This document shows, one piece after another, positions 1-64,000 of a stretch of DNA of 64,000 nt (position 1 is its first letter; the number at the start of each line of letters is the position of its first letter). The position numbers were made by a program, and so were the translations under genes. The notes beneath the pieces are model-generated. The model saw only the letters and a list, made by a program, of their open reading frames with translations, searched no databases and was not told the DNA's origin. Source of the DNA: Streptomyces mirabilis. GTDB lineage: Bacteria; Actinomycetota; Actinomycetes; Streptomycetales; Streptomycetaceae. Location: the NCBI RefSeq assembly GCF_039503195.1, contig NZ_JBCJKP010000001.1, positions 5,580,001 through 5,644,000 of the forward strand. Direction: 5' to 3'.

Positions 1-541
1 TGCGGCTGTACGGGGTGAAGGCCCCGCCGGGCGCCCGGTAGTACATCGGCCGTACGCCCCCGGACGCCTCGGTGATCATGCGTTCGGCGTCGAGGATCTG
101 CTGCGACTGGTAGGCCTCGGACTTCTTGTCCATGGTGGTGTCGTGCGACACCGAGTGGTCGCACAGCCGGTGCCCGGCGGCGACCACCTTCTTCACGAGG
201 TCCGGGTGGGCCTGCGCCTGCGTCCCCACCATGCAGAACGTGGCCTTCACCCCGTACTCCCGCAGCACGTCGAGCACTTGAGGGGTCCACACGGGGTCGG
301 GGCCGTCGTCGATGGTGATGTTGACGCCGCGCGCCCCCTTGTCCGAGGCATGCGCGATGGTCACCGCGACCGCCTTGACGCCACTGCCCGGCGCGGCCGA
401 CGCGGTCGCCTTCGGCGACGAACCGCTCACGGCCTCGGCCTGCGCGGCCCACATCGAGGCACCGGCGGCGAGCAACGCCACCCCGATCGCCGCGCCGAGC
501 ACCTTGCCGTACCAGCCCTGCCCGCCGCTGTGCCGCGCCAT
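1..541 (-). CDS. Polysaccharide deacetylase (NodB domain), 3' end outside window
   Basis: The minus-strand frame opens with ATG at 541 and runs off the window edge, so only about 180 N-terminal residues are seen. Residues 1-40 look like a signal peptide or signal anchor: a short charged stretch followed by GAAIGVALLAAGASMWAAQA. The NodB deacetylase motifs follow: TIDDGPD (motif 1, with the catalytic Asp and a metal-binding Asp), HSVSHDT (motif 2, metal-binding histidines) and RAPGG (motif 3). Such enzymes remove acetyl groups from chitin oligomers, xylan or peptidoglycan sugars outside the cell. The substrate cannot be told from this part. The family is certain; the C-terminus is unknown. Confidence 0.9.
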   Translation of the reverse strand, partial: MARHSGGQGWYGKVLGAAIGVALLAAGASMWAAQAEAVSGSSPKATASAAPGSGVKAVAVTIAHASDKGARGVNITIDDGPDPVWTPQVLDVLREYGVKATFCMVGTQAQAHPDLVKKVVAAGHRLCDHSVSHDTTMDKKSEAYQSQQILDAERMITEASGGVRPMYYRAPGGAFTPYSR

Positions 542-625
542 GTCCGCCCCGCTTTCCCGCAGTTCCCCGCCGATTCCTTGGTCACTTCGCGACCATCTGA
601 CAGGACGAGGAACGGCGGCCACGGG

Positions 626-1043
626 ATGCGTCGGTTACCGATCAAGGACAATCCCGGGGTGGTTCCCGGACAACCGAGCGAGCAGCGGGCGAAACCGAAC
701 CGCCCGGCCGCGGCCAACCGCAGCAAGGCGACCGGCAAGGTCGTCGACACCCGGGACGGCGATGCCGCAGGCGGTGAGCTGAACGTCGAGTGGTCCGGCG
801 TCGACTCCAAAATCCCCGAAGGCGTTTTCCTGCCGAACGGCTACTACGACTGGACGCTGTCCGTCGCACCCGCGGACGGCGTGGGACAGCCGCTGGAGGT
901 ACGCGGCTCCGTCCGGCTGGCACACGGCAGCCCCGCGCGCCACGACCACGTGGGCCCCGGCGGTCTTCCGGACGGGACCGGGGACCTGCTCACACTGAGC
1001 TCCTCGGGGGCGTTCGCCTTTCAGCAGGGCACATGGGGCACGG
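626..1043 (+). pseudogene. Fragment of an FG-GAP/FlgD-like Ig protein gene
   Basis: The plus-strand frame from about 713 to 1043 encodes a FlgD-like Ig segment with GYYDWTLSVAPADGVGQPLE and then GDLLTLSSSGAFAFQQGT. The 1018-residue protein encoded at 12536-15592 has the matching stretch GAYTWTLTVTPADGQGAALT followed by GELVTLNGSGGLTYQYGT. The signal peptide, beta-propeller and FG-GAP repeats expected before and after this segment are missing. The frame continues without homology into the antisense of the next gene. I read it as a remnant of a paralogue lost by deletion. The left boundary is uncertain; an ATG at 626 is in frame but has no clear role. Confidence 0.65.
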
Positions 1044-1049
1044 CGGAGG

Positions 1050-1820
1050 CTACTTGTGCTTCCCGCTGCCCTTCCCGTTGCTCTTCTCGCCGCTTCCCTG
1101 GGCGTTTCCGGCCGCGTTGCCCGTGCCGCCGGAGTTGCCGGAGGCGCCGGCGCTCCCCGCCCTGCCGTTGTCGGCGGTCCTGCTCGGCGTGGCTGTCGCC
1201 CGCGCCAGCTGCTCGGAGCAGTACGCGGCGACCTTGTCCTTCCCGCCGGCGGCGGTGACGAGTCGCTGCCAGGCCCGCGCGTCGAGCGCCTTGCCGCGAT
1301 CCTTGACCTGCTCGTAGGCGCGGCAGTGGGCTTCGGTGTCCTGGGCGGTGGCCGGGCCGTCCGTCGGTCCGGGGACGCCGGAGGGCGCCGACGAGGCCTC
1401 ACCGCCCGGCTGGTCCGGGGCGACCGCCGACGGATGCGCCGTCCCCCGCCCGGCACCGTCACCGTCCTTGGACGAGCCGACGGAACCGATGGCAGCGACC
1501 GCGACTCCACTCAGCGTGAGGCCGGCGAACACCATGCCGAGCGTCATCTTCACAGGACGCCTGGCACGCCGCTCCGCAGGCAGCCGCCAGTCGTCCCGGC
1601 GCCGGGTACGCGCCCGGTGCGCGCCCGCGTCATGGGCGGTCCGGAAGGCGATCAGGGCCCGCTGCTCGGCCTCGGGGTCGAGATGACCTTCGAGCAGGAC
1701 GGCGCCCAGCTCCGTTTCCAGCGTGGCGGCGTCACGCACCTCCCACGGGTCGGACGCGGCGCCGCCAGGGTGCACACGCCGACGGCCCAGAACTCCGTCG
1801 CCGCCCTGCCGTTCACCCAT
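1050..1820 (-). CDS. Membrane protein linked to an ECF sigma factor
   Basis: This 256-residue protein has a charged N-terminal cytoplasmic part (1-90), one membrane segment near residues 92-112 (MTLGMVFAGLTLSGVAVAAI), and an extracellular part rich in Ser, Gly, Pro and Asn. A conserved-looking block sits at about residues 165-208 (CRAYEQVKDRG, WQRLVTAAGG, VAAYCSEQL). It lies 87 bp downstream of the sigma factor gene on the same strand, so the two are probably cotranscribed. Its topology fits an anti-sigma factor, but I do not see a ZAS-type HxxxCxxC motif. The role as sigma regulator is therefore only inferred from position. Confidence 0.7.
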   Translation of the reverse strand: MGERQGGDGVLGRRRVHPGGAASDPWEVRDAATLETELGAVLLEGHLDPEAEQRALIAFRTAHDAGAHRARTRRRDDWRLPAERRARRPVKMTLGMVFAGLTLSGVAVAAIGSVGSSKDGDGAGRGTAHPSAVAPDQPGGEASSAPSGVPGPTDGPATAQDTEAHCRAYEQVKDRGKALDARAWQRLVTAAGGKDKVAAYCSEQLARATATPSRTADNGRAGSAGASGNSGGTGNAAGNAQGSGEKSNGKGSGKHK

Positions 1821-1907
1821 GTCCGCTTCCGTTCCTGTTCGACCGGTTCGATACGTTCGGCGTTCCGGTCCTGATGCCTGTCAGTCGGTCACTGTTGCCG
1901 GCGTCGT

Positions 1908-2615
1908 TCATTTCGACTTCCCCAGCGTTGGGGAAGCCTCATTCGTCACACCCTTGTCCGATTCACCGGCGACGCCCAGCTGGCGGGCGAGGCGTTTCAG
2001 GCCGCGGTGGGCGGCAGTGCGCACCGCTCCCGGGCGCTTGCCGAGGACGCGTGCGGCGGCGGGAGCGTCCAGGCCGACGACGACCCGCAGGAGTACGGCC
2101 TCTGCCTGGTCCCGCGGCAGCCCGCGGACCAGTTCCAGCGCCCGCTGGGTGGACAGGGACTCCAGGGCCTCTTCATGGGTGCTGTGCCGGCTGGGCAGGT
2201 CCAGTACGTCCTGTTCGGTCCCTCCTGCCCGGGGCCGTACGCGCTGGCGGCGCAGATGGTCCAGCGCCCGGTGCCGGGCGATGGTCGAGGTCCAGCCGCG
2301 GAACCCGGCCCCGTCCCCCTTGAAACGGCCGAGGTCACGGGCGATCTCCAGCCAGGCGTCGGACGCCACGTCCTCCGCGTCGTCGCCGACCAGGCCGCGC
2401 AGATAGCCGAGCAGGCCCGGCTGCACCATCCGGTACGCGAATGCGAAGGCCGTCTCGTCGCCGTCCTGGGCCCGCGCGACCGCCGCGCCCAATTCCCCGT
2501 CGTACGCCTGTACACGCCGGGGTTGCCGTACCTGGCCCAAGACTGTCCTCGTTCGTACCGGGTTCATGGCGAGTGCATGCCGTCCGCCGTGCTCCGGTCG
2601 CATCGACGGCCCCAT
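1908..2615 (-). CDS. ECF-type RNA polymerase sigma factor
   Basis: The product is up to 235 residues. Sigma region 2 is visible at about residues 60-125 (LLGYLRGLVGDDAEDVASDA, then FRGWTSTIARHRALDHLRR). Region 4 lies at about 160-215 (LPRDQAEAVLLRVVVGLDAP, then AARVLGKRPGAVRTAAHRGL), the helix-turn-helix that reads the -35 element. Such factors redirect RNA polymerase in response to a signal. The start is uncertain: ATG at 2615 gives the longest product, while ATG at 2567 would remove 16 residues. The membrane protein gene directly downstream may encode its regulator. Confidence 0.9.
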   Translation of the reverse strand: MGPSMRPEHGGRHALAMNPVRTRTVLGQVRQPRRVQAYDGELGAAVARAQDGDETAFAFAYRMVQPGLLGYLRGLVGDDAEDVASDAWLEIARDLGRFKGDGAGFRGWTSTIARHRALDHLRRQRVRPRAGGTEQDVLDLPSRHSTHEEALESLSTQRALELVRGLPRDQAEAVLLRVVVGLDAPAAARVLGKRPGAVRTAAHRGLKRLARQLGVAGESDKGVTNEASPTLGKSK

Positions 2616-2665
2616 GGTGACCAGCGTCTGTCCTCACAGAAATGTCACAACGCCTGGGCGCCCCT

Positions 2666-3115
2666 TCACGTCGTCGCCGGCGCCGCACTCCCCGACGGAC
2701 CTTGCCGCGGTTGCCGATCCCGGGGTTCGGGTGCGCCCGCCGTCACGTCGCGGCACAGCAGCCGCAGTGAGCCGTCCCCGGCGAAGCAGCGGCGGGCCTC
2801 GTCGAGGGGATCCCACAGCCGTCCCTCGGCCGTGCGGATCCAGTGGTGGCCGTCCGCCTCCCACCACTCGGCGTCCGTTTGGCGGACGATCACCTCACCC
2901 GCATACGCCCCGAAGCCGCGCAGCACGCTCTCCACGGCGGCGTAGGGCGTGTCCTCCTGCCGCAGGTCGTCGATCATCCGGTCGACGGGCCACAGGCTCG
3001 ATGCCGAGTAGTCGAGGCGCAGCCGTGCCCCCTCCCGCATCGTCGCCACCGTGTCCGCCGCCCACCGCACGGGCCTGGCCGCCGCAGGGGGTCTCGTCTC
3101 CTGATCTGTCGTCAC
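2666..3115 (-). CDS. Hypothetical protein, about 149 residues
   Basis: I chose the GTG at 3115, where coding-like composition begins; the frame stays open to 3364 but upstream it overlaps the divergent gene. The product is soluble, with a core of RWAADTVATMREGARLRLDY, SLWPVDRMIDDLR, LRGFGAYAGEVIV and WWEADGHHWIRT. The many Trp and acidic residues resemble small immunity-like or DUF proteins of actinomycetes, but I do not recognise the family. It lies 51 bp downstream of nothing on its strand and is divergent from the YfbM-like gene at 3225. Confidence 0.6.
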   Translation of the reverse strand: MTTDQETRPPAAARPVRWAADTVATMREGARLRLDYSASSLWPVDRMIDDLRQEDTPYAAVESVLRGFGAYAGEVIVRQTDAEWWEADGHHWIRTAEGRLWDPLDEARRCFAGDGSLRLLCRDVTAGAPEPRDRQPRQGPSGSAAPATT

Positions 3116-3224
3116 ATACGAAGAGAGCGAGGTGGGCGGTCGATCCGTTACGCGGCCGCGGGGGATTCCCGGCAGCCGGCGCGGGCGGCGTAATGCTTCG
3201 GCGTCCCCGTGCGCTCCCTCTGGC

Positions 3225-3740
3225 ATGAGTACGTACCTCCGTCTGCGAGCGGTGCCGCCTCCCGCACTGCGCAACAGTACGACCTGGCTCGAACGACTCT
3301 TCGAGGACGACTCGGAGGCCGTCCGACGTCGGGTCGGCCGGCACCGTGAAGAGGAGCTGGACAACCGTTATCTGGACCAGGAACGCATCTACGCCGGCGC
3401 TCCCGCGCATCGTGCCGCAGACCGGCCCCAGACCGCCGAAGACCGGCCTCAGACCCAGGTGGTGCTCGGTGGTCGGCCGGTGTTCCGCGCCGACCGGCAC
3501 AAGTCGCCGTTCCTGGTGCTGACGGCGGCCCAGGCCCGCCGGGTGGCCAGGTTCCTGGCCATGGCCGACTTCGACGTGCTGTGGGATTTCGCCCGCGCCG
3601 AACTGCTGCCGCGCTACGGCGGCGCGACCGCGGAGCCCGAGACGTGGTACGCGTTCGCGGTGGCGCACCAGGAATTGAGAGCGTTCTACGCACGGACGGC
3701 CGAGTGCGGGGACGCGGTGGTGAAATGGCTGCCGACCTGA
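3225..3740 (+). CDS. YfbM-like (DUF1877) protein
   Basis: The ATG at 3225 gives 171 residues starting MSTYLRLRAVPPPAL, the typical opening of DUF1877/YfbM proteins. Further matches to the family are the middle block SPFLVLTAAQARRVARFLA and the C-terminal block LRAFYARTAECGDAVVKWL. No signal peptide or membrane segment is visible. The biochemical role of the family is not established. The frame is open upstream to 3132, but that part overlaps the divergent neighbour and has no family similarity. Confidence 0.75.
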   Translation: MSTYLRLRAVPPPALRNSTTWLERLFEDDSEAVRRRVGRHREEELDNRYLDQERIYAGAPAHRAADRPQTAEDRPQTQVVLGGRPVFRADRHKSPFLVLTAAQARRVARFLAMADFDVLWDFARAELLPRYGGATAEPETWYAFAVAHQELRAFYARTAECGDAVVKWLPT

Positions 3741-4640
3741 GGCGCGTGTAGGGGCGCGGGTCAGGAATCCTCGGCCGACAGAGGCGCCGCGTGTCCGCCT
3801 CGCCGAGGGCGAACAGCACGCTTGCTCCCCGTCGGCCGTTCTCCCGCAGGCGGGCCCCAGGCAAGCCGTCGTCATGATTGCTCACCTCTCGTCCGGCTCG
3901 TTCCCCGCGGTCGAGCAGGTACGGACGGCGAGGCCGAGGTGTAACACTTCCGGCCGAGTGCGCTCTTTCCATGCGGACGACCGTGTCGGTCGGCCGGGAC
4001 AGGGGGCACGACTCGTGCGGCGGATGGACGAAAGCGGCGGGGCGTACGGCGAGGATCCGTACGGCGATGCCGGGCACGCGTATGCCTACGGCCACGAGTA
4101 CGGCGCCGGCGTCGGCACGGGTCACGATGTCCTGGAACTCGGTGGAACTCGCGCAGGGGACACACTCGGAGTACAGCACCCATGCGACGGGGACGCTGGT
4201 GATCCCCGCCGACGGCTACGTCGCCCTGCTGCTCAGCACGATGCCGGGCGGACCCGGCAGCAGTTCTCCGTTCGTCCCGCAGTCGGACTCCACGCACCCG
4301 ACCACGCCCCGGGCGACCGCGCCCGACGCCTCGCCCGGCACGGGCCACTCCGCAGGGACCGCGAGTCCCACCGCAGGGCAGCGGAACTCCGGCCCCGCGG
4401 TGCAGAAGACCCCCGGTCCCACCGACCGGTCGGCCGTCTCCACCGCGCCTGCGGCCACGTCCCGGCCCACCGCAGCGCCCACCAGGATCACGTCCCGGGC
4501 CTCGACCGCCGCTCCGCCCCCATCTCCACCCGCAAGGGTCGTGCGGGCGGCCTTCCACAGCCCTCACCCCACCCCGGTCTCCGGCAGCCCGGACCGTCCA
4601 AGACACCGCAGTCGTACTGAGAGGACAGTGATCAGAGCCC
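3741..4640. other. Region without a confident gene
   Basis: No recognisable protein is encoded in these 900 bases. A plus-strand frame from about 4000 to 4638 keeps strong G/C third positions and would encode a Pro/Thr/Ser/Ala-rich sequence with one non-repetitive block (VTMSWNSVELAQ, TLVIPADGYVALLLSTMPGG). It runs into the start of the penicillin-binding protein gene. A minus-strand frame (4216-4491) shares the same third positions and could look coding for the same reason. Neither has a good start site. A decayed gene for a secreted or linker-rich protein is possible. Confidence 0.4.
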
Positions 4641-6956
4641 ATGAGCGGACACAGGCGCCGACCGCCGCAGCGCTCCGTCGGCGGCACGCGTGCCGGAGGT
4701 GACCGCGCCACGGGCCACCGGGCCGCACATCGTGACCAGGCCCCCCGACAGGACATGCCACGCCGTGCCCGCAGCAGGGCGCCACAGAAGAAACGCCGGA
4801 TCGACTACCCGCGCCGAGGCACGACGGGCCCGCGCCGCTGGCTGCCGTCGGTGCGCCAACTGCTCTCGCTCTTCCTGCTCTTCTTCGGCGCCACGGCAGC
4901 GGCCGTCGGCTATGCCTACGCCACGGTCACCATCCCCGACCCCAATCCCACGACACTGCTGCAGAACAACGTCTACTACTGGTCGGACGGCACGGTCCTG
5001 GCGACCGACGGCAGCGTCAACCGGCAGAACGTGTCGCTCTCACAGGTACCCGCCGACGTGCGGTGGGACTTCATCGCCGCGGAGAACGCCTCCTTCTACA
5101 CCGACCCGGGCATCGACCCGCGGGGAATCCTCCGCGCCGTCGTCCACATGGCCGCCGGCGGCTCCGTCCAGTCCGGCTCGACGATCACCCAGCAGTTCGT
5201 CAAGAACACCTACCTGGACCAGTCGCAGACGGTCTCACGCAAGTTCAAGGAACTGCTGATCTCCACCAAGATCGGTGCCGGGATGACCAAGGAGCGGATC
5301 CTCCAGGGGTATCTGAACACCTGCTTCTTCGGTCGTCAGGCCAACGGCATCCAGGCCGCGGCGCGCATGTACTACGGCCTCCCGGTGGAGAGGCTCGACG
5401 CGAGCCAGGGAGCCTTCCTCGCCGCGGCGGTCAACGAGCCGAGTCTCTTCCAGTACGCGGATTCCGATCCCGCGGCCAGGGCAAAGGCGGAAGCACGCTG
5501 GTCCTGGGTGCTCGACCGGATGGTGAAGACCGGCAGGCTGACACCCGGCCGGCGGGCACGGTACGCGGCCGCCGGTTTCCCCACCCCCAGGAAGTGGACC
5601 CGCGGTTCAGGGCTCACGGGCGAGACCGGCTACCTGGTCCAACTCGCCAGGTCCTATGCCGAGACACACGACCCGACCATCACCGACAGCGGCCTGAGCA
5701 GGGGCGGCTACCAGATCCACACCACCTTCGACAGGAAGAGGACGGCGGAACTGACGAGGGCTGTCGCCGCGGTGCGGGGGCAACGCCTCGACCCCGCCCA
5801 CCGGCCGGTCGACCGGGACGTCCAGGTCGGAGCCGCCTCGGTGGAACCCACGACCGGCAGGATCCTCGCCGTCTACGGCGGACCCGGCTTCGACCACGCC
5901 CACTACTCGGACAACGCCGACACCTCCGGCGTCCCGGTGGGATCGACCTTCAAGCCCATCGTCCTCGCCGCCGCACTCCAGCACGGAGCGGTACTGCGAC
6001 CCGGCACGTCACCCGAGCCGATCACCCCGGCCGGCAAGTTCAACGGTGACGACGGCATCAAGATCAAGGACCAGCAGGGCAACGACGTCGTCGATCCCAA
6101 GGACCCCACCGGGCTCCTCCACCAGCACAACGACACCCCCCAGCGCTGGGGCTACATCTCTCTGCGCAAGGCCATGGAGCAGTCGGTCAACACGCCGTAC
6201 GTGCAACTGGGAGAGGACGTCGGCTACGGGAACGTGGCGAGGACGGCACAGTCCCTCGGCCTGCGCCCGAGCAGCCTCGCCGCCCCCAGCGCCGGCTTCT
6301 ACATCGGCACCTCCACACCGAGCGCCATTCGCATGGCAGGCGTGTACGCGACTTTTGCCGCCGACGGGATGCAGGCCACCCCGTACTCGGTCACGAAGGT
6401 CACCCACAACGGCTCGGTACTGGCCGGCTTCTCCGCCCCGGCCCCCGTGCGGGCCCTGCCGGCGGCGGTCGCCGGGAACGTGACCGACGTGCTCAGGGGC
6501 GTCATCGCCCGGGGCACCGGCAGCAAGGCCCAGGCTCTCGGCAGGACCGCGGCGGGCAAGACCGGAACCACCGACGACTACCGTTCCGCCTGGTTCATCG
6601 GCTACACCCCGCAACTCGCCACCTCTGTCGTCCTCTTCAGAGAGGACTCGAACCACCCGCAGCTGCAGTCCCTGGTTGGCGTCGGTGGCCTCCAGAAGGT
6701 GTTCGGCGGCGACATCCCCACCGAGATCTGGATCCAGTACATGCGCGACGCCCTCGCCGGCCTGCCCGACGCACCCTTCCCCGCGCCCGCACCCCTCGGC
6801 CGCGGCGCCGACGAGCCCGGTGCTCCCACGCCCTCCCCGTCCGCGGCCCCCGCCAAGCGGGGCGGCAAGAGCGGCAAGAAGACCACCGCCACTGCCGCCC
6901 CCACACCGGGCGCTCCGACAGCACCCCCCAAGTGCCGCCATCACAAGTGCCGTTGA
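4641..6956 (+). CDS. Class A penicillin-binding protein (transglycosylase/transpeptidase)
   Basis: The 771-residue product polymerises lipid II glycan strands and cross-links peptides outside the membrane. A basic N-terminal tail precedes one membrane anchor at about residues 72-95 (LLSLFLLFFGATAAAVGYAY). The glycosyltransferase 51 domain follows, with ENASFYTDPGID near residue 147, then GSTITQQFVKNTY and LNTCFFGRQANGIQAAA. The transpeptidase motifs are STFK (near 434), SVN (near 514) and KTGT (near 639). A Pro/Ala/Lys-rich tail ends in a His/Cys-containing basic stretch. The first start at 4641 is used; ATG at 4755 would still keep the anchor. No cell-wall genes adjoin except the amidase downstream. 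Confidence 0.93.
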   Translation: MSGHRRRPPQRSVGGTRAGGDRATGHRAAHRDQAPRQDMPRRARSRAPQKKRRIDYPRRGTTGPRRWLPSVRQLLSLFLLFFGATAAAVGYAYATVTIPDPNPTTLLQNNVYYWSDGTVLATDGSVNRQNVSLSQVPADVRWDFIAAENASFYTDPGIDPRGILRAVVHMAAGGSVQSGSTITQQFVKNTYLDQSQTVSRKFKELLISTKIGAGMTKERILQGYLNTCFFGRQANGIQAAARMYYGLPVERLDASQGAFLAAAVNEPSLFQYADSDPAARAKAEARWSWVLDRMVKTGRLTPGRRARYAAAGFPTPRKWTRGSGLTGETGYLVQLARSYAETHDPTITDSGLSRGGYQIHTTFDRKRTAELTRAVAAVRGQRLDPAHRPVDRDVQVGAASVEPTTGRILAVYGGPGFDHAHYSDNADTSGVPVGSTFKPIVLAAALQHGAVLRPGTSPEPITPAGKFNGDDGIKIKDQQGNDVVDPKDPTGLLHQHNDTPQRWGYISLRKAMEQSVNTPYVQLGEDVGYGNVARTAQSLGLRPSSLAAPSAGFYIGTSTPSAIRMAGVYATFAADGMQATPYSVTKVTHNGSVLAGFSAPAPVRALPAAVAGNVTDVLRGVIARGTGSKAQALGRTAAGKTGTTDDYRSAWFIGYTPQLATSVVLFREDSNHPQLQSLVGVGGLQKVFGGDIPTEIWIQYMRDALAGLPDAPFPAPAPLGRGADEPGAPTPSPSAAPAKRGGKSGKKTTATAAPTPGAPTAPPKCRHHKCR

Positions 6957-7245
6957 CCGCGCCGGCGTCGGCCACGGCGGGAGGCATCAGCCGATCACCC
7001 GCCTCACTCGGACGGACCTCGACGGCCCGCACCACCCGTGGCACGCATGACACATCGCCATCGGAGTGATCTGCGTCACTGACGCCCCTCGCCCCGTGAT
7101 GTTCGTCGGACGCGATGCGCTGTAGAGGGCGGCCACCTGTGTGCCAGGTGTGCCTCATGTGACCTTTTTCTGTGGCCTTTCCGGGCCTTCTAGGGGTGGA
7201 TACGTGGTGGGTCGTCGTACGTCGCATGTGTACAGATCGCTGAGC

Positions 7246-9564
7246 ATGAAACGACGGGCGTGGCTGACGCTCGGTGCGGTGGTCCTCGGAGGCGGGGGCG
7301 TGGTGACCTACGCCGTCGCCAGCCCGTCCTCGGATCCCGGCGCGGCCGGCCGGGCCAAGCGGCCGGCGAAGGTGTACGACCTCGCACTGAAAGGCGGCAC
7401 AGGCGACAAGCGGGAGCTGCCGCGCACGGACACCCAGCCGTTCTCGATGCTCGGCGTCTCCTGGACGGGGGCGGCCAAGCGGCTCGACGGCGCGGCACAG
7501 GTACGCACCCGCAGCCTCAAGACCGGCCAGTGGAGCGCCTGGCAGGACCTCGAACTGAACGCCGACCCGCTGGAGAACCCCGGCGTCGGGGTGCGCGGAG
7601 CATCCGAGCCGTTGTGGGTCGGCCCGTCCGACGGCATGCAGGTGCAGGTCATCCGCAAGAACGGCAGCAGCAGCTCCGCTCTGCCCAAGGACCTCGAGGT
7701 CAACCTGGTCGACCCGGGGGTGCTGACCGACGCCGAGACCAAGACCGGCGGTAGCGCGGCCGAGCCTGCCGCGTTCGTCGCGGATGAGACTCCCGGCGCC
7801 ACGGCATCCGCGCCCACCGACTCCGCCACGCCCAGCGACGGCACCACCGCCGCGCCGACGGACGGCCAGACCGCCACATCCCCGGCCGCGACGGACACCA
7901 CGCCGGCGGCCACCGACTCCGTCCCGCCCTCCGCGTCGGCGTCCCCCACGGACTCCGCCTCGCCCTCCGACTCGGCGTCCCCCACGGACTCCGTGTCGCC
8001 GTCGCCGAGCACGTCCTCCAGCGCGCCGCCCTCGGCACCGCCGTCCACCGTGCCCGAACCGCCGATCGTCTCGCGCGCCGACTGGGGTGCCGACGAGTCG
8101 ATCAGCCCCGAGGCGCCGGAGTACAACGCGGACGTGAAGGCGGTCTTCGTCCACCACACCGACGGGGCCAACGACTACACCTGCGCCGACTCGCCGTCGA
8201 TCATCCGGAGCATCTACGCCTACCACGTCCAGGTCAGCGGCTGGAAGGACATCGGCTACAACTTCCTCGTCGACAAATGCGGCACCATCTTCGAGGGCCG
8301 CAAGGGCGGCGTGGACCTTCCGGTGTTCGGCGCACACACCTACGGCTGGAACCGGGAGTCCGCGGGCGTCGCGGTGCTCGGTGACTACACCACCACCAGC
8401 GCCACCAACGCCACGCTGGCGTCAGTCGCCCGCCTGGCGGCCTGGAAGCTCGGCCAGTACGGCGCCGATCCCGCCGGAACCACCCAGCTGACCGCGGGCG
8501 CGGACCAGCACAACTACTTCAACACCAACTTCACCGCGGGCAGCAAGTACACCTTCCAGCGGATCTCCGGCCACCGGGACGGCTACAACACACAGTGCCC
8601 CGGCGGCCTGCTCTACGACCAACTGCCGACCATCCGCACCTGGGCATCCGGCCCGGTGCAGGGCCTGAAGGTCGGCTCGGTCGACGGCGCGGCCCTTTCG
8701 GGCTCGACGTACTACACCAAGGGCGGCATCACCGTCCGCTGGACGGCCACCACCCCGGCGTCGTTGATCTCCAAGTTCGAGCTGCTGGTCGACGGCAAGA
8801 GCGTCGCCACCACCTCCGGCACCGCCACGTCCGCCGGCGTCACCCTGGCCCTGGGCAGCCACACTGTCGCCGTGCGGGCCGTGCACCAGTCCGGCAGGAC
8901 CGCGACCAGTGCCGCGCTGACCGTCGTCGCGGAGACGACCGCACCGACCTTCACCACCAACCCGAATCTTTCCCTGCGCTCCGGCACCGTCAGCACCAGC
9001 GCCATCCCGGTCACTCTCGGCTGGAAGGCCACCGACGACAAGGCCCTGCGCTACGTGAAGCTGCTGTCCCCCACCACCGCCACCTTCGGCCCGACCACCA
9101 CCACCTCCAACAGCACCGCCAAGTCCGGTGCCGCCACCATCTGGTCGATGCGGGCCTACGACTACGCCGGTAACTACCGCACGTCCTCGCCCTCGTACAC
9201 CCCGGTGATACTGCAGGAGACCGCCGCCACGAAGTCCGGCAGCTGGACCACCCGCTCCTCCACCAGCTACCTCGGCGGCCAGTCCTACTCCAGCGGTTCC
9301 AAGGGCGCCAGCCTCACCTGGACCTTCACCGGCCGTTCCGCCGCCTGGGTCGTCTCCCGCGCCGCCAGCTCCGGCCAGGCGTACGTCTATGTCGACGGCA
9401 CCAAGATCTCCACCGTCGACCTGAAGTCCTCCACCACCCTGTACCGGCAGGCGATCTGGACCAAGACCTGGTCCAGCAGCGCCAAGCACACCATCAAGAT
9501 CGTCGTGGTCGGCACCAGCGGCCGTCCCACCGTCACCACCGACAGCCTCGTCTACATCAAGTAG
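7246..9564 (+). CDS. Secreted N-acetylmuramoyl-L-alanine amidase (PGRP family)
   Basis: The ATG at 7246 gives 772 residues with a clear signal peptide (MKRRAWLTLGAVVLGGGGVV). An N-terminal beta-rich domain is followed by a long Ser/Thr/Pro/Ala/Asp linker (about 185-270). The PGRP/amidase_2 domain begins at SRADWGADESI. Zinc ligands appear as HH in VFVHHTDG (near 302), His in SGHRDGY (near 442) and Cys in CPGGLLY (near 450); the Tyr of WKDIGYNFLVD also fits. The C-terminal 300 residues are Ser/Thr-rich Ig-like domains. It would cleave the amide bond between muramic acid and the stem peptide. The frame is open upstream to 7141, but the signal peptide decides the start. Confidence 0.92.
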   Translation: MKRRAWLTLGAVVLGGGGVVTYAVASPSSDPGAAGRAKRPAKVYDLALKGGTGDKRELPRTDTQPFSMLGVSWTGAAKRLDGAAQVRTRSLKTGQWSAWQDLELNADPLENPGVGVRGASEPLWVGPSDGMQVQVIRKNGSSSSALPKDLEVNLVDPGVLTDAETKTGGSAAEPAAFVADETPGATASAPTDSATPSDGTTAAPTDGQTATSPAATDTTPAATDSVPPSASASPTDSASPSDSASPTDSVSPSPSTSSSAPPSAPPSTVPEPPIVSRADWGADESISPEAPEYNADVKAVFVHHTDGANDYTCADSPSIIRSIYAYHVQVSGWKDIGYNFLVDKCGTIFEGRKGGVDLPVFGAHTYGWNRESAGVAVLGDYTTTSATNATLASVARLAAWKLGQYGADPAGTTQLTAGADQHNYFNTNFTAGSKYTFQRISGHRDGYNTQCPGGLLYDQLPTIRTWASGPVQGLKVGSVDGAALSGSTYYTKGGITVRWTATTPASLISKFELLVDGKSVATTSGTATSAGVTLALGSHTVAVRAVHQSGRTATSAALTVVAETTAPTFTTNPNLSLRSGTVSTSAIPVTLGWKATDDKALRYVKLLSPTTATFGPTTTTSNSTAKSGAATIWSMRAYDYAGNYRTSSPSYTPVILQETAATKSGSWTTRSSTSYLGGQSYSSGSKGASLTWTFTGRSAAWVVSRAASSGQAYVYVDGTKISTVDLKSSTTLYRQAIWTKTWSSSAKHTIKIVVVGTSGRPTVTTDSLVYIK

Positions 9565-9626
9565 CCCAAGCCCGCGAAGGCGCAGCGCGCCACGCCGACC
9601 GGCGCATGCGGTCCCCCAGCACGAAA

Positions 9627-9666
9627 TCGGCCTTCACGATCCGGCGTACGCGGTCGTGAAGGCCGA
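9627..9666. terminator. Hairpin after the amidase gene
   Basis: A perfect 13-bp inverted repeat (TCGGCCTTCACGA and its complement) with a 14-nt loop lies 62 bp after the amidase stop codon. No T-run follows, as is usual for Streptomyces terminators. Confidence 0.65.
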
Positions 9667-9711
9667 CTTCACGGTGAGGACCGAACGACGGACGCGACCT
9701 GTCGCGGCCGG

Positions 9712-9749
9712 TCAGTACAGGGCCTTGTAGCCCTGCCAGCCAGCGGCGG
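9712..9749 (-). pseudogene. C-terminal scrap of an FG-GAP protein gene
   Basis: On the minus strand, the bases before a TGA stop at 9712-9714 encode GWQGYKALY. The intact FG-GAP protein at 12536-15592 ends with GWQGYKGLF directly before its stop. Only about a dozen codons remain before the sequence switches to an unrelated frame. This is a second fragment of the same family in the window. The short length limits confidence. Confidence 0.5.
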
Positions 9750-10027
9750 CGCTGGAGAAGATCGGCGACATGCTGCCCGACGCCACGCTCCTGCCCGAAC
9801 TGGACGCCACGCTCTACCGCGCGGCCGCGAAGATCCCGGGCGTCTCGGTCGTCACCGACGCCAAGAACTACACCGGCCGCTCCGGCATCGGCCTGAGTTT
9901 CAAGGAGCGCGACGGCCGCACGGTCTGGGTCATCGACAAGAAGTCACTCGGCTTCCTGGGCTCGGCGGACGAGGCGCTGCTGGCTGTCGGGGTCGCGGAC
10001 AAGGCGGGCGAGACGCCGGCCACATGA
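9743..10027 (+). pseudogene. C-terminal remnant of a CU044_5270-type protein gene
   Basis: The frame reads AAALEKIGDMLPDATLLPEL, then ATLYRAAAKIPGVSVV, GRSGIGLSFKERDGRTVWVI and DKKSLGFLG. This is the pattern of the C-terminal domain of CU044_5270 family proteins of actinomycetes, which are usually membrane proteins encoded beside ECF sigma factor genes. The N-terminal membrane part, roughly 200 residues, is absent, and the frame has no start other than an internal ATG at 9770. It abuts the FG-GAP scrap on the other strand, so this is a deletion or recombination junction. Confidence 0.55.
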
Positions 10028-10084
10028 GTGCCTGTTCCGGGAGAGCAGTCCCCTCTCGCGATGGAACCGGGCTGGACAACAAAC

Positions 10085-10148
10085 AAACCCCAGGTCGTTG
10101 ACCTGGGGTTTCATCATGGAGCGGGTGACGAGAATCGAACTCGCACTC
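10085..10148. repeat. att-like partial copy of tRNA-Gly 3' end with flanking hairpin (left)
   Basis: Bases 10117-10148 are identical to 32 bases of the intact tRNA-Gly (22111-22142), covering the CCA end, acceptor and T arm. A 12-bp hairpin at 10085-10111 (AAACCCCAGGTC and complement) precedes it, as at the intact gene. The sequence diverges before the anticodon arm, so no functional tRNA is encoded. I infer an attachment site left by integration of a mobile element into the tRNA gene. Confidence 0.8.
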
Positions 10149-10217
10149 GCATTTCGCGCCGCTGTCCACCGTGGTTGTCCGGTGAACCGCACAGTGCGCG
10201 GTGATCGCCTCGGCCGG

Positions 10218-12356
10218 TCAGGTGGGCCCGTCGGGGCTCCGGGAGAAGGCCGTGTCGCCGGCCGTCGCCACGATCGCGTCCTTGACGAGCAGCACTCGCG
10301 GCGGGTAGCTCTGCACTTTGTCCCCGGGGTCGTCCAGTGCGGAGGTGCGCCAGACCTCCGCTCCGGTGCGGCTGTCCAGTGCCAGCAGACGGCCGAAGCG
10401 GTTGGAGAAATAGACCCGGTTGTACGTCGCCGACATCGCGGGCGCGGACAGACTCTCCACGTCCGTCATCTTCTGCCAGAGTTGTTTGCCGCTGTCCGCC
10501 GACACCGCGGTGACCGACCCGTCGGACCGGACGAAGTAGACGACGCCGTCCACAAGGGTGGCCGCGCCGGTCAGCGGATGTGCCAGCGGTATCCGTCTGA
10601 CCTGCCCGGTTTCCGCGGCCACCCGCAGCAGCGCGTTGTACGGCCGTTCGTACCCGGCTTCGTACACGTCCTTCGCGGTCTGGGGGGCGAGGAACAGGGG
10701 CTGCCCGCCGACGGCGCCGAGCGCTTCCGCCTTCTTGGGCAGTGTGGCCGTTTCGGTCAGGCTGCCGGGTCCGAGCTTCATCAGCTCGACCGGGGCCTGG
10801 CCGGGCTCGTTGCCCTTCGAGCACAGGGCGTAGGGGACGCCTCCCAGCGCCGACGGAGTGCAGTACTCCTCCAGCGAGGGCGCCCGCCACAGTTCCTTGC
10901 CGGAAGGCCCGTAAGCCACGAACGACGCGTAGTCGGGAGACAGGGTCAGCAGCCCGCCGTCGTACAGGACCGCCTCCTCGGACGGGTTGATGTCGCGTTG
11001 CCACCGCCGGTGCCCGGTACCGGCGTCGAGAGCCACCATGCGCCTGGTCCTGTCGTCCGGTTCCTCGTACATGTAGACCAGCCCGTCGCGAACGCCGATC
11101 GGCTGTGCCCCCTGAGGGCGGGTGCCGGTCCGCCACAGGGCGCGGCCGGAGGCCGCGTCGATCCTGGCGGCCGTGAAACCCGTACCGCCACAGAACAGGG
11201 CGCTTCCCTTCGCCACGCATCCAGGGCTGTCGTAGTCGAGAGGGACACCCTTCACGTCGTACCGCAGCTTCGTCTGCCACGGCCGCCAACCGTCGGGCAG
11301 TGACGCGGCATGGGCGCCGGCCGTGGCGGTGGCGGTGTCCGAATCGGACACGTAGACACCCACCCCGACACACAGCGCCGTGACGGCCAGCACCGCACCG
11401 AGGCCGGTGAGGAGCATCCGGGCTCGGCGTCGCTTGCCGGTACCGATGCCGGACGGGGTGCCCGCGGGGGTGGTGGCCGCGCTCCGAGAAGTGGGGCGGC
11501 GCCCGGGCTTCGCGGACTGCCCGGTCTTCGGGGACCCGGTGGCGTCGGACTCCGGCAGCGCCTGGAGCATGCGGTGTATGTCCGTCAGTTCCGGCCGCGC
11601 GGCCGGGTCCTTGTCCAGGCAGCGCTCGACAATGCCCAGGAGCGCTTCGGGCACGCCGCCGAGGTCCGGGGTCCCGTGCACCACCTGATAGCCGGTTATA
11701 TACGGGCTGTCGGCGTCGAACGGGCCTGTGCCGACGGCCGCGAACACCAGCAGCGACCCCAGCGAGAACACGTCCGAGGCCGGGGTGACGTCCCGGGGAG
11801 AGGCCAGTTGTTCCGGCGACATGAAGGGCGGAGTGCCGATCATCCGCCCGGTCGTGGTGAGGCTCTGGTGGTCGGAAGCGCGCGATATGCCGAAGTCGAT
11901 GACGCGCGGCCCGTCCTCGGTCATCAGGACGTTGCGCGGTTTGAGGTCCCGGTGCACCAGGCCCGCCCGCTGGATGTCGCGCAGCGCCTCGGTGAGCCCC
12001 AGCCCCAGCGCGCGCAGTTCCCGCTGGCTCAACGGGCCGTCCTTCTCCACGACTTCGGCAAGGTTGAGCCCCGGCACGTAGAGCGTCGCCATCCACGGCC
12101 GGTCGGCGTCCGGGTCGGCGTCCACGACAGGTGCGGTGAAGGCGCCGCTCACTCTGCGCGCTGCCTCGATCTCCTGCCGGAAGCGCGTCCGGAACTCCTC
12201 CTCCTGGGCGTACGGCCCGTGCACGAGCTTGACCGCGACCTGCCGTCCCGAGGCGGAGACTCCCAGATAGACGACCCCCATGCCGCCCGCCCCGAGCCGA
12301 CCGAGAAGGGTGTACCCGCCTATGGACTTCGGGTCCCCGGTGCTCAGGGGCGTCAT
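10218..12356 (-). CDS. Ser/Thr protein kinase with extracellular PQQ-type beta-propeller
   Basis: The 712-residue product has a Hanks-type kinase domain at about residues 14-265: the glycine loop LGAGGMGVVYLG, the lysine in VAVKLVHG, HRDLKPRN near residue 134 and DFGISR. A basic, Pro/Thr-rich linker leads to one membrane segment at about 312-337. The outer domain (340-712) carries PQQ-like propeller blades such as GRALWRTGT, GHRRWQRDI, GKQLWQKM and GAEVWRTS. It is probably a sensor kinase whose propeller binds an external ligand or protein. The ATG at 12356 is a good start. It lies between two partial tRNA-Gly copies and is followed by the FG-GAP gene upstream on the same strand, 179 bp away. 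Confidence 0.93.
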   Translation of the reverse strand: MTPLSTGDPKSIGGYTLLGRLGAGGMGVVYLGVSASGRQVAVKLVHGPYAQEEEFRTRFRQEIEAARRVSGAFTAPVVDADPDADRPWMATLYVPGLNLAEVVEKDGPLSQRELRALGLGLTEALRDIQRAGLVHRDLKPRNVLMTEDGPRVIDFGISRASDHQSLTTTGRMIGTPPFMSPEQLASPRDVTPASDVFSLGSLLVFAAVGTGPFDADSPYITGYQVVHGTPDLGGVPEALLGIVERCLDKDPAARPELTDIHRMLQALPESDATGSPKTGQSAKPGRRPTSRSAATTPAGTPSGIGTGKRRRARMLLTGLGAVLAVTALCVGVGVYVSDSDTATATAGAHAASLPDGWRPWQTKLRYDVKGVPLDYDSPGCVAKGSALFCGGTGFTAARIDAASGRALWRTGTRPQGAQPIGVRDGLVYMYEEPDDRTRRMVALDAGTGHRRWQRDINPSEEAVLYDGGLLTLSPDYASFVAYGPSGKELWRAPSLEEYCTPSALGGVPYALCSKGNEPGQAPVELMKLGPGSLTETATLPKKAEALGAVGGQPLFLAPQTAKDVYEAGYERPYNALLRVAAETGQVRRIPLAHPLTGAATLVDGVVYFVRSDGSVTAVSADSGKQLWQKMTDVESLSAPAMSATYNRVYFSNRFGRLLALDSRTGAEVWRTSALDDPGDKVQSYPPRVLLVKDAIVATAGDTAFSRSPDGPT

Positions 12357-12535
12357 CGCCGATCATCCTTCCCAGCGCCTGCCTGCCTCACGGGGATCAG
12401 AGTAGGGCCTGCCGCCCCGGACACGGAGCCGCGCCTGTCACGCACCGGTGCCCCTGTGCCCCTGAGCCGCGCGACGGGTCATCCGAACGCGCCGCCTTGC
12501 GTCCCGACCGTTTCCCGTCGCCTCTCGAAGGCGGC

Positions 12536-15500
12536 TCAGAACAAGCCCTTGTACCCCTGCCAGCCGGTGGCGATCTTCGTACGACCGCCGAAGGAGCCCT
12601 TGCCGTTGCCGTTGTTGCGCCAGACGGCGCCGGAGGTGTCGCGGGAGACGATGTCCGCTTTGCCGTCACCCGTGATGTCCCCGACGCCGACGATCGCGCT
12701 GTACGAGCCGCCCCAGTTGCCGAACAGCTTCACGCGGGCCTTGAAAGTGCCCTTGCCGGTGCCGTCGTAGCGGTACAGGTTGTTCGCCTTGTCCTGCGCG
12801 AGGAGATCACCGATGCCGTCGCCGTTCAGATCACCGGCGCCCACGATCTTCTTGTACGTCTTCCAGTCGTCGTAGAGCTTGACGCGGGCGGAGAGATTCC
12901 CGGCGCTGGTGCCCTTGTACAGGTAGACGGTGCCGGTGGCGGTGTTGCGGGCGATCAGGTCCGGTCGGCCGTCACCACTGACGTCACCGGGTGCGGTCAG
13001 CACGTCGTACTGCTGCCAGCCACCGCCCAGCGAGGTGTACGCGGTGGAAGGCGTCACCGCCGCCCCGCACGCGGGCCGGTAGGCGCGCAACGCACCGCTG
13101 CTGAACCGGACGAGCACGTCGTTGCAGCGGTCACCGCTCAGGTCGCCGAAGGGCACGGCCTTGATCGATGTCGCCCAGCCGCTCCCGGTCAGCTTCCCGG
13201 TGAAGGTGCCCTTGCCCGTCCCGTACTGGTACGTCAGCCCACCGGAGCCGTTCAGCGTCACCAGCTCGCCGAAGCCGTCCGACCCGACGAAGTCGCGGCG
13301 GACCGCGGCGGCCCCGGTGACCTTGACCGTGCCCGTCCTCGTCAGCGCCGCGCCCTGCCCGTCCGCGGGGGTGACGGTCAGCGTCCAGGTGTAGGCGCCG
13401 TTGGGCACCAGCCGGCCGGAGCCGTCCTTGCCGTTCCACGCCGGACTCACCACACCGCGCGACAGACCGCCGGAGAGGGTGCGGACGGCCGCACCGGTGG
13501 CCTTGTCGCCGATCACGAGTTTCCAGGAGGCCGCGGGCTTGTTCAGCCACCACTTCGGGCTCCACGGCGCGGCGCCGCCCCTGACGTCCACCGAGGCGGC
13601 GACGGTGGCGTCGCGCTGGACCAGGGCGGAGACGGGGACCTCACTGGAGGTCAGACGGATGGTGTGGTCGGAGCGGAGCTGGGCGATCACGCCGGTGTAC
13701 GGGTCGACGTCCCAGGCGTTCCCCTCGAACTTCCCGGCGGTGTGCGACAGGGGCGTCCCGCCGCGGACGTCGATCACCTTGAGCTGCCCGGCCTCGACCG
13801 TCGCGACGAAGCCGTCGCCGAGCTGCGCCTGCTCCCAGCCTGAGCCCGACACGAGCGTCAGATTCCGCTGGGTGACGGTGTCGTAGACGCCCTGTCCCTC
13901 CGAGTTGAGCACGCAGTTCCACAGCAGCCACCGGCCGACCGCCTGGAAGTCGTTCAGCAGGCAGCCGCGCCCGAACCACACCGGCTCGCCCTGCTTCCCG
14001 GTCAGCAGGTCGTACGGGACCACGGTGTCGTTGCCGGACATCACCCACACGGTGGTGCCCCAGATCGCCCGCACGCTGTCCGTCGTCGTGAACACCGTGC
14101 GCCCGGAGTCGAGGTCGACGACCCGGGTCTCCGCCACGCCGTTGCTGTCGTACGGCCTGGTCAGGGCGGCGAAACGGCCGCCCGCGGCGGTCGCGGTCTG
14201 GTAGCTGCGGGAGCCGTCGATCCGGGTGCCGGGCAGCGACCGGTCGGCCCCGAGGAGCTGGGGCTGCTGGGCGGCGCTCGTGCCGTGGCCGGCGACGACC
14301 GTCCGGCCGTCGCCGGTGTCGAGGAGACGTGGGCGGCTTCCCGAGTAGTTCTCCAGCACGATACGGCCGCGGGTGGTGCGTGCCCCCGCCGTGGGGGAGT
14401 CGGCCACGCCGGTCTCACGGGTGTGGAGATACGACCAGTCGCCCACGGGGTCGGTCTCCACGGTGGTCAACCGCCCCTGGGCAAGGGTCAGTTGGGAGAC
14501 CGTGTGGGCGGCCTGCCGCGGGTAGGCGTTCGCGATCCTCCGTACGGTGACCCCGCCGTCCTCGGCCGCCTCGACGAGGGAGACGCCCCAGTGGTCCGTG
14601 TCGGCGCCGCCCGCGACCAGGAGCCCGCCGTCCGGAGTCGGCACGGCCTGCCGTGACGTCCTGGCCAGCAGCGTGCGCGGCGCGGAGCCGTCGAGGGGGA
14701 CGGCCTCGACCCGCGAGACCGCGCGGTAGGTGTCGTTCTGGCCCAGGGAGGAGTCGTACCGGGACACGATGACGTGGTCGCCGACGAGGCCCAGCACCTG
14801 CGAGATCTCGCCGACCCGCACGGTCCGCACGGCGGCGGCCGGGTCCTGACGGGAGGCGACGTGCAGAGTGCCGTCGTAGTACCAGACCAGGTGGGTGGGG
14901 CTGAGCGCGACCAGGTAGTTCCAGGACTGCACGGTGTACGGCAGGGCGGTGAAGCGCCCCTGCTCCACGTCGAGCCACCCGGTGACCATGTCGTCGCCCT
15001 TGCGGTACTGCACGACCTGTCCGTGCGCGTCGCCCAGCCCGGCGGCGGACTGCAGATGGACGCCGGAGGGGACGCCTTGCACCGTGCGGTCGGAGACGGA
15101 GCCGTCGGCCCGGGCGTCCAGCAGATGCCACGTGCTGTCGGCGCCAGGGGTTCCCGCGGTCGTGACGACCGTCGACCCGAGGGTGCTGAAGTAGAAGTGT
15201 CCGTCGGGCAGTGCGACCGTACTGATCTGGCCGGACGTCATGTTTCGCAGCGTCACGGTCCCGGCGGAGGTGTCGTAGCGGGCGACGACGTCCGAGCCGG
15301 CGCCGGCACTCGTGACGCCGTACACGTCCGTGCCCGATGCGTCGACGACCGTGTCGACACCGTCGTACGTCGTCCAGAGCTGGCCCCGCCCCTCCTCGTA
15401 CCGGAGGAACCCCGAGGGCCCCGCGCTCAGCAGACCCGTCCGGGGAACCATGTCCGTGGCGGCCGGTACGACCACCTCTCCGGTGACCGTTCCACCGTGC

Positions 15501-15592
15501 GCGATGCCGACGGTCAGCGAGCCGAGGCCGAGAGCCAGTGTGAAGGAAACGGTTGCGGCGGTGGCGCCTCGTACGAGCGCACGTCTGCCCAT
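12536..15592 (-). CDS. Secreted FG-GAP repeat protein with FlgD-like Ig domain
   Basis: The 1018-residue product starts with a signal peptide (RGATAATVSFTLALGLGSL). Residues of about 50-640 look like WD40-like or propeller blades. A FlgD-like Ig segment follows (SWKLVIGDKATG, NGAYTWTLTVTPADGQG). The C-terminal 230 residues hold FG-GAP/VCBS repeats with calcium-binding loops: DLSGDRCNDVL, DVSGDGRPDLI, DLNGDGIGDLL and DITGDGKADIV. The protein ends GWQGYKGLF. It is probably a large surface or secreted protein; no catalytic motif is visible. Two fragments of paralogues lie at 626-1043 and 9712-9749. Confidence 0.85.
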   Translation of the reverse strand: MGRRALVRGATAATVSFTLALGLGSLTVGIAHGGTVTGEVVVPAATDMVPRTGLLSAGPSGFLRYEEGRGQLWTTYDGVDTVVDASGTDVYGVTSAGAGSDVVARYDTSAGTVTLRNMTSGQISTVALPDGHFYFSTLGSTVVTTAGTPGADSTWHLLDARADGSVSDRTVQGVPSGVHLQSAAGLGDAHGQVVQYRKGDDMVTGWLDVEQGRFTALPYTVQSWNYLVALSPTHLVWYYDGTLHVASRQDPAAAVRTVRVGEISQVLGLVGDHVIVSRYDSSLGQNDTYRAVSRVEAVPLDGSAPRTLLARTSRQAVPTPDGGLLVAGGADTDHWGVSLVEAAEDGGVTVRRIANAYPRQAAHTVSQLTLAQGRLTTVETDPVGDWSYLHTRETGVADSPTAGARTTRGRIVLENYSGSRPRLLDTGDGRTVVAGHGTSAAQQPQLLGADRSLPGTRIDGSRSYQTATAAGGRFAALTRPYDSNGVAETRVVDLDSGRTVFTTTDSVRAIWGTTVWVMSGNDTVVPYDLLTGKQGEPVWFGRGCLLNDFQAVGRWLLWNCVLNSEGQGVYDTVTQRNLTLVSGSGWEQAQLGDGFVATVEAGQLKVIDVRGGTPLSHTAGKFEGNAWDVDPYTGVIAQLRSDHTIRLTSSEVPVSALVQRDATVAASVDVRGGAAPWSPKWWLNKPAASWKLVIGDKATGAAVRTLSGGLSRGVVSPAWNGKDGSGRLVPNGAYTWTLTVTPADGQGAALTRTGTVKVTGAAAVRRDFVGSDGFGELVTLNGSGGLTYQYGTGKGTFTGKLTGSGWATSIKAVPFGDLSGDRCNDVLVRFSSGALRAYRPACGAAVTPSTAYTSLGGGWQQYDVLTAPGDVSGDGRPDLIARNTATGTVYLYKGTSAGNLSARVKLYDDWKTYKKIVGAGDLNGDGIGDLLAQDKANNLYRYDGTGKGTFKARVKLFGNWGGSYSAIVGVGDITGDGKADIVSRDTSGAVWRNNGNGKGSFGGRTKIATGWQGYKGLF

Positions 15593-16021
15593 TCAGAACC
15601 TCTCCAAGGACGGTAGGCGAAGGCTTGGAGAGACTTGCGCGCGCCGTTGAGCCGCAGGTCATGGACCCGCGGCACAGTTGACGTTCCGACGCCCCCCAGG
15701 CAAGTGGCCGGATCCTAGCATTTTACCTGTGCATGACCTTCAGGGTGGGGAGTGGCCTGTGCGGGGGCGGCTCGTGCAGGCGAGCCGAACCTCGGTGGAT
15801 CTCCCCTCGGGTGGTGCGGACGGTGATCGGCGGCGCGTTGGCACCTGCGCGGGTCCGTCACATCGCGCGGTGTCGGCGACGGTGCGCTGGGCCACGATCC
15901 GCGACGTGCTGGAGGTACCGCGCCCGGCTCCCCCGCTCATGACCGGCTGCGCATCCTCGGCTCCCCCCGAATTGGACTAGACGACAAACCACCCCCAGGC
16001 CGTTGACCTGGAGGCAAATTC
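15593..16021. other. Gap before the middle att-like site
   Basis: These 429 bases hold no convincing gene. Short open frames at 15678-15980 have no recognisable content. The last 40 bases contain a degraded form of the hairpin seen next to the other tRNA-Gly copies (CCCCCAGGCCGTTGACCTGG). Confidence 0.4.
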
Positions 16022-16069
16022 TGGAGCGGGTGACGAGAATCGAACTCGCACTCTCAGCTTGGGAAGCTG
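15992..16069. repeat. att-like partial copy of tRNA-Gly 3' half (middle)
   Basis: Bases 16022-16069 match 48 bases of the intact tRNA-Gly gene (22111-22158): CCA end, T arm, variable loop and anticodon arm through the anticodon. The D arm and 5' acceptor strand are absent. An imperfect copy of the tRNA-proximal hairpin is at 15992-16013. Beyond the match, an 11-bp tandem direct repeat (GTTCCCCGCTG) occurs near 16150, possibly integrase arm sites. I infer the junction between two tandem integrated elements. Confidence 0.85.
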
Positions 16070-16307
16070 CGAGCATGTGCGGCCTGTTCGCGCTGACCTG
16101 GGCGAAAAGCCGAGCAGTGGCCTCGTTGGGTTCGGCTGCGTTCACCGTGGTTCCCCGCTGTTCCCCGCTGGATCTGGTGCGCTGGTGGTGCGCTGCTCAC
16201 GCATCTCCGGACCAGCTCACTAGGCCTGCGACGTCACGGCGCGAGCTGTCCCATTCCCCCCGTATCGTGAAAAGACGGGCAGCCGGTAGCAGGGAGGCAG
16301 GATAATC

Positions 16308-17420
16308 ATGGCGGAACCGGAGGTCGACTACACGGCGGTGTTCCAGGCCCTTTCCGGGGCGGTGGCGCTGCTGACGCCGCAGCTGATCTTCGTGGACGTC
16401 AACGCGGAGTTCCTGCGCATCATGGGCCGCACCCGTGAGCAACTGGTCGGCCGGTACCTGCCCGACGACTTCCCCGAGAACGAGCCCCTCGTACTGCCCC
16501 TCCTGCTCAAAAATGTGGCGTCACTACGCCGGGTTGCGGACTCCGGTGAGCGCGACACCGTAGCGCTGCAGCGCTACTACATGAAGGACCCCGACCAGCC
16601 TGGGGTACGTCACGAGCGGTACGTGAACCTGACCAACACCCCCGTCCTCGGCTCTGACGGGCGGGTGGCACTGCTGCTGCACCGGGTGGAGGACGTCACT
16701 GAACTCATCCGCGCCCGTGAAGTCGCGCTGACCTTGCAAGAAGCCATGCTGCCCGCTCCCCGCCCGGTCGGTCGCCACCCGGCGGCCGTACGTTACCGGC
16801 CCGCTGCCGAAGCACTGAACGTGGCTGGCGACTGGTACGACCTGGTCGACCTGCCCGGCGGCCGCATCGCGGTCGCCGTCGGCGACGTTGTAGGCCACGG
16901 CCTGTACGCGGCCGGCGTCATGGGACAACTGCGCAGCGCGCTGAGCGCCGCCTCCCGCGCCGTCGACGGCCCCGCCCGGGCCCTGGAAGTCCTCGGGCTA
17001 TACGCCCGCTCCGTCAACGGTGCCGAAAACACCACAGTGGCCACGACATTCATCGACTGGGACACCCACACCATCACCTACAGCAGCGCCGGCCACCCCC
17101 CACCGGTCCTCCTGCAAGGGGACGGGGCCGTCGAGTTCCTCGACCAGGCCACCGACCCCCCACTCGGCGCCCGTCCTCAACATGCCCGCCGGATCCAGGC
17201 TGTCGCGGCCTTCCGCGAGGGCGCCGCTCTAACGCTCTACACCGACGGCCTGATCGAACGCCGCGGCGAAGACATCGACACCGGCCTCGCGCGGCTCGCC
17301 GACTCCCTGGCCCGCCACCGGACAGACGACCCCGAAGCCCTCGCCGACGCCGTGCTCAACGACCTACTCCCACCCGGTGGCGCCACCGACGACACCGCCC
17401 TGGTCATCGTGCGCCTATGA
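16308..17420 (+). CDS. PAS-domain SpoIIE-type PP2C phosphatase
   Basis: The 370-residue product has an N-terminal PAS-like domain (about 5-140: FVDVNAEFLRIMGRTREQLV, FPENEPLVLPLL) and a C-terminal SpoIIE/PP2C phosphatase domain (150-370). Metal-site motifs are GDWYDLVDLPGGRIAVAVGD, GHGLYAAGVMGQLR, SSAGHPPPVLL and TDGLIERR, ending DDTALVIVRL. Such proteins dephosphorylate anti-sigma-factor antagonists in partner-switching pathways. The ATG at 16308 follows GGGAGG. No anti-sigma kinase or antagonist gene is adjacent. It sits inside the right integrated element and is probably cargo. Confidence 0.92.
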   Translation: MAEPEVDYTAVFQALSGAVALLTPQLIFVDVNAEFLRIMGRTREQLVGRYLPDDFPENEPLVLPLLLKNVASLRRVADSGERDTVALQRYYMKDPDQPGVRHERYVNLTNTPVLGSDGRVALLLHRVEDVTELIRAREVALTLQEAMLPAPRPVGRHPAAVRYRPAAEALNVAGDWYDLVDLPGGRIAVAVGDVVGHGLYAAGVMGQLRSALSAASRAVDGPARALEVLGLYARSVNGAENTTVATTFIDWDTHTITYSSAGHPPPVLLQGDGAVEFLDQATDPPLGARPQHARRIQAVAAFREGAALTLYTDGLIERRGEDIDTGLARLADSLARHRTDDPEALADAVLNDLLPPGGATDDTALVIVRL

Positions 17421-17542
17421 ACCCAGCCTGCCACTTCCGCCCAGCTAGAGCATCAGTTCTTCTGGGTCTTGCGGGGGAGAACGAGGGTCCGCGCGACGTC
17501 CGGGGCGTTGCACGCAGCGGCGGTTGCGCTACGGCGTTCCGG

Positions 17543-17725
17543 TCAGGCGCAGGCGAGTGCGGGCCGGGGCTGATGGGGCAATGCGGCGATGATCTCGGCG
17601 AGCGAGGTCGCGGCGAGGTTGTTCCGCCACGCTTCGTGGGCTTGGGCCATCTCGGCGGGCAGTGCTAGTGCAACAGCCATTCCGTACTCACAGGCAGCTT
17701 CATAATCCCGATCTATCTCAGACAT
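17543..17725 (-). CDS. Small hypothetical protein (60 residues)
   Basis: The ATG at 17725 opens a frame encoding MSEIDRDYEAACEYGMAVAL, then EMAQAHEAWRNNLAATSLAE and a short tail. It is soluble, mostly helical in pattern, and rich in Ala and Glu. The start lies 62 bp from the divergent start of the NAD(P)-binding protein gene. I do not recognise it. It could be a small regulator or the remnant of a longer gene of the element. Confidence 0.5.
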   Translation of the reverse strand: MSEIDRDYEAACEYGMAVALALPAEMAQAHEAWRNNLAATSLAEIIAALPHQPRPALACA

Positions 17726-17786
17726 TGCGGACCCGTTTAGTCCGAGTTGGGTGGGTGGCATCATGAGAGACAGAGGAGAGATCACC

Positions 17787-18539
17787 ATGCAGACCGTCCG
17801 AATCGCCGTTGCCGGAGCGACCGGGAACATCGGGGCTCTCACCGTCGCCGCCCTGGAACGTGCCGGACACCACGTCGTGCGCATCAGCCGCTCACTCGGC
17901 GTGGACCTGACCACCGGCGACGGCCTCGACGCCGCCCTGACCGGCGTCGAGGCGGTCATCGACGCCACGAGCTACACAGGGGCCGATCGGGACGACGCGG
18001 TGGTGTACTTCGGCACCACGACCCGGAACCTGCTCGCCGCCGAGGAACGGGCCGGTGTCCGTCACCACGTGCTGCTCTCGATCGTCGGCGTCCATCGTAT
18101 TGAAGGCAACGCGCACTACTCCGGCAAGCGCGAGCAGGAGCGCCTTGTGACCGAAGGCCCGGTGCCGTGGACGATCGTTCCTGCCACGCAGTTCCACGAC
18201 TTCGCTGCGACGTTGACGAGCTGGACCGAGCAGGACGGCGTCGCCGCGATCGCACCGCTGCTTGTCCAGCCGATCGCGCCCGCGGACGTGGCCGACATCC
18301 TCACCGAGATCGCCATGGGTGCACCACAGGGGCGTTACCGCGACGTCGCCGGCCCGGAGACCCAGGACCTGGTGGACATGGCCCGGCGCACCAACGACGC
18401 GCGCGGACACGCGGTCAAGCTCGTGCCGACGTGGTCATCGCTGCTCGGCCTGGAGTGGGCCGGTGACGTACTCCTGCCCGGCGAGGGCGCCCGCATCGCG
18501 CCAACCACCTTCGACGAGTGGCTCGTAAAGCAGCAATAG
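17787..18539 (+). CDS. NAD(P)-binding Rossmann protein, NmrA/SDR-like
   Basis: The ATG at 17787 follows GAGGAGAG and gives 250 residues. The dinucleotide-binding loop VAGATGNIGALTVAAL is at residues 6-21, and the atypical-SDR pattern continues with GVEAVIDATSYTG, YSGKREQERLV (the YxxxK of the family) and WTIVPATQFHDF. Such proteins resemble NmrA-type redox sensors or quinone/azo reductases. The substrate is unknown. An in-frame ATG at 17751 lacks a good ribosome site. The gene is divergent from a 60-residue ORF. Confidence 0.85.
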   Translation: MQTVRIAVAGATGNIGALTVAALERAGHHVVRISRSLGVDLTTGDGLDAALTGVEAVIDATSYTGADRDDAVVYFGTTTRNLLAAEERAGVRHHVLLSIVGVHRIEGNAHYSGKREQERLVTEGPVPWTIVPATQFHDFAATLTSWTEQDGVAAIAPLLVQPIAPADVADILTEIAMGAPQGRYRDVAGPETQDLVDMARRTNDARGHAVKLVPTWSSLLGLEWAGDVLLPGEGARIAPTTFDEWLVKQQ

Positions 18540-18741
18540 CGTCACCCCGGCCCAGCACCCTGCGCTGCTGCGATTGTCGGCTGGTGGTAAGGCGGCAGAG
18601 CCTGAAGGACAGCTGGGCCTACCGCTCCGCCGCCGTCACTCCGGCCGCCTGATGCCCCGGGGCGGTTCGACACGGCCAAGCATCCACCGCCCCGGGGCTC
18701 ATCCCTCCTGCCAGCAAGCCAGCCAGAAGGAGAACGCCATC

Positions 18742-19245
18742 TTCACCCGCCCCACCCCGCCCCCACTGCCCGAACTCGCCAAGCTCGCCCAGCACGGCAC
18801 CCTGCCCGGTATCCTCCGCCGGCTCTCCGGACTCCGCTGCTGCACCCACCCGATCCGCCTCGACGGCCACCGCACCGAGTACGACGTCGACACCCGCACC
18901 GGCGAGATCGGCAACGTCCTCCACCGCCTCGACTCCTCCAGCCTCCCGGCCGGCCACCTCCTGGCCGCTGCAACAACCGCCGCACCACCCGCTGCCCGGC
19001 CTGCGCCGAGGTCTACCGCCGCGACACCTTCCACCTGATCACCTCCGGCCTGCGCGGCGGCAAGGGCATCCCGGAACGCGTCGCCGCACACCCCCGCGTC
19101 TTCGCCACCTTCACCGCACCCAGCTTCGGCCCCGTCCACAACCGCCCCTCCGGCCTGGCCGGTTCGGTCCGCCGCTGCCGCTGCGGCGTCCTCCACGACC
19201 AGGACGACGCCGAGCTCGGCACTCCGCTCAACCCGGACACCCTGC
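18742..19245 (+). pseudogene. N-terminal remnant of a RepSA-type replication initiator
   Basis: The frame reads LPELAKLAQHGTLPGILRRL, then HPIRLDGHRTEYDVDTRTGE, matching the N-terminus of initiators of actinomycete integrative elements (pSAM2 RepSA type). At about 18965 a single base appears to be missing after the codons for PAGHLL; the next frame continues CNNRRTTRCPACAEVYRRDT and FHLITSGLRGGKGIPERV. Homology stops near 19245 after GTPLNPDT, where intact proteins continue for some 300 residues. No in-frame start is seen. The C-terminal part of such a protein is found at 21315-21740 on the other strand. Confidence 0.85.
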
Positions 19246-19270
19246 GGGGCCGTAGTGGCGTGTGCGGGGT

Positions 19271-19419
19271 GCTCCCATCCCGTCCGCCATCGACCCAGGC
19301 AAGCCGAGCAGACGCGGCCCATGGCGTCCAGGTCGTTCGTACAGTGGGGCGCTCCACCTGGACGCCATGAACCACGCCCGCTCCACGGTGTGTGGGTCGA
19401 CGGCGGACGGGATGGGAGC
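19271..19419. repeat. Nested inverted repeats (cruciform-capable)
   Basis: Outer arms 19271-19297 and 19393-19419 are inverted 27-mers with one mismatch (GCTCCCATCCCGTCCGCC... on the left). Inner arms 19320-19333 and 19356-19369 are perfect inverted 14-mers (CATGGCGTCCAGGT). The whole spans 149 bp and starts about 25 bp after the broken end of the rep remnant. It might be a MITE-like element, a single-strand origin or a recombination scar. Confidence 0.8.
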
Positions 19420-19541
19420 TGGGGTGGACGGTGGGTCGAGGAGGGAAGCGGGTGCGGCTTGGCACGCCCTGTACCGGTGTTTTGCCGCACCGCAAGGCTG
19501 CAGGCCCTGTCCGTGCAATAGCCTTCCCGCGGAGGGGTGCC

Positions 19542-19835
19542 ATGTCTGCATGGATCATGTTGGGTTCCGGCTGCTTTGTCGTAGTCCTGGGCGTGTTGAC
19601 CTTGACCGGCAGCCGGGGAATCGCAGAGTACGCGCGGTCGCCTAGGGCTGGTTGGGGTCGGATGGCGATGGGTGGCGGCTTCGTCCTGGACGGCGGAGCT
19701 AGACTTCTCGACTTCTCTTCCGGAGCGGGGATGGTTGTTTCCACCGTTGCCCTGGGGATCATCGTGCTCGGTGCGGTGCTTCAGCTCCAGGCTGGAGTGT
19801 TCGCCAAGGCTCGTCATGCTGGCGACGCAAATTGA
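19542..19835 (+). CDS. Small membrane protein (97 residues)
   Basis: The ATG at 19542 follows GGAGGGG at a good distance. The product has two or three membrane segments: MLGSGCFVVVLGVLTLTG, a middle stretch GRMAMGGGFVLDGGARLL, and MVVSTVALGIIVLGAVLQLQ. The C-terminus is short and charged. I do not recognise the family. Codon use is less G/C-biased than in the neighbouring core genes, in keeping with its place in the integrated element. Confidence 0.6.
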   Translation: MSAWIMLGSGCFVVVLGVLTLTGSRGIAEYARSPRAGWGRMAMGGGFVLDGGARLLDFSSGAGMVVSTVALGIIVLGAVLQLQAGVFAKARHAGDAN

Positions 19836-20229
19836 GCGGCGCCTGTGCTCCCGGGCCAGGACAACCGTCAAGTGGGCCACCGATGTCCGACACCAGCGGC
19901 TGACACCAACAGCCGGGAACACAGCCGGATTCCGACGCACTTCAGCGGCCGGCGTCGAGTCGCTCTATCGGCGAAACGCAGGCTTCGGAAGGCGCCGTGA
20001 TCGACCTGATAAGGATGAGGCCAGACCTCTCAAAGCCGCAGTACCGGGCGAGGTGCCGTCCTCATTCGATGGGTGGAGCCTCGCGGGCTTGGCACACCCA
20101 TGCAGGTCGGGGATGTTCCGCAGGTCAGCCTCGGGCGTTGAGGAGTCTTCCCAAGCTCTGCGTGTATCGCCCGTGGTGAGCTCCACTGGGTCCTTGCGGG
20201 CCTATGCCCTGGCTGTCAAGATCATCGCC
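19836..20229. other. Gap within the right element
   Basis: No recognisable gene is present in 394 bases. The frame of the following gene is open through the whole stretch back to 19672, but the sequence it would encode lacks coding character and overlaps the small membrane protein gene. Confidence 0.4.
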
Positions 20230-20682
20230 ATGACCGCCCCGAGAGCTGCCCGGCGTGCCGCCGGTACGCAAAACGTCACCGATGTGCTTCTCACCCTGAC
20301 CTTCATCAGGCGTCGTACTCCCGAACAGGACGCCGCTGATCTGCTCCAAGGCCAAGTTTTCGAAGTGGCCGCGCTCAGTAAAACCATCGGCCGAACAGTT
20401 CTGTTGAACATCGGCAAGGGCCGACAGATACAGCACCTCAAGATAGGCACCCTGTTCGTTGCCCAAGGGCAGCCGCTGATGTGGCGGGAGCGCCGTACCG
20501 GCCAGGAGACGGTCCTCAACGGTCCGTTCACGCTCAAGCAGCTCGACAAGAAGCTCCCGCTGAACGGCAAGCTTTCGTTCTACGAGCTGACCACGGTTGA
20601 TGGAAGCCATGAGGTGGCGCTGCCGAAGAAGGACGCCCCACTGGTTCTGATCGCGATAGGCCAGGATTCGCTGGCGACGTAG
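20230..20682 (+). CDS. Hypothetical protein, possible element cargo
   Basis: The ATG at 20230 gives 150 residues. The N-terminus is basic (APRAARRAAGTQ), followed by NVTDVLLTLTFIRRRTPEQD and a beta-rich C-terminal half (GRTVLLNIGKGRQIQ, HLKIGTLFVAQGQPLMWRER, KLSFYELTTVDGSHEVAL). There is no signal peptide. I do not recognise it. Codons end in A or T more often than in core genes, which suggests acquired DNA. The start is uncertain because no strong ribosome site is visible. Confidence 0.45.
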   Translation: MTAPRAARRAAGTQNVTDVLLTLTFIRRRTPEQDAADLLQGQVFEVAALSKTIGRTVLLNIGKGRQIQHLKIGTLFVAQGQPLMWRERRTGQETVLNGPFTLKQLDKKLPLNGKLSFYELTTVDGSHEVALPKKDAPLVLIAIGQDSLAT

Positions 20683-20976
20683 GCCCTCAGATGACTGTCG
20701 AATGCGTGTCGAAGTATCCACCGGTTCGAGCTTGGCGGACGAAGACAGCCAGGTAGGAGGCGGTCCCCCGATGATCCGCCCCAGCGCCTTCTAAGCGCTC
20801 CGTCGTTCGGAACGTGCCACAGCCGTGCCACATCGTGCGGTCAACCACGGTCAACGACGGGTCGCCGCAGTCGCGATGCCCCGTTCAGCTGGGCTACTGC
20901 TACACCCGGAGTGACCTGGGAGACTCCGCCGCCGACTTCGGCCGCCCTTACAAAGCAGCGCTCCACCTTCCCAAGC

Positions 20977-21198
20977 TCAGGTGAAGGGTGAAATCTGCCG
21001 GCTCGCCAAGTGTTCGAGGGTGGCTTCAACGCACGCCTCGGCGGACGACAGGTCAGTCCTGAAGAACCCCTCCGCCCTCAGAGCGCCGCCGGAGACGATC
21101 ACCATCCAACGGTGCCCCTGTCCGCGCTCACCATCAGCCTTGAAGACCACCGAGCATCCTCGCTCGGCCAACCACTCCATCAGTTCCACGATGTCCAC
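20977..21198 (-). CDS. Small hypothetical protein (73 residues) next to xis remnant
   Basis: The GTG at 21198 follows GGGAGGGGG. The product begins VDIVELMEWLAERGCSVVFK and contains GHRWMVIVSGGALRAEGFF and ACVEATLEHLASRQ. It is soluble, with a helix-strand-helix pattern. It overlaps the 3' part of the excisionase-like ORF on the same strand and follows the rep C-terminal remnant, so it belongs to the same replication module. The function is unknown. Confidence 0.55.
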   Translation of the reverse strand: MDIVELMEWLAERGCSVVFKADGERGQGHRWMVIVSGGALRAEGFFRTDLSSAEACVEATLEHLASRQISPFT

Positions 21199-21322
21199 GA
21201 CCGCCCCCTCCCAGGCCCGTCGACGACGAACCGTAGCGCACCAGATGGGCGCCGCTTCGAAAGCGGACGGCCGTGCCGAGCGAATCGGCGACCTGGTCGA
21301 CCGAGAGATAGTGCTCAGCCAC
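21134..21322 (-). pseudogene. Truncated excisionase-like (Xis) ORF
   Basis: The GTG at 21322 follows AAGGAG, and the product starts AEHYLSVDQVADSLGTAVRF. This is the typical opening of the winged-helix excisionases of actinomycete integrative elements. The expected continuation (RRLI..RRI.F..VGRHVRI) is missing; the sequence turns into an unrelated Gly-rich tail after residue 22. Its start codon overlaps the end of the rep remnant, the usual rep-xis coupling. An internal deletion probably inactivated it. Confidence 0.55.
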
Positions 21323-21740
21323 GGGTCGGTTCTCCTTCCGTTCCGGGGGCGGGTTCGAGGGATGCGGCGAGCCAGGCTTCGGCGGAGGACAAACCGGTTC
21401 CGGCGAAGGCCCAGTGAGCGAGGACGTATGTCGTGTCGGCCTCTGGCTTGGTGGCCGTTGTGGCAGTCACGGTTTGGGCGCGGCGCCATTCGGCGCGGGC
21501 GGTGCGCAGAGCGCCGAGGGTGGTGGAGTAGCGGCGGGATTTGGTGGAGAAGTGGCCGCGGAAGCCCAGCATGTGGGCCCAGGCGCTGAGCCGGAGGTCT
21601 TCCAGGTCCTTGCGTGCGCCGAGGGTCCAGGCGGTGCGGATCAGTCGGCGCGCGTGGTCGGTGATGTCGAGCTGGGCGAGTTCGGCGAGGAATGTCAGCG
21701 GGCGGTCGAGAGTCCCCGTCGCGGTCTCGGCCGGAAGCGG
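21315..21740 (-). pseudogene. C-terminal remnant of a RepSA-type replication initiator
   Basis: The minus-strand frame ending at 21315 reads LTFLAELAQLDITDHARRLI, KDLEDLRLSAWAHMLGFRGH, FSTKSRRYSTTLGALRTARA and VLAHWAFAGTGLSSAEAWLA. This is the conserved C-terminus of RepSA-like initiators. The upstream 300 or so residues are absent; the frame loses homology near 21720-21760, where the integrase remnant begins on the plus strand. Together with the N-terminal piece at 18742-19245 it suggests one rep gene split by an inversion. Confidence 0.85.
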
Positions 21741-21774
21741 CGCCGGGCCCGTGCAGCCGTGGGCCTCTCGGACG

Positions 21775-22122
21775 GCTTTCCGTTTCTACGACCTTCGTCA
21801 CACCGGACACACGCTCTCGACTCGTTCGGGCGCCACGCTCAAGGACACGATGGTCCGAGCCGGTCAGTCCTCCGAGGAGGCCGCGCTGATCTATCAGCAC
21901 TCCGACGAAGAGCGGCAGCGCGACGTAGCCGCAGGGCTCGACGACATGGTTCGTGCTGAGCGTGCGAAGCACCGCGACGACGACCCTGCGCACCACAGAG
22001 AGAAGCCCACCGGCACCTGGTCGAGTCCTTATGGTGCGGATGTGGTGCGCGCCCCGCCTACAGGTCTAGACAACAAAGAACCCCCGGGTCATCGACCTGG
22101 GGGTTTCGCATGGAGCGGGTGA
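21775..22122 (+). pseudogene. C-terminal remnant of a tyrosine integrase
   Basis: The frame reads FRFYDLRHTGHTLSTRSGAT, KDTMVRAGQSSEEAALIYQH and SDEERQRDVAAGLDDMV. The LRHTG motif holds the second catalytic His/Arg pair, and the Tyr in IYQH is the nucleophile position. The first ~250 residues, with the first catalytic Arg and the core-binding domain, are missing. The stop codon at 22120-22122 lies within the 3' end of tRNA-Gly, the standard int-att arrangement. Confidence 0.85.
22084..22107. terminator. Hairpin following tRNA-Gly
   Basis: The inverted repeat CCCGGGTC-ATC-GACCTGGG with flanking A/T bases lies just beyond the 3' end of the tRNA (minus strand). Copies of this hairpin accompany both partial tRNA copies at 10117 and 16022, which shows that it was part of the duplicated att segment. 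Confidence 0.7.
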
Positions 22123-22184
22123 CGAGAATCGAACTCGCACTCTCAGCTTGGGAAGCTGATGTTCTACCACTAAACTACACCCGC
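22111..22184 (-). tRNA. tRNA-Gly (anticodon CCC)
   Basis: The 74-nt minus-strand sequence folds as a cloverleaf: acceptor GCGGGTG paired with CACCCGC, D arm GTTT..GAAC, anticodon stem TCAGC/GCTGA with loop TTCCCAA, T arm with loop TTCGATT, discriminator T and an encoded CCA. The loop gives anticodon CCC, reading GGG. It is the only intact copy; partial copies at 10117-10148 and 16022-16069 mark integration events on its 3' side. Confidence 0.95.
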
Positions 22185-22444
22185 GTAAGACGCCGGTTTC
22201 CCGGTGCCGAATGCTCGCTCACTCTACCTCATGGCCGGTCCCTGGCGCTGAAGCCGAGGGGCCGGTGCGCGTTTCGGGGCGTGGACATGGGTGCGGGGGG
22301 CCGGAGTTGGGGCGTACGGTGGAGGAGTGGAAGAGGGTCCGGGCGGGACCGGAGTGCCGCTTGGAGGACCATCCCTTTCATCCCGTAATGTGGCTTTCGT
22401 CGTCAGTCAGACGCGGCTCTTGGGGAAGGGACTCTGAGGACTTG

Positions 22445-22603
22445 ATGGAGCGCACCGTCGTCCGTTGTGCCGAGGGGCACGTGTTCAGCACCGCTTCGTT
22501 CCCGATGCAGCAGGCCGAGCGACTCGGCCCCGGTCGATTGGTCCGGTGTCCGCGGTGTGCGCGGCTCCGGAGCGTCGTTCCGGTCATGCTCGAGAAGCGG
22601 TAG
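22445..22603 (+). CDS. Small zinc-ribbon-like protein (52 residues)
   Basis: The ATG at 22445 follows GAGGA. The product MERTVVRCAEGHVFSTASFP continues to LVRCPRCARLRSVV. The spacing C-x3-H ... C-x2-C resembles a small zinc ribbon. It is encoded 82 bp upstream of dcd on the same strand. The function is unknown; the size and cysteines suggest a nucleic-acid or protein-binding role. Confidence 0.65.
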   Translation: MERTVVRCAEGHVFSTASFPMQQAERLGPGRLVRCPRCARLRSVVPVMLEKR

Positions 22604-22684
22604 GACTCAGCAGTAGGACCAGCGGTAGGACCTGGGGCGCGGGGACCGTGCGAAATGCCGACAGTCCCCGCGTATCCTCGGGGC

Positions 22685-23260
22685 GTGCTTCTCTCAGACA
22701 AGGACATCCGGGCCGAGATCGACGCCGGTCGGGTGCGCATCGACCCGTACGACGAATCCATGGTGCAGCCCTCGAGCATCGACGTGCGGCTCGACCGCTA
22801 CTTCCGGGTGTTCGAGAATCACCGTTATCCACACATCGACCCCTCCGTCGAGCAGGCCGATCTGACTCGGCTCGTCGAGCCCGAGGGGGACGAGCCGTTC
22901 ATCCTGCACCCCGGGGAGTTCGTGCTCGCCAGCACGTACGAGGTGATCTCGCTTCCCGTGGATCTTGCCTCGCGGCTGGAGGGCAAGAGTTCGCTCGGGC
23001 GGCTGGGGCTCGTGACGCACTCCACCGCCGGGTTCATCGACCCCGGCTTCTCCGGGCACGTGACCCTGGAGCTGTCCAATCTCGCGACGCTTCCGATCAA
23101 GCTCTGGCCGGGCATGAAGATCGGGCAGCTGTGCATGTTCCGGTTGAGCTCGCCGGCCGAGTTCCCGTACGGCAGCGACCGGTACGGCTCCCGCTACCAG
23201 GGCCAGCGCGGGCCGACCGCCTCCCGGTCCTTCCTCAACTTCCATCGGACCCAGGTGTGA
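22685..23260 (+). CDS. dcd: dCTP deaminase
   Basis: The GTG at 22685 gives 191 residues, the normal length of actinobacterial Dcd. Recognisable blocks are [56 protein letters not shown] and [17 protein letters not shown], which hold the nucleotide-binding SSLGR and the catalytic Glu. The enzyme deaminates dCTP to dUTP; in actinobacteria it may also hydrolyse to dUMP. The next gene, a phosphoribosyltransferase, follows after 23 bp, so the two are probably cotranscribed. Confidence 0.96.
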
Positions 23261-23283
23261 GCGGGAGCGGGGAGAGCGCGGGC

Positions 23284-23799
23284 GTGAGCGTGTCCGACGT
23301 GCGGGAGAACCTCACCTACGAGCGGTTCGGGGTCGCGGTCCGTGAGCTCGCCCAGACCATCGCCGACGACGGGTACCAGCCCGACATAGTGCTCAGCATC
23401 GCCCGTGGGGGTGTCTTCGTCGCGGGTGGACTGGCGTACGCCCTCGACTGCAAGAACATCCACCTGGTCAACGTCGAGTTCTACACCGGTGTGGGTACGA
23501 CGCTCGACATGCCCGTCATGCTCGCTCCCGTCCCGAACGCCATCGACTTCTCCGACAAGAAGATCCTGATCACCGACGACGTCGCCGACACCGGCAAGAC
23601 GCTCAAGCTCGTGCACGACTTCTGCGTCGACACCGTCGCCGAGGTCCGCAGCGCCGTGATCTATGAGAAGCCCCACTCGCTGGTGAAGTGCGAGTACGTG
23701 TGGAAGCGGACCGACGACTGGATCAACTTCCCCTGGAGTGTCTTGCCTCCGGTACATAAGTCGGGAGAGGCACCCAAGGCGAACAAGGAAGCCCTCTGA
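23284..23799 (+). CDS. Phosphoribosyltransferase family protein
   Basis: The GTG at 23284 follows GGGGAGAG and gives 171 residues. The PRPP-binding loop is ILITDDVADTGKTLKLV, and the N-terminal part ELAQTIADDGYQPDIVLSIA with RGGVFVAGGLAYALD fits the xanthine/hypoxanthine transferase fold. The substrate is likely a purine base, but this is not shown by the sequence. It follows dcd closely, which supports a role in nucleotide salvage. Confidence 0.88.
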   Translation: MSVSDVRENLTYERFGVAVRELAQTIADDGYQPDIVLSIARGGVFVAGGLAYALDCKNIHLVNVEFYTGVGTTLDMPVMLAPVPNAIDFSDKKILITDDVADTGKTLKLVHDFCVDTVAEVRSAVIYEKPHSLVKCEYVWKRTDDWINFPWSVLPPVHKSGEAPKANKEAL

Positions 23800-24031
23800 C
23801 CTGCGGTTCCGTAACCGTCTCCGCAGGCTGAACGCCCCCTGACCAGGGAATCGGTGGTCGGCGCCTGCGTCGAAGGTGACGGTCACGGGCGCCGCAGCCG
23901 CTCACCGGCGGCCTCAGGCCTCCGCCGGGACCGCCCGACGATCGAGCCACACCGCCCCGCGCGGCCCCGCAGGCATACGTCAGCCGCTGCCCGTCCCCGA
24001 ACGGCGACTCGGTCCCCCAGGGCATGGAGAA

Positions 24032-24062
24032 GGCCCCCGGCAGTGGTTCAGTGCCGGGGGCC
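24032..24062. terminator. Bidirectional terminator hairpin
   Basis: A strong inverted repeat (GGCCCCCGGCA, 9-nt loop, then its complement) lies between the ends of two convergent genes. It can serve both. Confidence 0.8.
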
Positions 24063-24096
24063 CTCTCGTACGTACGCGGTGTACCGCGCGTCCTCG

Positions 24097-25032
24097 CTAG
24101 AACGTGCCCAGCTTGATGATCGACAGGATCGCGATCAGCTGGATCGCCGACGCGGCCAGTGCCTTCGGCCACGGGAGATCGTGGGACTTGCTGACCATGA
24201 GGGTCAGCAGGGCGCCCGCCGCGACCCAGGTCGCCCAGCCGAGGAGCTGCACGAAGGACGCGTCGCCGCCGAAGAACATGGCGACGATCAGGCGCGGGGT
24301 GTCCGTGATGGACATGATCAGCATGGAGAGGCCGACCGTGGGCTGCCATGCCCCGTCGCCGCCGAGCTGGCGGGCCAGGGTGTGGGTGACCACGCCCAGG
24401 ATGAACGTGCTGATGACGATCGCCACGGCCGTCGTCAGCACGATCGGGACGGCGTTGGAGAGGGTGGCGTTTATGGCGTCCTTGCGGGCGCCGTCGAAGC
24501 CGAAGACGGCCAGCAGGCCGTAGAGGAACGTCACGATCAGGGCCGGGGCCCACATCGTGTAGTCGCGCATCTGCAGGAAGGTCTGGTTGGGGGCCATGAC
24601 GATGCCCCTCAGCAGGTCCTTCCAGTGCAGACGGGGGCCGATCGGCGGGGCCGCCGCCTGGCCGGCGCGGTAGGTCCCGCCCTGGGTGTAGGGGTCCTCG
24701 CCGACCGAGAAGGCCTGGGTGTGACCAGGGCTGTTCGCCGCGTACGGGTCAGGGCCCTGCTGCGGGTGACCGTCGCCGAAGTACTCGGGCTCGCCGTGGC
24801 CGCCGGCTCCGCCACCGTTCGCCTGGGGCCAGCCCGGCTGTCCGCCGCTGTACTGCCGCCCGCCGCCGTACTGCTGACCCCCGTACGGCTGCTGCTGCGA
24901 GGGCGCGGGCGGGTAGCCGTACGGCTGCTGGCCTCCCTGCGGAGCCTGCTGTCCGTACGACGGTCGGTGTTGTTGCGGTCGCGCTTGCGGGGCTCGGTCG
25001 TCCCGGCCGCGTCCGATCCTGAATCCAGCCAC
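24097..25032 (-). CDS. Yip1-family membrane protein
   Basis: The C-terminal half holds five membrane segments, among them APALIVTFLYGLLAVFGF, VPIVLTTAVAIVISTFILGV, MLIMSITDTPRLIVAMFF and LGWATWVAAGALLTLMV, with the Yip1 pattern WKDLLRGIVMAPNQTF before them. The N-terminal 130 residues are Gln/Gly/Tyr/Pro-rich and probably disordered. I use GTG at 25032 (VAGFRIGRGRD); ATG at 25113 would add 27 residues with an overlapping, poor ribosome site. The role of bacterial Yip1 proteins is unclear. Confidence 0.8.
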   Translation of the reverse strand: MAGFRIGRGRDDRAPQARPQQHRPSYGQQAPQGGQQPYGYPPAPSQQQPYGGQQYGGGRQYSGGQPGWPQANGGGAGGHGEPEYFGDGHPQQGPDPYAANSPGHTQAFSVGEDPYTQGGTYRAGQAAAPPIGPRLHWKDLLRGIVMAPNQTFLQMRDYTMWAPALIVTFLYGLLAVFGFDGARKDAINATLSNAVPIVLTTAVAIVISTFILGVVTHTLARQLGGDGAWQPTVGLSMLIMSITDTPRLIVAMFFGGDASFVQLLGWATWVAAGALLTLMVSKSHDLPWPKALAASAIQLIAILSIIKLGTF

Positions 25033-25388
25033 GTAATCGAACGTACCTGGTCCCGCACTGTGACGTGCGGGGTGCGGGCCATCGGAGGGGGGTTTGGGTC
25101 CGAGCTGTGACATCCCCTAAGGGGAGGAGCACGGGTGTCCCTTACGGGGCACGCCCCGGTTGAAGGACCAGTAGTCGTGCGAGGAGGCGGCCCGGTCGGC
25201 GAGGCCACTCCTTGCCGGTACTCCTCGTGCACGTGGGGTCTCCTGCCGCATGCGGGGATGCCTGACGGGCGTTCCCGCTCCATCGGGTGCGGACCGCCCG
25301 TGTTCACCGGGAGCTGTCCCGGGGTTCGGAGGCTGGTCGGCGAACAGAAGACCTTGAAAGGGGGGGCAGGGGTTGAAGGTGAATTTGA
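25033..25388. other. Gap between two minus-strand genes
   Basis: No gene is recognisable in these 356 bases. They should contain the promoter of the Yip1 gene. A CCCCTTAGGGG palindrome is at 25116-25126. Confidence 0.4.
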
Positions 25389-26723
25389 TCAATTCCTGAG
25401 GTGGGTGTCGCTGGTGGTTCGGGAGTCCATTCCAAGGAACTCGGACGTGGAGAACGTGACCGTCGGCTTCGCCGTCACCAGCGCCTCCTCGCTGCCCGCG
25501 TACACCGCGACCGTGTCCTTCGTCTCCCCGTCGTACGTCCGTACGACCAGGTCCGCCCGCCCGTCCCCCGTGAAGTCGGCGACGGCCAGGACCCGGGTGG
25601 TGCCCCGGGCCGGTGGCGGCACGGTCACCATCCCCGTCGCGGACAGCCCGGACGTACGACCCCGCAGGATCCGCAACTCCGCTCCGCTGGAGACGAGTTC
25701 GCTCACGCCGTCCCCGTCGAAGTCCCCGGCGTCCAGCACCGACCCGGGGGTGCTGATGCTGTCGCGTACGGCGGTGGGGAGGTCGTAGCGCAGATACGTT
25801 CCGTCCATCGAGCCGACCGCCGCGTCGAGCGCGCGGCCCCTGCCGAAGCGTCCGAGGGCGACGTCGATGCCGCTCGGCAGGGCGGTGCCGGTGCGGGTGG
25901 GGCCGGCCGGGCCGCCGAGGACGAGCGCGGACGTGGCGGGGCCTTCCGCCGTACGGACGAGAAGGTCGTCGTAGCCGTCACGGTTCACGTCGACGGCGGG
26001 GCCGGTGGGCACGGTGCCGGGTGAGGGGAGGGGCCTGCCCGCCGCGCGCGGGGCGCCCTTCCTGGTGAACGGGCCGCGCAGATAGCTGAGTCGGCCGTCC
26101 GAGGCGTGCACGACCAGGTCTTCGGCGCCGTCGCCGTCGAAGTCGCCGCACACGGGCTGGTCGGGCCAGTCGTCGCCGGCGCGGGCCCCCTCCGGGATGA
26201 CCAGCTTGACCGCCTTGCCGGTGAGTCCGGCCGGGGAGCCGAAGAGGATCTGGAGGGGGACGGGGGGCCGGCCCTGGCCGTCGTACGGCGGGTCCGTCGA
26301 CACGACGAGATCGGTGAAGCCGTCCCCGTCCAGGTCGCAGCTCGCCTCCGCGTCGAAGACGGCGGGCGACTGGCCCTTCGTACGGGCTGCTTGGCGCGCC
26401 GGGTCGAGCAACTGCCGTGCGCCGGGCGCGAGTCCATGCGCGGCTCCGGTTCCGTAGACGATCCCGATGCCCGCGTCGTCGCCGTGGGCGTCGGCGGAGC
26501 TCTTGACCAGGTCGTTGAGGACCAGGTCGCGACGGCCGTCGCCGTTGAAGTCGTCGGCGGACGTGCCGCCCTTGCCGCGGGGGACGGGGAGTTGGGCGGG
26601 GGCCTTGGCGACGGTCACGGGTTCGTGTCGCGCGGAACCGGTGTTCCCGGTGCCGGCGCATCCCCCGAGCAGCAGTACACAGCTGACCGCCGCGGCCCGT
26701 ACACCGGCTTTTCGCTCGCCCAC
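25389..26723 (-). CDS. FG-GAP repeat lipoprotein
   Basis: The 444-residue product has a lipoprotein signal (AAAVSCVLLLGGCAG, lipobox LLGGC with Cys near residue 22). It contains six FG-GAP/VCBS calcium loops: DFNGDGRRDLV, DLDGDGFTDLV, DFDGDGAEDLV, DVNRDGYDDLL, DFDGDGVSELV and DFTGDGRADLV, spread evenly as in an integrin-like beta-propeller. No catalytic domain is seen. It is probably anchored to the outer face of the membrane. It lacks the FlgD-like Ig part of the protein at 12536-15592, so it is a distant relative. Confidence 0.9.
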   Translation of the reverse strand: MGERKAGVRAAAVSCVLLLGGCAGTGNTGSARHEPVTVAKAPAQLPVPRGKGGTSADDFNGDGRRDLVLNDLVKSSADAHGDDAGIGIVYGTGAAHGLAPGARQLLDPARQAARTKGQSPAVFDAEASCDLDGDGFTDLVVSTDPPYDGQGRPPVPLQILFGSPAGLTGKAVKLVIPEGARAGDDWPDQPVCGDFDGDGAEDLVVHASDGRLSYLRGPFTRKGAPRAAGRPLPSPGTVPTGPAVDVNRDGYDDLLVRTAEGPATSALVLGGPAGPTRTGTALPSGIDVALGRFGRGRALDAAVGSMDGTYLRYDLPTAVRDSISTPGSVLDAGDFDGDGVSELVSSGAELRILRGRTSGLSATGMVTVPPPARGTTRVLAVADFTGDGRADLVVRTYDGETKDTVAVYAGSEEALVTAKPTVTFSTSEFLGMDSRTTSDTHLRN

Positions 26724-26842
26724 CGTTCACCTCATCCGCCCCACGGACAACAACCTCGCCATGATGCGCCGGATTCGACGGGAGCGGAATTGGAGCGACA
26801 TCGGAGCCCGATCGGAGCGGTATCGGGGCGGTGTCGCCACCT

Positions 26843-27200
26843 CGGAGAGCCCTGGTCTTCGACAAGGACGCCTACACCGAGCTGACGACGACCGTCAGGG
26901 ACGCCGACGGCACCGATCACACGGTGGTGTACCACTTCTGGAAGGCCATCACGTACGTCGCGAGTCCGGTGGACGCGAAGTACCAGAGCCTGAACGTCAG
27001 TGTCCCCGTCAAGATCGACGGCAAGGCTGTGGACGCGACGAACGCTCCGATCGTCTTCGCCGACGCGGTGGGCGGCTACATGCCGTCGTCCGTGGCGGAC
27101 GCCACCGGCGTGGGGCGGTTCGAACGTCGACCCGGGTGACTTCCTCACGTGGATCGCGAGGGTGACGGGCGACTCGAAGCGGCGGCGCTCCGCGACGTAG
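26843..27200 (+). pseudogene. Broken secreted esterase-like gene
   Basis: The first frame encodes YTELTTTVRDADGTDHTVVY, HFWKAITYVASPVDAKYQSL and VVDATNAPIVFADAVGGYMP-like text, matching the N-terminal region of actinomycete alpha/beta hydrolases of the secreted esterase type. Near 27115 the frame shifts and continues SNVDPGDFLTWIARVTGDSK before a stop at 27200, which looks like the very C-terminus. The catalytic serine region (GxSxG) is absent, so most of the gene has been deleted. Confidence 0.6.
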
Positions 27201-27395
27201 CACCGTCCCACCACGACCACCGTCCCACCACGACGCCGAGCCCGTACGCCATCGGGCTCGGCGTCGCGCCGTCCAAAGGGATCCTCGCCCCCGCCGCCCC
27301 TACCCTGCCCCTAGCCCTCGGCTTCGCTCGAGCGGGCGGGACCTCCTCATCCCCAGGGGCTTCGCCCCTTCAACCTCACCGGGGGCGGGGAAACG

Positions 27396-27437
27396 CCGGA
27401 CGCCGGTGGGCGAGAAGCTTGGCCCACCGGCGTCCGG
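27396..27437 (-). terminator. Terminator of the iron-sulfur oxidoreductase gene
   Basis: A perfect 16-bp inverted repeat (CCGGACGCCGGTGGGC and complement) with a 10-nt loop lies 14 bp beyond the stop codon of the minus-strand gene. Confidence 0.85.
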
Positions 27438-27450
27438 ACGATCACGTCGG

Positions 27451-29718
27451 TTACTTCACCGGCTCAGGCTCCGGCTCACTCTCCGCCTCCGCCGACCCCG
27501 CCGGATCAACCGGCGTCTTGACGGAGTCGAGAAGGAGCTGGGCCACGTCCACGACCTGGACGGACTCCTTGGCCTGGCCGTCGTTCTTCTTGCCGTTGAC
27601 CGAGTCGGTCAGCATCACGAGGCAGAACGGGCAGGCCGTGGACACGATGTCCGGGTTCAGCGAAAGAGCCTCGTCGACGCGCTCGTTGTTGATGCGCTTG
27701 CCGATCCGCTCCTCCATCCACATCCGCGCACCACCGGCACCGCAGCAGAAGCCGCGTTCCTTGTGGCGGTGCATCTCCTGCTGACGCAGGCCCGGGACGG
27801 CCGACATGATCTCGCGCGGCGGCGTGTAGATCTTGTTGTGGCGGCCCAGGTAGCAGGGGTCGTGGTAGGTGATGAGGCCGTCCACCGGGGTGACCGGCAG
27901 CAGCTTGCCCTCGTCGATGAGGTGCTGGAGCAGCTGGGTGTGGTGGATGACCTCGTAGTCGCCGCCGAGCTGCGGGTACTCGTTGCCGATGGTGTTGAGG
28001 CAGTGCGGGCAGGTCGCGACGATCTTCTTCGCCGACTTCGGCTTCTTCGTCGACTCGTCCTCGTCATCCTCGCCGAAGGCCATGTTCAGCGCGGCGACGT
28101 TCTCCATGCCGAGTTCCTGGAACAGGGGCTCGTTGCCGAGACGGCGCGCGGAGTCACCGGTGCACTTCTCGTCGCCGCCCATGATGGCGAACTTGACACC
28201 CGCCATGTGCAGGAGCTCAGCGAAGGCCTTCGTGGTCTTCTTGGCGCGGTCCTCCAGGGCGCCGGCGCAGCCGACCCAGTACAGGTACTCGACCTCGGAC
28301 AGGTCCTCGATGTCGCGTCCGACGACCGGGATCTCGAAGTCGACTTCCTTCGTCCACTCGAGGCGCTGCTTCTTGGCCAGACCCCAGGGGTTGCCCTTCT
28401 TCTCCAGGTTCTTGAGCATCGTGCCCGCCTCGGACGGGAACGCGCTCTCGATCATCACCTGGTAGCGGCGCATGTCGACGATGTGGTCGATGTGCTCGAT
28501 GTCGACCGGGCACTGCTCGACGCACGCGCCGCACGTGGTGCAGGACCACAGCACGTCGGGGTCGATGACGCCGTTCTCCTCGAACGTGCCGATCAGGGGG
28601 CGCTCGGCCTCGGCGAGCGCGGCGGCGGGCACGTCGGCCAGCTGCTCCGCCGACGCCTTCTCCTCGCCCTCCATGTTCTTGCCGCCGCCCGCGAGCAGGT
28701 AGGGCGCCTTGGCGTGCGCGTGGTCGCGCAGCGACATGATGAGGAGCTTGGGGGAGAGCGGCTTGCCCGTGTTCCAGGCGGGGCACTGCGACTGGCAGCG
28801 GCCGCACTCGGTGCACGTGGAGAAGTCCAGCAGGCCCTTCCAGGAGAACTGCTCGACCTGGCTGACACCGAAGACGTCGTCCTCGCCCGGGTCGGTGAAG
28901 TCGATGGCCTTGCCGTCACTCGTCATCGGCAGCAGCGCGCCGAGGGCGGTCGCGCCCTTCGCGTTCCGCTTGAACCAGATGTTCGGGAAGGCGAGGAAGC
29001 GGTGCCAGGCGACGCCCATGTCCGTCTTGAGGGAGACCGTGATCATCCAGATGAAGGACGTCCCGATCTTGATCATCGCGGTGAGGTAGATCAGGTTCTG
29101 GAGCGTGCCGACGCTCGTCCCCTTGAAGGCGGCGACGATCGGGTACGAGGCGAAGTACGCGGCCTCGTAGCCGTGCACGTCGGCGAGGGCACCCTCCAGG
29201 CCGCGCAGGGTCATGATCGCGAGGCCGATGATGAGGATGACCGACTCGACGAAGTAGGCCTGGCCGGCGTTGGACCCGGCGAAGCGGGACTTGCGGCCCG
29301 GCCGGTCGGGCCGGGACAGCTGGCGGATCACGATGAGTGTGAGGATGCCGAGGGTCGTCATCAGGCCGATGAACTCGACGAAGATCTCGTACGGCAGCCA
29401 GTGCCCGATGATGGGCAGCGTCCAGTCGGCCTGGAAGAGCTGCCCGAAGGCGTTCACCAGCGTGGCGACGAGGGAGAAGAAGCCGACCGCCACGAACCAG
29501 TGCGCGACGCCGACCACCCCCCACCGGTTCATCCGGGTGTGGCCGAGGAACTCCCGGACCACCGTGACGGTGCGCGCGGTCCAGTCGTCGGTGCGGGTGC
29601 CCGCGGGGACGTCCTGGCCGAGCCGTACGAACCGGTAGATCTGCGCGATGGCGCGGGAGAACAGCGCCACGCCGACCACGGCGAGTACCAGCGACACAAT
29701 GATCGCGGCGAGTTGCAT
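27451..29718 (-). CDS. Membrane iron-sulfur oxidoreductase (heterodisulfide reductase/CCG type)
   Basis: The 755-residue product combines an N-terminal NarI-like membrane part with five or six helices (LAAIIVSLVLAVVGVALF, AHWFVAVGFFSLVATLVNAF, IGLMTTLGILTLIVI) and a cytoplasmic electron-transfer part. Two 4Fe-4S ferredoxin motifs are CTECGRCQSQCP and CTTCGACVEQCP. Two CCG cysteine-rich domains follow (WVGCAG ... CPHCLN; DPCYLGRHN ... CCGAGG). An acidic tail ends the protein. Such proteins pass electrons between a soluble donor and the quinone pool, as with acyl-CoA dehydrogenase/ETF partners, but no partner gene is adjacent. It appears to be monocistronic. Confidence 0.92.
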   Translation of the reverse strand: MQLAAIIVSLVLAVVGVALFSRAIAQIYRFVRLGQDVPAGTRTDDWTARTVTVVREFLGHTRMNRWGVVGVAHWFVAVGFFSLVATLVNAFGQLFQADWTLPIIGHWLPYEIFVEFIGLMTTLGILTLIVIRQLSRPDRPGRKSRFAGSNAGQAYFVESVILIIGLAIMTLRGLEGALADVHGYEAAYFASYPIVAAFKGTSVGTLQNLIYLTAMIKIGTSFIWMITVSLKTDMGVAWHRFLAFPNIWFKRNAKGATALGALLPMTSDGKAIDFTDPGEDDVFGVSQVEQFSWKGLLDFSTCTECGRCQSQCPAWNTGKPLSPKLLIMSLRDHAHAKAPYLLAGGGKNMEGEEKASAEQLADVPAAALAEAERPLIGTFEENGVIDPDVLWSCTTCGACVEQCPVDIEHIDHIVDMRRYQVMIESAFPSEAGTMLKNLEKKGNPWGLAKKQRLEWTKEVDFEIPVVGRDIEDLSEVEYLYWVGCAGALEDRAKKTTKAFAELLHMAGVKFAIMGGDEKCTGDSARRLGNEPLFQELGMENVAALNMAFGEDDEDESTKKPKSAKKIVATCPHCLNTIGNEYPQLGGDYEVIHHTQLLQHLIDEGKLLPVTPVDGLITYHDPCYLGRHNKIYTPPREIMSAVPGLRQQEMHRHKERGFCCGAGGARMWMEERIGKRINNERVDEALSLNPDIVSTACPFCLVMLTDSVNGKKNDGQAKESVQVVDVAQLLLDSVKTPVDPAGSAEAESEPEPEPVK

Positions 29719-30000
29719 TCGGGGGCTCCTCGGGCCTGCGAGGGAGGGAGCTGAAGGCCGACCTTCAGCCGATTACTAAGCGGTAACTTATGCAGTCCGT
29801 CTGAGACTACCCATATCTTCCGCCGCACTGTAGCCAGCGGTGCGGTGATCTGCGTCGCTGAGGTCCACCTGAGTCGCCGAAGTCACCGACCGGCAGTTGC
29901 GCACGTCACCGGCCGACGGCTGCCGGGGTCTCCGGCCGACACGTAAACCCGATCGTGCTATCTGCGGCATATTTGCGACATTTAACACTAAATTGGCGGC

Positions 30001-31068
30001 GTGCTGTACGGAATCGCCGCCGCCACCTCCGCCCTGCTCCTCGCCGCCCTCCTCGCCGCCCTGCTGCGGCTCCTCGCCCTGCGCCTCGGCGTGGTCGAAC
30101 GCCGGAGGACACGCGCGGTGCCGCTGCTCGGCGGGGTCGCGGTGGTGGCCGTCACGGCGTTCGTCGCCGGGGTCGGCGATTGGACGGACGTGGCGCCGCT
30201 GGGTTCGGCGGCCGGGCGGCTGCTGGCCGCCGGGATCGGGGTCGGCGTCCTCGGACTCGTCGCGGACCTGTGGCCCCCGCCGGCCCTTGTGCGGGTTCCG
30301 CTCCAGGCGGCCGTCGTGACCGGCGCCGCCGCGCTGACCGTGCCGTACGACGAACTCGGCCCGGTGGTCGGGGTGGTGGCCGTCGGCTGGATCGCCCTCG
30401 CCACCCATGCCTTCACCTCGCTCGATCACGCCGACGGAGTGATGGGGACGGTCGCGGTGGTGACCGCCTTCGCGCTGAGCGGCTGCGCGGCCGCCGAGGT
30501 CATGGACGGGCTCGCGGCGCTGCTGAGCGTACTGGCCGCCGCGCTGACCGGGTTCCTGATGCACAACTGGCCCCCGGCCCGGATCGTGCCCGGGCGCTGC
30601 GGCGCGCTGTTCGTCGGGTTCGTGCTGACCTCGGCGGCGGTACTGGTCCACGCCGGGCGGGCGGCCGGGTCGAGCGTGGGCGCCGGGTTCGCGCTGACGG
30701 CCGTGGCGACCGCCGACGCCGTACTGGTGCTGGTGTCGCGGCGGCGGGCCGGGCGTCCGCTGCTGCGCGGCGCCCCCGATCATCTGGTCCACCGGCTGCG
30801 ACGCCTCGGTGTCACGCCCCAGGGCGCCGCGGTCGTCGTGGGGGTCACCGGCTTCGCGGGTGCAGTCGTCGGGATGCTGATCGACATGGGATGGGTGAGC
30901 GCGACGGCGGCGTTGTGGGTGGCGGGCGGCGTCGGTGTCGCCGTACTCGCGCTGCTTCGGATCCCCACTTACGGGGGACGGCATGTCCCCGCGTACGGGA
31001 GTCGGTTGACCGTGAAGCCGCAGGTAGGAGCACGTGTACAAGCACACCTGCGTGTAAGTAAGAGATAA
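30001..31068 (+). CDS. MraY/WecA-like glycosyltransferase family 4 membrane protein
   Basis: The GTG at 30001 opens a 355-residue protein with about ten hydrophobic segments, starting LYGIAAATSALLLAALLAAL. The layout and the TRAVPLLGG block match the PNPT superfamily, which transfers phospho-sugars to polyprenyl phosphate. The usual DDxxD-like active-site stretch appears altered to SLDHADGVMG near residue 145, so activity is uncertain. The gene lies just upstream of the dnaK promoter and probably ends before it. Confidence 0.75.
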   Translation: MLYGIAAATSALLLAALLAALLRLLALRLGVVERRRTRAVPLLGGVAVVAVTAFVAGVGDWTDVAPLGSAAGRLLAAGIGVGVLGLVADLWPPPALVRVPLQAAVVTGAAALTVPYDELGPVVGVVAVGWIALATHAFTSLDHADGVMGTVAVVTAFALSGCAAAEVMDGLAALLSVLAAALTGFLMHNWPPARIVPGRCGALFVGFVLTSAAVLVHAGRAAGSSVGAGFALTAVATADAVLVLVSRRRAGRPLLRGAPDHLVHRLRRLGVTPQGAAVVVGVTGFAGAVVGMLIDMGWVSATAALWVAGGVGVAVLALLRIPTYGGRHVPAYGSRLTVKPQVGARVQAHLRVSKR

Positions 31069-31070
31069 GA

Positions 31071-31091
31071 CTTGAGCCCCCCTGACTCATG
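31071..31091. promoter_or_regulatory. HAIR operator 1 (HspR site) upstream of dnaK
   Basis: CTTGAGC-N7-ACTCATG is an imperfect match to the HspR-associated inverted repeat CTTGAGT-N7-ACTCAAG. It lies 73 bp before the dnaK start and immediately after the upstream gene's stop. Confidence 0.75.
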
Positions 31092-31122
31092 TCTGTTGAC
31101 CCAGCAATGAGTGTGGTGCACA

Positions 31123-33679
<2,557 letters not shown>

Positions 33680-33712
33680 CGTTGAACGCATGAGAGAGGA
33701 GGGGCGTCGAGG

Positions 33713-34897
33713 ATGAGCACCAAGGACTTCATCGAGAAGGACTTCTACAAGGTCCTCGGCGTCCCCAAGGACGCCACCGAGGCTGAGATCAAGAAGGCGT
33801 ACCGGAAGCTCGCCCGCGAGTTCCACCCGGACGCCAACAAGGGCAACGCCAAGGCCGAGGAGCGCTTCAAGGAGATCTCCGAGGCGAACGACGTGCTCGG
33901 AGACCCCAAGAAGCGCAAGGAGTACGACGAGGCACGCGCCCTCTTCGGCAACGGCGGCTTCCGTCCGGGTCCCGGCGCGGGCGGCGGCAACTTCAACTTC
34001 GACCTGGGCGACCTCTTCGGAGGCGGCGCCCAGGGCGGAGCGGGCGGTGCCGGCGGCTTCGGCGGCGGCATCGGTGACGTCTTCGGGGGCCTGTTCAACC
34101 GCGGCGGCGCGGGCACGGGTACGCGGACCCAGCCCCGGCGCGGCCAGGACATCGACACCGAGGTGACGCTCAGCTTCACCGAGGCGGTGGACGGCGCGAC
34201 GGTCCCGCTGCGGATGACGTCCCAGGCGCCCTGCAAGGCCTGTTCGGGCACCGGCGACGCGAACGGCACACCGCGCGTGTGCCCGACGTGCGTCGGCACC
34301 GGCCAGGTCGCGCGCGGCTCCGGCGGCGGCTTCTCGCTCACGGATCCCTGCCCGGACTGCAAGGGCCGCGGTCTCATCGCGGAGAACCCCTGCGAGATCT
34401 GCCACGGCAGCGGCCGTGCCAAGTCCTCGCGCACGATGCAGGTCCGCATCCCGGCGGGAGTGAGCGACAGCCAGCGCATCCGCCTCCGCGGCAAGGGCGC
34501 ACCCGGCGAACGGGGCGGCCCGGCAGGCGACCTGTACGTCACGGTCCACGTGGACGCCCACCCGGTCTTCGGCCGCAAGGGCGACAACCTCACCGTCACC
34601 GTGCCCGTCACCTTCGCGGAGGCGGCACTCGGCGGCGAGGTGCGTGTACCGACCCTGGGCGGCCCCTCGGTCACCCTGAAACTGCCCCCAGGCACGCCCA
34701 ACGGCCGTACGATGCGGGCCCGCGGCAAGGGTGCCGTCCGCAAGGACGGTACGCGCGGCGACCTCCTCGTCACCGTCGAGGTCGCGGTCCCCACGGACGT
34801 GTCGGGCAAGGCTCGCGACGCCCTGGAGGCGTATCGCGAGGCAACCGCGGGCGAGGACCCACGGGCGGAGCTGTTCCAGGCCGCGAAGGGAGCATGA
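33713..34897 (+). CDS. dnaJ: Co-chaperone DnaJ (type I)
   Basis: The 394-residue product has a J-domain (DFYKVLGVPKDATEAEIKKA, with HPD in REFHPDANKG), a Gly/Phe-rich stretch, and a zinc domain with four CxxCxGxG-like repeats (CKACSGTG, CPTCVGTG, CPDCKGRG, CEICHGSG). The C-terminal substrate domains follow. An inserted acidic-polar start (STKDFIEKDFYK) is common in streptomycete DnaJ1. It delivers substrates to DnaK and stimulates its ATPase. GAGGAGGGG precedes the ATG. Confidence 0.97.
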   Translation: MSTKDFIEKDFYKVLGVPKDATEAEIKKAYRKLAREFHPDANKGNAKAEERFKEISEANDVLGDPKKRKEYDEARALFGNGGFRPGPGAGGGNFNFDLGDLFGGGAQGGAGGAGGFGGGIGDVFGGLFNRGGAGTGTRTQPRRGQDIDTEVTLSFTEAVDGATVPLRMTSQAPCKACSGTGDANGTPRVCPTCVGTGQVARGSGGGFSLTDPCPDCKGRGLIAENPCEICHGSGRAKSSRTMQVRIPAGVSDSQRIRLRGKGAPGERGGPAGDLYVTVHVDAHPVFGRKGDNLTVTVPVTFAEAALGGEVRVPTLGGPSVTLKLPPGTPNGRTMRARGKGAVRKDGTRGDLLVTVEVAVPTDVSGKARDALEAYREATAGEDPRAELFQAAKGA

Positions 34898-34901
34898 GCA
34901 G

Positions 34902-35348
34902 ATGGACGGCCGTCGTCGAAACCCCTATGAACTGACCGAGGAGACCCCGGTCTACGTCATCTCGGTGGCGGCCCAACTCTCCGGCCTGCACCCGCAGACC
35001 CTGCGTCAGTACGACCGCCTCGGCCTGGTCTCCCCGGACCGCACCGCCGGCCGGGGCCGGCGCTACTCGGCCCGCGACATCGAACTGCTCCGCACGGTGC
35101 AGGCGCTGTCCCAGGACGAGGGCATCAACCTGGCCGGCATCAAGCGCATCATCGAGCTGGAGAACCAGGTGGCCGCCCTCCAGTCCCGCGTCGCGGAACT
35201 GGAATCGGCCCTGGACGGCGCCGCTGCCGCGATGCAGCAGCGCGAGGCCGCGGTGCACGCCTCGTACCGCCGCGACCTGGTCCCGTACCAGGAGGTCCAG
35301 CAGACGAGCGCGCTGGTGGTCTGGCGGCCGAAGAGGCAGTCGGACTAG
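34902..35348 (+). CDS. hspR: Heat-shock repressor HspR (MerR family)
   Basis: The ATG at 34902 starts a 148-residue protein 4 bp after the dnaJ stop. The MerR-type DNA-binding domain is at residues 15-85 (VYVISVAAQLSGLHPQTLRQ, YDRLGLVSPDRTAGRGRRYS, DIELLRTVQALS), followed by a coiled coil (ENQVAALQSRVAELESALDG). The C-terminus ends in WRPKRQSD. It represses the dnaK operon and clpB through HAIR sites, two of which precede dnaK and one clpB in this window. Confidence 0.97.
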   Translation: MDGRRRNPYELTEETPVYVISVAAQLSGLHPQTLRQYDRLGLVSPDRTAGRGRRYSARDIELLRTVQALSQDEGINLAGIKRIIELENQVAALQSRVAELESALDGAAAAMQQREAAVHASYRRDLVPYQEVQQTSALVVWRPKRQSD

Positions 35349-35360
35349 CTCCCACGTACC

Positions 35361-35399
35361 GAAGGGGGTGGGGAGGTCGTCGACCTCCCCACCCCCTTC
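35361..35399. terminator. Terminator of the dnaK operon
   Basis: A perfect 19-bp inverted repeat (GAAGGGGGTGGGGAGGTCG and complement around a single T) lies 12 bp after the hspR stop. It is unusually long and could also stop transcription from the minus-strand side. Confidence 0.9.
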
Positions 35400-35477
35400 G
35401 GCGTTCTTCGGTTCACCGCGCCGCTTCTGTGACCGTCCAGTCGCCGGCGGGGTGAGGTCCTCGCGCTCGCCGGAGCC

Positions 35478-35756
35478 TTAGTCCCTCGTCACGGTCCAGC
35501 GGACGCCGAAGTTGTCCTTGGGGAGGCCGGAGGCGGCGGTCTTCGTGCCCCAGTACGCGCTGACCGCGGCGTCGCAGTCCGTTTTCTGCGGTGTGTCGGA
35601 GAAGGTGGTGTTCGCGTGGAACTGCCGCTTGTACACCGGTGATGCGCGGCTGCTCGCGGCGGAGGCCGGCGCCCCCGAGGCGGCGAGCAGACCCCCGCTG
35701 GTGGCGGTCGTCGGCGTCGCGGCGAGCGCCGGTCCGCTCCGCCCAACTGGTCTCAT
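35478..35756 (-). CDS. Small hypothetical, possibly secreted
   Basis: The frame from ATG 35756 gives 92 residues: an Ala/Thr/Ser-rich start that may be a weak signal sequence, then SPVYKRQFHANTTFSDTPQK and DCDAAVSAYWGTKTAASGLP before NFGVRWTVTRD. The C-terminal half looks like a real folded segment. The start could be an upstream GTG. I do not recognise the family. Confidence 0.45.
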   Translation of the reverse strand: MRPVGRSGPALAATPTTATSGGLLAASGAPASAASSRASPVYKRQFHANTTFSDTPQKTDCDAAVSAYWGTKTAASGLPKDNFGVRWTVTRD

Positions 35757-36031
35757 GCTTCCCCTGTTTCATGCCGCGATGTGCGCGGCCACCTTCGAGA
35801 CTCCCGGACGTCGGGGAGGGTCGCATGCCGCCGGGGAGCGAGTGACACAAGTCAATCAGAGGGGTTCTGTGGAAGTGGCGGCGCACCCCCTTCCCATCGT
35901 GTTCACTTGGGGAACACAGAATGCTGTTGCCATCTCGTTAAGTGGTTACTCCTTGACGCTGAGGTGATCGCCGCGTTGGCTTTCAGCCACCTGGGTCGCA
36001 AAGCAGCTACCTCGCCCGGAAGGCACCTGAT

Positions 36032-37159
36032 GTGAACACTCGTAACACCCGGCTTCGTCGTACCGCCATAGCCCTGGCCTGCTCCGCGATGACCGTCTCC
36101 CTTGCCGCCTGCGGTGTCGTGGACGGGATCGGCGGCAGCAACACCAAGGCGAGCCCGACCAAGGGTGACGACATCACGGTTGGTCTGCTCCTCCCGGAGA
36201 AGGCCAACACCCGTTACGAGAAGTTCGACTACCCGATCATCGAACAGCAGGTCGCCAAGCTCACCAACAACAAGGGCAAGGTCGACTACGCCAACGCGGC
36301 TCAGAACGCCACCAAGCAGAGCCAGCAGTTCCGGCAGATGGTGGCCGACAAGGTCGACGTGATCCTCGTCGACGCGGTGGACTCCAAGGCCATCGCGAGC
36401 GACGTGCAGAAGGCCAAGGACGCGGGCATCCCCGTCATCGCCTACGACCGTCTGGCGCAGGGCCCGATCGACGCGTACATCTCCTTCGACAACGAGCTCG
36501 TCGGCCAGGTGCAGGGCAAGGCGCTCCTGGAGGCGCTGGGCACCAACGCCTCCTCGAAGAAGATCGTCATGATGAACGGCTCGCCCACCGACCCGAACGC
36601 GGCGCAGTTCAAGTCGGGCGCCCTGGGTGAGCTCAACGGCAAGGTCGTCATCTCCAAGACGTACGACACCAAGGACTGGGACCCGGCCGTCGGCAAGGCC
36701 AACATGGAGAAGGCCATCTCGGCCATCGGCCTCAGCAACATCGCCGGTGTCTACTCCGCCAACGACGGCCTCGCGGGCGCCGTCATCGACGCCATGAAGA
36801 CCATGGGCGTCAGCAAGGTGCCGCCGGTCACCGGTCAGGACGCCGAGCTGGACGCGGTGCAGCGGATCGTCCGGGGCGAGCAGTACATGAGCGTCTACAA
36901 GTCCTACCCCGACGAGGCCTCCGCGGCCGCCGAGATGGCTGTGGCGAAGGTCCAGGGGCGTGGCATCGAGTTCGACGCGCTCACCCGCGACAAGGTCGAC
37001 AGCCCCACGAACAAGAAGATCCCCTCCCAGCTGATGCCCGTGGTCGCCCTGACCAAGGCGAACATCAAGGAGACGGTGATCCAGGACGGCATCTACACCG
37101 TCCAGCAGATCTGCACGGCCTCGAACAAGGCGGACTGCACGGCGATCGGCCTCAAGTAG
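36032..37159 (+). CDS. Sugar ABC transporter substrate-binding lipoprotein
   Basis: The GTG at 36032 gives 375 residues. The lipoprotein signal is IALACSAMTVSLAAC with the lipobox LAAC near residue 28. The mature part is a periplasmic-binding protein of the XylF/ChvE/RbsB type: DDITVGLLLPEKANTRYEKF, DVILVDAVDSKAIASDVQKA, IPVIAYDRLAQGPIDAYISF and VYSANDGLAGAVIDAM. It would bind a pentose or hexose such as xylose. The expected ATPase and permease genes do not follow; a terminator does. It may work with a distant transporter. Confidence 0.92.
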   Translation: MNTRNTRLRRTAIALACSAMTVSLAACGVVDGIGGSNTKASPTKGDDITVGLLLPEKANTRYEKFDYPIIEQQVAKLTNNKGKVDYANAAQNATKQSQQFRQMVADKVDVILVDAVDSKAIASDVQKAKDAGIPVIAYDRLAQGPIDAYISFDNELVGQVQGKALLEALGTNASSKKIVMMNGSPTDPNAAQFKSGALGELNGKVVISKTYDTKDWDPAVGKANMEKAISAIGLSNIAGVYSANDGLAGAVIDAMKTMGVSKVPPVTGQDAELDAVQRIVRGEQYMSVYKSYPDEASAAAEMAVAKVQGRGIEFDALTRDKVDSPTNKKIPSQLMPVVALTKANIKETVIQDGIYTVQQICTASNKADCTAIGLK

Positions 37160-37212
37160 TCGTGCTCCCGCACTGACGACCTGCACCGACACCTGCACCG
37201 ACCACTGCACTG

Positions 37213-37256
37213 ACGAACGCGCGGGAGCCCTGAGCGAAGGGCTCCCGCGCGTTCGT
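37213..37256 (+). terminator. Terminator after the sugar-binding protein gene
   Basis: A perfect 18-bp inverted repeat (ACGAACGCGCGGGAGCCC and complement) with an 8-nt loop starts 54 bp after the stop codon. Confidence 0.88.
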
Positions 37257-37458
37257 CGGTTTCTCCGCGGGAGGGCCCGGGGCCACCCCGGCAGCAGCCG
37301 GTCCACCGCGGGCATCGACATCACCCGGCTGAGCTGTCGTACGCAGGGTTCTGCGGCCGGCGTCGCTCCTCTGCGCGACCTGATGCCGCACCGGCCGCGC
37401 TTGAGGCGGTTACGGGAGGGCGGGGACGAGGACAACGGCGACGCGCCGCCGGGCAGGG

Positions 37459-38109
37459 CTAGAGCGCGGACAGCAGGATGATGAGGGAAACGGGTGGGTA
37501 CGCGGCGGTCGCCGCTGTGACGGGCAGGCCCAGGAGCACGTACGCCAGGACGGAGAGCGTGCGTACGACGGGCCCGTCGCGCGTGGTCATCCGCTTCGGG
37601 GCACAAGGGTCGTAGGTCACCTCGGTCCGCTCCGGATCGGTCGCCACGCGTCGGCCGCTTCCGCTGAGCGTCCGCTCCTCGCCTGCCACATCGGTGAACG
37701 AGTACCTCTTGACGAGCACTTCGCCGACGCGGTCGCTGTCCTGGTAGACGGCGAGGACGGCGATGCCGCGGCGGCGCAGCGACCACCAGTCCACCGTGAC
37801 CCGGTACACGATGTGCGTGAGCGCGCACCCGACGAGGAACGGTGTGTAGGAGGTGACCCAGAGGAGGACGAGCGTCCACTCCCCGGTGGCCGCGGCGAGG
37901 GCCGTCCCCAGCGCGAACTGCGCGCCGAACGCCCATTGCACCTTCCGATCGCGGGACGTCGTCCAGCGGTCCTTCCGTTCCGTCCCCCGGTCCAACAGCA
38001 CGGCGTCCTGCTCGAAGAGGGCCGTGGTACGGCGGGCGTGCAACACCAGTTCCGTCACGAGGAGCAACATAAGGAACCTGTACGCGTGTTCGGCAGGCCC
38101 GACTCTCAC
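37459..38109 (-). CDS. Hypothetical membrane protein (216 residues)
   Basis: The GTG at 38109 gives a protein with about four hydrophobic segments: AYRFLMLLLVTELVL, FALGTALAAATGEWTLVLLW, VTSYTPFLVGCALTHIV and a C-terminal LSVLAYVLLGLPVTAATAAY. The region YSFTDVAGEERTLSGSGRRV with TEVTYDPCAPKRM resembles DUF3592-type proteins. No function is known. It is divergent from the next gene with a 29-bp gap. Confidence 0.65.
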   Translation of the reverse strand: MRVGPAEHAYRFLMLLLVTELVLHARRTTALFEQDAVLLDRGTERKDRWTTSRDRKVQWAFGAQFALGTALAAATGEWTLVLLWVTSYTPFLVGCALTHIVYRVTVDWWSLRRRGIAVLAVYQDSDRVGEVLVKRYSFTDVAGEERTLSGSGRRVATDPERTEVTYDPCAPKRMTTRDGPVVRTLSVLAYVLLGLPVTAATAAYPPVSLIILLSAL

Positions 38110-38138
38110 GTCCCGGCTGAACCAATCCGGGCCCGCCG

Positions 38139-38696
38139 GTGTCTCAGAGGGCGACCGTGTTCGTCGTACTGGATGTGCTCGTCGTGCTGGAGGCGCCCGT
38201 GGCCATGATCGGCCTGTTCTGGATCACCAAGGAGAGCGTGTACGTGGGCGCCGAGCCCGAGGGGTACGGGCGCGGGGTGCGGCTCACCCCCGAGGGGCTT
38301 CAGGCCGTGGGCACGGGCCAGGAGGGGTTCTGGTCCTGGGCTGACGTCCGGGAGGTCACCGTTCACGACGTGCAGGTGCGCTCCAGTACCCGGTGGCTGG
38401 TGAACAACGTGATGGACACGGTCCTCGACATGGCGACGGGCGGCGGTGAGGCACCGCCCGCGTTCGAACTCCACGTACGCACGGACGAGGAGAAGGCCGA
38501 GCTGACGGTGTACACCGCGGCCGTCGGTGGCTACGTCCAGTCCGAGTACGAGCTGTCGGTGGCGCTGCTGAACCGGTTCGTGGACGGTACGGCGGACGTG
38601 GCGCGGCTGCTGGAGTGGGGGAGTGTCGAGGGCGACGGCGTGACACCCTGGCGGGCCGCGCGCGAGGCCCTGCTCACGAGCTGGGCCTCGGCCTGA
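38139..38696 (+). CDS. Hypothetical membrane-anchored protein (185 residues)
   Basis: The GTG at 38139 gives one N-terminal membrane segment (VFVVLDVLVVLEAPVAMIGL) and a soluble domain with GVRLTPEGLQAVGTG, GFWSWADVREVTVHDV and AFELHVRTDEEKAELTVYTA. The second half resembles PH-like domains of small bacterial membrane proteins, but I do not recognise a family. The two divergent neighbours may form a pair. Confidence 0.6.
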   Translation: MSQRATVFVVLDVLVVLEAPVAMIGLFWITKESVYVGAEPEGYGRGVRLTPEGLQAVGTGQEGFWSWADVREVTVHDVQVRSSTRWLVNNVMDTVLDMATGGGEAPPAFELHVRTDEEKAELTVYTAAVGGYVQSEYELSVALLNRFVDGTADVARLLEWGSVEGDGVTPWRAAREALLTSWASA

Positions 38697-38781
38697 GGTG
38701 TGGGACGAAGCGGATCGTTCCGTCCTCACCGCATCGCGCGACCCGGGGGAGACGATCACCGGGCCCAAGCGGAGCTGAGCC

Positions 38782-39636
38782 TCACGCCACCCGCGTGAAC
38801 TCCACCGTCACCTCCGGTGGGCCCCCGGCCACGCCCCGGTAGATCCCCTTGTGCGGGGTGACGTCGTCGTAGTCGCGGCCGCGGCCGACCACGACGTGGG
38901 ACTCGTCGGCCCGGGTGCTGTTGGTGGGGTCGTAGCCGGTCCAGTCGCCGGCCCAGTACTCGATCCAGGCGTGGCTCTGGCCGGCGACGGGGCGGTGGAG
39001 CTCGGCATCGCGTTCGGGGTGGAGGTAGCCCGAGACGTAGCGGGTGGGCACGCCCAGGCCGCGCAGGAGGGCCGCCGTCAGGTGGGTGATGTCCTGGCAG
39101 ACGCCCGCGCCCTGCTCCCAGGCCTCCATGGCGCCGGTGTTCACGCCGGTGGCGCCGGGGAGGTACGAGACCTGGTCGGTGACCATGGACGAGACCGCGA
39201 CCGCCGTCTCGTGGGGGTCCAGGCCCGTCGACGCCGACCTCGCCCGCTCCACCAACTCCCGCGTCACCGTCGTACGGCCGGTCGGGGACGTGTACTCCAG
39301 GAGGCGGGAGTTCGCCGTCGTTCTGGCGACCTCCGCCCAGGTGGGCGCGGGGGCCTGCGGGCCCGGTGGGGCCGTCTCCACCAGGCTCGACGCCGTGATG
39401 GTCAGGTCCTCGTGCGGTTCCATCAGGTCGAAGCCCGTGACCTGGGTGCCCCAGTAGTCCCAGTACGACCAGGTGGGCGTGGTCGGGTTGACCGTGACCC
39501 TGGCGTCCAGGGTCGTCTGGCCGGGGAGTGTCAGGGGGATCATGCGGACCTCGTTGTGGGAGGAGACCGCGGCCTGCGCGTACGAGACGCGGGTGGTGTG
39601 CCGGATCCGCAGCCGGCGTGTCACGGGAGTGCTCAT
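38782..39636 (-). CDS. Transglutaminase-like protease family protein
   Basis: The ATG at 39636 gives 284 residues. The N-terminal domain (RRLRIRHTTRVSYAQAAVSS, HNEVRMIPLTLPGQ) is the bacterial transglutaminase-like N domain. The catalytic triad appears as Cys in GAGVCQDITHL, His in GQSHAWIEYW and Asp in GYDPTNSTRA. It is the last gene of a three-gene set with the alpha-E and circularly permuted ATP-grasp genes, a conserved association. The set may make or cut an unknown peptide or isopeptide bond. Confidence 0.93.
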   Translation of the reverse strand: MSTPVTRRLRIRHTTRVSYAQAAVSSHNEVRMIPLTLPGQTTLDARVTVNPTTPTWSYWDYWGTQVTGFDLMEPHEDLTITASSLVETAPPGPQAPAPTWAEVARTTANSRLLEYTSPTGRTTVTRELVERARSASTGLDPHETAVAVSSMVTDQVSYLPGATGVNTGAMEAWEQGAGVCQDITHLTAALLRGLGVPTRYVSGYLHPERDAELHRPVAGQSHAWIEYWAGDWTGYDPTNSTRADESHVVVGRGRDYDDVTPHKGIYRGVAGGPPEVTVEFTRVA

Positions 39637-39641
39637 CGCGC

Positions 39642-40574
39642 TCACGCTCCTTCCTGGGCCCACTCGACGGGCCCCTGGTACGGGAAGAACCTCTCCGCCA
39701 CCGCCTCCGCCGAGGCCGTGCACGCTTGTTGCAGGTCGCGGAGGAGCAAGGGGAGCTGTTCCTCCAGGGCCGCCAGGTCCAGGTATTCCAGACGGGTTCT
39801 CATACGGCCTATCGGGCGGCGGGCCGGGTCCTGACGGGGGCGGCCGAGGGCGGCGAGGCACTCCTCGGCGGTGGTGAGCGCGTGCAGGGCGGACCGGGGG
39901 AAGTCCCGGTCGAGGAGGAGGAATTCGGCCACTCTCGGGGTGTCGCCGAAACCGCCGTACACCCGGGCATACGCCTCGTCCGCGCCGCTCGCGCTCAGCA
40001 GTGTCGGCCAGTCGGGGGCGTGGGCGGCGTCCAGCACGCGGACGGAGAGGAGCCGTACGGTCATGTCCACCCGCTCCAGGCTCCGGCCCAGCACCACGAA
40101 ACGCCAGCTGTCGTCGCGGCTCATCGTGGAGTCCGCGAGGCCGAAGAAGAGGGCGGCCCGTCGGCGTACCAGCTCCAGGTACGCGTACGGGCCCGTACGG
40201 CGGGCCGCGAGGCGCTGGTCGGCCAGCGCGTGCCAGGTGGAGTTGAGGCACTCCCACATCTCCGAGGAGACGGCCTCGCGGGCGCTGCGGGCGTTGAGGC
40301 GGGCGGCTCCGAGCGCGCCCTCGATGGAGCAGGTGGAGCGGGCGTCGAAGGCGAGTTGGTCCAGGACCTGCTGCATGTCGACGCGTTCGGAGCCCGCGTC
40401 GACACCGAGGATGGCGTACAGGGAGCGGCAGGCCACGTCCTCGTCGCGCCAGGGGTCCTCCAGGAGGCGGTGGAGGTAGGCGTCGAGGATGCGGCCCGTG
40501 GCGTCCGCCCGCTCGACGTAACGGCCCGTCCAGGTCAGGGCCTCGGCTATGCGGGAGAGGATCACGTCGTTCAC
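39642..40574 (-). CDS. Alpha-E domain protein
   Basis: The GTG at 40574 overlaps the stop codon of the ATP-grasp gene by four bases. The 310-residue helical product opens NDVILSRIAEALTWTGRYVE and contains RADATGRILDAYLHRLL, DDSWRFVVLGRSLERVDM and SALHALTTAEECLAALG. These are features of the alpha-E domain. Its role is unknown; it is almost always encoded beside ATP-grasp and transglutaminase genes. Confidence 0.9.
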   Translation of the reverse strand: MNDVILSRIAEALTWTGRYVERADATGRILDAYLHRLLEDPWRDEDVACRSLYAILGVDAGSERVDMQQVLDQLAFDARSTCSIEGALGAARLNARSAREAVSSEMWECLNSTWHALADQRLAARRTGPYAYLELVRRRAALFFGLADSTMSRDDSWRFVVLGRSLERVDMTVRLLSVRVLDAAHAPDWPTLLSASGADEAYARVYGGFGDTPRVAEFLLLDRDFPRSALHALTTAEECLAALGRPRQDPARRPIGRMRTRLEYLDLAALEEQLPLLLRDLQQACTASAEAVAERFFPYQGPVEWAQEGA

Positions 40575-42160
40575 TGCTGCTGTGCCCCTTCCTGTACGAC
40601 GCCACGGGCGCCGTCGGGTCCGAGCTGGCGCGGGACCACGTCCCACGCCGTGCCGCCGCCGTCGGCGTCCTCGGCGATCGAGGTCTCCTCTGTTCGAGCG
40701 AAGTCGAGAACTCGGGGGAGCTCGGCGGGGCCCTCCGCCAGCACCCAGGTGTCCTTGGAGCCGCCGCCCTGACTGGAGTTGACGATGAGGTTGCCCTCCT
40801 GGAGGGCGACCCTGGTGAGGCCGCCGGGCAGTACCCAGACGTCCGTGCCGTCGTTGACGGCGAACGGGCGCAGGTCGATGTGGCGGGGCGCCATCCGGTC
40901 GCCCGCGAGGGTGGGCGAGGTGGAGAGCGCCACGGGCCGCTGCGCGATCCAGCCACGCGGGTCGGCGGCGACGGCCGCCCGGGTGCGCTCCAGGGTGTCC
41001 CGGTCGGCCTTGGGTCCGATGACGATGCCCTGGCCGCCCGCCCCGTCCACCGGCTTGATCACCAGCTGGTCGATCTGATCGAGGACGGCTTCCAACTGGC
41101 CTGGTTCGTCCGGACGGTAGGACTCGACGTTCGGGAGAACGGGCTCCTCGCCGAGGTAGTACCGGATCAGATCGGGTACGTACGTGTAGAGGAGTTTGTC
41201 GTCGGCGATGCCGTTGCCCACGGCGTTGGCGAGCGTGACGGTGCCCGCCTGGGCGGCGCTGAGGATGCCCGGGCAGCCGATCACCGAATCGGGCCGGAAG
41301 TGCAGCGGATCGAGGAAGTCGTCGTCGAGCCGTCGGTATACGACATGCACCGGCATCTCGCCCCGCGTGGTCCGCATCCAGACACGGTTGTTCCGGCAGG
41401 CGAGATCGTGTCCCTCGACCAGCTGCACCCCCATCAGCCGTGCCAGCAGGGCGTGTTCGAAGTAGGCGGCGTTGCTGGGGCCGGGCGTGAGGACGACGAC
41501 CCTCGGGTCGCCGACCCCGTCGGGCGCGGCGGCGCGCAGGGCCGCCAGAAGTCTCTGCGCGTAGCCGTCCACGGGGACGACGTGCTGTTCGGCGAAGAGG
41601 GACGGAAAGATCCTGGTCATCGCGCGCCGGTTCTCGATGACGTACGAGACCCCGGACGGCACGCGGACGTTGTCCTCCAGGACCCGGAAGTCCCCGGCCT
41701 CGTCCCGTACGAGATCGATGCCGGCGACGTGGATCCGTACGCCGCCGGGTGGCTCGATCCCGTGCGCCGCCCGGTGGAAATGGGGGGAGTTGAGCAGGAG
41801 ACGCCAGGGCACGACCCCGTCCTCGAAGGCGCGGCCGGGCCCGTAGGCGTCGGAGAGGTAGGCCTCCAGGGCCCTCACCCGTTGGGAGACACCCCGTTGG
41901 ACGAGGTCCCATTCGAGGGCGTCGAGGATCCTGGGGACCAGGTCCAGCGGCCAGGGGCGCTCCTCGCCCGCGAAGGCGTAGGTCACGCCACGGTCGGTGA
42001 ACGCGCGGGCCATCTGGTCGGCCCGGAAGCGCAGTTCACCCGGTTCGATCGGCTGCAGGGCGGCCAGTACCGGCTCATAGGCGGTCCTGACTTCACCCGG
42101 CCGCTCAAACATCTCGTCCCACGCATCGGCCAACGCGTACGCGTCAAATATGTCCGCCAT
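40571..42160 (-). CDS. Circularly permuted type 2 ATP-grasp protein
   Basis: The ATG at 42160 gives 529 residues, starting MADIFDAYALADAWDEMFER. Family blocks include IDLVRDEAGDFRVLEDNVRV, VLTPGPSNAAYFEHALLARL, KPVDGAGGQGIVIGP and STSPTLAGDRMAPRHIDLRP. They hold the ATP-binding and metal-ligand residues of this carboxylate-amine ligase group. It heads a coupled operon with alpha-E and transglutaminase genes. The substrate is unknown, probably a peptide or amino-acid ligation. Confidence 0.92.
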   Translation of the reverse strand: MADIFDAYALADAWDEMFERPGEVRTAYEPVLAALQPIEPGELRFRADQMARAFTDRGVTYAFAGEERPWPLDLVPRILDALEWDLVQRGVSQRVRALEAYLSDAYGPGRAFEDGVVPWRLLLNSPHFHRAAHGIEPPGGVRIHVAGIDLVRDEAGDFRVLEDNVRVPSGVSYVIENRRAMTRIFPSLFAEQHVVPVDGYAQRLLAALRAAAPDGVGDPRVVVLTPGPSNAAYFEHALLARLMGVQLVEGHDLACRNNRVWMRTTRGEMPVHVVYRRLDDDFLDPLHFRPDSVIGCPGILSAAQAGTVTLANAVGNGIADDKLLYTYVPDLIRYYLGEEPVLPNVESYRPDEPGQLEAVLDQIDQLVIKPVDGAGGQGIVIGPKADRDTLERTRAAVAADPRGWIAQRPVALSTSPTLAGDRMAPRHIDLRPFAVNDGTDVWVLPGGLTRVALQEGNLIVNSSQGGGSKDTWVLAEGPAELPRVLDFARTEETSIAEDADGGGTAWDVVPRQLGPDGARGVVQEGAQQQ

Positions 42161-42607
42161 GGCCCGACGGTAGGTGCGGTACGTAACGTACCGATCACTC
42201 GACGATTTCCGGCAGCTCACGCGATCCGGACAGGGGCGGCGGAGCCCTGGCCGGACGAGGAGTGTCCGGCCAGGGCGGGCCAGGACGCCGTGTCGTCCCG
42301 GTGAACCGGGTCCACCCTGGCACCGGGTCGCGCACCCCGACCACCGTCATCTTGTTGCAGAGCGCCGTGCGGAGGTGGGGATATTTCCGTACGTACATGG
42401 GCGAGAGGGGGCGTGCGAAGGGCGCAGCCGTGTTGCGATGGCGGTCGGGTCCGCGCATAGTTGCGCTGCGGACGGCGCGGAGCGTCACCGTGCCGCAGTG
42501 TGAAGCGTTGTGCCAGGGAACGGTGCGCGGCGTCGCAGCGCCGAGGCTGTGGGGCGTCGCACTGCGGGAGGATGCCGGAGCCGGTGGGCGGGAGCCAGGG
42601 GTGGGAG
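42161..42607. other. Intergenic region between divergent genes
   Basis: These 447 bases hold no convincing gene. Short frames on both strands (for example 42195-42488 minus) are Pro/Arg-rich without family features. The region must hold the promoters of the ATP-grasp operon and of the first LuxR-type regulator. Confidence 0.4.
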
Positions 42608-43642
42608 ATGGCCGGGCACGGGACGGACAGGCATCCGCACGGCGCTGACCGACTGTGCGAGACCGGGGACCGCGTGTATTCCCGGGCGGTGCGGCGCGGG
42701 CGGGTGCCGCGCGCGGACGCGGAAGCGGTGCCCTGTCTGCTGGAGTTGGCGTTGCTGCACCCCGACCCCGACGACATGGGGTGGCTGGTGCCGACCTCGC
42801 CGCAGGAGGTCATGACACGGCTGCTGCGGGGCGTGTACGAGGAAATCAGCGCCAGCCAGGCGCGCGTGGGCGACGCGGTGGCGGCGTTCGAGTGGTACGC
42901 CGGGCTCGGCGGGCGCGTCCAGGCGCCGGGCGAGGGCGTGGCGATCCGAGTCCTGGACGGGCTGCCCCGGATCCGGGCCGCGATGGACGAGGCGACCGAG
43001 GCGTGCGCGACCGAGGTGCTCACCGTGCAGCCCGGCGGTATCCGCCGCGAGGACGAACTCTCCGAGGGACTGCACCGGGCGCTGGAGATGCGCCGGCGGG
43101 GCGTGCGGATGCGCGACCTGTACACGCACGTGGCCCGGCACGGCCAGGGCCTGCACAACTACATGGAGCTGATGGGCGACGCGGCGGAGGCCCGCACCCT
43201 CGACGAAGTCGTCGAGCGCCTCATCCTCTTCGACCGCAAGGTGGCCTTCATCCCGGCGAACGCGGACCGCACGATCGCCCTGGAACTGCGCCACCCCGCC
43301 CTCGTCGACTACCTGGTCACGGTCTTCGAGCGGCTGTGGCGCCTGGCGATCCCGCTCGCGGCGCCGCTCCCGGAGACCGGCATCGACGGCATCACCCACC
43401 GCGAGCGGTCCATCGCCGCGCTGCTGGCGGAGGGACACCAGGACGCGGTGGTCGCGGAGCGGCTGGGTATCAGCGTCCGCACCTGCCGGGCCCACATCGC
43501 ACGTCTCTCGGAGACCCTGGGCGCCGCGAGCCGTACCCAGTTGGGTGTCAGGATCGCGCAGGCGGGTCTGGACGGACCGCAGCGCGCTGCGGAACTGCTG
43601 CCGCTCAGTGATCCGGGTCGAGAATCCCCGACCGCCCGATGA
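42608..43642 (+). CDS. LuxR-type regulator, paralogue 1
   Basis: The ATG at 42608 follows GTGGGAG and gives 344 residues. An N-terminal domain with a TrmB/phospholipase-D-like fold spans about 1-255 (DRVYSRAVRRGRVPRADAEA, LELALLHPDPDDMGWLVP, ATEVLTVQPGG). The C-terminal LuxR helix-turn-helix lies at about 265-325 (ITHRERSIAALLAEGHQDAV, VAERLGISVRTCRAHIARLS). No receiver domain is present. It is convergent with paralogue 2 and their ends overlap by 38 bp. Target and signal are unknown. Confidence 0.85.
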   Translation: MAGHGTDRHPHGADRLCETGDRVYSRAVRRGRVPRADAEAVPCLLELALLHPDPDDMGWLVPTSPQEVMTRLLRGVYEEISASQARVGDAVAAFEWYAGLGGRVQAPGEGVAIRVLDGLPRIRAAMDEATEACATEVLTVQPGGIRREDELSEGLHRALEMRRRGVRMRDLYTHVARHGQGLHNYMELMGDAAEARTLDEVVERLILFDRKVAFIPANADRTIALELRHPALVDYLVTVFERLWRLAIPLAAPLPETGIDGITHRERSIAALLAEGHQDAVVAERLGISVRTCRAHIARLSETLGAASRTQLGVRIAQAGLDGPQRAAELLPLSDPGRESPTAR

Positions 43643-44594
43643 GGTAGCCGAGCTGGGCCCGGCTCTCGCTGCCGAGGGTGACGGCGAGTTTGGCGATGTG
43701 GACGCGGGCGGTGCGGACGTTCATGCCGAGGCGGTCGGCGATCACGGTGTCCGTGTGCCCTTCGACGAGCAGGGCGGCTATGGCGCGTTGGCGGGGGGTG
43801 ATGCCGTTGTGGGACGGGCGCTGGACGGCTTCGGGGTACATGGGCGTGGCCAGGCGCCAGAGCCGGTCGAAGGTGGTCACGAGGTAGGAGACCAGGGCCG
43901 GATGGCGGACTTCCAGGGCGAGGAAGCCGTCTTTGTCGGCCGGGATGAAGGCGACGGTGCGGTCGACGGCGATGAGCCGGTCGGTGATCTCGTCCAGGCT
44001 CCGCGCCTCGACGTCGCCGTTCAGTTGTTCGTAGCGGGCGAGAGTCATGGGTGAGTGGCGGAGCGTGTGCTGGTAGAGGGTGCGGATGCGGGCGCCTCGG
44101 TCGAGCAGGGCCTGGTCGCGGTCCAGGGCGAGGCCCTCGGCCACGACGCCACGGTGACCGGCGAGACCGTTGTGCGGCTGGATGCACAGGATTTCGCGGG
44201 ACGCGGCGGCCATGGCCTCGGTGATGGCCCCGTTGATCCGCTCCGTGCCGCTGAGGACCCGGATCGTCGGGGTGTCCGTGGCTGCCGTGCGCCTGCCGTC
44301 GATACGCATCAGCGGTTCGAACACCGCGGCCAGTCTGGTCTCGCGCCGTCGTTCTTCCGCGACGCGTTCCTCGGAGGTCCGTAGTAACCGGTGGAGGGCA
44401 ACTGCCGGGGCGACGGGCTCCAGCCAGTTCAGATCCTCGATGGCCGGGTGCACCAGTCCGAAGTCGACGAGGCAGGGCGCTTCGGCGGCGTCCGCGCTGC
44501 GTACGCGCCCTGCACGCAGGGCCCGTTCGTACAGCTCCGATCCCGCCGCGCACAGTTCTTCCACGCCGTGGGCCAGGTGCGGGGCGTCGGTCAC
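43605..44594 (-). CDS. LuxR-type regulator, paralogue 2
   Basis: The GTG at 44594 overlaps the stop of paralogue 3 (GTGA), so translation is coupled. The 329-residue product has the same layout: ELYERALRAGRVRSADAAEA and CLVDFGLVHPAIEDLNWLEP, then SREILCIQPHNG, and the LuxR domain ITPRQRAIAALLVEGHTDTV followed by ADRLGMNVRTARVHIAKLA. The frame stays open far upstream, but the upstream part lacks similarity. It is likely an orphan transcription factor. Confidence 0.88.
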   Translation of the reverse strand: MTDAPHLAHGVEELCAAGSELYERALRAGRVRSADAAEAPCLVDFGLVHPAIEDLNWLEPVAPAVALHRLLRTSEERVAEERRRETRLAAVFEPLMRIDGRRTAATDTPTIRVLSGTERINGAITEAMAAASREILCIQPHNGLAGHRGVVAEGLALDRDQALLDRGARIRTLYQHTLRHSPMTLARYEQLNGDVEARSLDEITDRLIAVDRTVAFIPADKDGFLALEVRHPALVSYLVTTFDRLWRLATPMYPEAVQRPSHNGITPRQRAIAALLVEGHTDTVIADRLGMNVRTARVHIAKLAVTLGSESRAQLGYLIGRSGILDPDH

Positions 44595-45583
44595 CCCGCC
44601 GCTCCCTCCTGCTTGAGGATTCCCGATTCCGCTATGAGGTAGCCGAGTTGGGCGCGGCTGCCGCTGCCGAGAGCGGTGGCCAGCTTGGCTATGTGGGCGC
44701 GGCAGGTGCGGACGTTCATGCCGAGACGGCGCGCGATGGCCTCGTCGACGTGGCCCTCCACGAGGAGCTTGGCGATGGAGTGCTGGATGTTGGTGATGCC
44801 GCCCAGGGCGGGTTCGTAGGGGGCGCCGGCGCTGAGTGGGACGGCGCGGTCCCACATGAACTCGAAGACCTTGATCAGATAGCGGACCAGGCCCGGGTGG
44901 CGAAGCTCCAGGGCGACCTGCTGGTCGTCGCGGGTGGGGATGAAGGCGACGCTCTCGTCGCAGACGATGAGACGCTCCACCAGCTCGTCGACGGTGCGGT
45001 ATTCGACCTTGCCGTCCGAGAGCTGGGCCACATACGCCAGCTTCTCGGGACTGTGGCGGGCCGTGTGTTGATACAGCGTCCGGATGCGCACACCACGTTC
45101 GATCAGAGGCCGGTCGCGCTCCAGGCCGAGAAGAAGGCTGCGCTCGGAGCCGCGGTCGCTCGGCTGGATGGTGAGCATCTCGGTCTGGCACTGGGCCGTG
45201 GCCAGGTTGAGCGCCGCGTTGATCCGGTCCCCGCCCTCCAACACCGTGATGGAGTGCGTGGACGTGGCCTCTTGTGCGCTGAGGGCCATGAACGGCTCAA
45301 AAGCATCGCTCAGTTCGACCGACAGCCGTCTGCGCTCGGCGATCTCGCGCTCGATGGGGTTGAGTCGCTGAGCCAGGGCGACGAACGGGGGCACCGGACG
45401 GAGCCAGCTCGCGTCGTCGGGATCGGGGTGAAGGAGCGCGAGTTCCATCAAGCAGGGGGCGGGCGTCACGTCCGCGCGTGCGATTCGTCCGGTGCGCAGG
45501 GCGTTCGCGTAGAGGCGTCCACCCGCCTCGCACAGATCGGTCACCCCGTGGGGATGTGTCGCGTTAGTCTGATTTGTTGCCAA
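44591..45583 (-). CDS. LuxR-type regulator, paralogue 3
   Basis: The start is TTG at 45583 with GGTGGAG just upstream; GTG codons inside (VTDLCEAG) are alternatives. The 330-residue product repeats the pattern GGRLYANALRTGRIARADVT, CLMELALLHPDPDDASWLRP, TEMLTIQPSD and the LuxR domain SIAKLLVEGHVDEAIARRLG with NVRTCRAHIAKLATAL. It is divergently transcribed from the small secreted peptide gene at 45697 across a 113-bp gap, which suggests that it controls that gene. Confidence 0.88.
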   Translation of the reverse strand: MATNQTNATHPHGVTDLCEAGGRLYANALRTGRIARADVTPAPCLMELALLHPDPDDASWLRPVPPFVALAQRLNPIEREIAERRRLSVELSDAFEPFMALSAQEATSTHSITVLEGGDRINAALNLATAQCQTEMLTIQPSDRGSERSLLLGLERDRPLIERGVRIRTLYQHTARHSPEKLAYVAQLSDGKVEYRTVDELVERLIVCDESVAFIPTRDDQQVALELRHPGLVRYLIKVFEFMWDRAVPLSAGAPYEPALGGITNIQHSIAKLLVEGHVDEAIARRLGMNVRTCRAHIAKLATALGSGSRAQLGYLIAESGILKQEGAAG

Positions 45584-45696
45584 AACTCCACCCCCCAGGG
45601 TCCTGAACGTGCAGGAACATGATGCATCGATTATGTGGCCACGACGTGCCCGAATGAGCCATCGTCTTACTCGACGGGGGAAGACGGGACTTTCAA

Positions 45697-45900
45697 GTGA
45701 GGACGAAGCCGACTATGCGTAACAAAATGCTTCGCTCGGTGCTTGTCGCCGCCTTCTCCGCCGTGGTGGCATTCGGAGCTCTGGGCGGCCTCTCCGGCGC
45801 GAAGGGTGATGTCCGGGCGGACAGTCACTGGCCGGCGGCAGCAGCGGACATCCAGACCATCCAGACGGTGAGTACGGCGGACGACGGCTCCGGGAGCTGA
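45697..45900 (+). CDS. Short secreted peptide, possible signal or product
   Basis: The GTG at 45697 or the ATG at 45715 gives 67 or 61 residues. A clear signal peptide (KMLRSVLVAAFSAVVAFGAL) is followed by a short mature part with SGAKGDVRADSHWPAAAADI and a Thr/Asp/Gly/Ser tail. It lies 1 bp before the Rieske-like gene and is probably cotranscribed. It might be a secreted peptide sensed or controlled by the nearby LuxR-type regulators. No known peptide family is recognised. Confidence 0.65.
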   Translation: MRTKPTMRNKMLRSVLVAAFSAVVAFGALGGLSGAKGDVRADSHWPAAAADIQTIQTVSTADDGSGS

Positions 45901-45901
45901 C

Positions 45902-46237
45902 GTGACCACACCCCCCGACGACCGATCCTTCCGCCGAGAAATGGCCACCGCATACCGCTCCGGCTGGCACTTCATCGACCTGGCCACCGCCATTCCCCAC
46001 AGTGGTGACTCGTTGATGGTGACGGTGTTCGGAGAGCCGGTCGTCGTCACCCGGGATGACGACGAGGACGTCCGGGCGTACCGGTGTCTGCGGCGCCCGC
46101 GCGGCGCGCCGCAGCCCGTGCGGTGTGCCATTCGGTACGGAATGATCTTTGTGAACCTCGACCAGCGTGACCACCAACTGGACGAGCCGGAAGTCCCGGA
46201 CGTAAGGACCATCTCAGCCACCCCCCGCAGTGCCTGA
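45902..46237 (+). CDS. Compact Rieske-like protein lacking iron-sulfur ligands
   Basis: The GTG at 45902 follows the peptide gene's stop by one base. The 111-residue product reads SGWHFIDLATAIPHSGDSLM and VTVFGEPVVVTRDDDEDVRA, like the N-terminus of Rieske ring-hydroxylating oxygenases. The CxH and CxxH iron-sulfur ligands should follow; instead comes YRCLRRPRGAPQ, then YGMIFVNLDQRD, the segment normally after the second ligand pair. It therefore looks internally deleted or adapted to a non-redox role. Confidence 0.6.
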   Translation: MTTPPDDRSFRREMATAYRSGWHFIDLATAIPHSGDSLMVTVFGEPVVVTRDDDEDVRAYRCLRRPRGAPQPVRCAIRYGMIFVNLDQRDHQLDEPEVPDVRTISATPRSA

Positions 46238-46378
46238 CGCGATTCCCCCGTCGTAGTAGATCGCGCAGGTACTTCCCCGCAGCGGCGTCACCGTGACCTG
46301 AACACGGTGACGCCGCTGCAGTTTTGGGCGAAAGATCCACGTATCCGCCCCTCTTCATGCCATCTCCACAACGGCTGA

Positions 46379-46713
46379 GATCAGCCGGGTCTCACGCCCG
46401 CGGCCGGCGGGTCCCACGCCGGGGACCGGTCGGCCGGGTCATACGCCCGGGGCCGGTCAGCCGGATTCCGCGCCCACGGCGGTTCAGCCGGGTCCCGCGC
46501 CCGAGACTGGTCGGCCGGGTTCCGCGCCGGGGGCTGGTCGGCCGGGTCTCACGCCCCGAGGCCGATCAGTCGGACCGCGCGCCCGGGATCGGGGCCGGCT
46601 AGTCGGACCGCGCGCCCGGGTCGTTCGGCCGGGCCGCACGCCCGTGGTCGGTCGGTCGGTCGGGTCCCGCGCCCCGGGGCCGGTCGGCCGGGCCCGCGGC
46701 CGGTCAGCCGTGT
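46379..46713. repeat. Degenerate 27-bp tandem repeat array
   Basis: About a dozen imperfect units of the type GGTCGGCCGGGTCCCGCGCC plus 7 bases fill the space between the Rieske-like gene and the PPOX gene. Units range from 20 to 33 bp, most are 27. The last unit contains the stop codon of the minus-strand PPOX gene. No protein is confidently encoded, though a plus-strand frame would give a repeating VGRVxRPxP pattern. Confidence 0.75.
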
Positions 46714-47117
46714 CCCATCGCCGAGGTCAGGGTGATCTCGATCGCCACCCGGTCGGGGTTCGGCGAGGGCACCCTCCCGTACCGCTCCGCGTACCGCCGC
46801 TCCGCCTCCGCGACACGCGTGGCGTCGGCGGCGATCCTCGCGCGCCCCTCCAGCGTCGCCCACCGGCGTCCGTCCACCTGGCAGACCGAGACGCGCGCCC
46901 CCTGCGCCCCCGCGGCCAGTACGTGCCCCACCTTCGCGCTGGACTTGTTGGTGATCACCCGAGCCAGGCCCGCCTCGGGGTCGTATGTAACCCCGACGGG
47001 CACGACGTGCGGGCTGCCGTCCGCCCGGAGGGTGGTGAGGGTGCACAGATGACGTTCCCGCCAGAAGGTGAGGTACGCGGGGTCGGGATCGTGGGGGTCC
47101 ACGGGGTATGCGCTCAT
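46704..47117 (-). CDS. PPOX-class (F420-dependent-like) oxidoreductase
   Basis: The ATG at 47117 gives 137 residues. The split-barrel FMN/F420-binding pattern is seen: YLTFWRERHLCTLTTLRADG, HVVPVGVTYDPEAGLARVIT, NKSSAKVGHVLAAGAQGARV and VDGRRWATLEGRARI. Actinobacterial proteins of this type bind F420 or haem and reduce various small compounds. The gene is divergent from clpB; the space between includes a HAIR box. Its 3' end lies in the tandem repeat array. Confidence 0.88.
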   Translation of the reverse strand: MSAYPVDPHDPDPAYLTFWRERHLCTLTTLRADGSPHVVPVGVTYDPEAGLARVITNKSSAKVGHVLAAGAQGARVSVCQVDGRRWATLEGRARIAADATRVAEAERRYAERYGRVPSPNPDRVAIEITLTSAMGHG

Positions 47118-47165
47118 GGTCGGAAATGTATCCCCACCCGTGAGTGCCATGGCTTCCCGAGCGTC

Positions 47166-47186
47166 CTTGAGTGGAATAGACTCAAC
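47166..47186. promoter_or_regulatory. HAIR operator upstream of clpB
   Basis: CTTGAGT-GGAATAG-ACTCAAC matches the HspR-binding consensus with one terminal mismatch. It lies 75 bp before the clpB start. In Streptomyces clpB is part of the HspR regulon, so co-regulation with dnaK is expected. Confidence 0.92.
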
Positions 47187-47261
47187 TTTGTGTACGTTGG
47201 GTGAGTCAGTCCGTACAGAAGAGTCGTACATCAGGGTCGTATTGAGGAGGAGAACGCGAAC

Positions 47262-49847
<2,586 letters not shown>

Positions 49848-50020
49848 CCCGGACGGGCTGATTCTCAGCGGTCGACGGCGCGGTCCCGGCGGCGCCGTCG
49901 TCACTGGCCGCAGCGGATACACACTCCTGGTGGTGGTGTCCGTGCCTTTGCCTGTGGGGGTTGCCACTGACCGCCCGTGATGGGGGAGGATGGCAGCATC
50001 CGTACGAAGGGAAATACACG

Positions 50021-50557
50021 GTGAGCATCGACCCGTCCTCGATTCCGAATTTCGGGGGCCAGCCCGAGCCGCAGCCCGGCGGACCGGCGGGCCCCGTCGT
50101 CCCGGATCAGGATCTCGTGAAGCAGCTCCTGGATCAGATGGAGCTGAAGTACGTCGTCGACGACGAGGGTGACCTCGCGGCGCCGTGGGAGGAGTTCCGT
50201 ACGTACTTCATGTTCCGCGGCGAGGGCGACCAGCAGGTCTTCTCGGTGCGGACGTTCTACGACCGGCCGCACCAGATCGACGAGAAGCCGACTCTGCTGG
50301 AGTCCATCGACGACTGGAACCGCCGCACGCTGTGGCCGAAGGTCTACAGCCACACGCACGACGACGGCACTGTCCGCCTGATCGGCGAGGCACAGATGCT
50401 GATCGGCACCGGCGTCGCCCTCGAGCACTTCGTTTCGTCGACGGTCAGCTGGGTGCGGGCCGCCATCGAGTTCGACAAGTGGCTCGTCGAGCAGCTCGGC
50501 CTCGAGCAGGAAGTCAACGAGGCGGAGGAGAAGCCCGAGGACGACGAAGAGGAGTAG
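50021..50557 (+). CDS. YbjN domain-containing protein
   Basis: The GTG at 50021 follows GAAGGG and gives 178 residues. The YbjN/T3SS-chaperone-like fold is recognised by KQLLDQMELKYVVDDEGDLA, FMFRGEGDQQVFSVRTFYDR, LESIDDWNRRTLWPKVYSHT and VSSTVSWVRAAIEFDKWLVE. The N-terminus is Pro/Gln-rich, and the C-terminus is strongly acidic. The role of the family is not settled. It is convergent with the mannosyltransferase gene. Confidence 0.88.
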   Translation: MSIDPSSIPNFGGQPEPQPGGPAGPVVPDQDLVKQLLDQMELKYVVDDEGDLAAPWEEFRTYFMFRGEGDQQVFSVRTFYDRPHQIDEKPTLLESIDDWNRRTLWPKVYSHTHDDGTVRLIGEAQMLIGTGVALEHFVSSTVSWVRAAIEFDKWLVEQLGLEQEVNEAEEKPEDDEEE

Positions 50558-50572
50558 TCCTCCCACCAGGTT

Positions 50573-51772
50573 TTACAGCGGCGTGTGCGCGATGACGACC
50601 AGATACGCGCCGTAGGCGAACGAGAGCCCGGCCAGGGCGCCGACCACCAGGACGGCGTGCCAGGGCCGGGCTCTTGCCGTGCGGACCAGCGCCCGGGCCA
50701 GCGGCAGCAGCAGCGGGAACGCGGGCAGCAGGAAGCGCGGCTTGCACTCGAAGAACCCGGAGCCGCCGAGCGCGATCAGCAGCAGTACCCCGCTGTGCAC
50801 GAGCAGGGGCAGCGGGGCACGGTCCGCGATCAGCAGCGCGTACAGCAGCACGGCCGCCGCCACGACCACCATCGTCATCGGAAACACGAAACGGTCGCCG
50901 TGCGTCAGCAGATGCCGTACGAAGCGCAGTGAACCGGCGCCGAAGTCGAAGCGCGAGCCCCACAACCGCTGCACCTCGAAATAGCCGCCGAGCGGATCGC
51001 CCTCGCGTCGGCCCACCCACAGCACATAGCCGCCCCAGCCGACCGGCGCGAGCGCCGCGCCCGTCCACAGCCTGTGGGAAACCCGTCCGCGCCGACGCCA
51101 GACCTCGCACGCCGCCGTGGCCAGCACCGCCGCGGCCACCGCGAGGCCGTTCGGCCGCGACATGCCCGCGAGCGCGGCCAGCGTGCCCGCCCACAGCCAG
51201 CGCCCGGTGAGCACCGCGTACAACGACCAGGCGGCGAAGGCGGTGAGGACGGGCTCGGTGTATGCAAGGGACAGCACGATCGAGTGCGGGAGCAGGCCCC
51301 ACAGCATGACCAGCGCGGTGGCGACGGCGCGGCCGTGCAGCCGGGCCCCGATCGCGTAGATCCCGCAGGCGGCGACCGCGGCGGCGGTCCAGGCGACCAG
51401 CAGCCCCGCCGCGCCGCCGCTCAGCGCGGTCAGCGTCGTGACGGCGCGGATCAGCCCCGGATACAGCGGGAAGAACGCCAGGTCGCTGTGGACGACGGTG
51501 GTCCTGAAGTACTGGGTGCGTCCGTAGCCGTGCGCCGCGATCCCCAGATACCAGAGCGAGTCCCAGGACCGCCCGAGCAGGGCGAGGGGATGCCTGCCGC
51601 CCGCCCAGGCGGTCCCGGCGAGCACGAGAACGCCGACGAGTCGCGCCGTCGCGAACAGCGCCAGCGCCTGCGCGAGAGGGGGCAGGCCGTGCGCGGGGCG
51701 CGTCGGACGGCCGCGCCCCCCGTCTCCGGGCTTCGGGGCGGCGGGGGCCGGAAGGGTACTGGCGTGGGTCAC
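50573..51772 (-). CDS. Membrane mannosyltransferase-like protein (PIG-V-like)
   Basis: The 399-residue product has about ten hydrophobic segments. The first loop carries LGRSWDSLWYLGIAAHGYGR, and the WDSxxY pattern is typical of PIG-V/GT-C enzymes. Later blocks are FFPLYPGLIRAVTTL, SLAYTEPVLTAFAAWSLYAV, LAALAGMSRPNGLAVAAAVL and FFECKPRFLLPAFPLLLPLA. It probably transfers mannose from a polyprenyl donor outside the membrane. The acceptor is unknown. Confidence 0.85.
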   Translation of the reverse strand: MTHASTLPAPAAPKPGDGGRGRPTRPAHGLPPLAQALALFATARLVGVLVLAGTAWAGGRHPLALLGRSWDSLWYLGIAAHGYGRTQYFRTTVVHSDLAFFPLYPGLIRAVTTLTALSGGAAGLLVAWTAAAVAACGIYAIGARLHGRAVATALVMLWGLLPHSIVLSLAYTEPVLTAFAAWSLYAVLTGRWLWAGTLAALAGMSRPNGLAVAAAVLATAACEVWRRRGRVSHRLWTGAALAPVGWGGYVLWVGRREGDPLGGYFEVQRLWGSRFDFGAGSLRFVRHLLTHGDRFVFPMTMVVVAAAVLLYALLIADRAPLPLLVHSGVLLLIALGGSGFFECKPRFLLPAFPLLLPLARALVRTARARPWHAVLVVGALAGLSFAYGAYLVVIAHTPL

Positions 51773-51878
51773 ACCCGAACTGTGCGTCCCTTACGGGGTA
51801 TTTGCGAGCTTTACACGCCTGGGAGGGTGCGGTTTCCCCCACTTCGGCGCGCCGTCCCCACCGTCCCGGGCCCCCGTG

Positions 51879-53084
51879 CTACCAGGCCGCCTTGAGCCGC
51901 TTCGCCGCCTCCTCCAGCACCTCGGTCCGCTTGCAGAACGCGAACCGCACGAAGGGCGCGCCCGCCTCCCGGTGGTCGTAGAAGACCGCGTTCGGGATGG
52001 CGACGACCCCGGCGCGTTCCGGGAGCGCGCGGCAGAAGGCGAAGCCGTCGGACTCGCCGAGCGGCCGGATGTCGGTGGTGATGAAGTACGTGCCCGCCGG
52101 CTGGAAGACCTTGAACCCCGCCTCCGTGAGCCCGGCCGCCAGCACGTCCCGCTTGGCCAGCATGTCCGCACGGAACGCCGCGAAGTACGTGTCGGGCAGC
52201 GCCAGCGCCTCGGCCACGGCGTACTGGAACGGCCCCGACGCCACGTACGTCAGGAACTGCTTGGCCGACCGTACGGCGGTGACGAGGTCCGGTGTGCCCG
52301 TCACCCAGCCCACCTTCCACCCCGTGAAGGAGAAGGTCTTCCCCGCGCTGCCGATGGTGACCGTCCGCTCCCGCATCCCCGGGAAGGAGGCCAGCGGCAG
52401 GTGCTCGGCCTCGTCGAACACCAGGTGCTCGTACACCTCGTCCGTGATGACGAGGAGATCCCGCTCGACGGCGAGCTTCGCGATCTCCCCGAGCTCCTCG
52501 CGGGTCAGGACGGTGCCGGTCGGGTTGTGCGGGGTGTTGACGAGCAGCAGCCGGGTGTTGTCGGTGACCGCGTCGCGCAGCTCGTCGAGGTCGAGCCGGA
52601 AGCGCCGGTGGGTGACTCCCTCGCGGGTCTCCTCGTGCGGGCGCAGGGTGACCGGGATCCTGGTCCCGCCCGCCATCGCGATGCTGGCCGCGTACGAGTC
52701 GTAGTACGGCTCCAGGGCGACGACCTCGTCACCGGGCTCGACCAGCGCGAGCAGCGACGCCGCGATGGCCTCCGTGGCACCGGCCGTGACGAGCACCTCG
52801 CGGTCCGGGTCGTACGCCAGCCCGTACCGCTGCTTCTGGTGCGCGGCGATCGCCGTACGCAGCTCGGGCACGCCGGGGCCCGGCGGGTACTGGTTGCCGC
52901 GCCCGTCGCGCAGCGCCCGTACGGCCGCCTCCCTGATCTCCTCGGGCCCGTCCGTGTCGGGGAAGCCCTGGCCCAGGTTGATCGAACCGGTGCTCAGGGC
53001 CAGGGCCGACATCTCGGCGAAGATCGTCGTGCCGAACTCGGCGAGTCGGCGGTTGAGGAGGGGGCGGCGGCCGTTGGAGGTCAT
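51879..53084 (-). CDS. PLP-dependent aminotransferase, class I (DapC/kynurenine type)
   Basis: The ATG at 53084 is preceded by AGGA at a fitting distance; ATG at 53093 would add MTG. The 401-residue product has NLGQGFPDTDGPEEI, VLVTAGATEAIAASLLALVE, VNTPHNPTGTVLTREE and the PLP-lysine segment IGSAGKTFSFTGWKVGW. Its closest pattern is N-succinyldiaminopimelate or kynurenine/glutamine aminotransferase; the sequence does not decide. The kynurenine genes at the window's right end are 10 kb away and not in the same operon. Confidence 0.92.
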   Translation of the reverse strand: MTSNGRRPLLNRRLAEFGTTIFAEMSALALSTGSINLGQGFPDTDGPEEIREAAVRALRDGRGNQYPPGPGVPELRTAIAAHQKQRYGLAYDPDREVLVTAGATEAIAASLLALVEPGDEVVALEPYYDSYAASIAMAGGTRIPVTLRPHEETREGVTHRRFRLDLDELRDAVTDNTRLLLVNTPHNPTGTVLTREELGEIAKLAVERDLLVITDEVYEHLVFDEAEHLPLASFPGMRERTVTIGSAGKTFSFTGWKVGWVTGTPDLVTAVRSAKQFLTYVASGPFQYAVAEALALPDTYFAAFRADMLAKRDVLAAGLTEAGFKVFQPAGTYFITTDIRPLGESDGFAFCRALPERAGVVAIPNAVFYDHREAGAPFVRFAFCKRTEVLEEAAKRLKAAW

Positions 53085-53221
53085 GCCGGTCATCCTGCGC
53101 CGAAGCTCTGGAGTTCCTCAACTCTGCTTTGGCTGGTGAGACGCGAGGGCATCCCCCTGGCACGCAAGAAGCGAGGCGCCCACGGGGGGTCGCTTCGGGG
53201 GAACGAAAGGAGGGTGACGCC

Positions 53222-53548
53222 ATGTTCATCGGCTTCATCCTGGCGGTCGTCTTCATCCTGTTCGTGGTGTCGTTGCGTGCCGCTGTCCGCGGCCGGAAGA
53301 AGGTCGGGCTCTCGAAGAGCTCGTCGGGTTCGGCGCGGGGCCGCCGCTCGGGGGGCCGGTCCTCGGACAGCTCCGGCAGCTGGTGGGCCGGCGGGGCCGG
53401 GGGAGCCGTGTCGTCCTGCGGCAGCGGTTCGTCCGGCGGGCACCACGGGGGGCACTCGTGCGGCGGGCACTCGTCGTGCGGGGGCGGCTCGTCCTGCGGA
53501 GGCGGGTCGTCGTGCGGGGGCGGCGGGGGGTGCGGCGGAGGCAGCTGA
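53222..53548 (+). CDS. Small membrane protein with Gly/Cys/His-rich repeats
   Basis: The ATG at 53222 follows AAAGGAGGG, an ideal ribosome site. The 108-residue product has one membrane segment (FIGFILAVVFILFVVSLRAA), a Ser/Gly/Arg linker, and a C-terminal tail of repeats such as GGHHGGHSCGGHSSCGGGSS followed by CGGGSSCGGGGGCGGGS. Eight or so cysteines lie in CGGG spacing, which suggests metal binding or disulfide cross-linking. The function is unknown. Confidence 0.7.
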   Translation: MFIGFILAVVFILFVVSLRAAVRGRKKVGLSKSSSGSARGRRSGGRSSDSSGSWWAGGAGGAVSSCGSGSSGGHHGGHSCGGHSSCGGGSSCGGGSSCGGGGGCGGGS

Positions 53549-53939
53549 GCCTCGCCGGGGGTGCGGTGCGCGGGGCGAGGGAGGGGCTCCTGCCGGGTCG
53601 GTGGGGGCTGCTCGCGCCCGCGCGGCGGAGCCGAAGACGTCACCGTCCCGCGCTCCTTACGGTGCGCCGGGGCGCTTCGTTCCGCGCGCCCCGGCGCACG
53701 CCGTAGTTGAACAGTTGAACTGTGGGGCCCTCGGGGGGATGGAAACCCTCCGAAGTTGGGTAAAAACGCTGTGACGGCGCCACAGTTCATGATTCCCTCT
53801 AAACCACCAAAGCAGCCCTCGGATCGTCCCTTCCCCACAGGGCAGACCGGGCTGACCGGGCCGATCCCCCGGTACTGAGGTACCGACCGGGTGCGCCGGA
53901 TCCCCACCTCCCTTTTTTGCGTGCTAGCGGAGCCGACCC
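53549..53939. other. Gap with no recognisable gene
   Basis: These 391 bases appear non-coding. Near 53705 there is a tandem TTGAACAGTTGAACTG, and a run TCCCCACAGGGCAGACCGGGCTGACCGG occurs before the next gene, but no clear terminator or promoter motif could be fixed. Confidence 0.4.
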
Positions 53940-54461
53940 ATGCTCACGACCCTGAACACCTCGTACACCGACACGCGCGCGGCCGACCTGGCGTGGGCCC
54001 TGGGGCGCGAACCGCTCCCCGCGCTCGCCACCCTCGACCTCGAACTCGGCGGGGCGAGACTGCAGTTGCGGCTCCTCGGCGCGTCCCACCAGGTCCTCCT
54101 GGAGGAGGAGCGGGGCAGCTGTTCGGAAACCGTCGCGTGCATCGCCGGCAGCAGCACACCGCTTCCGCTCGGGGTGGCCAAGCGGGTCGGTGACTGGGAG
54201 TACGAGTTCGCGGCGCGCGTCGAGACGCTCTCCTGCGGGTCCTTCGCGGGGCGGGCGCAGGAGTTACTGGCCCTGGTCTCCGACCACCCCAACGGGCTCG
54301 CCGGGGTCTTCCCCGGCAGTCCGCACGCCTTCACCGCGCTGCTCGCCCAGCGCCACGGGGGGCAGGTCCACTGGCGTACGTGGCACGCCTACCCGCAGGA
54401 CGGCCAGTTGGTGGCGACACGCACGAGGGTGGGGGTACGGGTGACGGCGGCGGTGCTGTGA
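53940..54461 (+). CDS. DUF2617 family protein
   Basis: The ATG at 53940 gives 173 residues. The blocks LTTLNTSYTDTRAADLAWAL, LLGASHQVLLEEERGSCSET, GDWEYEFAARVETLSCGSFA and HPNGLAGVFPGSPHAFTALL match DUF2617 proteins of actinomycetes. The family is of unknown function. The spermidine-synthase-like gene follows after 157 bp on the same strand, a common pairing. Confidence 0.85.
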   Translation: MLTTLNTSYTDTRAADLAWALGREPLPALATLDLELGGARLQLRLLGASHQVLLEEERGSCSETVACIAGSSTPLPLGVAKRVGDWEYEFAARVETLSCGSFAGRAQELLALVSDHPNGLAGVFPGSPHAFTALLAQRHGGQVHWRTWHAYPQDGQLVATRTRVGVRVTAAVL

Positions 54462-54618
54462 GGGGGGTGGAGCGTCGAGTGTCGTCCCGCCTGCCGCTTC
54501 GGCAGCCGTCCCGGCTGCCGACGAACTCGTCATCAGCGCCGGACGCCACACATCGGGACGGCACTTCCACACGTGTGGGTGACGAAGCGTCGTGGTGGCG
54601 TGACGTAGCGTTCCACGC

Positions 54619-56262
54619 GTGATCGAACCGCACGCGCCTGCTCCCCCCGGCGCGCCGCCGCCCTGGGGCGTCCAGGGCCAGGCGCGGCTGCCCGTCCGCC
54701 CGGGCATCGGGCGGTTCCTGGTCCTCGCGGGCGTGTTCGTCTGCGCGGCCTGTGGACTCGTGTACGAACTCGAACTCGTCGCCCTCGCCTCGTACCTGAT
54801 CGGCGACTCGGTCACCCAGGCCTCCGTGGTCCTCTCCGTGATGGTCTTCGCCATGGGCATCGGCTCCCTCGCCGCGAAACGCCTGCGCCCCCGCGCCGCG
54901 GCCGGCTTCGGCGCCGTCGAGGCGGCGCTCGCCCTGATCGGCGGCTGCAGCGCGATGGCCCTGTACGCGGTGTTCGCGTGGACCGGCGACTGGGGCGGAG
55001 TGTGGACGAGCGGCTCGCGCTACCTCCTGGCGGCCTTCTCCCTCGCCATCGGCCTCCTCATCGGCGCCGAAGTCCCCCTCCTCATGGAGCTGATACAGCG
55101 CATCCGCCGCCAGGACCCGGGCGGTGCGGTGGCGGACCTCTTCGCGGCGGACTACGTCGGCGCCCTCGTCGGCGGCCTCGCCTTCCCCTTCCTCCTGCTC
55201 CCCCTCCTCGGGCAGCTGGAGGGCGCGCTGCTCACCGGAACCGTGAACGCGCTGGCCGGCGGAGCCCTCGTACTGGGCCTGTTCCGCGGGGACCTGAGCC
55301 GACGCGGACGCTGGTTCCTGCTCATCGCCAACGTCTTGGTCCTCGCCCTGCTCGCCGCGGCCGCCGCCCATGTCGGCGACTTCGAACGCGCGGCCCGGCG
55401 CGCCGTCTACGGCAAGGACGTACGGGTCGCCCTGCAGACCGGCGTCCAGGAGGTCGTGCTCACCGGCGGCACGCACGGCCGCCCGCTCGACCTCTTCCTC
55501 GACGGACGCCTGCGGGTCAGCGGCCGCGACGAGCACCGCTACCACGAGGCGCTGGTCCACCCCGCGATGAACGGCCCCCACGCGCGCGTGCTCGTCCTCG
55601 GCGGCGGTGACGGACTCGCCACCCGCGAGGTGCTGCGCGACCCGGGCGTGCGCCGCGTCGACGTGGTCGAACTCGACCCCGGGGTGGTGCGGTTGGCGCG
55701 CACCGACCCGGCCCTGTCGGCCCTCAACGCGCACGCGTTCGGCGACCGGCGCGTCCACGTGTTCACCGCCGACGCCTTCGGCTGGCTGCGCGGGGCCGCG
55801 TCGACGTACGACGTGGTCATCTCGGACCTGCCCGACCCCGGGATCACGGCGAGCACCAAGCTGTACTCGCAAGAGTTCTACGGCCTGGCGCGCCGCGTCC
55901 TCGCCCCCGGTGGCCGCCTGGCCGTCCACGCGGGCCCCGTCTCCTCCCGTCCCCGCGTCTTCTGGACGGTCGAGTCCACACTCCGGGCGGCCGGCCTGCG
56001 CACCACCCCTTACCGCGTCGGCGGCCGGGACTCCAGTTTCGCGGCCGGCCCCGACCGGACGGCGGGCGCGTCGAGCGCCCCCCGCGACTGGGGCTTCATC
56101 CTGGCCTCCGCCACGGGCACGCCCCTGCGCCTCGACCCGCACGGCCCACGCCTGCGTACGCTCACGCAGCCGTCCCTCACCGCCGACGCTCACGCCGCGT
56201 GGCGTACCCGCGTTCCCGGCCTGGCGCCCTCCACACTGGTCCATCCGCGCTACGCCGACTGA
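54619..56262 (+). CDS. Membrane-fused spermidine synthase-like protein
   Basis: The GTG at 54619 starts a 547-residue protein. Seven hydrophobic segments occupy about residues 30-260 ([60 protein letters not shown]). The C-terminal domain is an SAM/dcSAM-binding aminopropyltransferase fold: [31 protein letters not shown], and [20 protein letters not shown] with the DLPDP catalytic motif. Membrane-fused forms are widespread in bacteria; polyamine synthesis is likely but not certain. Confidence 0.9.
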
Positions 56263-56330
56263 GACGGCGGACGGACGAATCCCCGGATACGAGGGTGCGG
56301 TGCGGGCCGTCCTGGGTAGGCTCGGCCGAC

Positions 56331-57158
56331 ATGGAGCATGAGGTGTTCGTTCCGGTTCAGGCCGAACGGCTGAGGGAGGCGCTGGCCGATCCTGTACGGG
56401 TGGCCCGGGCGGTCCCCGGACTCCAGCAGGACGCCGGGACGCCGCCCGTCTCCGGGCGCCTGAAAGTCCGCGTCGGCGGCCACACCATCACCTACCGGGG
56501 GACGGTCCGGGTCACCGCGAGGGACGACGGTTCGTACGCCGTCGAGGGCGACGCCACCGAGGCGCGCGGCCCCGGCACCGTGAAACTCGCCCTCGTGCTC
56601 ACCCTCACCCCCTCCGACGGCGGCACGACCGTCACCGTCACCGGAACCACCACCGCGGACGGCCGCGTGGCGGATCTCCCCCCGGACGCGGTCTCCGCGA
56701 CCACGGGCCGTCTGCTGAACCGGTTCGTCGAGAACTTGGCGGAGGCGCCGGAGACGCCACCGGCCGCGGCCGAACGGGAGCCGGAACGGGAGACCGAGCA
56801 GGGACGGGAGACAGCGCCGGAGGTCGAGCGGGAGCCGGAGGCCGAGCCGGAAGCGGAGGTCGAGCCCGCCCCGGAGGCCGAGCCCTCCGCCCTCTTCGAG
56901 GAGGAGGAACCGGCCCCGCCCGCCCCGAGCCGTGTGAACAGGGAGGATGCCGTGGCCGAGGCCGCGCATGCGCGGCGGACGATGATCGGCCGCAGCGCGG
57001 AGGAGGTGGACCACGCCCCGCCGCGTGGCCGCTACGCCCCCGTCCCGGCGCCGGAGACCGCCGACGCCCGCGCCACGCTCCGCTGGGCGGCCCCCGCCGC
57101 GGCCGTCGCCCTGGCCTCGGCCATCGCCGTCACCCGAGCCCTGCGCAAACGCCGCTGA
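56331..57158 (+). CDS. SRPBCC (CoxG-like) protein with membrane anchor
   Basis: The ATG at 56331 gives 275 residues. Residues 1-150 form the CoxG-like START/SRPBCC domain (HEVFVPVQAERLREALADPV, ARAVPGLQQDAG, TYRGTVRVTARDDGSYAVEG). A long acidic stretch of Glu/Pro/Ala repeats follows (150-205), then a hydrophobic C-terminal segment (WAAPAAAVALASAIAVTRAL) and a basic end. CoxG proteins help carbon monoxide dehydrogenase in other bacteria; no such enzyme is near, so the role here is open. Confidence 0.75.
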   Translation: MEHEVFVPVQAERLREALADPVRVARAVPGLQQDAGTPPVSGRLKVRVGGHTITYRGTVRVTARDDGSYAVEGDATEARGPGTVKLALVLTLTPSDGGTTVTVTGTTTADGRVADLPPDAVSATTGRLLNRFVENLAEAPETPPAAAEREPERETEQGRETAPEVEREPEAEPEAEVEPAPEAEPSALFEEEEPAPPAPSRVNREDAVAEAAHARRTMIGRSAEEVDHAPPRGRYAPVPAPETADARATLRWAAPAAAVALASAIAVTRALRKRR

Positions 57159-57253
57159 CGGCAGCCTTGAGGCGCGGGGAACCGCGCGACCGGCCCCCAC
57201 CGTCCCGCGGCCGACAACCCCAACAAGGAATCCGGCCCAGTAGGGTCAACTCC

Positions 57254-58042
57254 GTGAGTAACGAAGACATCACGCTGACCGCGGGCGACGCGGAAGTGAC
57301 CGTCACACCCGGCAACGGCGGACGGATCGGCAGTCTACGAATCGGCGACGTCGAACTACTGCGGCAGGGCCATAAGTTCGGCTGCTTCCCGATGGTCCCG
57401 TGGTGCGGAAGAATCCGCGACGGCCGCTTCCTGGACGGCGCCACCCTCCAGCAGATGCCGCTCAACGCCCCACCGCACGCCATCCACGGCACCGCCCGGG
57501 ACGGCGCCTGGCGCACCGCCCGCACCGGCAAGTCCGAGGCCGTGATCACGTACGACCTCGTGGCCCCTTGGCCCCACCCCGGCCGCGTCACCCAGCTCTT
57601 CACCCTGACCGAGGACGCCTTCACGGTCACCATGTCCGTGGAGACGTACGAGGACTCGTTCCCCGCCCAGGTCGGCTGGCACCCGTGGTTCAACAGGAAC
57701 CTCGGCCAAGGAGACGTCCAGGTCGACTTCACCCCGGCCTGGCAGGAGGAACGCGGCGAGGACCACCTGCCCACCGGCCACCGCATCGAACCGAAGCCCA
57801 GCCCCTGGGACGACTGCTTCGGCATGCCGGACGGCGTCGACGTCACGCTCACCTGGCCGGGGCAGCTGGAGCTGAAGGTGGCCAGCAGGGAGCAGTGGGT
57901 GGTGGTGTACGACGAGCAGGAGGCCGCCGTCTGCGTCGAACCGCAGACCGGCCCGCCCAACGGGCTGAACACCCGCCCGCGCCTGGTCACCCCCATCGAC
58001 CCCGTCGAGGCGACCATGACCTGGAGCTGGCGGCGCCTTTAA
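57254..58042 (+). CDS. Aldose 1-epimerase-like protein
   Basis: The GTG at 57254 gives 262 residues. The mutarotase pattern is visible in GCFPMVPWCGRIRDGRF, NAPPHAIHGTARDGAW (the active-site His), and VGWHPWFNRNL (second His). A Glu near VCVEPQTGPPNGLNTRPRLV is in the place of the catalytic base. It would interconvert the anomers of a sugar. It ends 10 bp before pyrE, so the two are probably cotranscribed. Confidence 0.9.
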   Translation: MSNEDITLTAGDAEVTVTPGNGGRIGSLRIGDVELLRQGHKFGCFPMVPWCGRIRDGRFLDGATLQQMPLNAPPHAIHGTARDGAWRTARTGKSEAVITYDLVAPWPHPGRVTQLFTLTEDAFTVTMSVETYEDSFPAQVGWHPWFNRNLGQGDVQVDFTPAWQEERGEDHLPTGHRIEPKPSPWDDCFGMPDGVDVTLTWPGQLELKVASREQWVVVYDEQEAAVCVEPQTGPPNGLNTRPRLVTPIDPVEATMTWSWRRL

Positions 58043-58052
58043 GCTGGCGGAC

Positions 58053-58601
58053 ATGAGTGACGTACGCGGCGCGCTGCTGCAGCAGATCAAGGACAAGGCC
58101 GTGGTGCACGGCAAGGTGACCCTTTCGTCGGGCAAGGAAGCCGACTACTACATCGACCTTCGCCGGATCACGCTCGACGGTGTGGCCGCGCCGCTGGTCG
58201 GTCAGGTCATGCTCGACCTGACCGACGAACTCGACTACGAGGCCGTCGGCGGTCTGACCCTCGGAGCGGACCCGGTCGCGACCGCGATGCTGCACGCCTC
58301 CGCCGCGCGCGGGAAGACGCTGGACGCCTTTGTCGTGCGCAAGGCCGGCAAGGCCCACGGCCTTCAGCGTCGCATCGAGGGTGCCGAGGTCAAGGGGCGC
58401 CGTGTCCTGGCGGTCGAGGACACCTCCACCACCGGTGGCTCGGTGCTGACCGCGGTGGAGGCGCTGCGCGAAGCCGGTGCCGAGGTCGTCGCCGTGGCCA
58501 CGATCGTGGACCGGGACACCGGTGCCGCCGAGGCCGTCGCCGAGAAGGCCGGAGTGCCGTACCTCTTCGCCTACTCCAAGGACGAGTTGGGCCTGGACTA
58601 G
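58053..58601 (+). CDS. pyrE: Orotate phosphoribosyltransferase
   Basis: The ATG at 58053 gives 182 residues, the expected length. Blocks are LLQQIKDKAVVHGKVTLSSG, KEADYYIDLRRITLDG, LTLGADPVATAMLHASAA and the PRPP-binding VLAVEDTSTTGGSVLTAVEA. The enzyme joins orotate to PRPP in pyrimidine synthesis. A hairpin follows, then the aldolase gene. Confidence 0.96.
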   Translation: MSDVRGALLQQIKDKAVVHGKVTLSSGKEADYYIDLRRITLDGVAAPLVGQVMLDLTDELDYEAVGGLTLGADPVATAMLHASAARGKTLDAFVVRKAGKAHGLQRRIEGAEVKGRRVLAVEDTSTTGGSVLTAVEALREAGAEVVAVATIVDRDTGAAEAVAEKAGVPYLFAYSKDELGLD

Positions 58602-58611
58602 GACACCCGGC

Positions 58612-58640
58612 ACGGGACCCCGCAGAACTCGGGGTCCCGT
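58612..58640 (+). terminator. Terminator after pyrE
   Basis: A 10-bp inverted repeat (ACGGGACCCC and complement) with a 9-nt loop starts 11 bp after the stop codon. Confidence 0.8.
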
Positions 58641-58787
58641 ATCCCGGACAGGGTGTCTGGAGCATCCGGTCAAGTCTGGAAAGATGGGGACGACGATGAC
58701 GTCGCCCCCCTAGGTCAGGGCCGAAAGCACCAGTCCCGTCGTGCCGCAGCAGCGGTACGCAGACCCGCACATACAAGGAGCGGACAG

Positions 58788-59810
58788 ATGCCCATCGCAA
58801 CCCCCGAGGTCTACAACGAGATGCTCGACCGGGCGAAGGCAGGCAAGTTCGCCTACCCGGCCATCAACGTGACCTCCTCCCAGACCCTGCACGCTGCACT
58901 GCGCGGCTTCGCGGAGGCGGAGAGCGACGGCATCATCCAGATGTCCACCGGTGGTGCGGAGTTCCTCGGCGGCCAGCACAAGAAGGACATGGTGACCGGC
59001 GCCGTCGCGCTCGCCGAGTTCGCGCACATCGTCGCCGCCAAGTACGACATCACCGTCGCGCTGCACACGGACCACTGCCCCAAGGACAAGCTGGACACGT
59101 ACGTCCGTCCGCTGCTCGACATCTCCGCCGAGCGCGTCGCCAAGGGCGAGAACCCGCTGTTCCAGTCGCACATGTGGGACGGCTCCGCCGAGACCCTCGC
59201 CGACAACCTGGCCATCGCCCAGGAGCTGCTCGCCAAGGCCGCCGCCGCGAAGATCATCCTCGAGGTCGAGATCACCCCGACCGGCGGTGAGGAGGACGGC
59301 GTCAGCCACGAGATCAACGACTCCCTCTACACCACCGTCGACGACGCGCTGCGCACCGCCGAGGCCCTCGGCCTGGGTGAGAAGGGCCGCTACCTGCTGG
59401 CCGCGTCCTTCGGCAACGTGCACGGCGTCTACAAGCCGGGCAACGTCGTCCTGCGCCCCGACCTCCTCAAGGAGCTGAACGACGGCGTCGCCGCCAAGTA
59501 CGGCAAGCCGTCCCCGTTCGACTTCGTCTTCCACGGCGGCTCCGGCTCCACGGCCGAGGAGATCGCCACCGCGCTGGAGAACGGCGTCGTGAAGATGAAC
59601 CTCGACACCGACACCCAGTACGCCTTCACGCGCCCCGTCGCGGACCACATGTTCAAGAACTACGACGGTGTCCTGAAGGTCGACGGCGAGGTCGGCTCCA
59701 AGAAGACCTACGACCCGCGCACCTGGGGCAAGCTCGCCGAGGCCGGCATGGCGGGGCGTGTCACCGAGGCGTGCGAGATGCTGCGCTCCGCGGGCAACAA
59801 GCTCAAGTAG
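58788..59810 (+). CDS. fba: Fructose-bisphosphate aldolase, class II
   Basis: The ATG at 58788 follows AAGGAG and gives 340 residues. Class II features are the zinc ligands in ALHTDHCPKDKL, the block FQSHMWDGSAETLADNLAIA, the Glu in ILEVEITPTGGEEDGV, the His in ASFGNVHGVYKPGNVVL, and VFHGGSGSTAEEIATALENG followed by VVKMNLDTDTQYAFTRPV. It cleaves fructose 1,6-bisphosphate in glycolysis. The gene is probably transcribed alone. Confidence 0.97.
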   Translation: MPIATPEVYNEMLDRAKAGKFAYPAINVTSSQTLHAALRGFAEAESDGIIQMSTGGAEFLGGQHKKDMVTGAVALAEFAHIVAAKYDITVALHTDHCPKDKLDTYVRPLLDISAERVAKGENPLFQSHMWDGSAETLADNLAIAQELLAKAAAAKIILEVEITPTGGEEDGVSHEINDSLYTTVDDALRTAEALGLGEKGRYLLAASFGNVHGVYKPGNVVLRPDLLKELNDGVAAKYGKPSPFDFVFHGGSGSTAEEIATALENGVVKMNLDTDTQYAFTRPVADHMFKNYDGVLKVDGEVGSKKTYDPRTWGKLAEAGMAGRVTEACEMLRSAGNKLK

Positions 59811-59811
59811 T

Positions 59812-59851
59812 CACCCGGTTTCCCCCGGTCGGCACCCGGTTTCCCCCGGTC
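59812..59851. repeat. Short tandem direct repeat after fba
   Basis: The 19-mer CACCCGGTTTCCCCCGGTC occurs twice (59812-59830 and 59833-59851), directly behind the fba stop codon. Confidence 0.9.
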
Positions 59852-59865
59852 CGGACCGTACGAGA

Positions 59866-59898
59866 AAGGGCTCGGCACCCCCACGGGGCCGGGCCCTT
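59866..59898 (+). terminator. Imperfect hairpin after fba
   Basis: AAGGGCTCGGC-ACCCC pairs with GGGGCCGGGCCCTT with one bulge. It ends about 15 bp before the MFS gene start, so it may also act as an attenuator for that gene. Confidence 0.6.
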
Positions 59899-59914
59899 CC
59901 GTATGCTCCGAAGT

Positions 59915-61432
59915 ATGGCTGCGCCTCTGCAGAAGACATCGGGCGAGGGAGCGGGACCGGGTCCCGAGGTGCGGATCTCCAGTCCCACCGGCAAGTGGAT
60001 CCTGCTGACCACCGTCCTCGGCTCCAGCATGGCCATGCTGGACTCGACGGTCGTCAACGTCGCGCTGCCCACGATCGGCCGTGACCTGGGCACGGGCCTC
60101 GCGGCACTCCAGTGGACCGTGAACGCGTACATGCTGACCCTCGCGGGCCTGATCCTGCTCGGCGGTTCGCTCGGCGACCGCTTCGGACGGCGCAAGATCT
60201 TCGTCCTCGGTGTGGTGTGGTTCGCCTCCGCCTCGCTGCTGTGCGGCCTCGCGCCGACCGGCGGCGTACTGATCGCGGCCCGCGCCCTGCAGGGCATCGG
60301 CGGAGCCCTGCTCACCCCCGGTTCGCTCGCGATCATCCAGGCGTCCTTCCACCCGGACGACCGGGCCAGGGCCGTCGGCCTGTGGTCGGGCTTCGGCGGC
60401 GTCGGCGCGGCGGTCGGCCCGTTCCTGGGCGGCTGGCTGGTGGACGGTCCCGGCTGGCGCTGGGTCTTCCTGATCAACGTGCCGGTGGCGCTGGTCTGCG
60501 CCCCCATCGCCGTGCGCCACGTCCCCGAGTCGTCCGACGGCCGTGCGCACGGCCGGGGCTTCGACGTCCTCGGTGCCGTCCTCGGCGCCTTGGCCCTCGC
60601 CCTGGTGACGTACGCCTTGATCGAGGCCACGAGCGGTTCCGTACTGGTCTGGGTGTCGGCGGTCGGGGGCGTGGCGGCCGGCGTGGCCTTCGTGTACGTC
60701 GAACGGCGCCGACCCGATCCGATGATGCCGCCGGACATCTTCTCGTCGCGGCAGTTCACGGCCGTCAACCTCGTCACGCTGTGCGTGTACGCGGCCTTCG
60801 GCGGTTTCTTCTTCCTGACCGCGCTCCAGCTCCAGGTCGTGGCGGGCTACTCGGCCCTGGGCGCCGGTACGGCACTGCTGCCGACGACCGTCCTGATGCT
60901 GCTCTTCTCCGCCCGCTCCGGCGAGCTCGCCCAGCGCATCGGCCCGCGCATCCCGCTCACCGTCGGCCCGCTGCTGTGCGCGACGGGCATGCTGCTCATG
61001 CTGCGGGTGGGCCCGCACGCCTCGTACCTCGGAGATGTGCTTCCGGCGCTGGTGGTGATGGGCGCGGGCATGGTGACCCTGGTCGCGCCCCTGACCGCGA
61101 CCGTCCTCGCCTCCGTGGACGCCGGGCGGGCGGGCCTGGCCAGCGGGATCAACAACGCGGCGGCCCGCGCGGCCGGACTGATCGCGGTGGCCGCGCTGCC
61201 CTTGCTGGCCGGGATGGGCCCGGAGGCGTACCGCTCGGCGGACGCCTTCAACGCCGCCTTCCGGCGTGCGATGCCCCTGTGCGCCGGGGTGCTGGTCGTC
61301 GGGGCGGTGCTGGCCTTCACGACCGTGCGCCGCCCGGCCCCCGACTGCCGGCGCCCCCAGTGCCGCACGCACGGCTGCGTGACGGCCCCGCCACTGGAGC
61401 CTTCGCGCCCCCGCCCGCCCCAGCCCCGGTGA
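59915..61432 (+). CDS. MFS exporter, DHA2 (EmrB/QacA) family
   Basis: The ATG at 59915 gives 505 residues; an in-frame ATG at 59903 is an alternative. Fourteen membrane segments are likely. Signature blocks are SSMAMLDSTVVNVALPTIGR (motif D1), LLGGSLGDRFGRRKIFVLG (motif A) and RALQGIGGALLTPGSLAIIQ (motif C). The C-terminus is short and Cys/Pro-rich. These antiporters export drugs or metabolites using protons. The substrate is not indicated; no regulator gene is adjacent. Confidence 0.93.
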   Translation: MAAPLQKTSGEGAGPGPEVRISSPTGKWILLTTVLGSSMAMLDSTVVNVALPTIGRDLGTGLAALQWTVNAYMLTLAGLILLGGSLGDRFGRRKIFVLGVVWFASASLLCGLAPTGGVLIAARALQGIGGALLTPGSLAIIQASFHPDDRARAVGLWSGFGGVGAAVGPFLGGWLVDGPGWRWVFLINVPVALVCAPIAVRHVPESSDGRAHGRGFDVLGAVLGALALALVTYALIEATSGSVLVWVSAVGGVAAGVAFVYVERRRPDPMMPPDIFSSRQFTAVNLVTLCVYAAFGGFFFLTALQLQVVAGYSALGAGTALLPTTVLMLLFSARSGELAQRIGPRIPLTVGPLLCATGMLLMLRVGPHASYLGDVLPALVVMGAGMVTLVAPLTATVLASVDAGRAGLASGINNAAARAAGLIAVAALPLLAGMGPEAYRSADAFNAAFRRAMPLCAGVLVVGAVLAFTTVRRPAPDCRRPQCRTHGCVTAPPLEPSRPRPPQPR

Positions 61433-61532
61433 AGCGGGAGGCGGGGCCGCACGTCGTGGCTCCGGGGCGGCTGCTCGGGCACCGGGTACCCCGTACGGCA
61501 CCACCCCCGGAGGGTGCCGCAGACTGGAACGT

Positions 61533-61946
61533 ATGACGATTCACGAGAACCTCCTCGGGGGCCCGCCCCCGACTCACCTCCCCGACGACCCGGAGCCGCG
61601 CGAGCTCCTCGCGAACGGCACGGCGCCCGCGGATGTCGCAGCCAAGTACCCCACCTCCTCGCTCGCCTGGGCCCAGCTGGCCGACGACGCGTTCGAGCGA
61701 GGCAGTGTCGTCGAGTCGTACGCCTACGCCCGTACGGGCTACCACCGCGGCCTGGACTCCCTGCGCCGGGGCGGCTGGAAGGGCCACGGCCCGGTGCCCT
61801 GGGAGCACGAGCCGAACCGCGGCTTCCTGCGCGCCCTGCACGCCCTCGCCCGCGCCGCGCAGGCGATCGGCGAGCAGGAGGAGTACGAGCGCTGCAGCCA
61901 GTTCCTGAAGGACTCCTCGCCGACGGCGGCGCAGACCCTGGGCTGA
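61533..61946 (+). CDS. DUF3151 family protein
   Basis: The ATG at 61533 gives 137 residues: MTIHENLLGGPPPTHLPDDP, SLAWAQLADDAFERGSVVES, YAYARTGYHRGLDSLRRGGW and GFLRALHALARAAQAIGEQE. This is the actinobacterial DUF3151 pattern, of unknown function and helical (tetratricopeptide-like) character. A strong hairpin follows. Confidence 0.93.
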   Translation: MTIHENLLGGPPPTHLPDDPEPRELLANGTAPADVAAKYPTSSLAWAQLADDAFERGSVVESYAYARTGYHRGLDSLRRGGWKGHGPVPWEHEPNRGFLRALHALARAAQAIGEQEEYERCSQFLKDSSPTAAQTLG

Positions 61947-61952
61947 GTCCTC

Positions 61953-61979
61953 CCCTGGGAGGGCCGAGCCCTCCCAGGG
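61953..61979 (+). terminator. Terminator after the DUF3151 gene
   Basis: CCCTGGGAGGG and its complement form an 11-bp stem with a 5-nt loop, 6 bp after the stop codon. Confidence 0.85.
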
Positions 61980-62162
61980 TGTACCCGCCGTGTGGCCGTC
62001 CGGGTGTACTCGCAGGTCGTACGGGTCCGCCTGGTCGATGTGACCGGGCGGACCTTGCGGTTTCGGGTGACGATTGTGGAGGATGCCCGGTGGGGACCGG
62101 GGCCCCCGTGTCGAAAACGGCAGGGGCGGACCGCTACCCGGAGTACGCATCAGGAGACAGCG

Positions 62163-63011
62163 ATGTCGTCCCAGCAGGCTCAGCCCGCCGAGGCTCAGGA
62201 GCCCGAGACCCCGCATCTCGACTTCCAAGGAACGACCCCGTACGAGGACTACGTCCAGGCGGACGTTCTGACCCACCTCCAGCACACCCTCTCCGACGAC
62301 CCCGGAGAGATGGTCTTCCTGGTCACCACCCAGGTCATGGAGCTGTGGTTCACGGTCATCGTCCACGAGTGGGAGACCGCGGCGAACGCGCTCCGCGAGG
62401 ACCGGGTGCCGGTCGCGGTGGCCGCGCTGAAGCGGTCCGTACGGGAGCTGGAGGCGCTGAACGCCTCCTGGCGGCCCCTCGCCCAGCTCACCCCCGCCCA
62501 GTTCAACTCGTACCGCTCCGCCCTCGGCGAGGGATCCGGCTTCCAGTCCGCGATGTACCGCCGGATGGAGTTCCTGCTCGGCGAGAAGTCCGCGTCCATG
62601 CTGGTCCCGCACCGGGGCGCGCCGCGCGTGCACGCGGAACTGGAGAAAGCACTGCACGAACCGAGCCTCTACGACGAGGTCCTGAGGTTGCTCGCGCGCC
62701 GCGGCCACGCGGTCCCCGAGTCCGTGCTGGTCCGGGACGTGTCCCGGCGCTACGAGTCCTCGCCGGAGGTGGAGGCGGTGTGGACGGCCCTGTACGCGGG
62801 CGACGAGCACGACGAACTCGCCCGCCTCGGTGAGGCGTTGACGGACGTCGCCGAACTGGTGTGGCGATGGCGCAACGACCATCTCGTCGCGACGCGCCGC
62901 GCGATGGGCGCGAAGACGGGCACGGGCGGCTCCGCCGGGGTGGCCTGGCTGGAGAAGCGGGCGCAGAAGAACGTGTTCCCCGAGCTGTGGACGGCGAGGT
63001 CCCATGTCTGA
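62163..63011 (+). CDS. Tryptophan 2,3-dioxygenase
   Basis: The ATG at 62163 gives 282 residues. Family blocks are TPYEDYVQADVLTHLQHTLS, MVFLVTTQVMELWFTVIVHE (with the substrate-binding His), QFNSYRSALGEGSGFQSAMY and WRWRNDHLVATRRAMGAKTG, followed by GTGGSAGVAWL near the haem ligand. It oxidises tryptophan to N-formylkynurenine with haem. It overlaps the kynureninase start by 8 bp, so the two are translationally coupled. Confidence 0.95.
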   Translation: MSSQQAQPAEAQEPETPHLDFQGTTPYEDYVQADVLTHLQHTLSDDPGEMVFLVTTQVMELWFTVIVHEWETAANALREDRVPVAVAALKRSVRELEALNASWRPLAQLTPAQFNSYRSALGEGSGFQSAMYRRMEFLLGEKSASMLVPHRGAPRVHAELEKALHEPSLYDEVLRLLARRGHAVPESVLVRDVSRRYESSPEVEAVWTALYAGDEHDELARLGEALTDVAELVWRWRNDHLVATRRAMGAKTGTGGSAGVAWLEKRAQKNVFPELWTARSHV

Positions 63012-64000
63012 GCGGTCTGAACTGCGGTCCGAACTGGGTGTCAGGGCCGCCGAGCTGGACGCCTCCGACGAACTCGCCAAACTGCGCGCGCAGTTCGTCC
63101 TGGACGACGTGGTGTACCTCGACGGGAACTCGCTCGGCGCGCTCCCGGCGTCGGTCCCCGGCCGGGTCGACGACGTCGTACGCCGCCAGTGGGGCGAAAT
63201 GCGCATCCGCTCCTGGGAGGAGAGTGGCTGGTGGACGGCGCCGGAACGGATCGGCGACCGCATCGCGCCGCTGGTCGGAGCGGCCCCGGGCCAGATCGTG
63301 GTGGGCGACTCCACGAGCGTGAACGTCTTCAAGGCCCTGGTGGGAGCGGTCCGCCTGGCCGCCCTGACCTCCGACGGGCGTGACGAGATCATCGTCGACG
63401 CGACGACGTTCCCGACGGACGGCTACATCGCGGCGTCCGCGGCCCGCCTGACCGGCTGCGAACTGCGCCCCCTGGATCCGGCGGAAGTCCCCTCCGCGCT
63501 GGGCCCTCGCACAGCGGCGGTCCTCCTGAACCACGTCGACTACCGCACCGGCCGTCTGCACGACCTCCCGGCCCTCACGTCCGCGATCCACGACGCGGGC
63601 GCCCTGGCGGTCTGGGACCTGTGCCACAGTGCCGGGGCACTGCCGGTGGACCTCGACACCCATGGGGTCGACCTGGCCGTCGGCTGCACATACAAGTACC
63701 TGAACGGAGGCCCGGGCTCCCCGGCGTACCTCTACGTCCGCGCCGACCTCCAGCCCCGTTTCGACTCCCCGCTCCCCGGCTGGAACTCCCACGCCGAGCC
63801 CTTCGGCATGAGCCCCGCCTACGAACCGGCCCCGGGCGCCCTGCGGGGCCGCGTCGGCACCCCGGACATCCTCTCCATGCTGGCCCTGGAGGCCGCGCTG
63901 GACGTGTGGGAGGGCGTCTCGATCGACTCCGTCCGCACCAAGTCCCTCGCCCTGACCGACTTCTTCCTGGAATGCGTCGAGGCGTACGTCCCCCGGGGTC
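63004..64000 (+). CDS. kynU: Kynureninase, 3' end outside window
   Basis: The ATG at 63004 overlaps the end of the dioxygenase gene. About 332 residues are seen. Recognisable are VYLDGNSLGALPASV, RSWEESGWWTAPERIGDRIA, VVGDSTSVNVFKALVG and the PLP-lysine region DLAVGCTYKYLNGGPGSPAY. The enzyme splits kynurenine or 3-hydroxykynurenine into anthranilate (or hydroxyanthranilate) and alanine. The C-terminal part is cut by the window end. Confidence 0.95.
   Translation, partial: MSERSELRSELGVRAAELDASDELAKLRAQFVLDDVVYLDGNSLGALPASVPGRVDDVVRRQWGEMRIRSWEESGWWTAPERIGDRIAPLVGAAPGQIVVGDSTSVNVFKALVGAVRLAALTSDGRDEIIVDATTFPTDGYIAASAARLTGCELRPLDPAEVPSALGPRTAAVLLNHVDYRTGRLHDLPALTSAIHDAGALAVWDLCHSAGALPVDLDTHGVDLAVGCTYKYLNGGPGSPAYLYVRADLQPRFDSPLPGWNSHAEPFGMSPAYEPAPGALRGRVGTPDILSMLALEAALDVWEGVSIDSVRTKSLALTDFFLECVEAYVPRG

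Follow-up and report, generated by a model that had tools for sequence, protein, structure and literature searches.

According to the criteria given for RRNPP systems in PMC10075063, a small Sec-type propeptide (10-100 aa) is encoded beside a cytosolic receptor of 250-500 aa that contains TPRs, and PMC11343458 describes that such propeptides sometimes hold pheromone copies in tandem. In actinomycetes, signals are described as typically small molecules made by enzymes (PMC10075063). The account of the BldK system of Streptomyces coelicolor in PMC9640686 reports a 655 Da peptide that enters the cell through an oligopeptide permease and is presumed to be a signal for aerial growth, and Streptomyces is thus thought to import a signal peptide. 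Here, we describe a locus next to clpB at which a very small secreted peptide appears to be encoded in the majority of Streptomyces species. From comparisons of sequence, we consider it likely (a probability of roughly 80%) that this peptide is a pheromone and the divergently encoded regulator R3 its cytoplasmic one-component receptor, an arrangement resembling RRNPP systems in its working but without TPRs.

The window, i.e., the whole stretch of DNA that was analyzed, comprises 64,000 nt of Streptomyces mirabilis (contig NZ_JBCJKP010000001.1, positions 5,580,001-5,644,000), and all coordinates count from its start (Table 1).

Table 1. Features of the clpB-associated peptide locus
Feature	Position	Strand	Remarks or basis
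R1, accessory paralogue	42608..43642	+	Val at the position of residue 136; longest ORF 393 aa
R2, accessory paralogue, variable copy number	43605..44594	-	52% identical to R3; 329 aa
R3, proposed peptide receptor	44591..45583	-	PLD/TrmB-like domain (residues 106-253) and LuxR-type helix-turn-helix (259-326)
R3 codons 143-145 (Asp-Arg-Gly)	45149..45157	-	associated with core position 3
R3 codon 136 (Met)	45176..45178	-	associated with core position 2
R3 codon 126 (Asn)	45206..45208	-	associated with core position 1
Putative R3 operator, palindrome TCCTG-N6-CAGGA	45601..45616	.	CCTG/CAGG spacing of 6 or 5
Secreted precursor peptide	45697..45900	+	61 aa from ATG 45715, 67 aa from GTG 45697; hydrophobic signal-like segment
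Core D-S-H-W-P	45820..45834	+	sequence; segment conserved between repeats in relatives
Rieske-fold protein without cluster ligands	45902..46237	+	ligand check; strong and diverged matches in genomes

An earlier note on this DNA had observed the regulators, a small secreted ORF, and a Rieske-like gene side by side and had suggested that they form one system. The observation is confirmed, and R3, the peptide gene, and the Rieske-like gene do stay together; R1 and R2, on the other hand, are often missing from the loci of relatives, and three regulators as one obligate unit can be rejected. The comparison of neighborhoods that the note had proposed divides in the same way: in 119 evenly drawn loci, R3 was always found as the divergent neighbor of the peptide gene and the small secreted ORF was always present (116 parsed by rule, three by eye), while the paralogues varied. 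An R1-type copy occurred in 60 of these loci, and extra R2-like copies on the minus strand numbered none in 52, one in 52, and two to four in 15, counts that include a few loci ending at contig ends. The Rieske-like protein gave a strong match in 120 and a diverged match in three of 150 genomes, in one strong place per genome save for a second copy without R3 in one of them (L149 in genome G023), and the presence or absence of R3 parallels that of the Rieske-like gene across genomes. After exclusion of L149, the set of 201 loci was reduced to 200, in all of which a homologous or analogous ORF separates R3 from the Rieske-like gene. The conserved unit is therefore R3 with the peptide and the Rieske-like gene.

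R3 (330 aa) was modeled with a pLDDT of 87.7. The model matches PLD-fold domains over the first domain listed in Table 1, with both TrmB/PLD and LuxR-type matches, so that R3 is predicted to combine an effector-binding domain like that of the TrmB family with a GerE (LuxR-type) helix-turn-helix. As to the N-terminal winged helix by which the TrmB family binds DNA, alignments to TrmBL2 extend over residues 13-105 of R3 only at large rmsd; the NCBIfam TrmBL2 model matches weakly (11.9 bits over 161-214), and no Pfam TrmB family was found at E up to 1. Like the RRNPP(A) systems (Rap-Phr, PlcR-PapR, Rgg-SHP, AimR-AimP), the locus pairs a protein in the size range of their receptors with an adjacent small propeptide (61 aa here, below 100 aa in 164 of 190 relatives and up to 159 aa in the remainder) and shares the tandem copies seen in some of them. 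It differs in that R3 consists of a PLD/TrmB-like domain and a LuxR-type helix-turn-helix, with no TPR family in Pfam at E up to 1, and in that the host is an actinomycete. In contrast to LuxR regulators of AHL quorum sensing, no Pfam autoinducer-binding family precedes the helix-turn-helix at E up to 1, and in contrast to the archaeal TrmB/TrmBL2 regulators, R3 adds a C-terminal LuxR-type helix-turn-helix and its proposed ligand is a peptide. The R3-peptide pair thus lacks a defining feature of each signaling family compared.

Of the 200 loci, 196 precursors could be parsed by rule and three were seen by eye to carry DITW and left unused (L111, L121, L123); removal of six duplicates gave 190 distinct Streptomyces loci, and one locus (L167) has the atypical core ITEWP in place of [DEN]xxW. 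By simple rules, the precursors have a basic start followed by a hydrophobic stretch. In S. mirabilis, the residues V-R-A directly precede the core and may form a signal-peptidase site. Across the 190 loci, the core [DEN]-x-x-W occurs in one to 12 copies per precursor and in 45 different versions, varying from species to species. Within a precursor, it hardly varies at all: 140 of the 148 multi-copy precursors contain a single core only (shuffles: mean 5.2, maximum 14 in 2000) and eight contain mixed cores. Conservation between copies is 0.99/0.99/0.97/1.00 over the four core positions, of which the search rule fixes the class of positions 1 and 4 and leaves 2 and 3 free, 0.80 at the next residue, and 0.15-0.45 in the flanks. 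As the core is written in two or more codon versions in 123 of the 148, the copies are kept alike by selection at the protein level. A match of the peptide ORF to the anti-sigma factor CnrY (NCBIfam, 20.2 bits against a cut-off of 35) was set aside.

The variation in the core is mirrored by individual residues of R3. Scanning the columns of R3 against core positions 1-4 led to site 136, where, in the 190 loci, Met goes with Ser at core position 2 (88/88), Leu with Pro (15/15), and Val with Thr, Val, Ile, or Leu (83/83), without a single exception to these pairings. His cores are accompanied by Asp143 together with Gly, Phe, or Tyr145 (13/13), Asn cores by Asn126 (12/12), and Glu cores by Asp126 (13/13), although Asn126 also accompanies 51 Asp cores. 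The pairing at site 136 was upheld in 23 of 23 independent contrasts placed on ClpB-tree branches with good support (p 2.4e-7) and in eight of eight on R3's own tree with the specificity columns removed. Since the site came from a column scan, held-out loci provide a fair test; the rule was true in 45 of 46, which derive from 69 loci (L271-L339) comprising 40 picked by hand, and hence non-randomly, from a match listing at no less than 72% identity to R3 and 29 others. Dropped from the 69 were one locus below 55% identity to R3, 19 repeats of known precursors, and three without a precursor by rule; of these three, L288 and L296 fit the rule by eye and L295 belongs to a genome already used. The exception combines Leu136 with NTQW (L321), and another held-out locus pairs an Arg core with Arg145 (L333).

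Distant relatives of R3 were sought as the 30 best-matching located regulators, 38-59% identical to the regulator of L252. At 14 of these 30 loci, a secreted ORF is divergent from the regulator and carries the motif towards its end, against 0.05 expected from 40 shuffles of the DNA of each locus in two-base blocks and none on the opposite strand; at the other 16, the filter applied gave no such peptide. These pairs span four genera and sit elsewhere in their genomes than the clpB locus. Because peptides thus accompany even remote relatives of R3, the pair of regulator and peptide looks like the essential part of the system.

Together, the repeated cores, the co-variation of R3 with them, the held-out loci, and the distant pairs strongly support the peptide signaling that the earlier note had offered as a possibility. 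The note remarked that no described system is known to have this composition, and full-text literature searches gave no description of the signaling among the matches listed. The small gene would encode a pheromone precursor that, judging by its signal-like segment, is exported by Sec and presumably cut outside the cell to the DxxW core with roughly one further residue (DSHW or DSHWP in S. mirabilis). The product may be re-imported by an oligopeptide permease and, as the residue-by-residue co-variation suggests, bound by R3 through its PLD/TrmB-like domain. Since the core and the matching R3 residues differ between species, each species would listen mainly to its own kind (pherotypes). Instead, R3 could bind the precursor in the same cell, before or in place of export, the pair reporting on the state of secretion or protein quality and not on neighbors. 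In line with this, clpB lies downstream in all 119 evenly drawn loci and no importer gene was recognized between R1 and clpB. It is nevertheless unlikely, as such a sensor gives no evident reason for so many cores tracked by receptor residues or for up to a dozen short copies with divergent spacers, and the distant pairs occupy other places in the genome.

The peptide might also be a secreted antimicrobial or RiPP-like product, with R3 as a local regulator that senses it. Multiple core copies do occur in some RiPP precursors, and a short secreted precursor with a conserved Trp core in several copies would suit such a product, as would the neighboring small protein of a redox-enzyme fold. That protein, however, lacks the two-Cys/two-His ligands of a Rieske cluster, a feature first noted in this one sequence that extends to its relatives: in an alignment of 42 sequences, no Cys or His is invariant, and C62, H23, and H91, which are nearly so, and the less conserved C75 form no CxH or CxxH. 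Rieske enzyme activity is accordingly rejected, and a Pfam match to Imm35 (14.5 bits against a cut-off of 27.5) was set aside. As no enzyme gene was seen in the window from R3 to clpB either, and diversification paired with R3 residues would be expected of a signal, we regard a product of this kind as very unlikely. Under pheromone signaling, the Rieske-like protein would be a constant companion of the R3-peptide pair without an assigned step.

Over whole proteins, co-variation with the core is strong for R3, weak for R2 and the Rieske-like protein, and almost absent for R1 and ClpB. The nearest neighbor by R3 has the same core in 64-69% of 189 loci, compared with 24-33% by ClpB or the Rieske-like protein; in the 89 loci with R1 and R2, the values are 56-61% for R3, 33-36% for R2, and 25-27% each for R1 and ClpB. 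In a partial Mantel test, the correlation between R3 and the core, with ClpB controlled for, was 0.447 (0/500 permutations). The corresponding partial correlations in the 89 loci were 0.42 for R3, 0.14 for R2, and 0.12 for the Rieske-like protein (1/300 permutations for each of the latter two), and some linkage effect therefore exists. In 30-residue blocks, sharing of the core peaks at R3 residues 121-150 (0.68), compared with 0.41 at that end of the gene which lies closest to the peptide; the helix-turn-helix block reaches 0.10 (chance about 0.04), but this block varies little. By partial correlation, the whole N-terminal block 1-120 (0.463) does as well as residues 121-250 (0.418). That R3 and the peptide gene co-vary without recognition, merely through joint recombination of adjacent, divergently transcribed neighbors, would agree with the residual correlations of R2 and the Rieske-like protein but is scarcely credible, because, as a predictor of the core, the less variable Rieske-like gene on the peptide's other side does not outperform ClpB, the signal by blocks is highest in mid-R3, and one residue explains position 2 of the core through repeated switches that arose independently and in held-out loci.

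Neither paralogue qualifies as the main receptor. In 90 loci, residue 136 of R3 explains 0.832 of the uncertainty in core position 2 (0/1000 permutations), compared with 0.175 for the equivalent position in R2 (71/1000 as good), a position that is not clearly tied to the local core, and 0.022 in R1 (476/1000). The best reading of these comparisons is that R1 and R2 are accessory; they may respond to other cores or modulate R3.

R3, either peptide-bound or free, would act at the palindrome between its gene and the peptide gene and so feed back on its own signal. In the 190 loci, the CCTG/CAGG spacing is 6 (175 loci) or 5 (15 loci), and the flanking 16-mer TGCAGGAACATGATGC shows a mean of 0.26 mismatches. 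The promoter pattern was detected in eight of 13 Streptomyces genomes and missed in five. As the genome of S. mirabilis has one operator-like site only, with up to three mismatches allowed, a regulon cannot be read from further operator sites. R3 may control further genes, plausibly including those for antibiotic production.

Although the idea of a secreted peptide with a cytosolic receptor is known from the Bacillota, this looks like a previously undescribed bacterial peptide-signaling language. Tentatively, and with not quite an even chance of being right, it could be a DxxW peptide language of the Streptomycetaceae, with a pherotype locus beside clpB in most Streptomyces species, many further pairs scattered through the genomes of at least four genera, TrmB/PLD-LuxR one-component receptors that read the peptides by a simple residue-to-residue code, arrays of R1 and R2 as extra ears for foreign cores, and a gating role in antibiotic production and development. 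The BldK signal gave no mass match: DTIWS of L324 has 620.28 Da compared with 655 Da, and the core is missing from the one unmodified subpeptide with a mass near 655 Da. If pheromone signaling is true, the pheromone of hundreds of antibiotic-producing species could be read from each genome and synthesized, giving a direct handle on silent antibiotic pathways, and the one-residue specificity rule makes receptor-ligand recognition directly testable. In S. coelicolor, SCO3664-SCO3666 are probably the same locus, SCO3664 being the probable orthologue of R3 by gene order and size. SCO3665 (327 aa) and SCO3666 (394 aa), classed as LuxR family in PMC3282765, fit R2 and R1 in size. The passages on these genes in PMC3282765 and PMC6585502 mention no peptide. 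The latter lists an insertion mutant of the regulator SCO3664 among those with >50-fold actinorhodin, a phenotype that makes the link from peptide to antibiotic testable in S. coelicolor.

Features at the locus in the 11.1-Mb host genome (window coordinates; strand where assigned)
Feature	Position	Strand	Remarks
ORF group	38106..42220	-	resembles a cluster of circularly permuted ATP-grasp, alpha-E, and transglutaminase-like genes
R1	42608..43642	+	TrmB/PLD-like and LuxR-type regulator
R2	43605..44594	-	as R1; TTA at about codon 70
R3	44591..45583	-	as R1; proposed peptide receptor
Promoter element	45601..45616		palindrome TCCTG-N6-CAGGA; possible R3 operator
Precursor	45697..45900	+	small secreted ORF; core D-S-H-W
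Rieske-like gene	45902..46237	+	111 aa
Inverted repeat	46279..46320		strong, directly 3' of Rieske-like gene; GCAGCGGCGTCACCGTG...CACGGTGACGCCGCTGC; perhaps a terminator
Repeat region	46400..46700		GC-rich imperfect repeats (by eye), words like GGTCGGCCGGGTC
clpB	47262..49847		beyond the Rieske-like gene; name presumed

The three regulators are paralogues (47-51% mutual identity), and R3 and R2 share the GTGA overlap by which the earlier note had seen two of them coupled. No TTA, a rare codon in Streptomyces decoded by the developmental tRNA bldA, occurs in R1, R3, the peptide gene, or the Rieske-like gene. We take clpB to correspond to SCO3661.

The host genome is closest to Streptomyces genomes. 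In an even draw of 150 genomes of that genus, the Rieske-like protein gave a strong match in 120 and a diverged match in three (G047, G050, and G105); six held weak matches only, within large oxygenase-sized frames, and 21 gave no match. The loci compared were 119 of these 123 true loci, a second copy in G023, and 80 named loci. All 119 loci of the even draw have R3 directly upstream and divergent, with a small secreted ORF in between, and clpB downstream; R3 adjoins the Rieske-like gene in the window, G001, G047, and G105 as well. A search for R3 (E <= 1e-30) in 26 of the 27 genomes lacking a true Rieske-like match found no relative above 41% identity, and 321 of the 392 genomes of a larger draw carry R3 (E <= 1e-105). 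Of the one system suggested earlier for three regulators, peptide, and Rieske-like protein, the part that is conserved comprises R3, the peptide, and the Rieske-like gene; an R1-type copy was found in 60 of 119 loci, and R2-like genes number zero to four. R2 copies may often decay and be replaced; in four loci (L066, L159, L166, and L230) the match to the R2-like genes is split in two, which could reflect a frameshift or a sequencing error. At L040/L195 and L126, a tandem row of four extra R3/R2-like genes precedes R3, and no compared locus has a larger array. The second Rieske-like copy of G023 (L149, G023:C1:82500-99500), near a contig start, is 70% identical over residues 1-98, and no R3 or clpB match was found around it.

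Precursors of the relatives contain 1-12 copies of a [DEN]xxW core, of which 45 different versions occur across 190 distinct loci. Two or more copies are present in 148 loci, and in 140 of these all copies are of a single type, against a mean of 5.2 and a maximum of 14 such precursors in 2000 shuffles. Copies within one precursor agree at 97-100% over the four core positions, at 80% in the next residue, and at 15-45% in the flanks; in 123 of the 148 loci the core is encoded in more than one codon version. Selection therefore holds a unit of 4-5 residues uniform within each genome while it differs between genomes, which is the expectation for a signal with self-specific copies.

The core varies together with R3. 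Among 189 loci, a locus and its nearest neighbour by R3 have the same core in 64-69% of cases, against 24-33% for nearest neighbours by ClpB or by the Rieske-like protein and 4% for random pairs; given ClpB, R3 remains correlated with the core (partial Mantel r = 0.447, 0/500 permutations as high). In the 89 loci with both R1 and R2, sharing was 56-61% for R3, 33-36% for R2, and 25-27% for R1 and ClpB, with partial correlations of 0.42 (R3), 0.14 (R2), 0.12 (Rieske-like protein), and -0.13 (R1). The values for R2 and the Rieske-like protein (1/300 permutations each) therefore indicate a weak neighbourhood effect beside the strong R3 effect. Among 30-residue blocks of R3, the association is highest at 121-150, with a sharing of 0.68 and a partial correlation of 0.47; the stretch encoded closest to the peptide gene, residues 1-60, gives about 0.40, and the helix-turn-helix gives 0.10, but this region varies little. 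As a single block, residues 1-120 are not inferior to 121-250 in partial correlation (0.463 against 0.418).

Individual residues follow the core closely. R3 residue 136 and core position 2 pair as Met-Ser (88 of 190 loci), Val-Thr (49), Val-Ile (16), Leu-Pro (15), Val-Leu (11), Val-Val (7), Ile-Ile (2), Ile-Leu (1), and Ala-Leu (1), so that Met136 and a Ser core accompany each other without exception in both directions. Asp126 is found in 13/13 Glu-core loci, Asp143 with Gly, Phe, or Tyr145 in 13/13 His-core loci, and Ser or Phe145 in 13/13 Lys/Arg-core loci; Asn126 occurs in 12/12 Asn-core loci, yet also in 51 Asp-core loci. Switches between Ser and other residues number at least 25-27 on R3's own tree and at least 42-44 on the ClpB tree. 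Independent contrasts were in step in 23/23 cases on supported ClpB-tree branches (p 2.4e-7) and in 8/8 on supported branches of an R3 tree built without the four specificity columns. The residue-136 rule holds in 45 of 46 strictly new loci, the exception being L321; the same loci show Asp143 in 3/3 His cores, Asn126 in 3/3 Asn cores, and Phe145 in 4/5 Lys/Arg cores, the fifth (L333) having Arg.

The sequences themselves show a precursor of the secreted type, cores that are uniform within it, receptor residues that match the cores, and a near-invariant promoter element. We propose a pathway in which the precursor would be exported, trimmed extracellularly, re-imported as a peptide, and bound by R3, which would control the R3/peptide promoter and further genes. 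If R3 is SCO3664, as suggested by gene order and by the sizes of the LuxR-family proteins SCO3665 (327 aa) and SCO3666 (394 aa) (PMC3282765), it would be a brake, since disruption of SCO3664 raised actinorhodin more than 50-fold (PMC6585502).

The locus shares a small propeptide, adjacency, and receptor size with RRNPP systems as delimited in PMC10075063; those systems require TPRs, however, and R3 gave no TPR match. The system works like RRNPP yet lies outside its membership. Tandem pheromones are described for Rap-Phr precursors (PMC11343458). In full-text searches of a collection that leaves out most subscription journals and bioRxiv preprints, no description of this system was listed. Neither partner fits any described signalling family among those testable here, while the overall logic of the system has precedents.

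Secreted ORFs with similar terminal motifs also adjoin several regulators merely 31-36% identical to R3 (L247, L252, and L256), and an R3 relative of 48-49% identity in G220 (genus g7) is accompanied by a secreted ORF bearing QDHVWD. A search with the L252 regulator located 30 relatives (38-59% identical to it). At 14 of them a divergent secreted ORF carries the motif close to its end, in versions that include DTGWG, DLGWG, DSGWG, DTSWGG, and DDRWG; the expectation from shuffled DNA is 0.05 loci, and no such ORF was found on the opposite strand of the 30 loci. These 14 loci are spread over genera g1, g3, g7, and g14. The count is possibly too low because at two distant loci (L387 and L396) a secreted ORF ending in DTSWGG lies in an orientation other than divergent.
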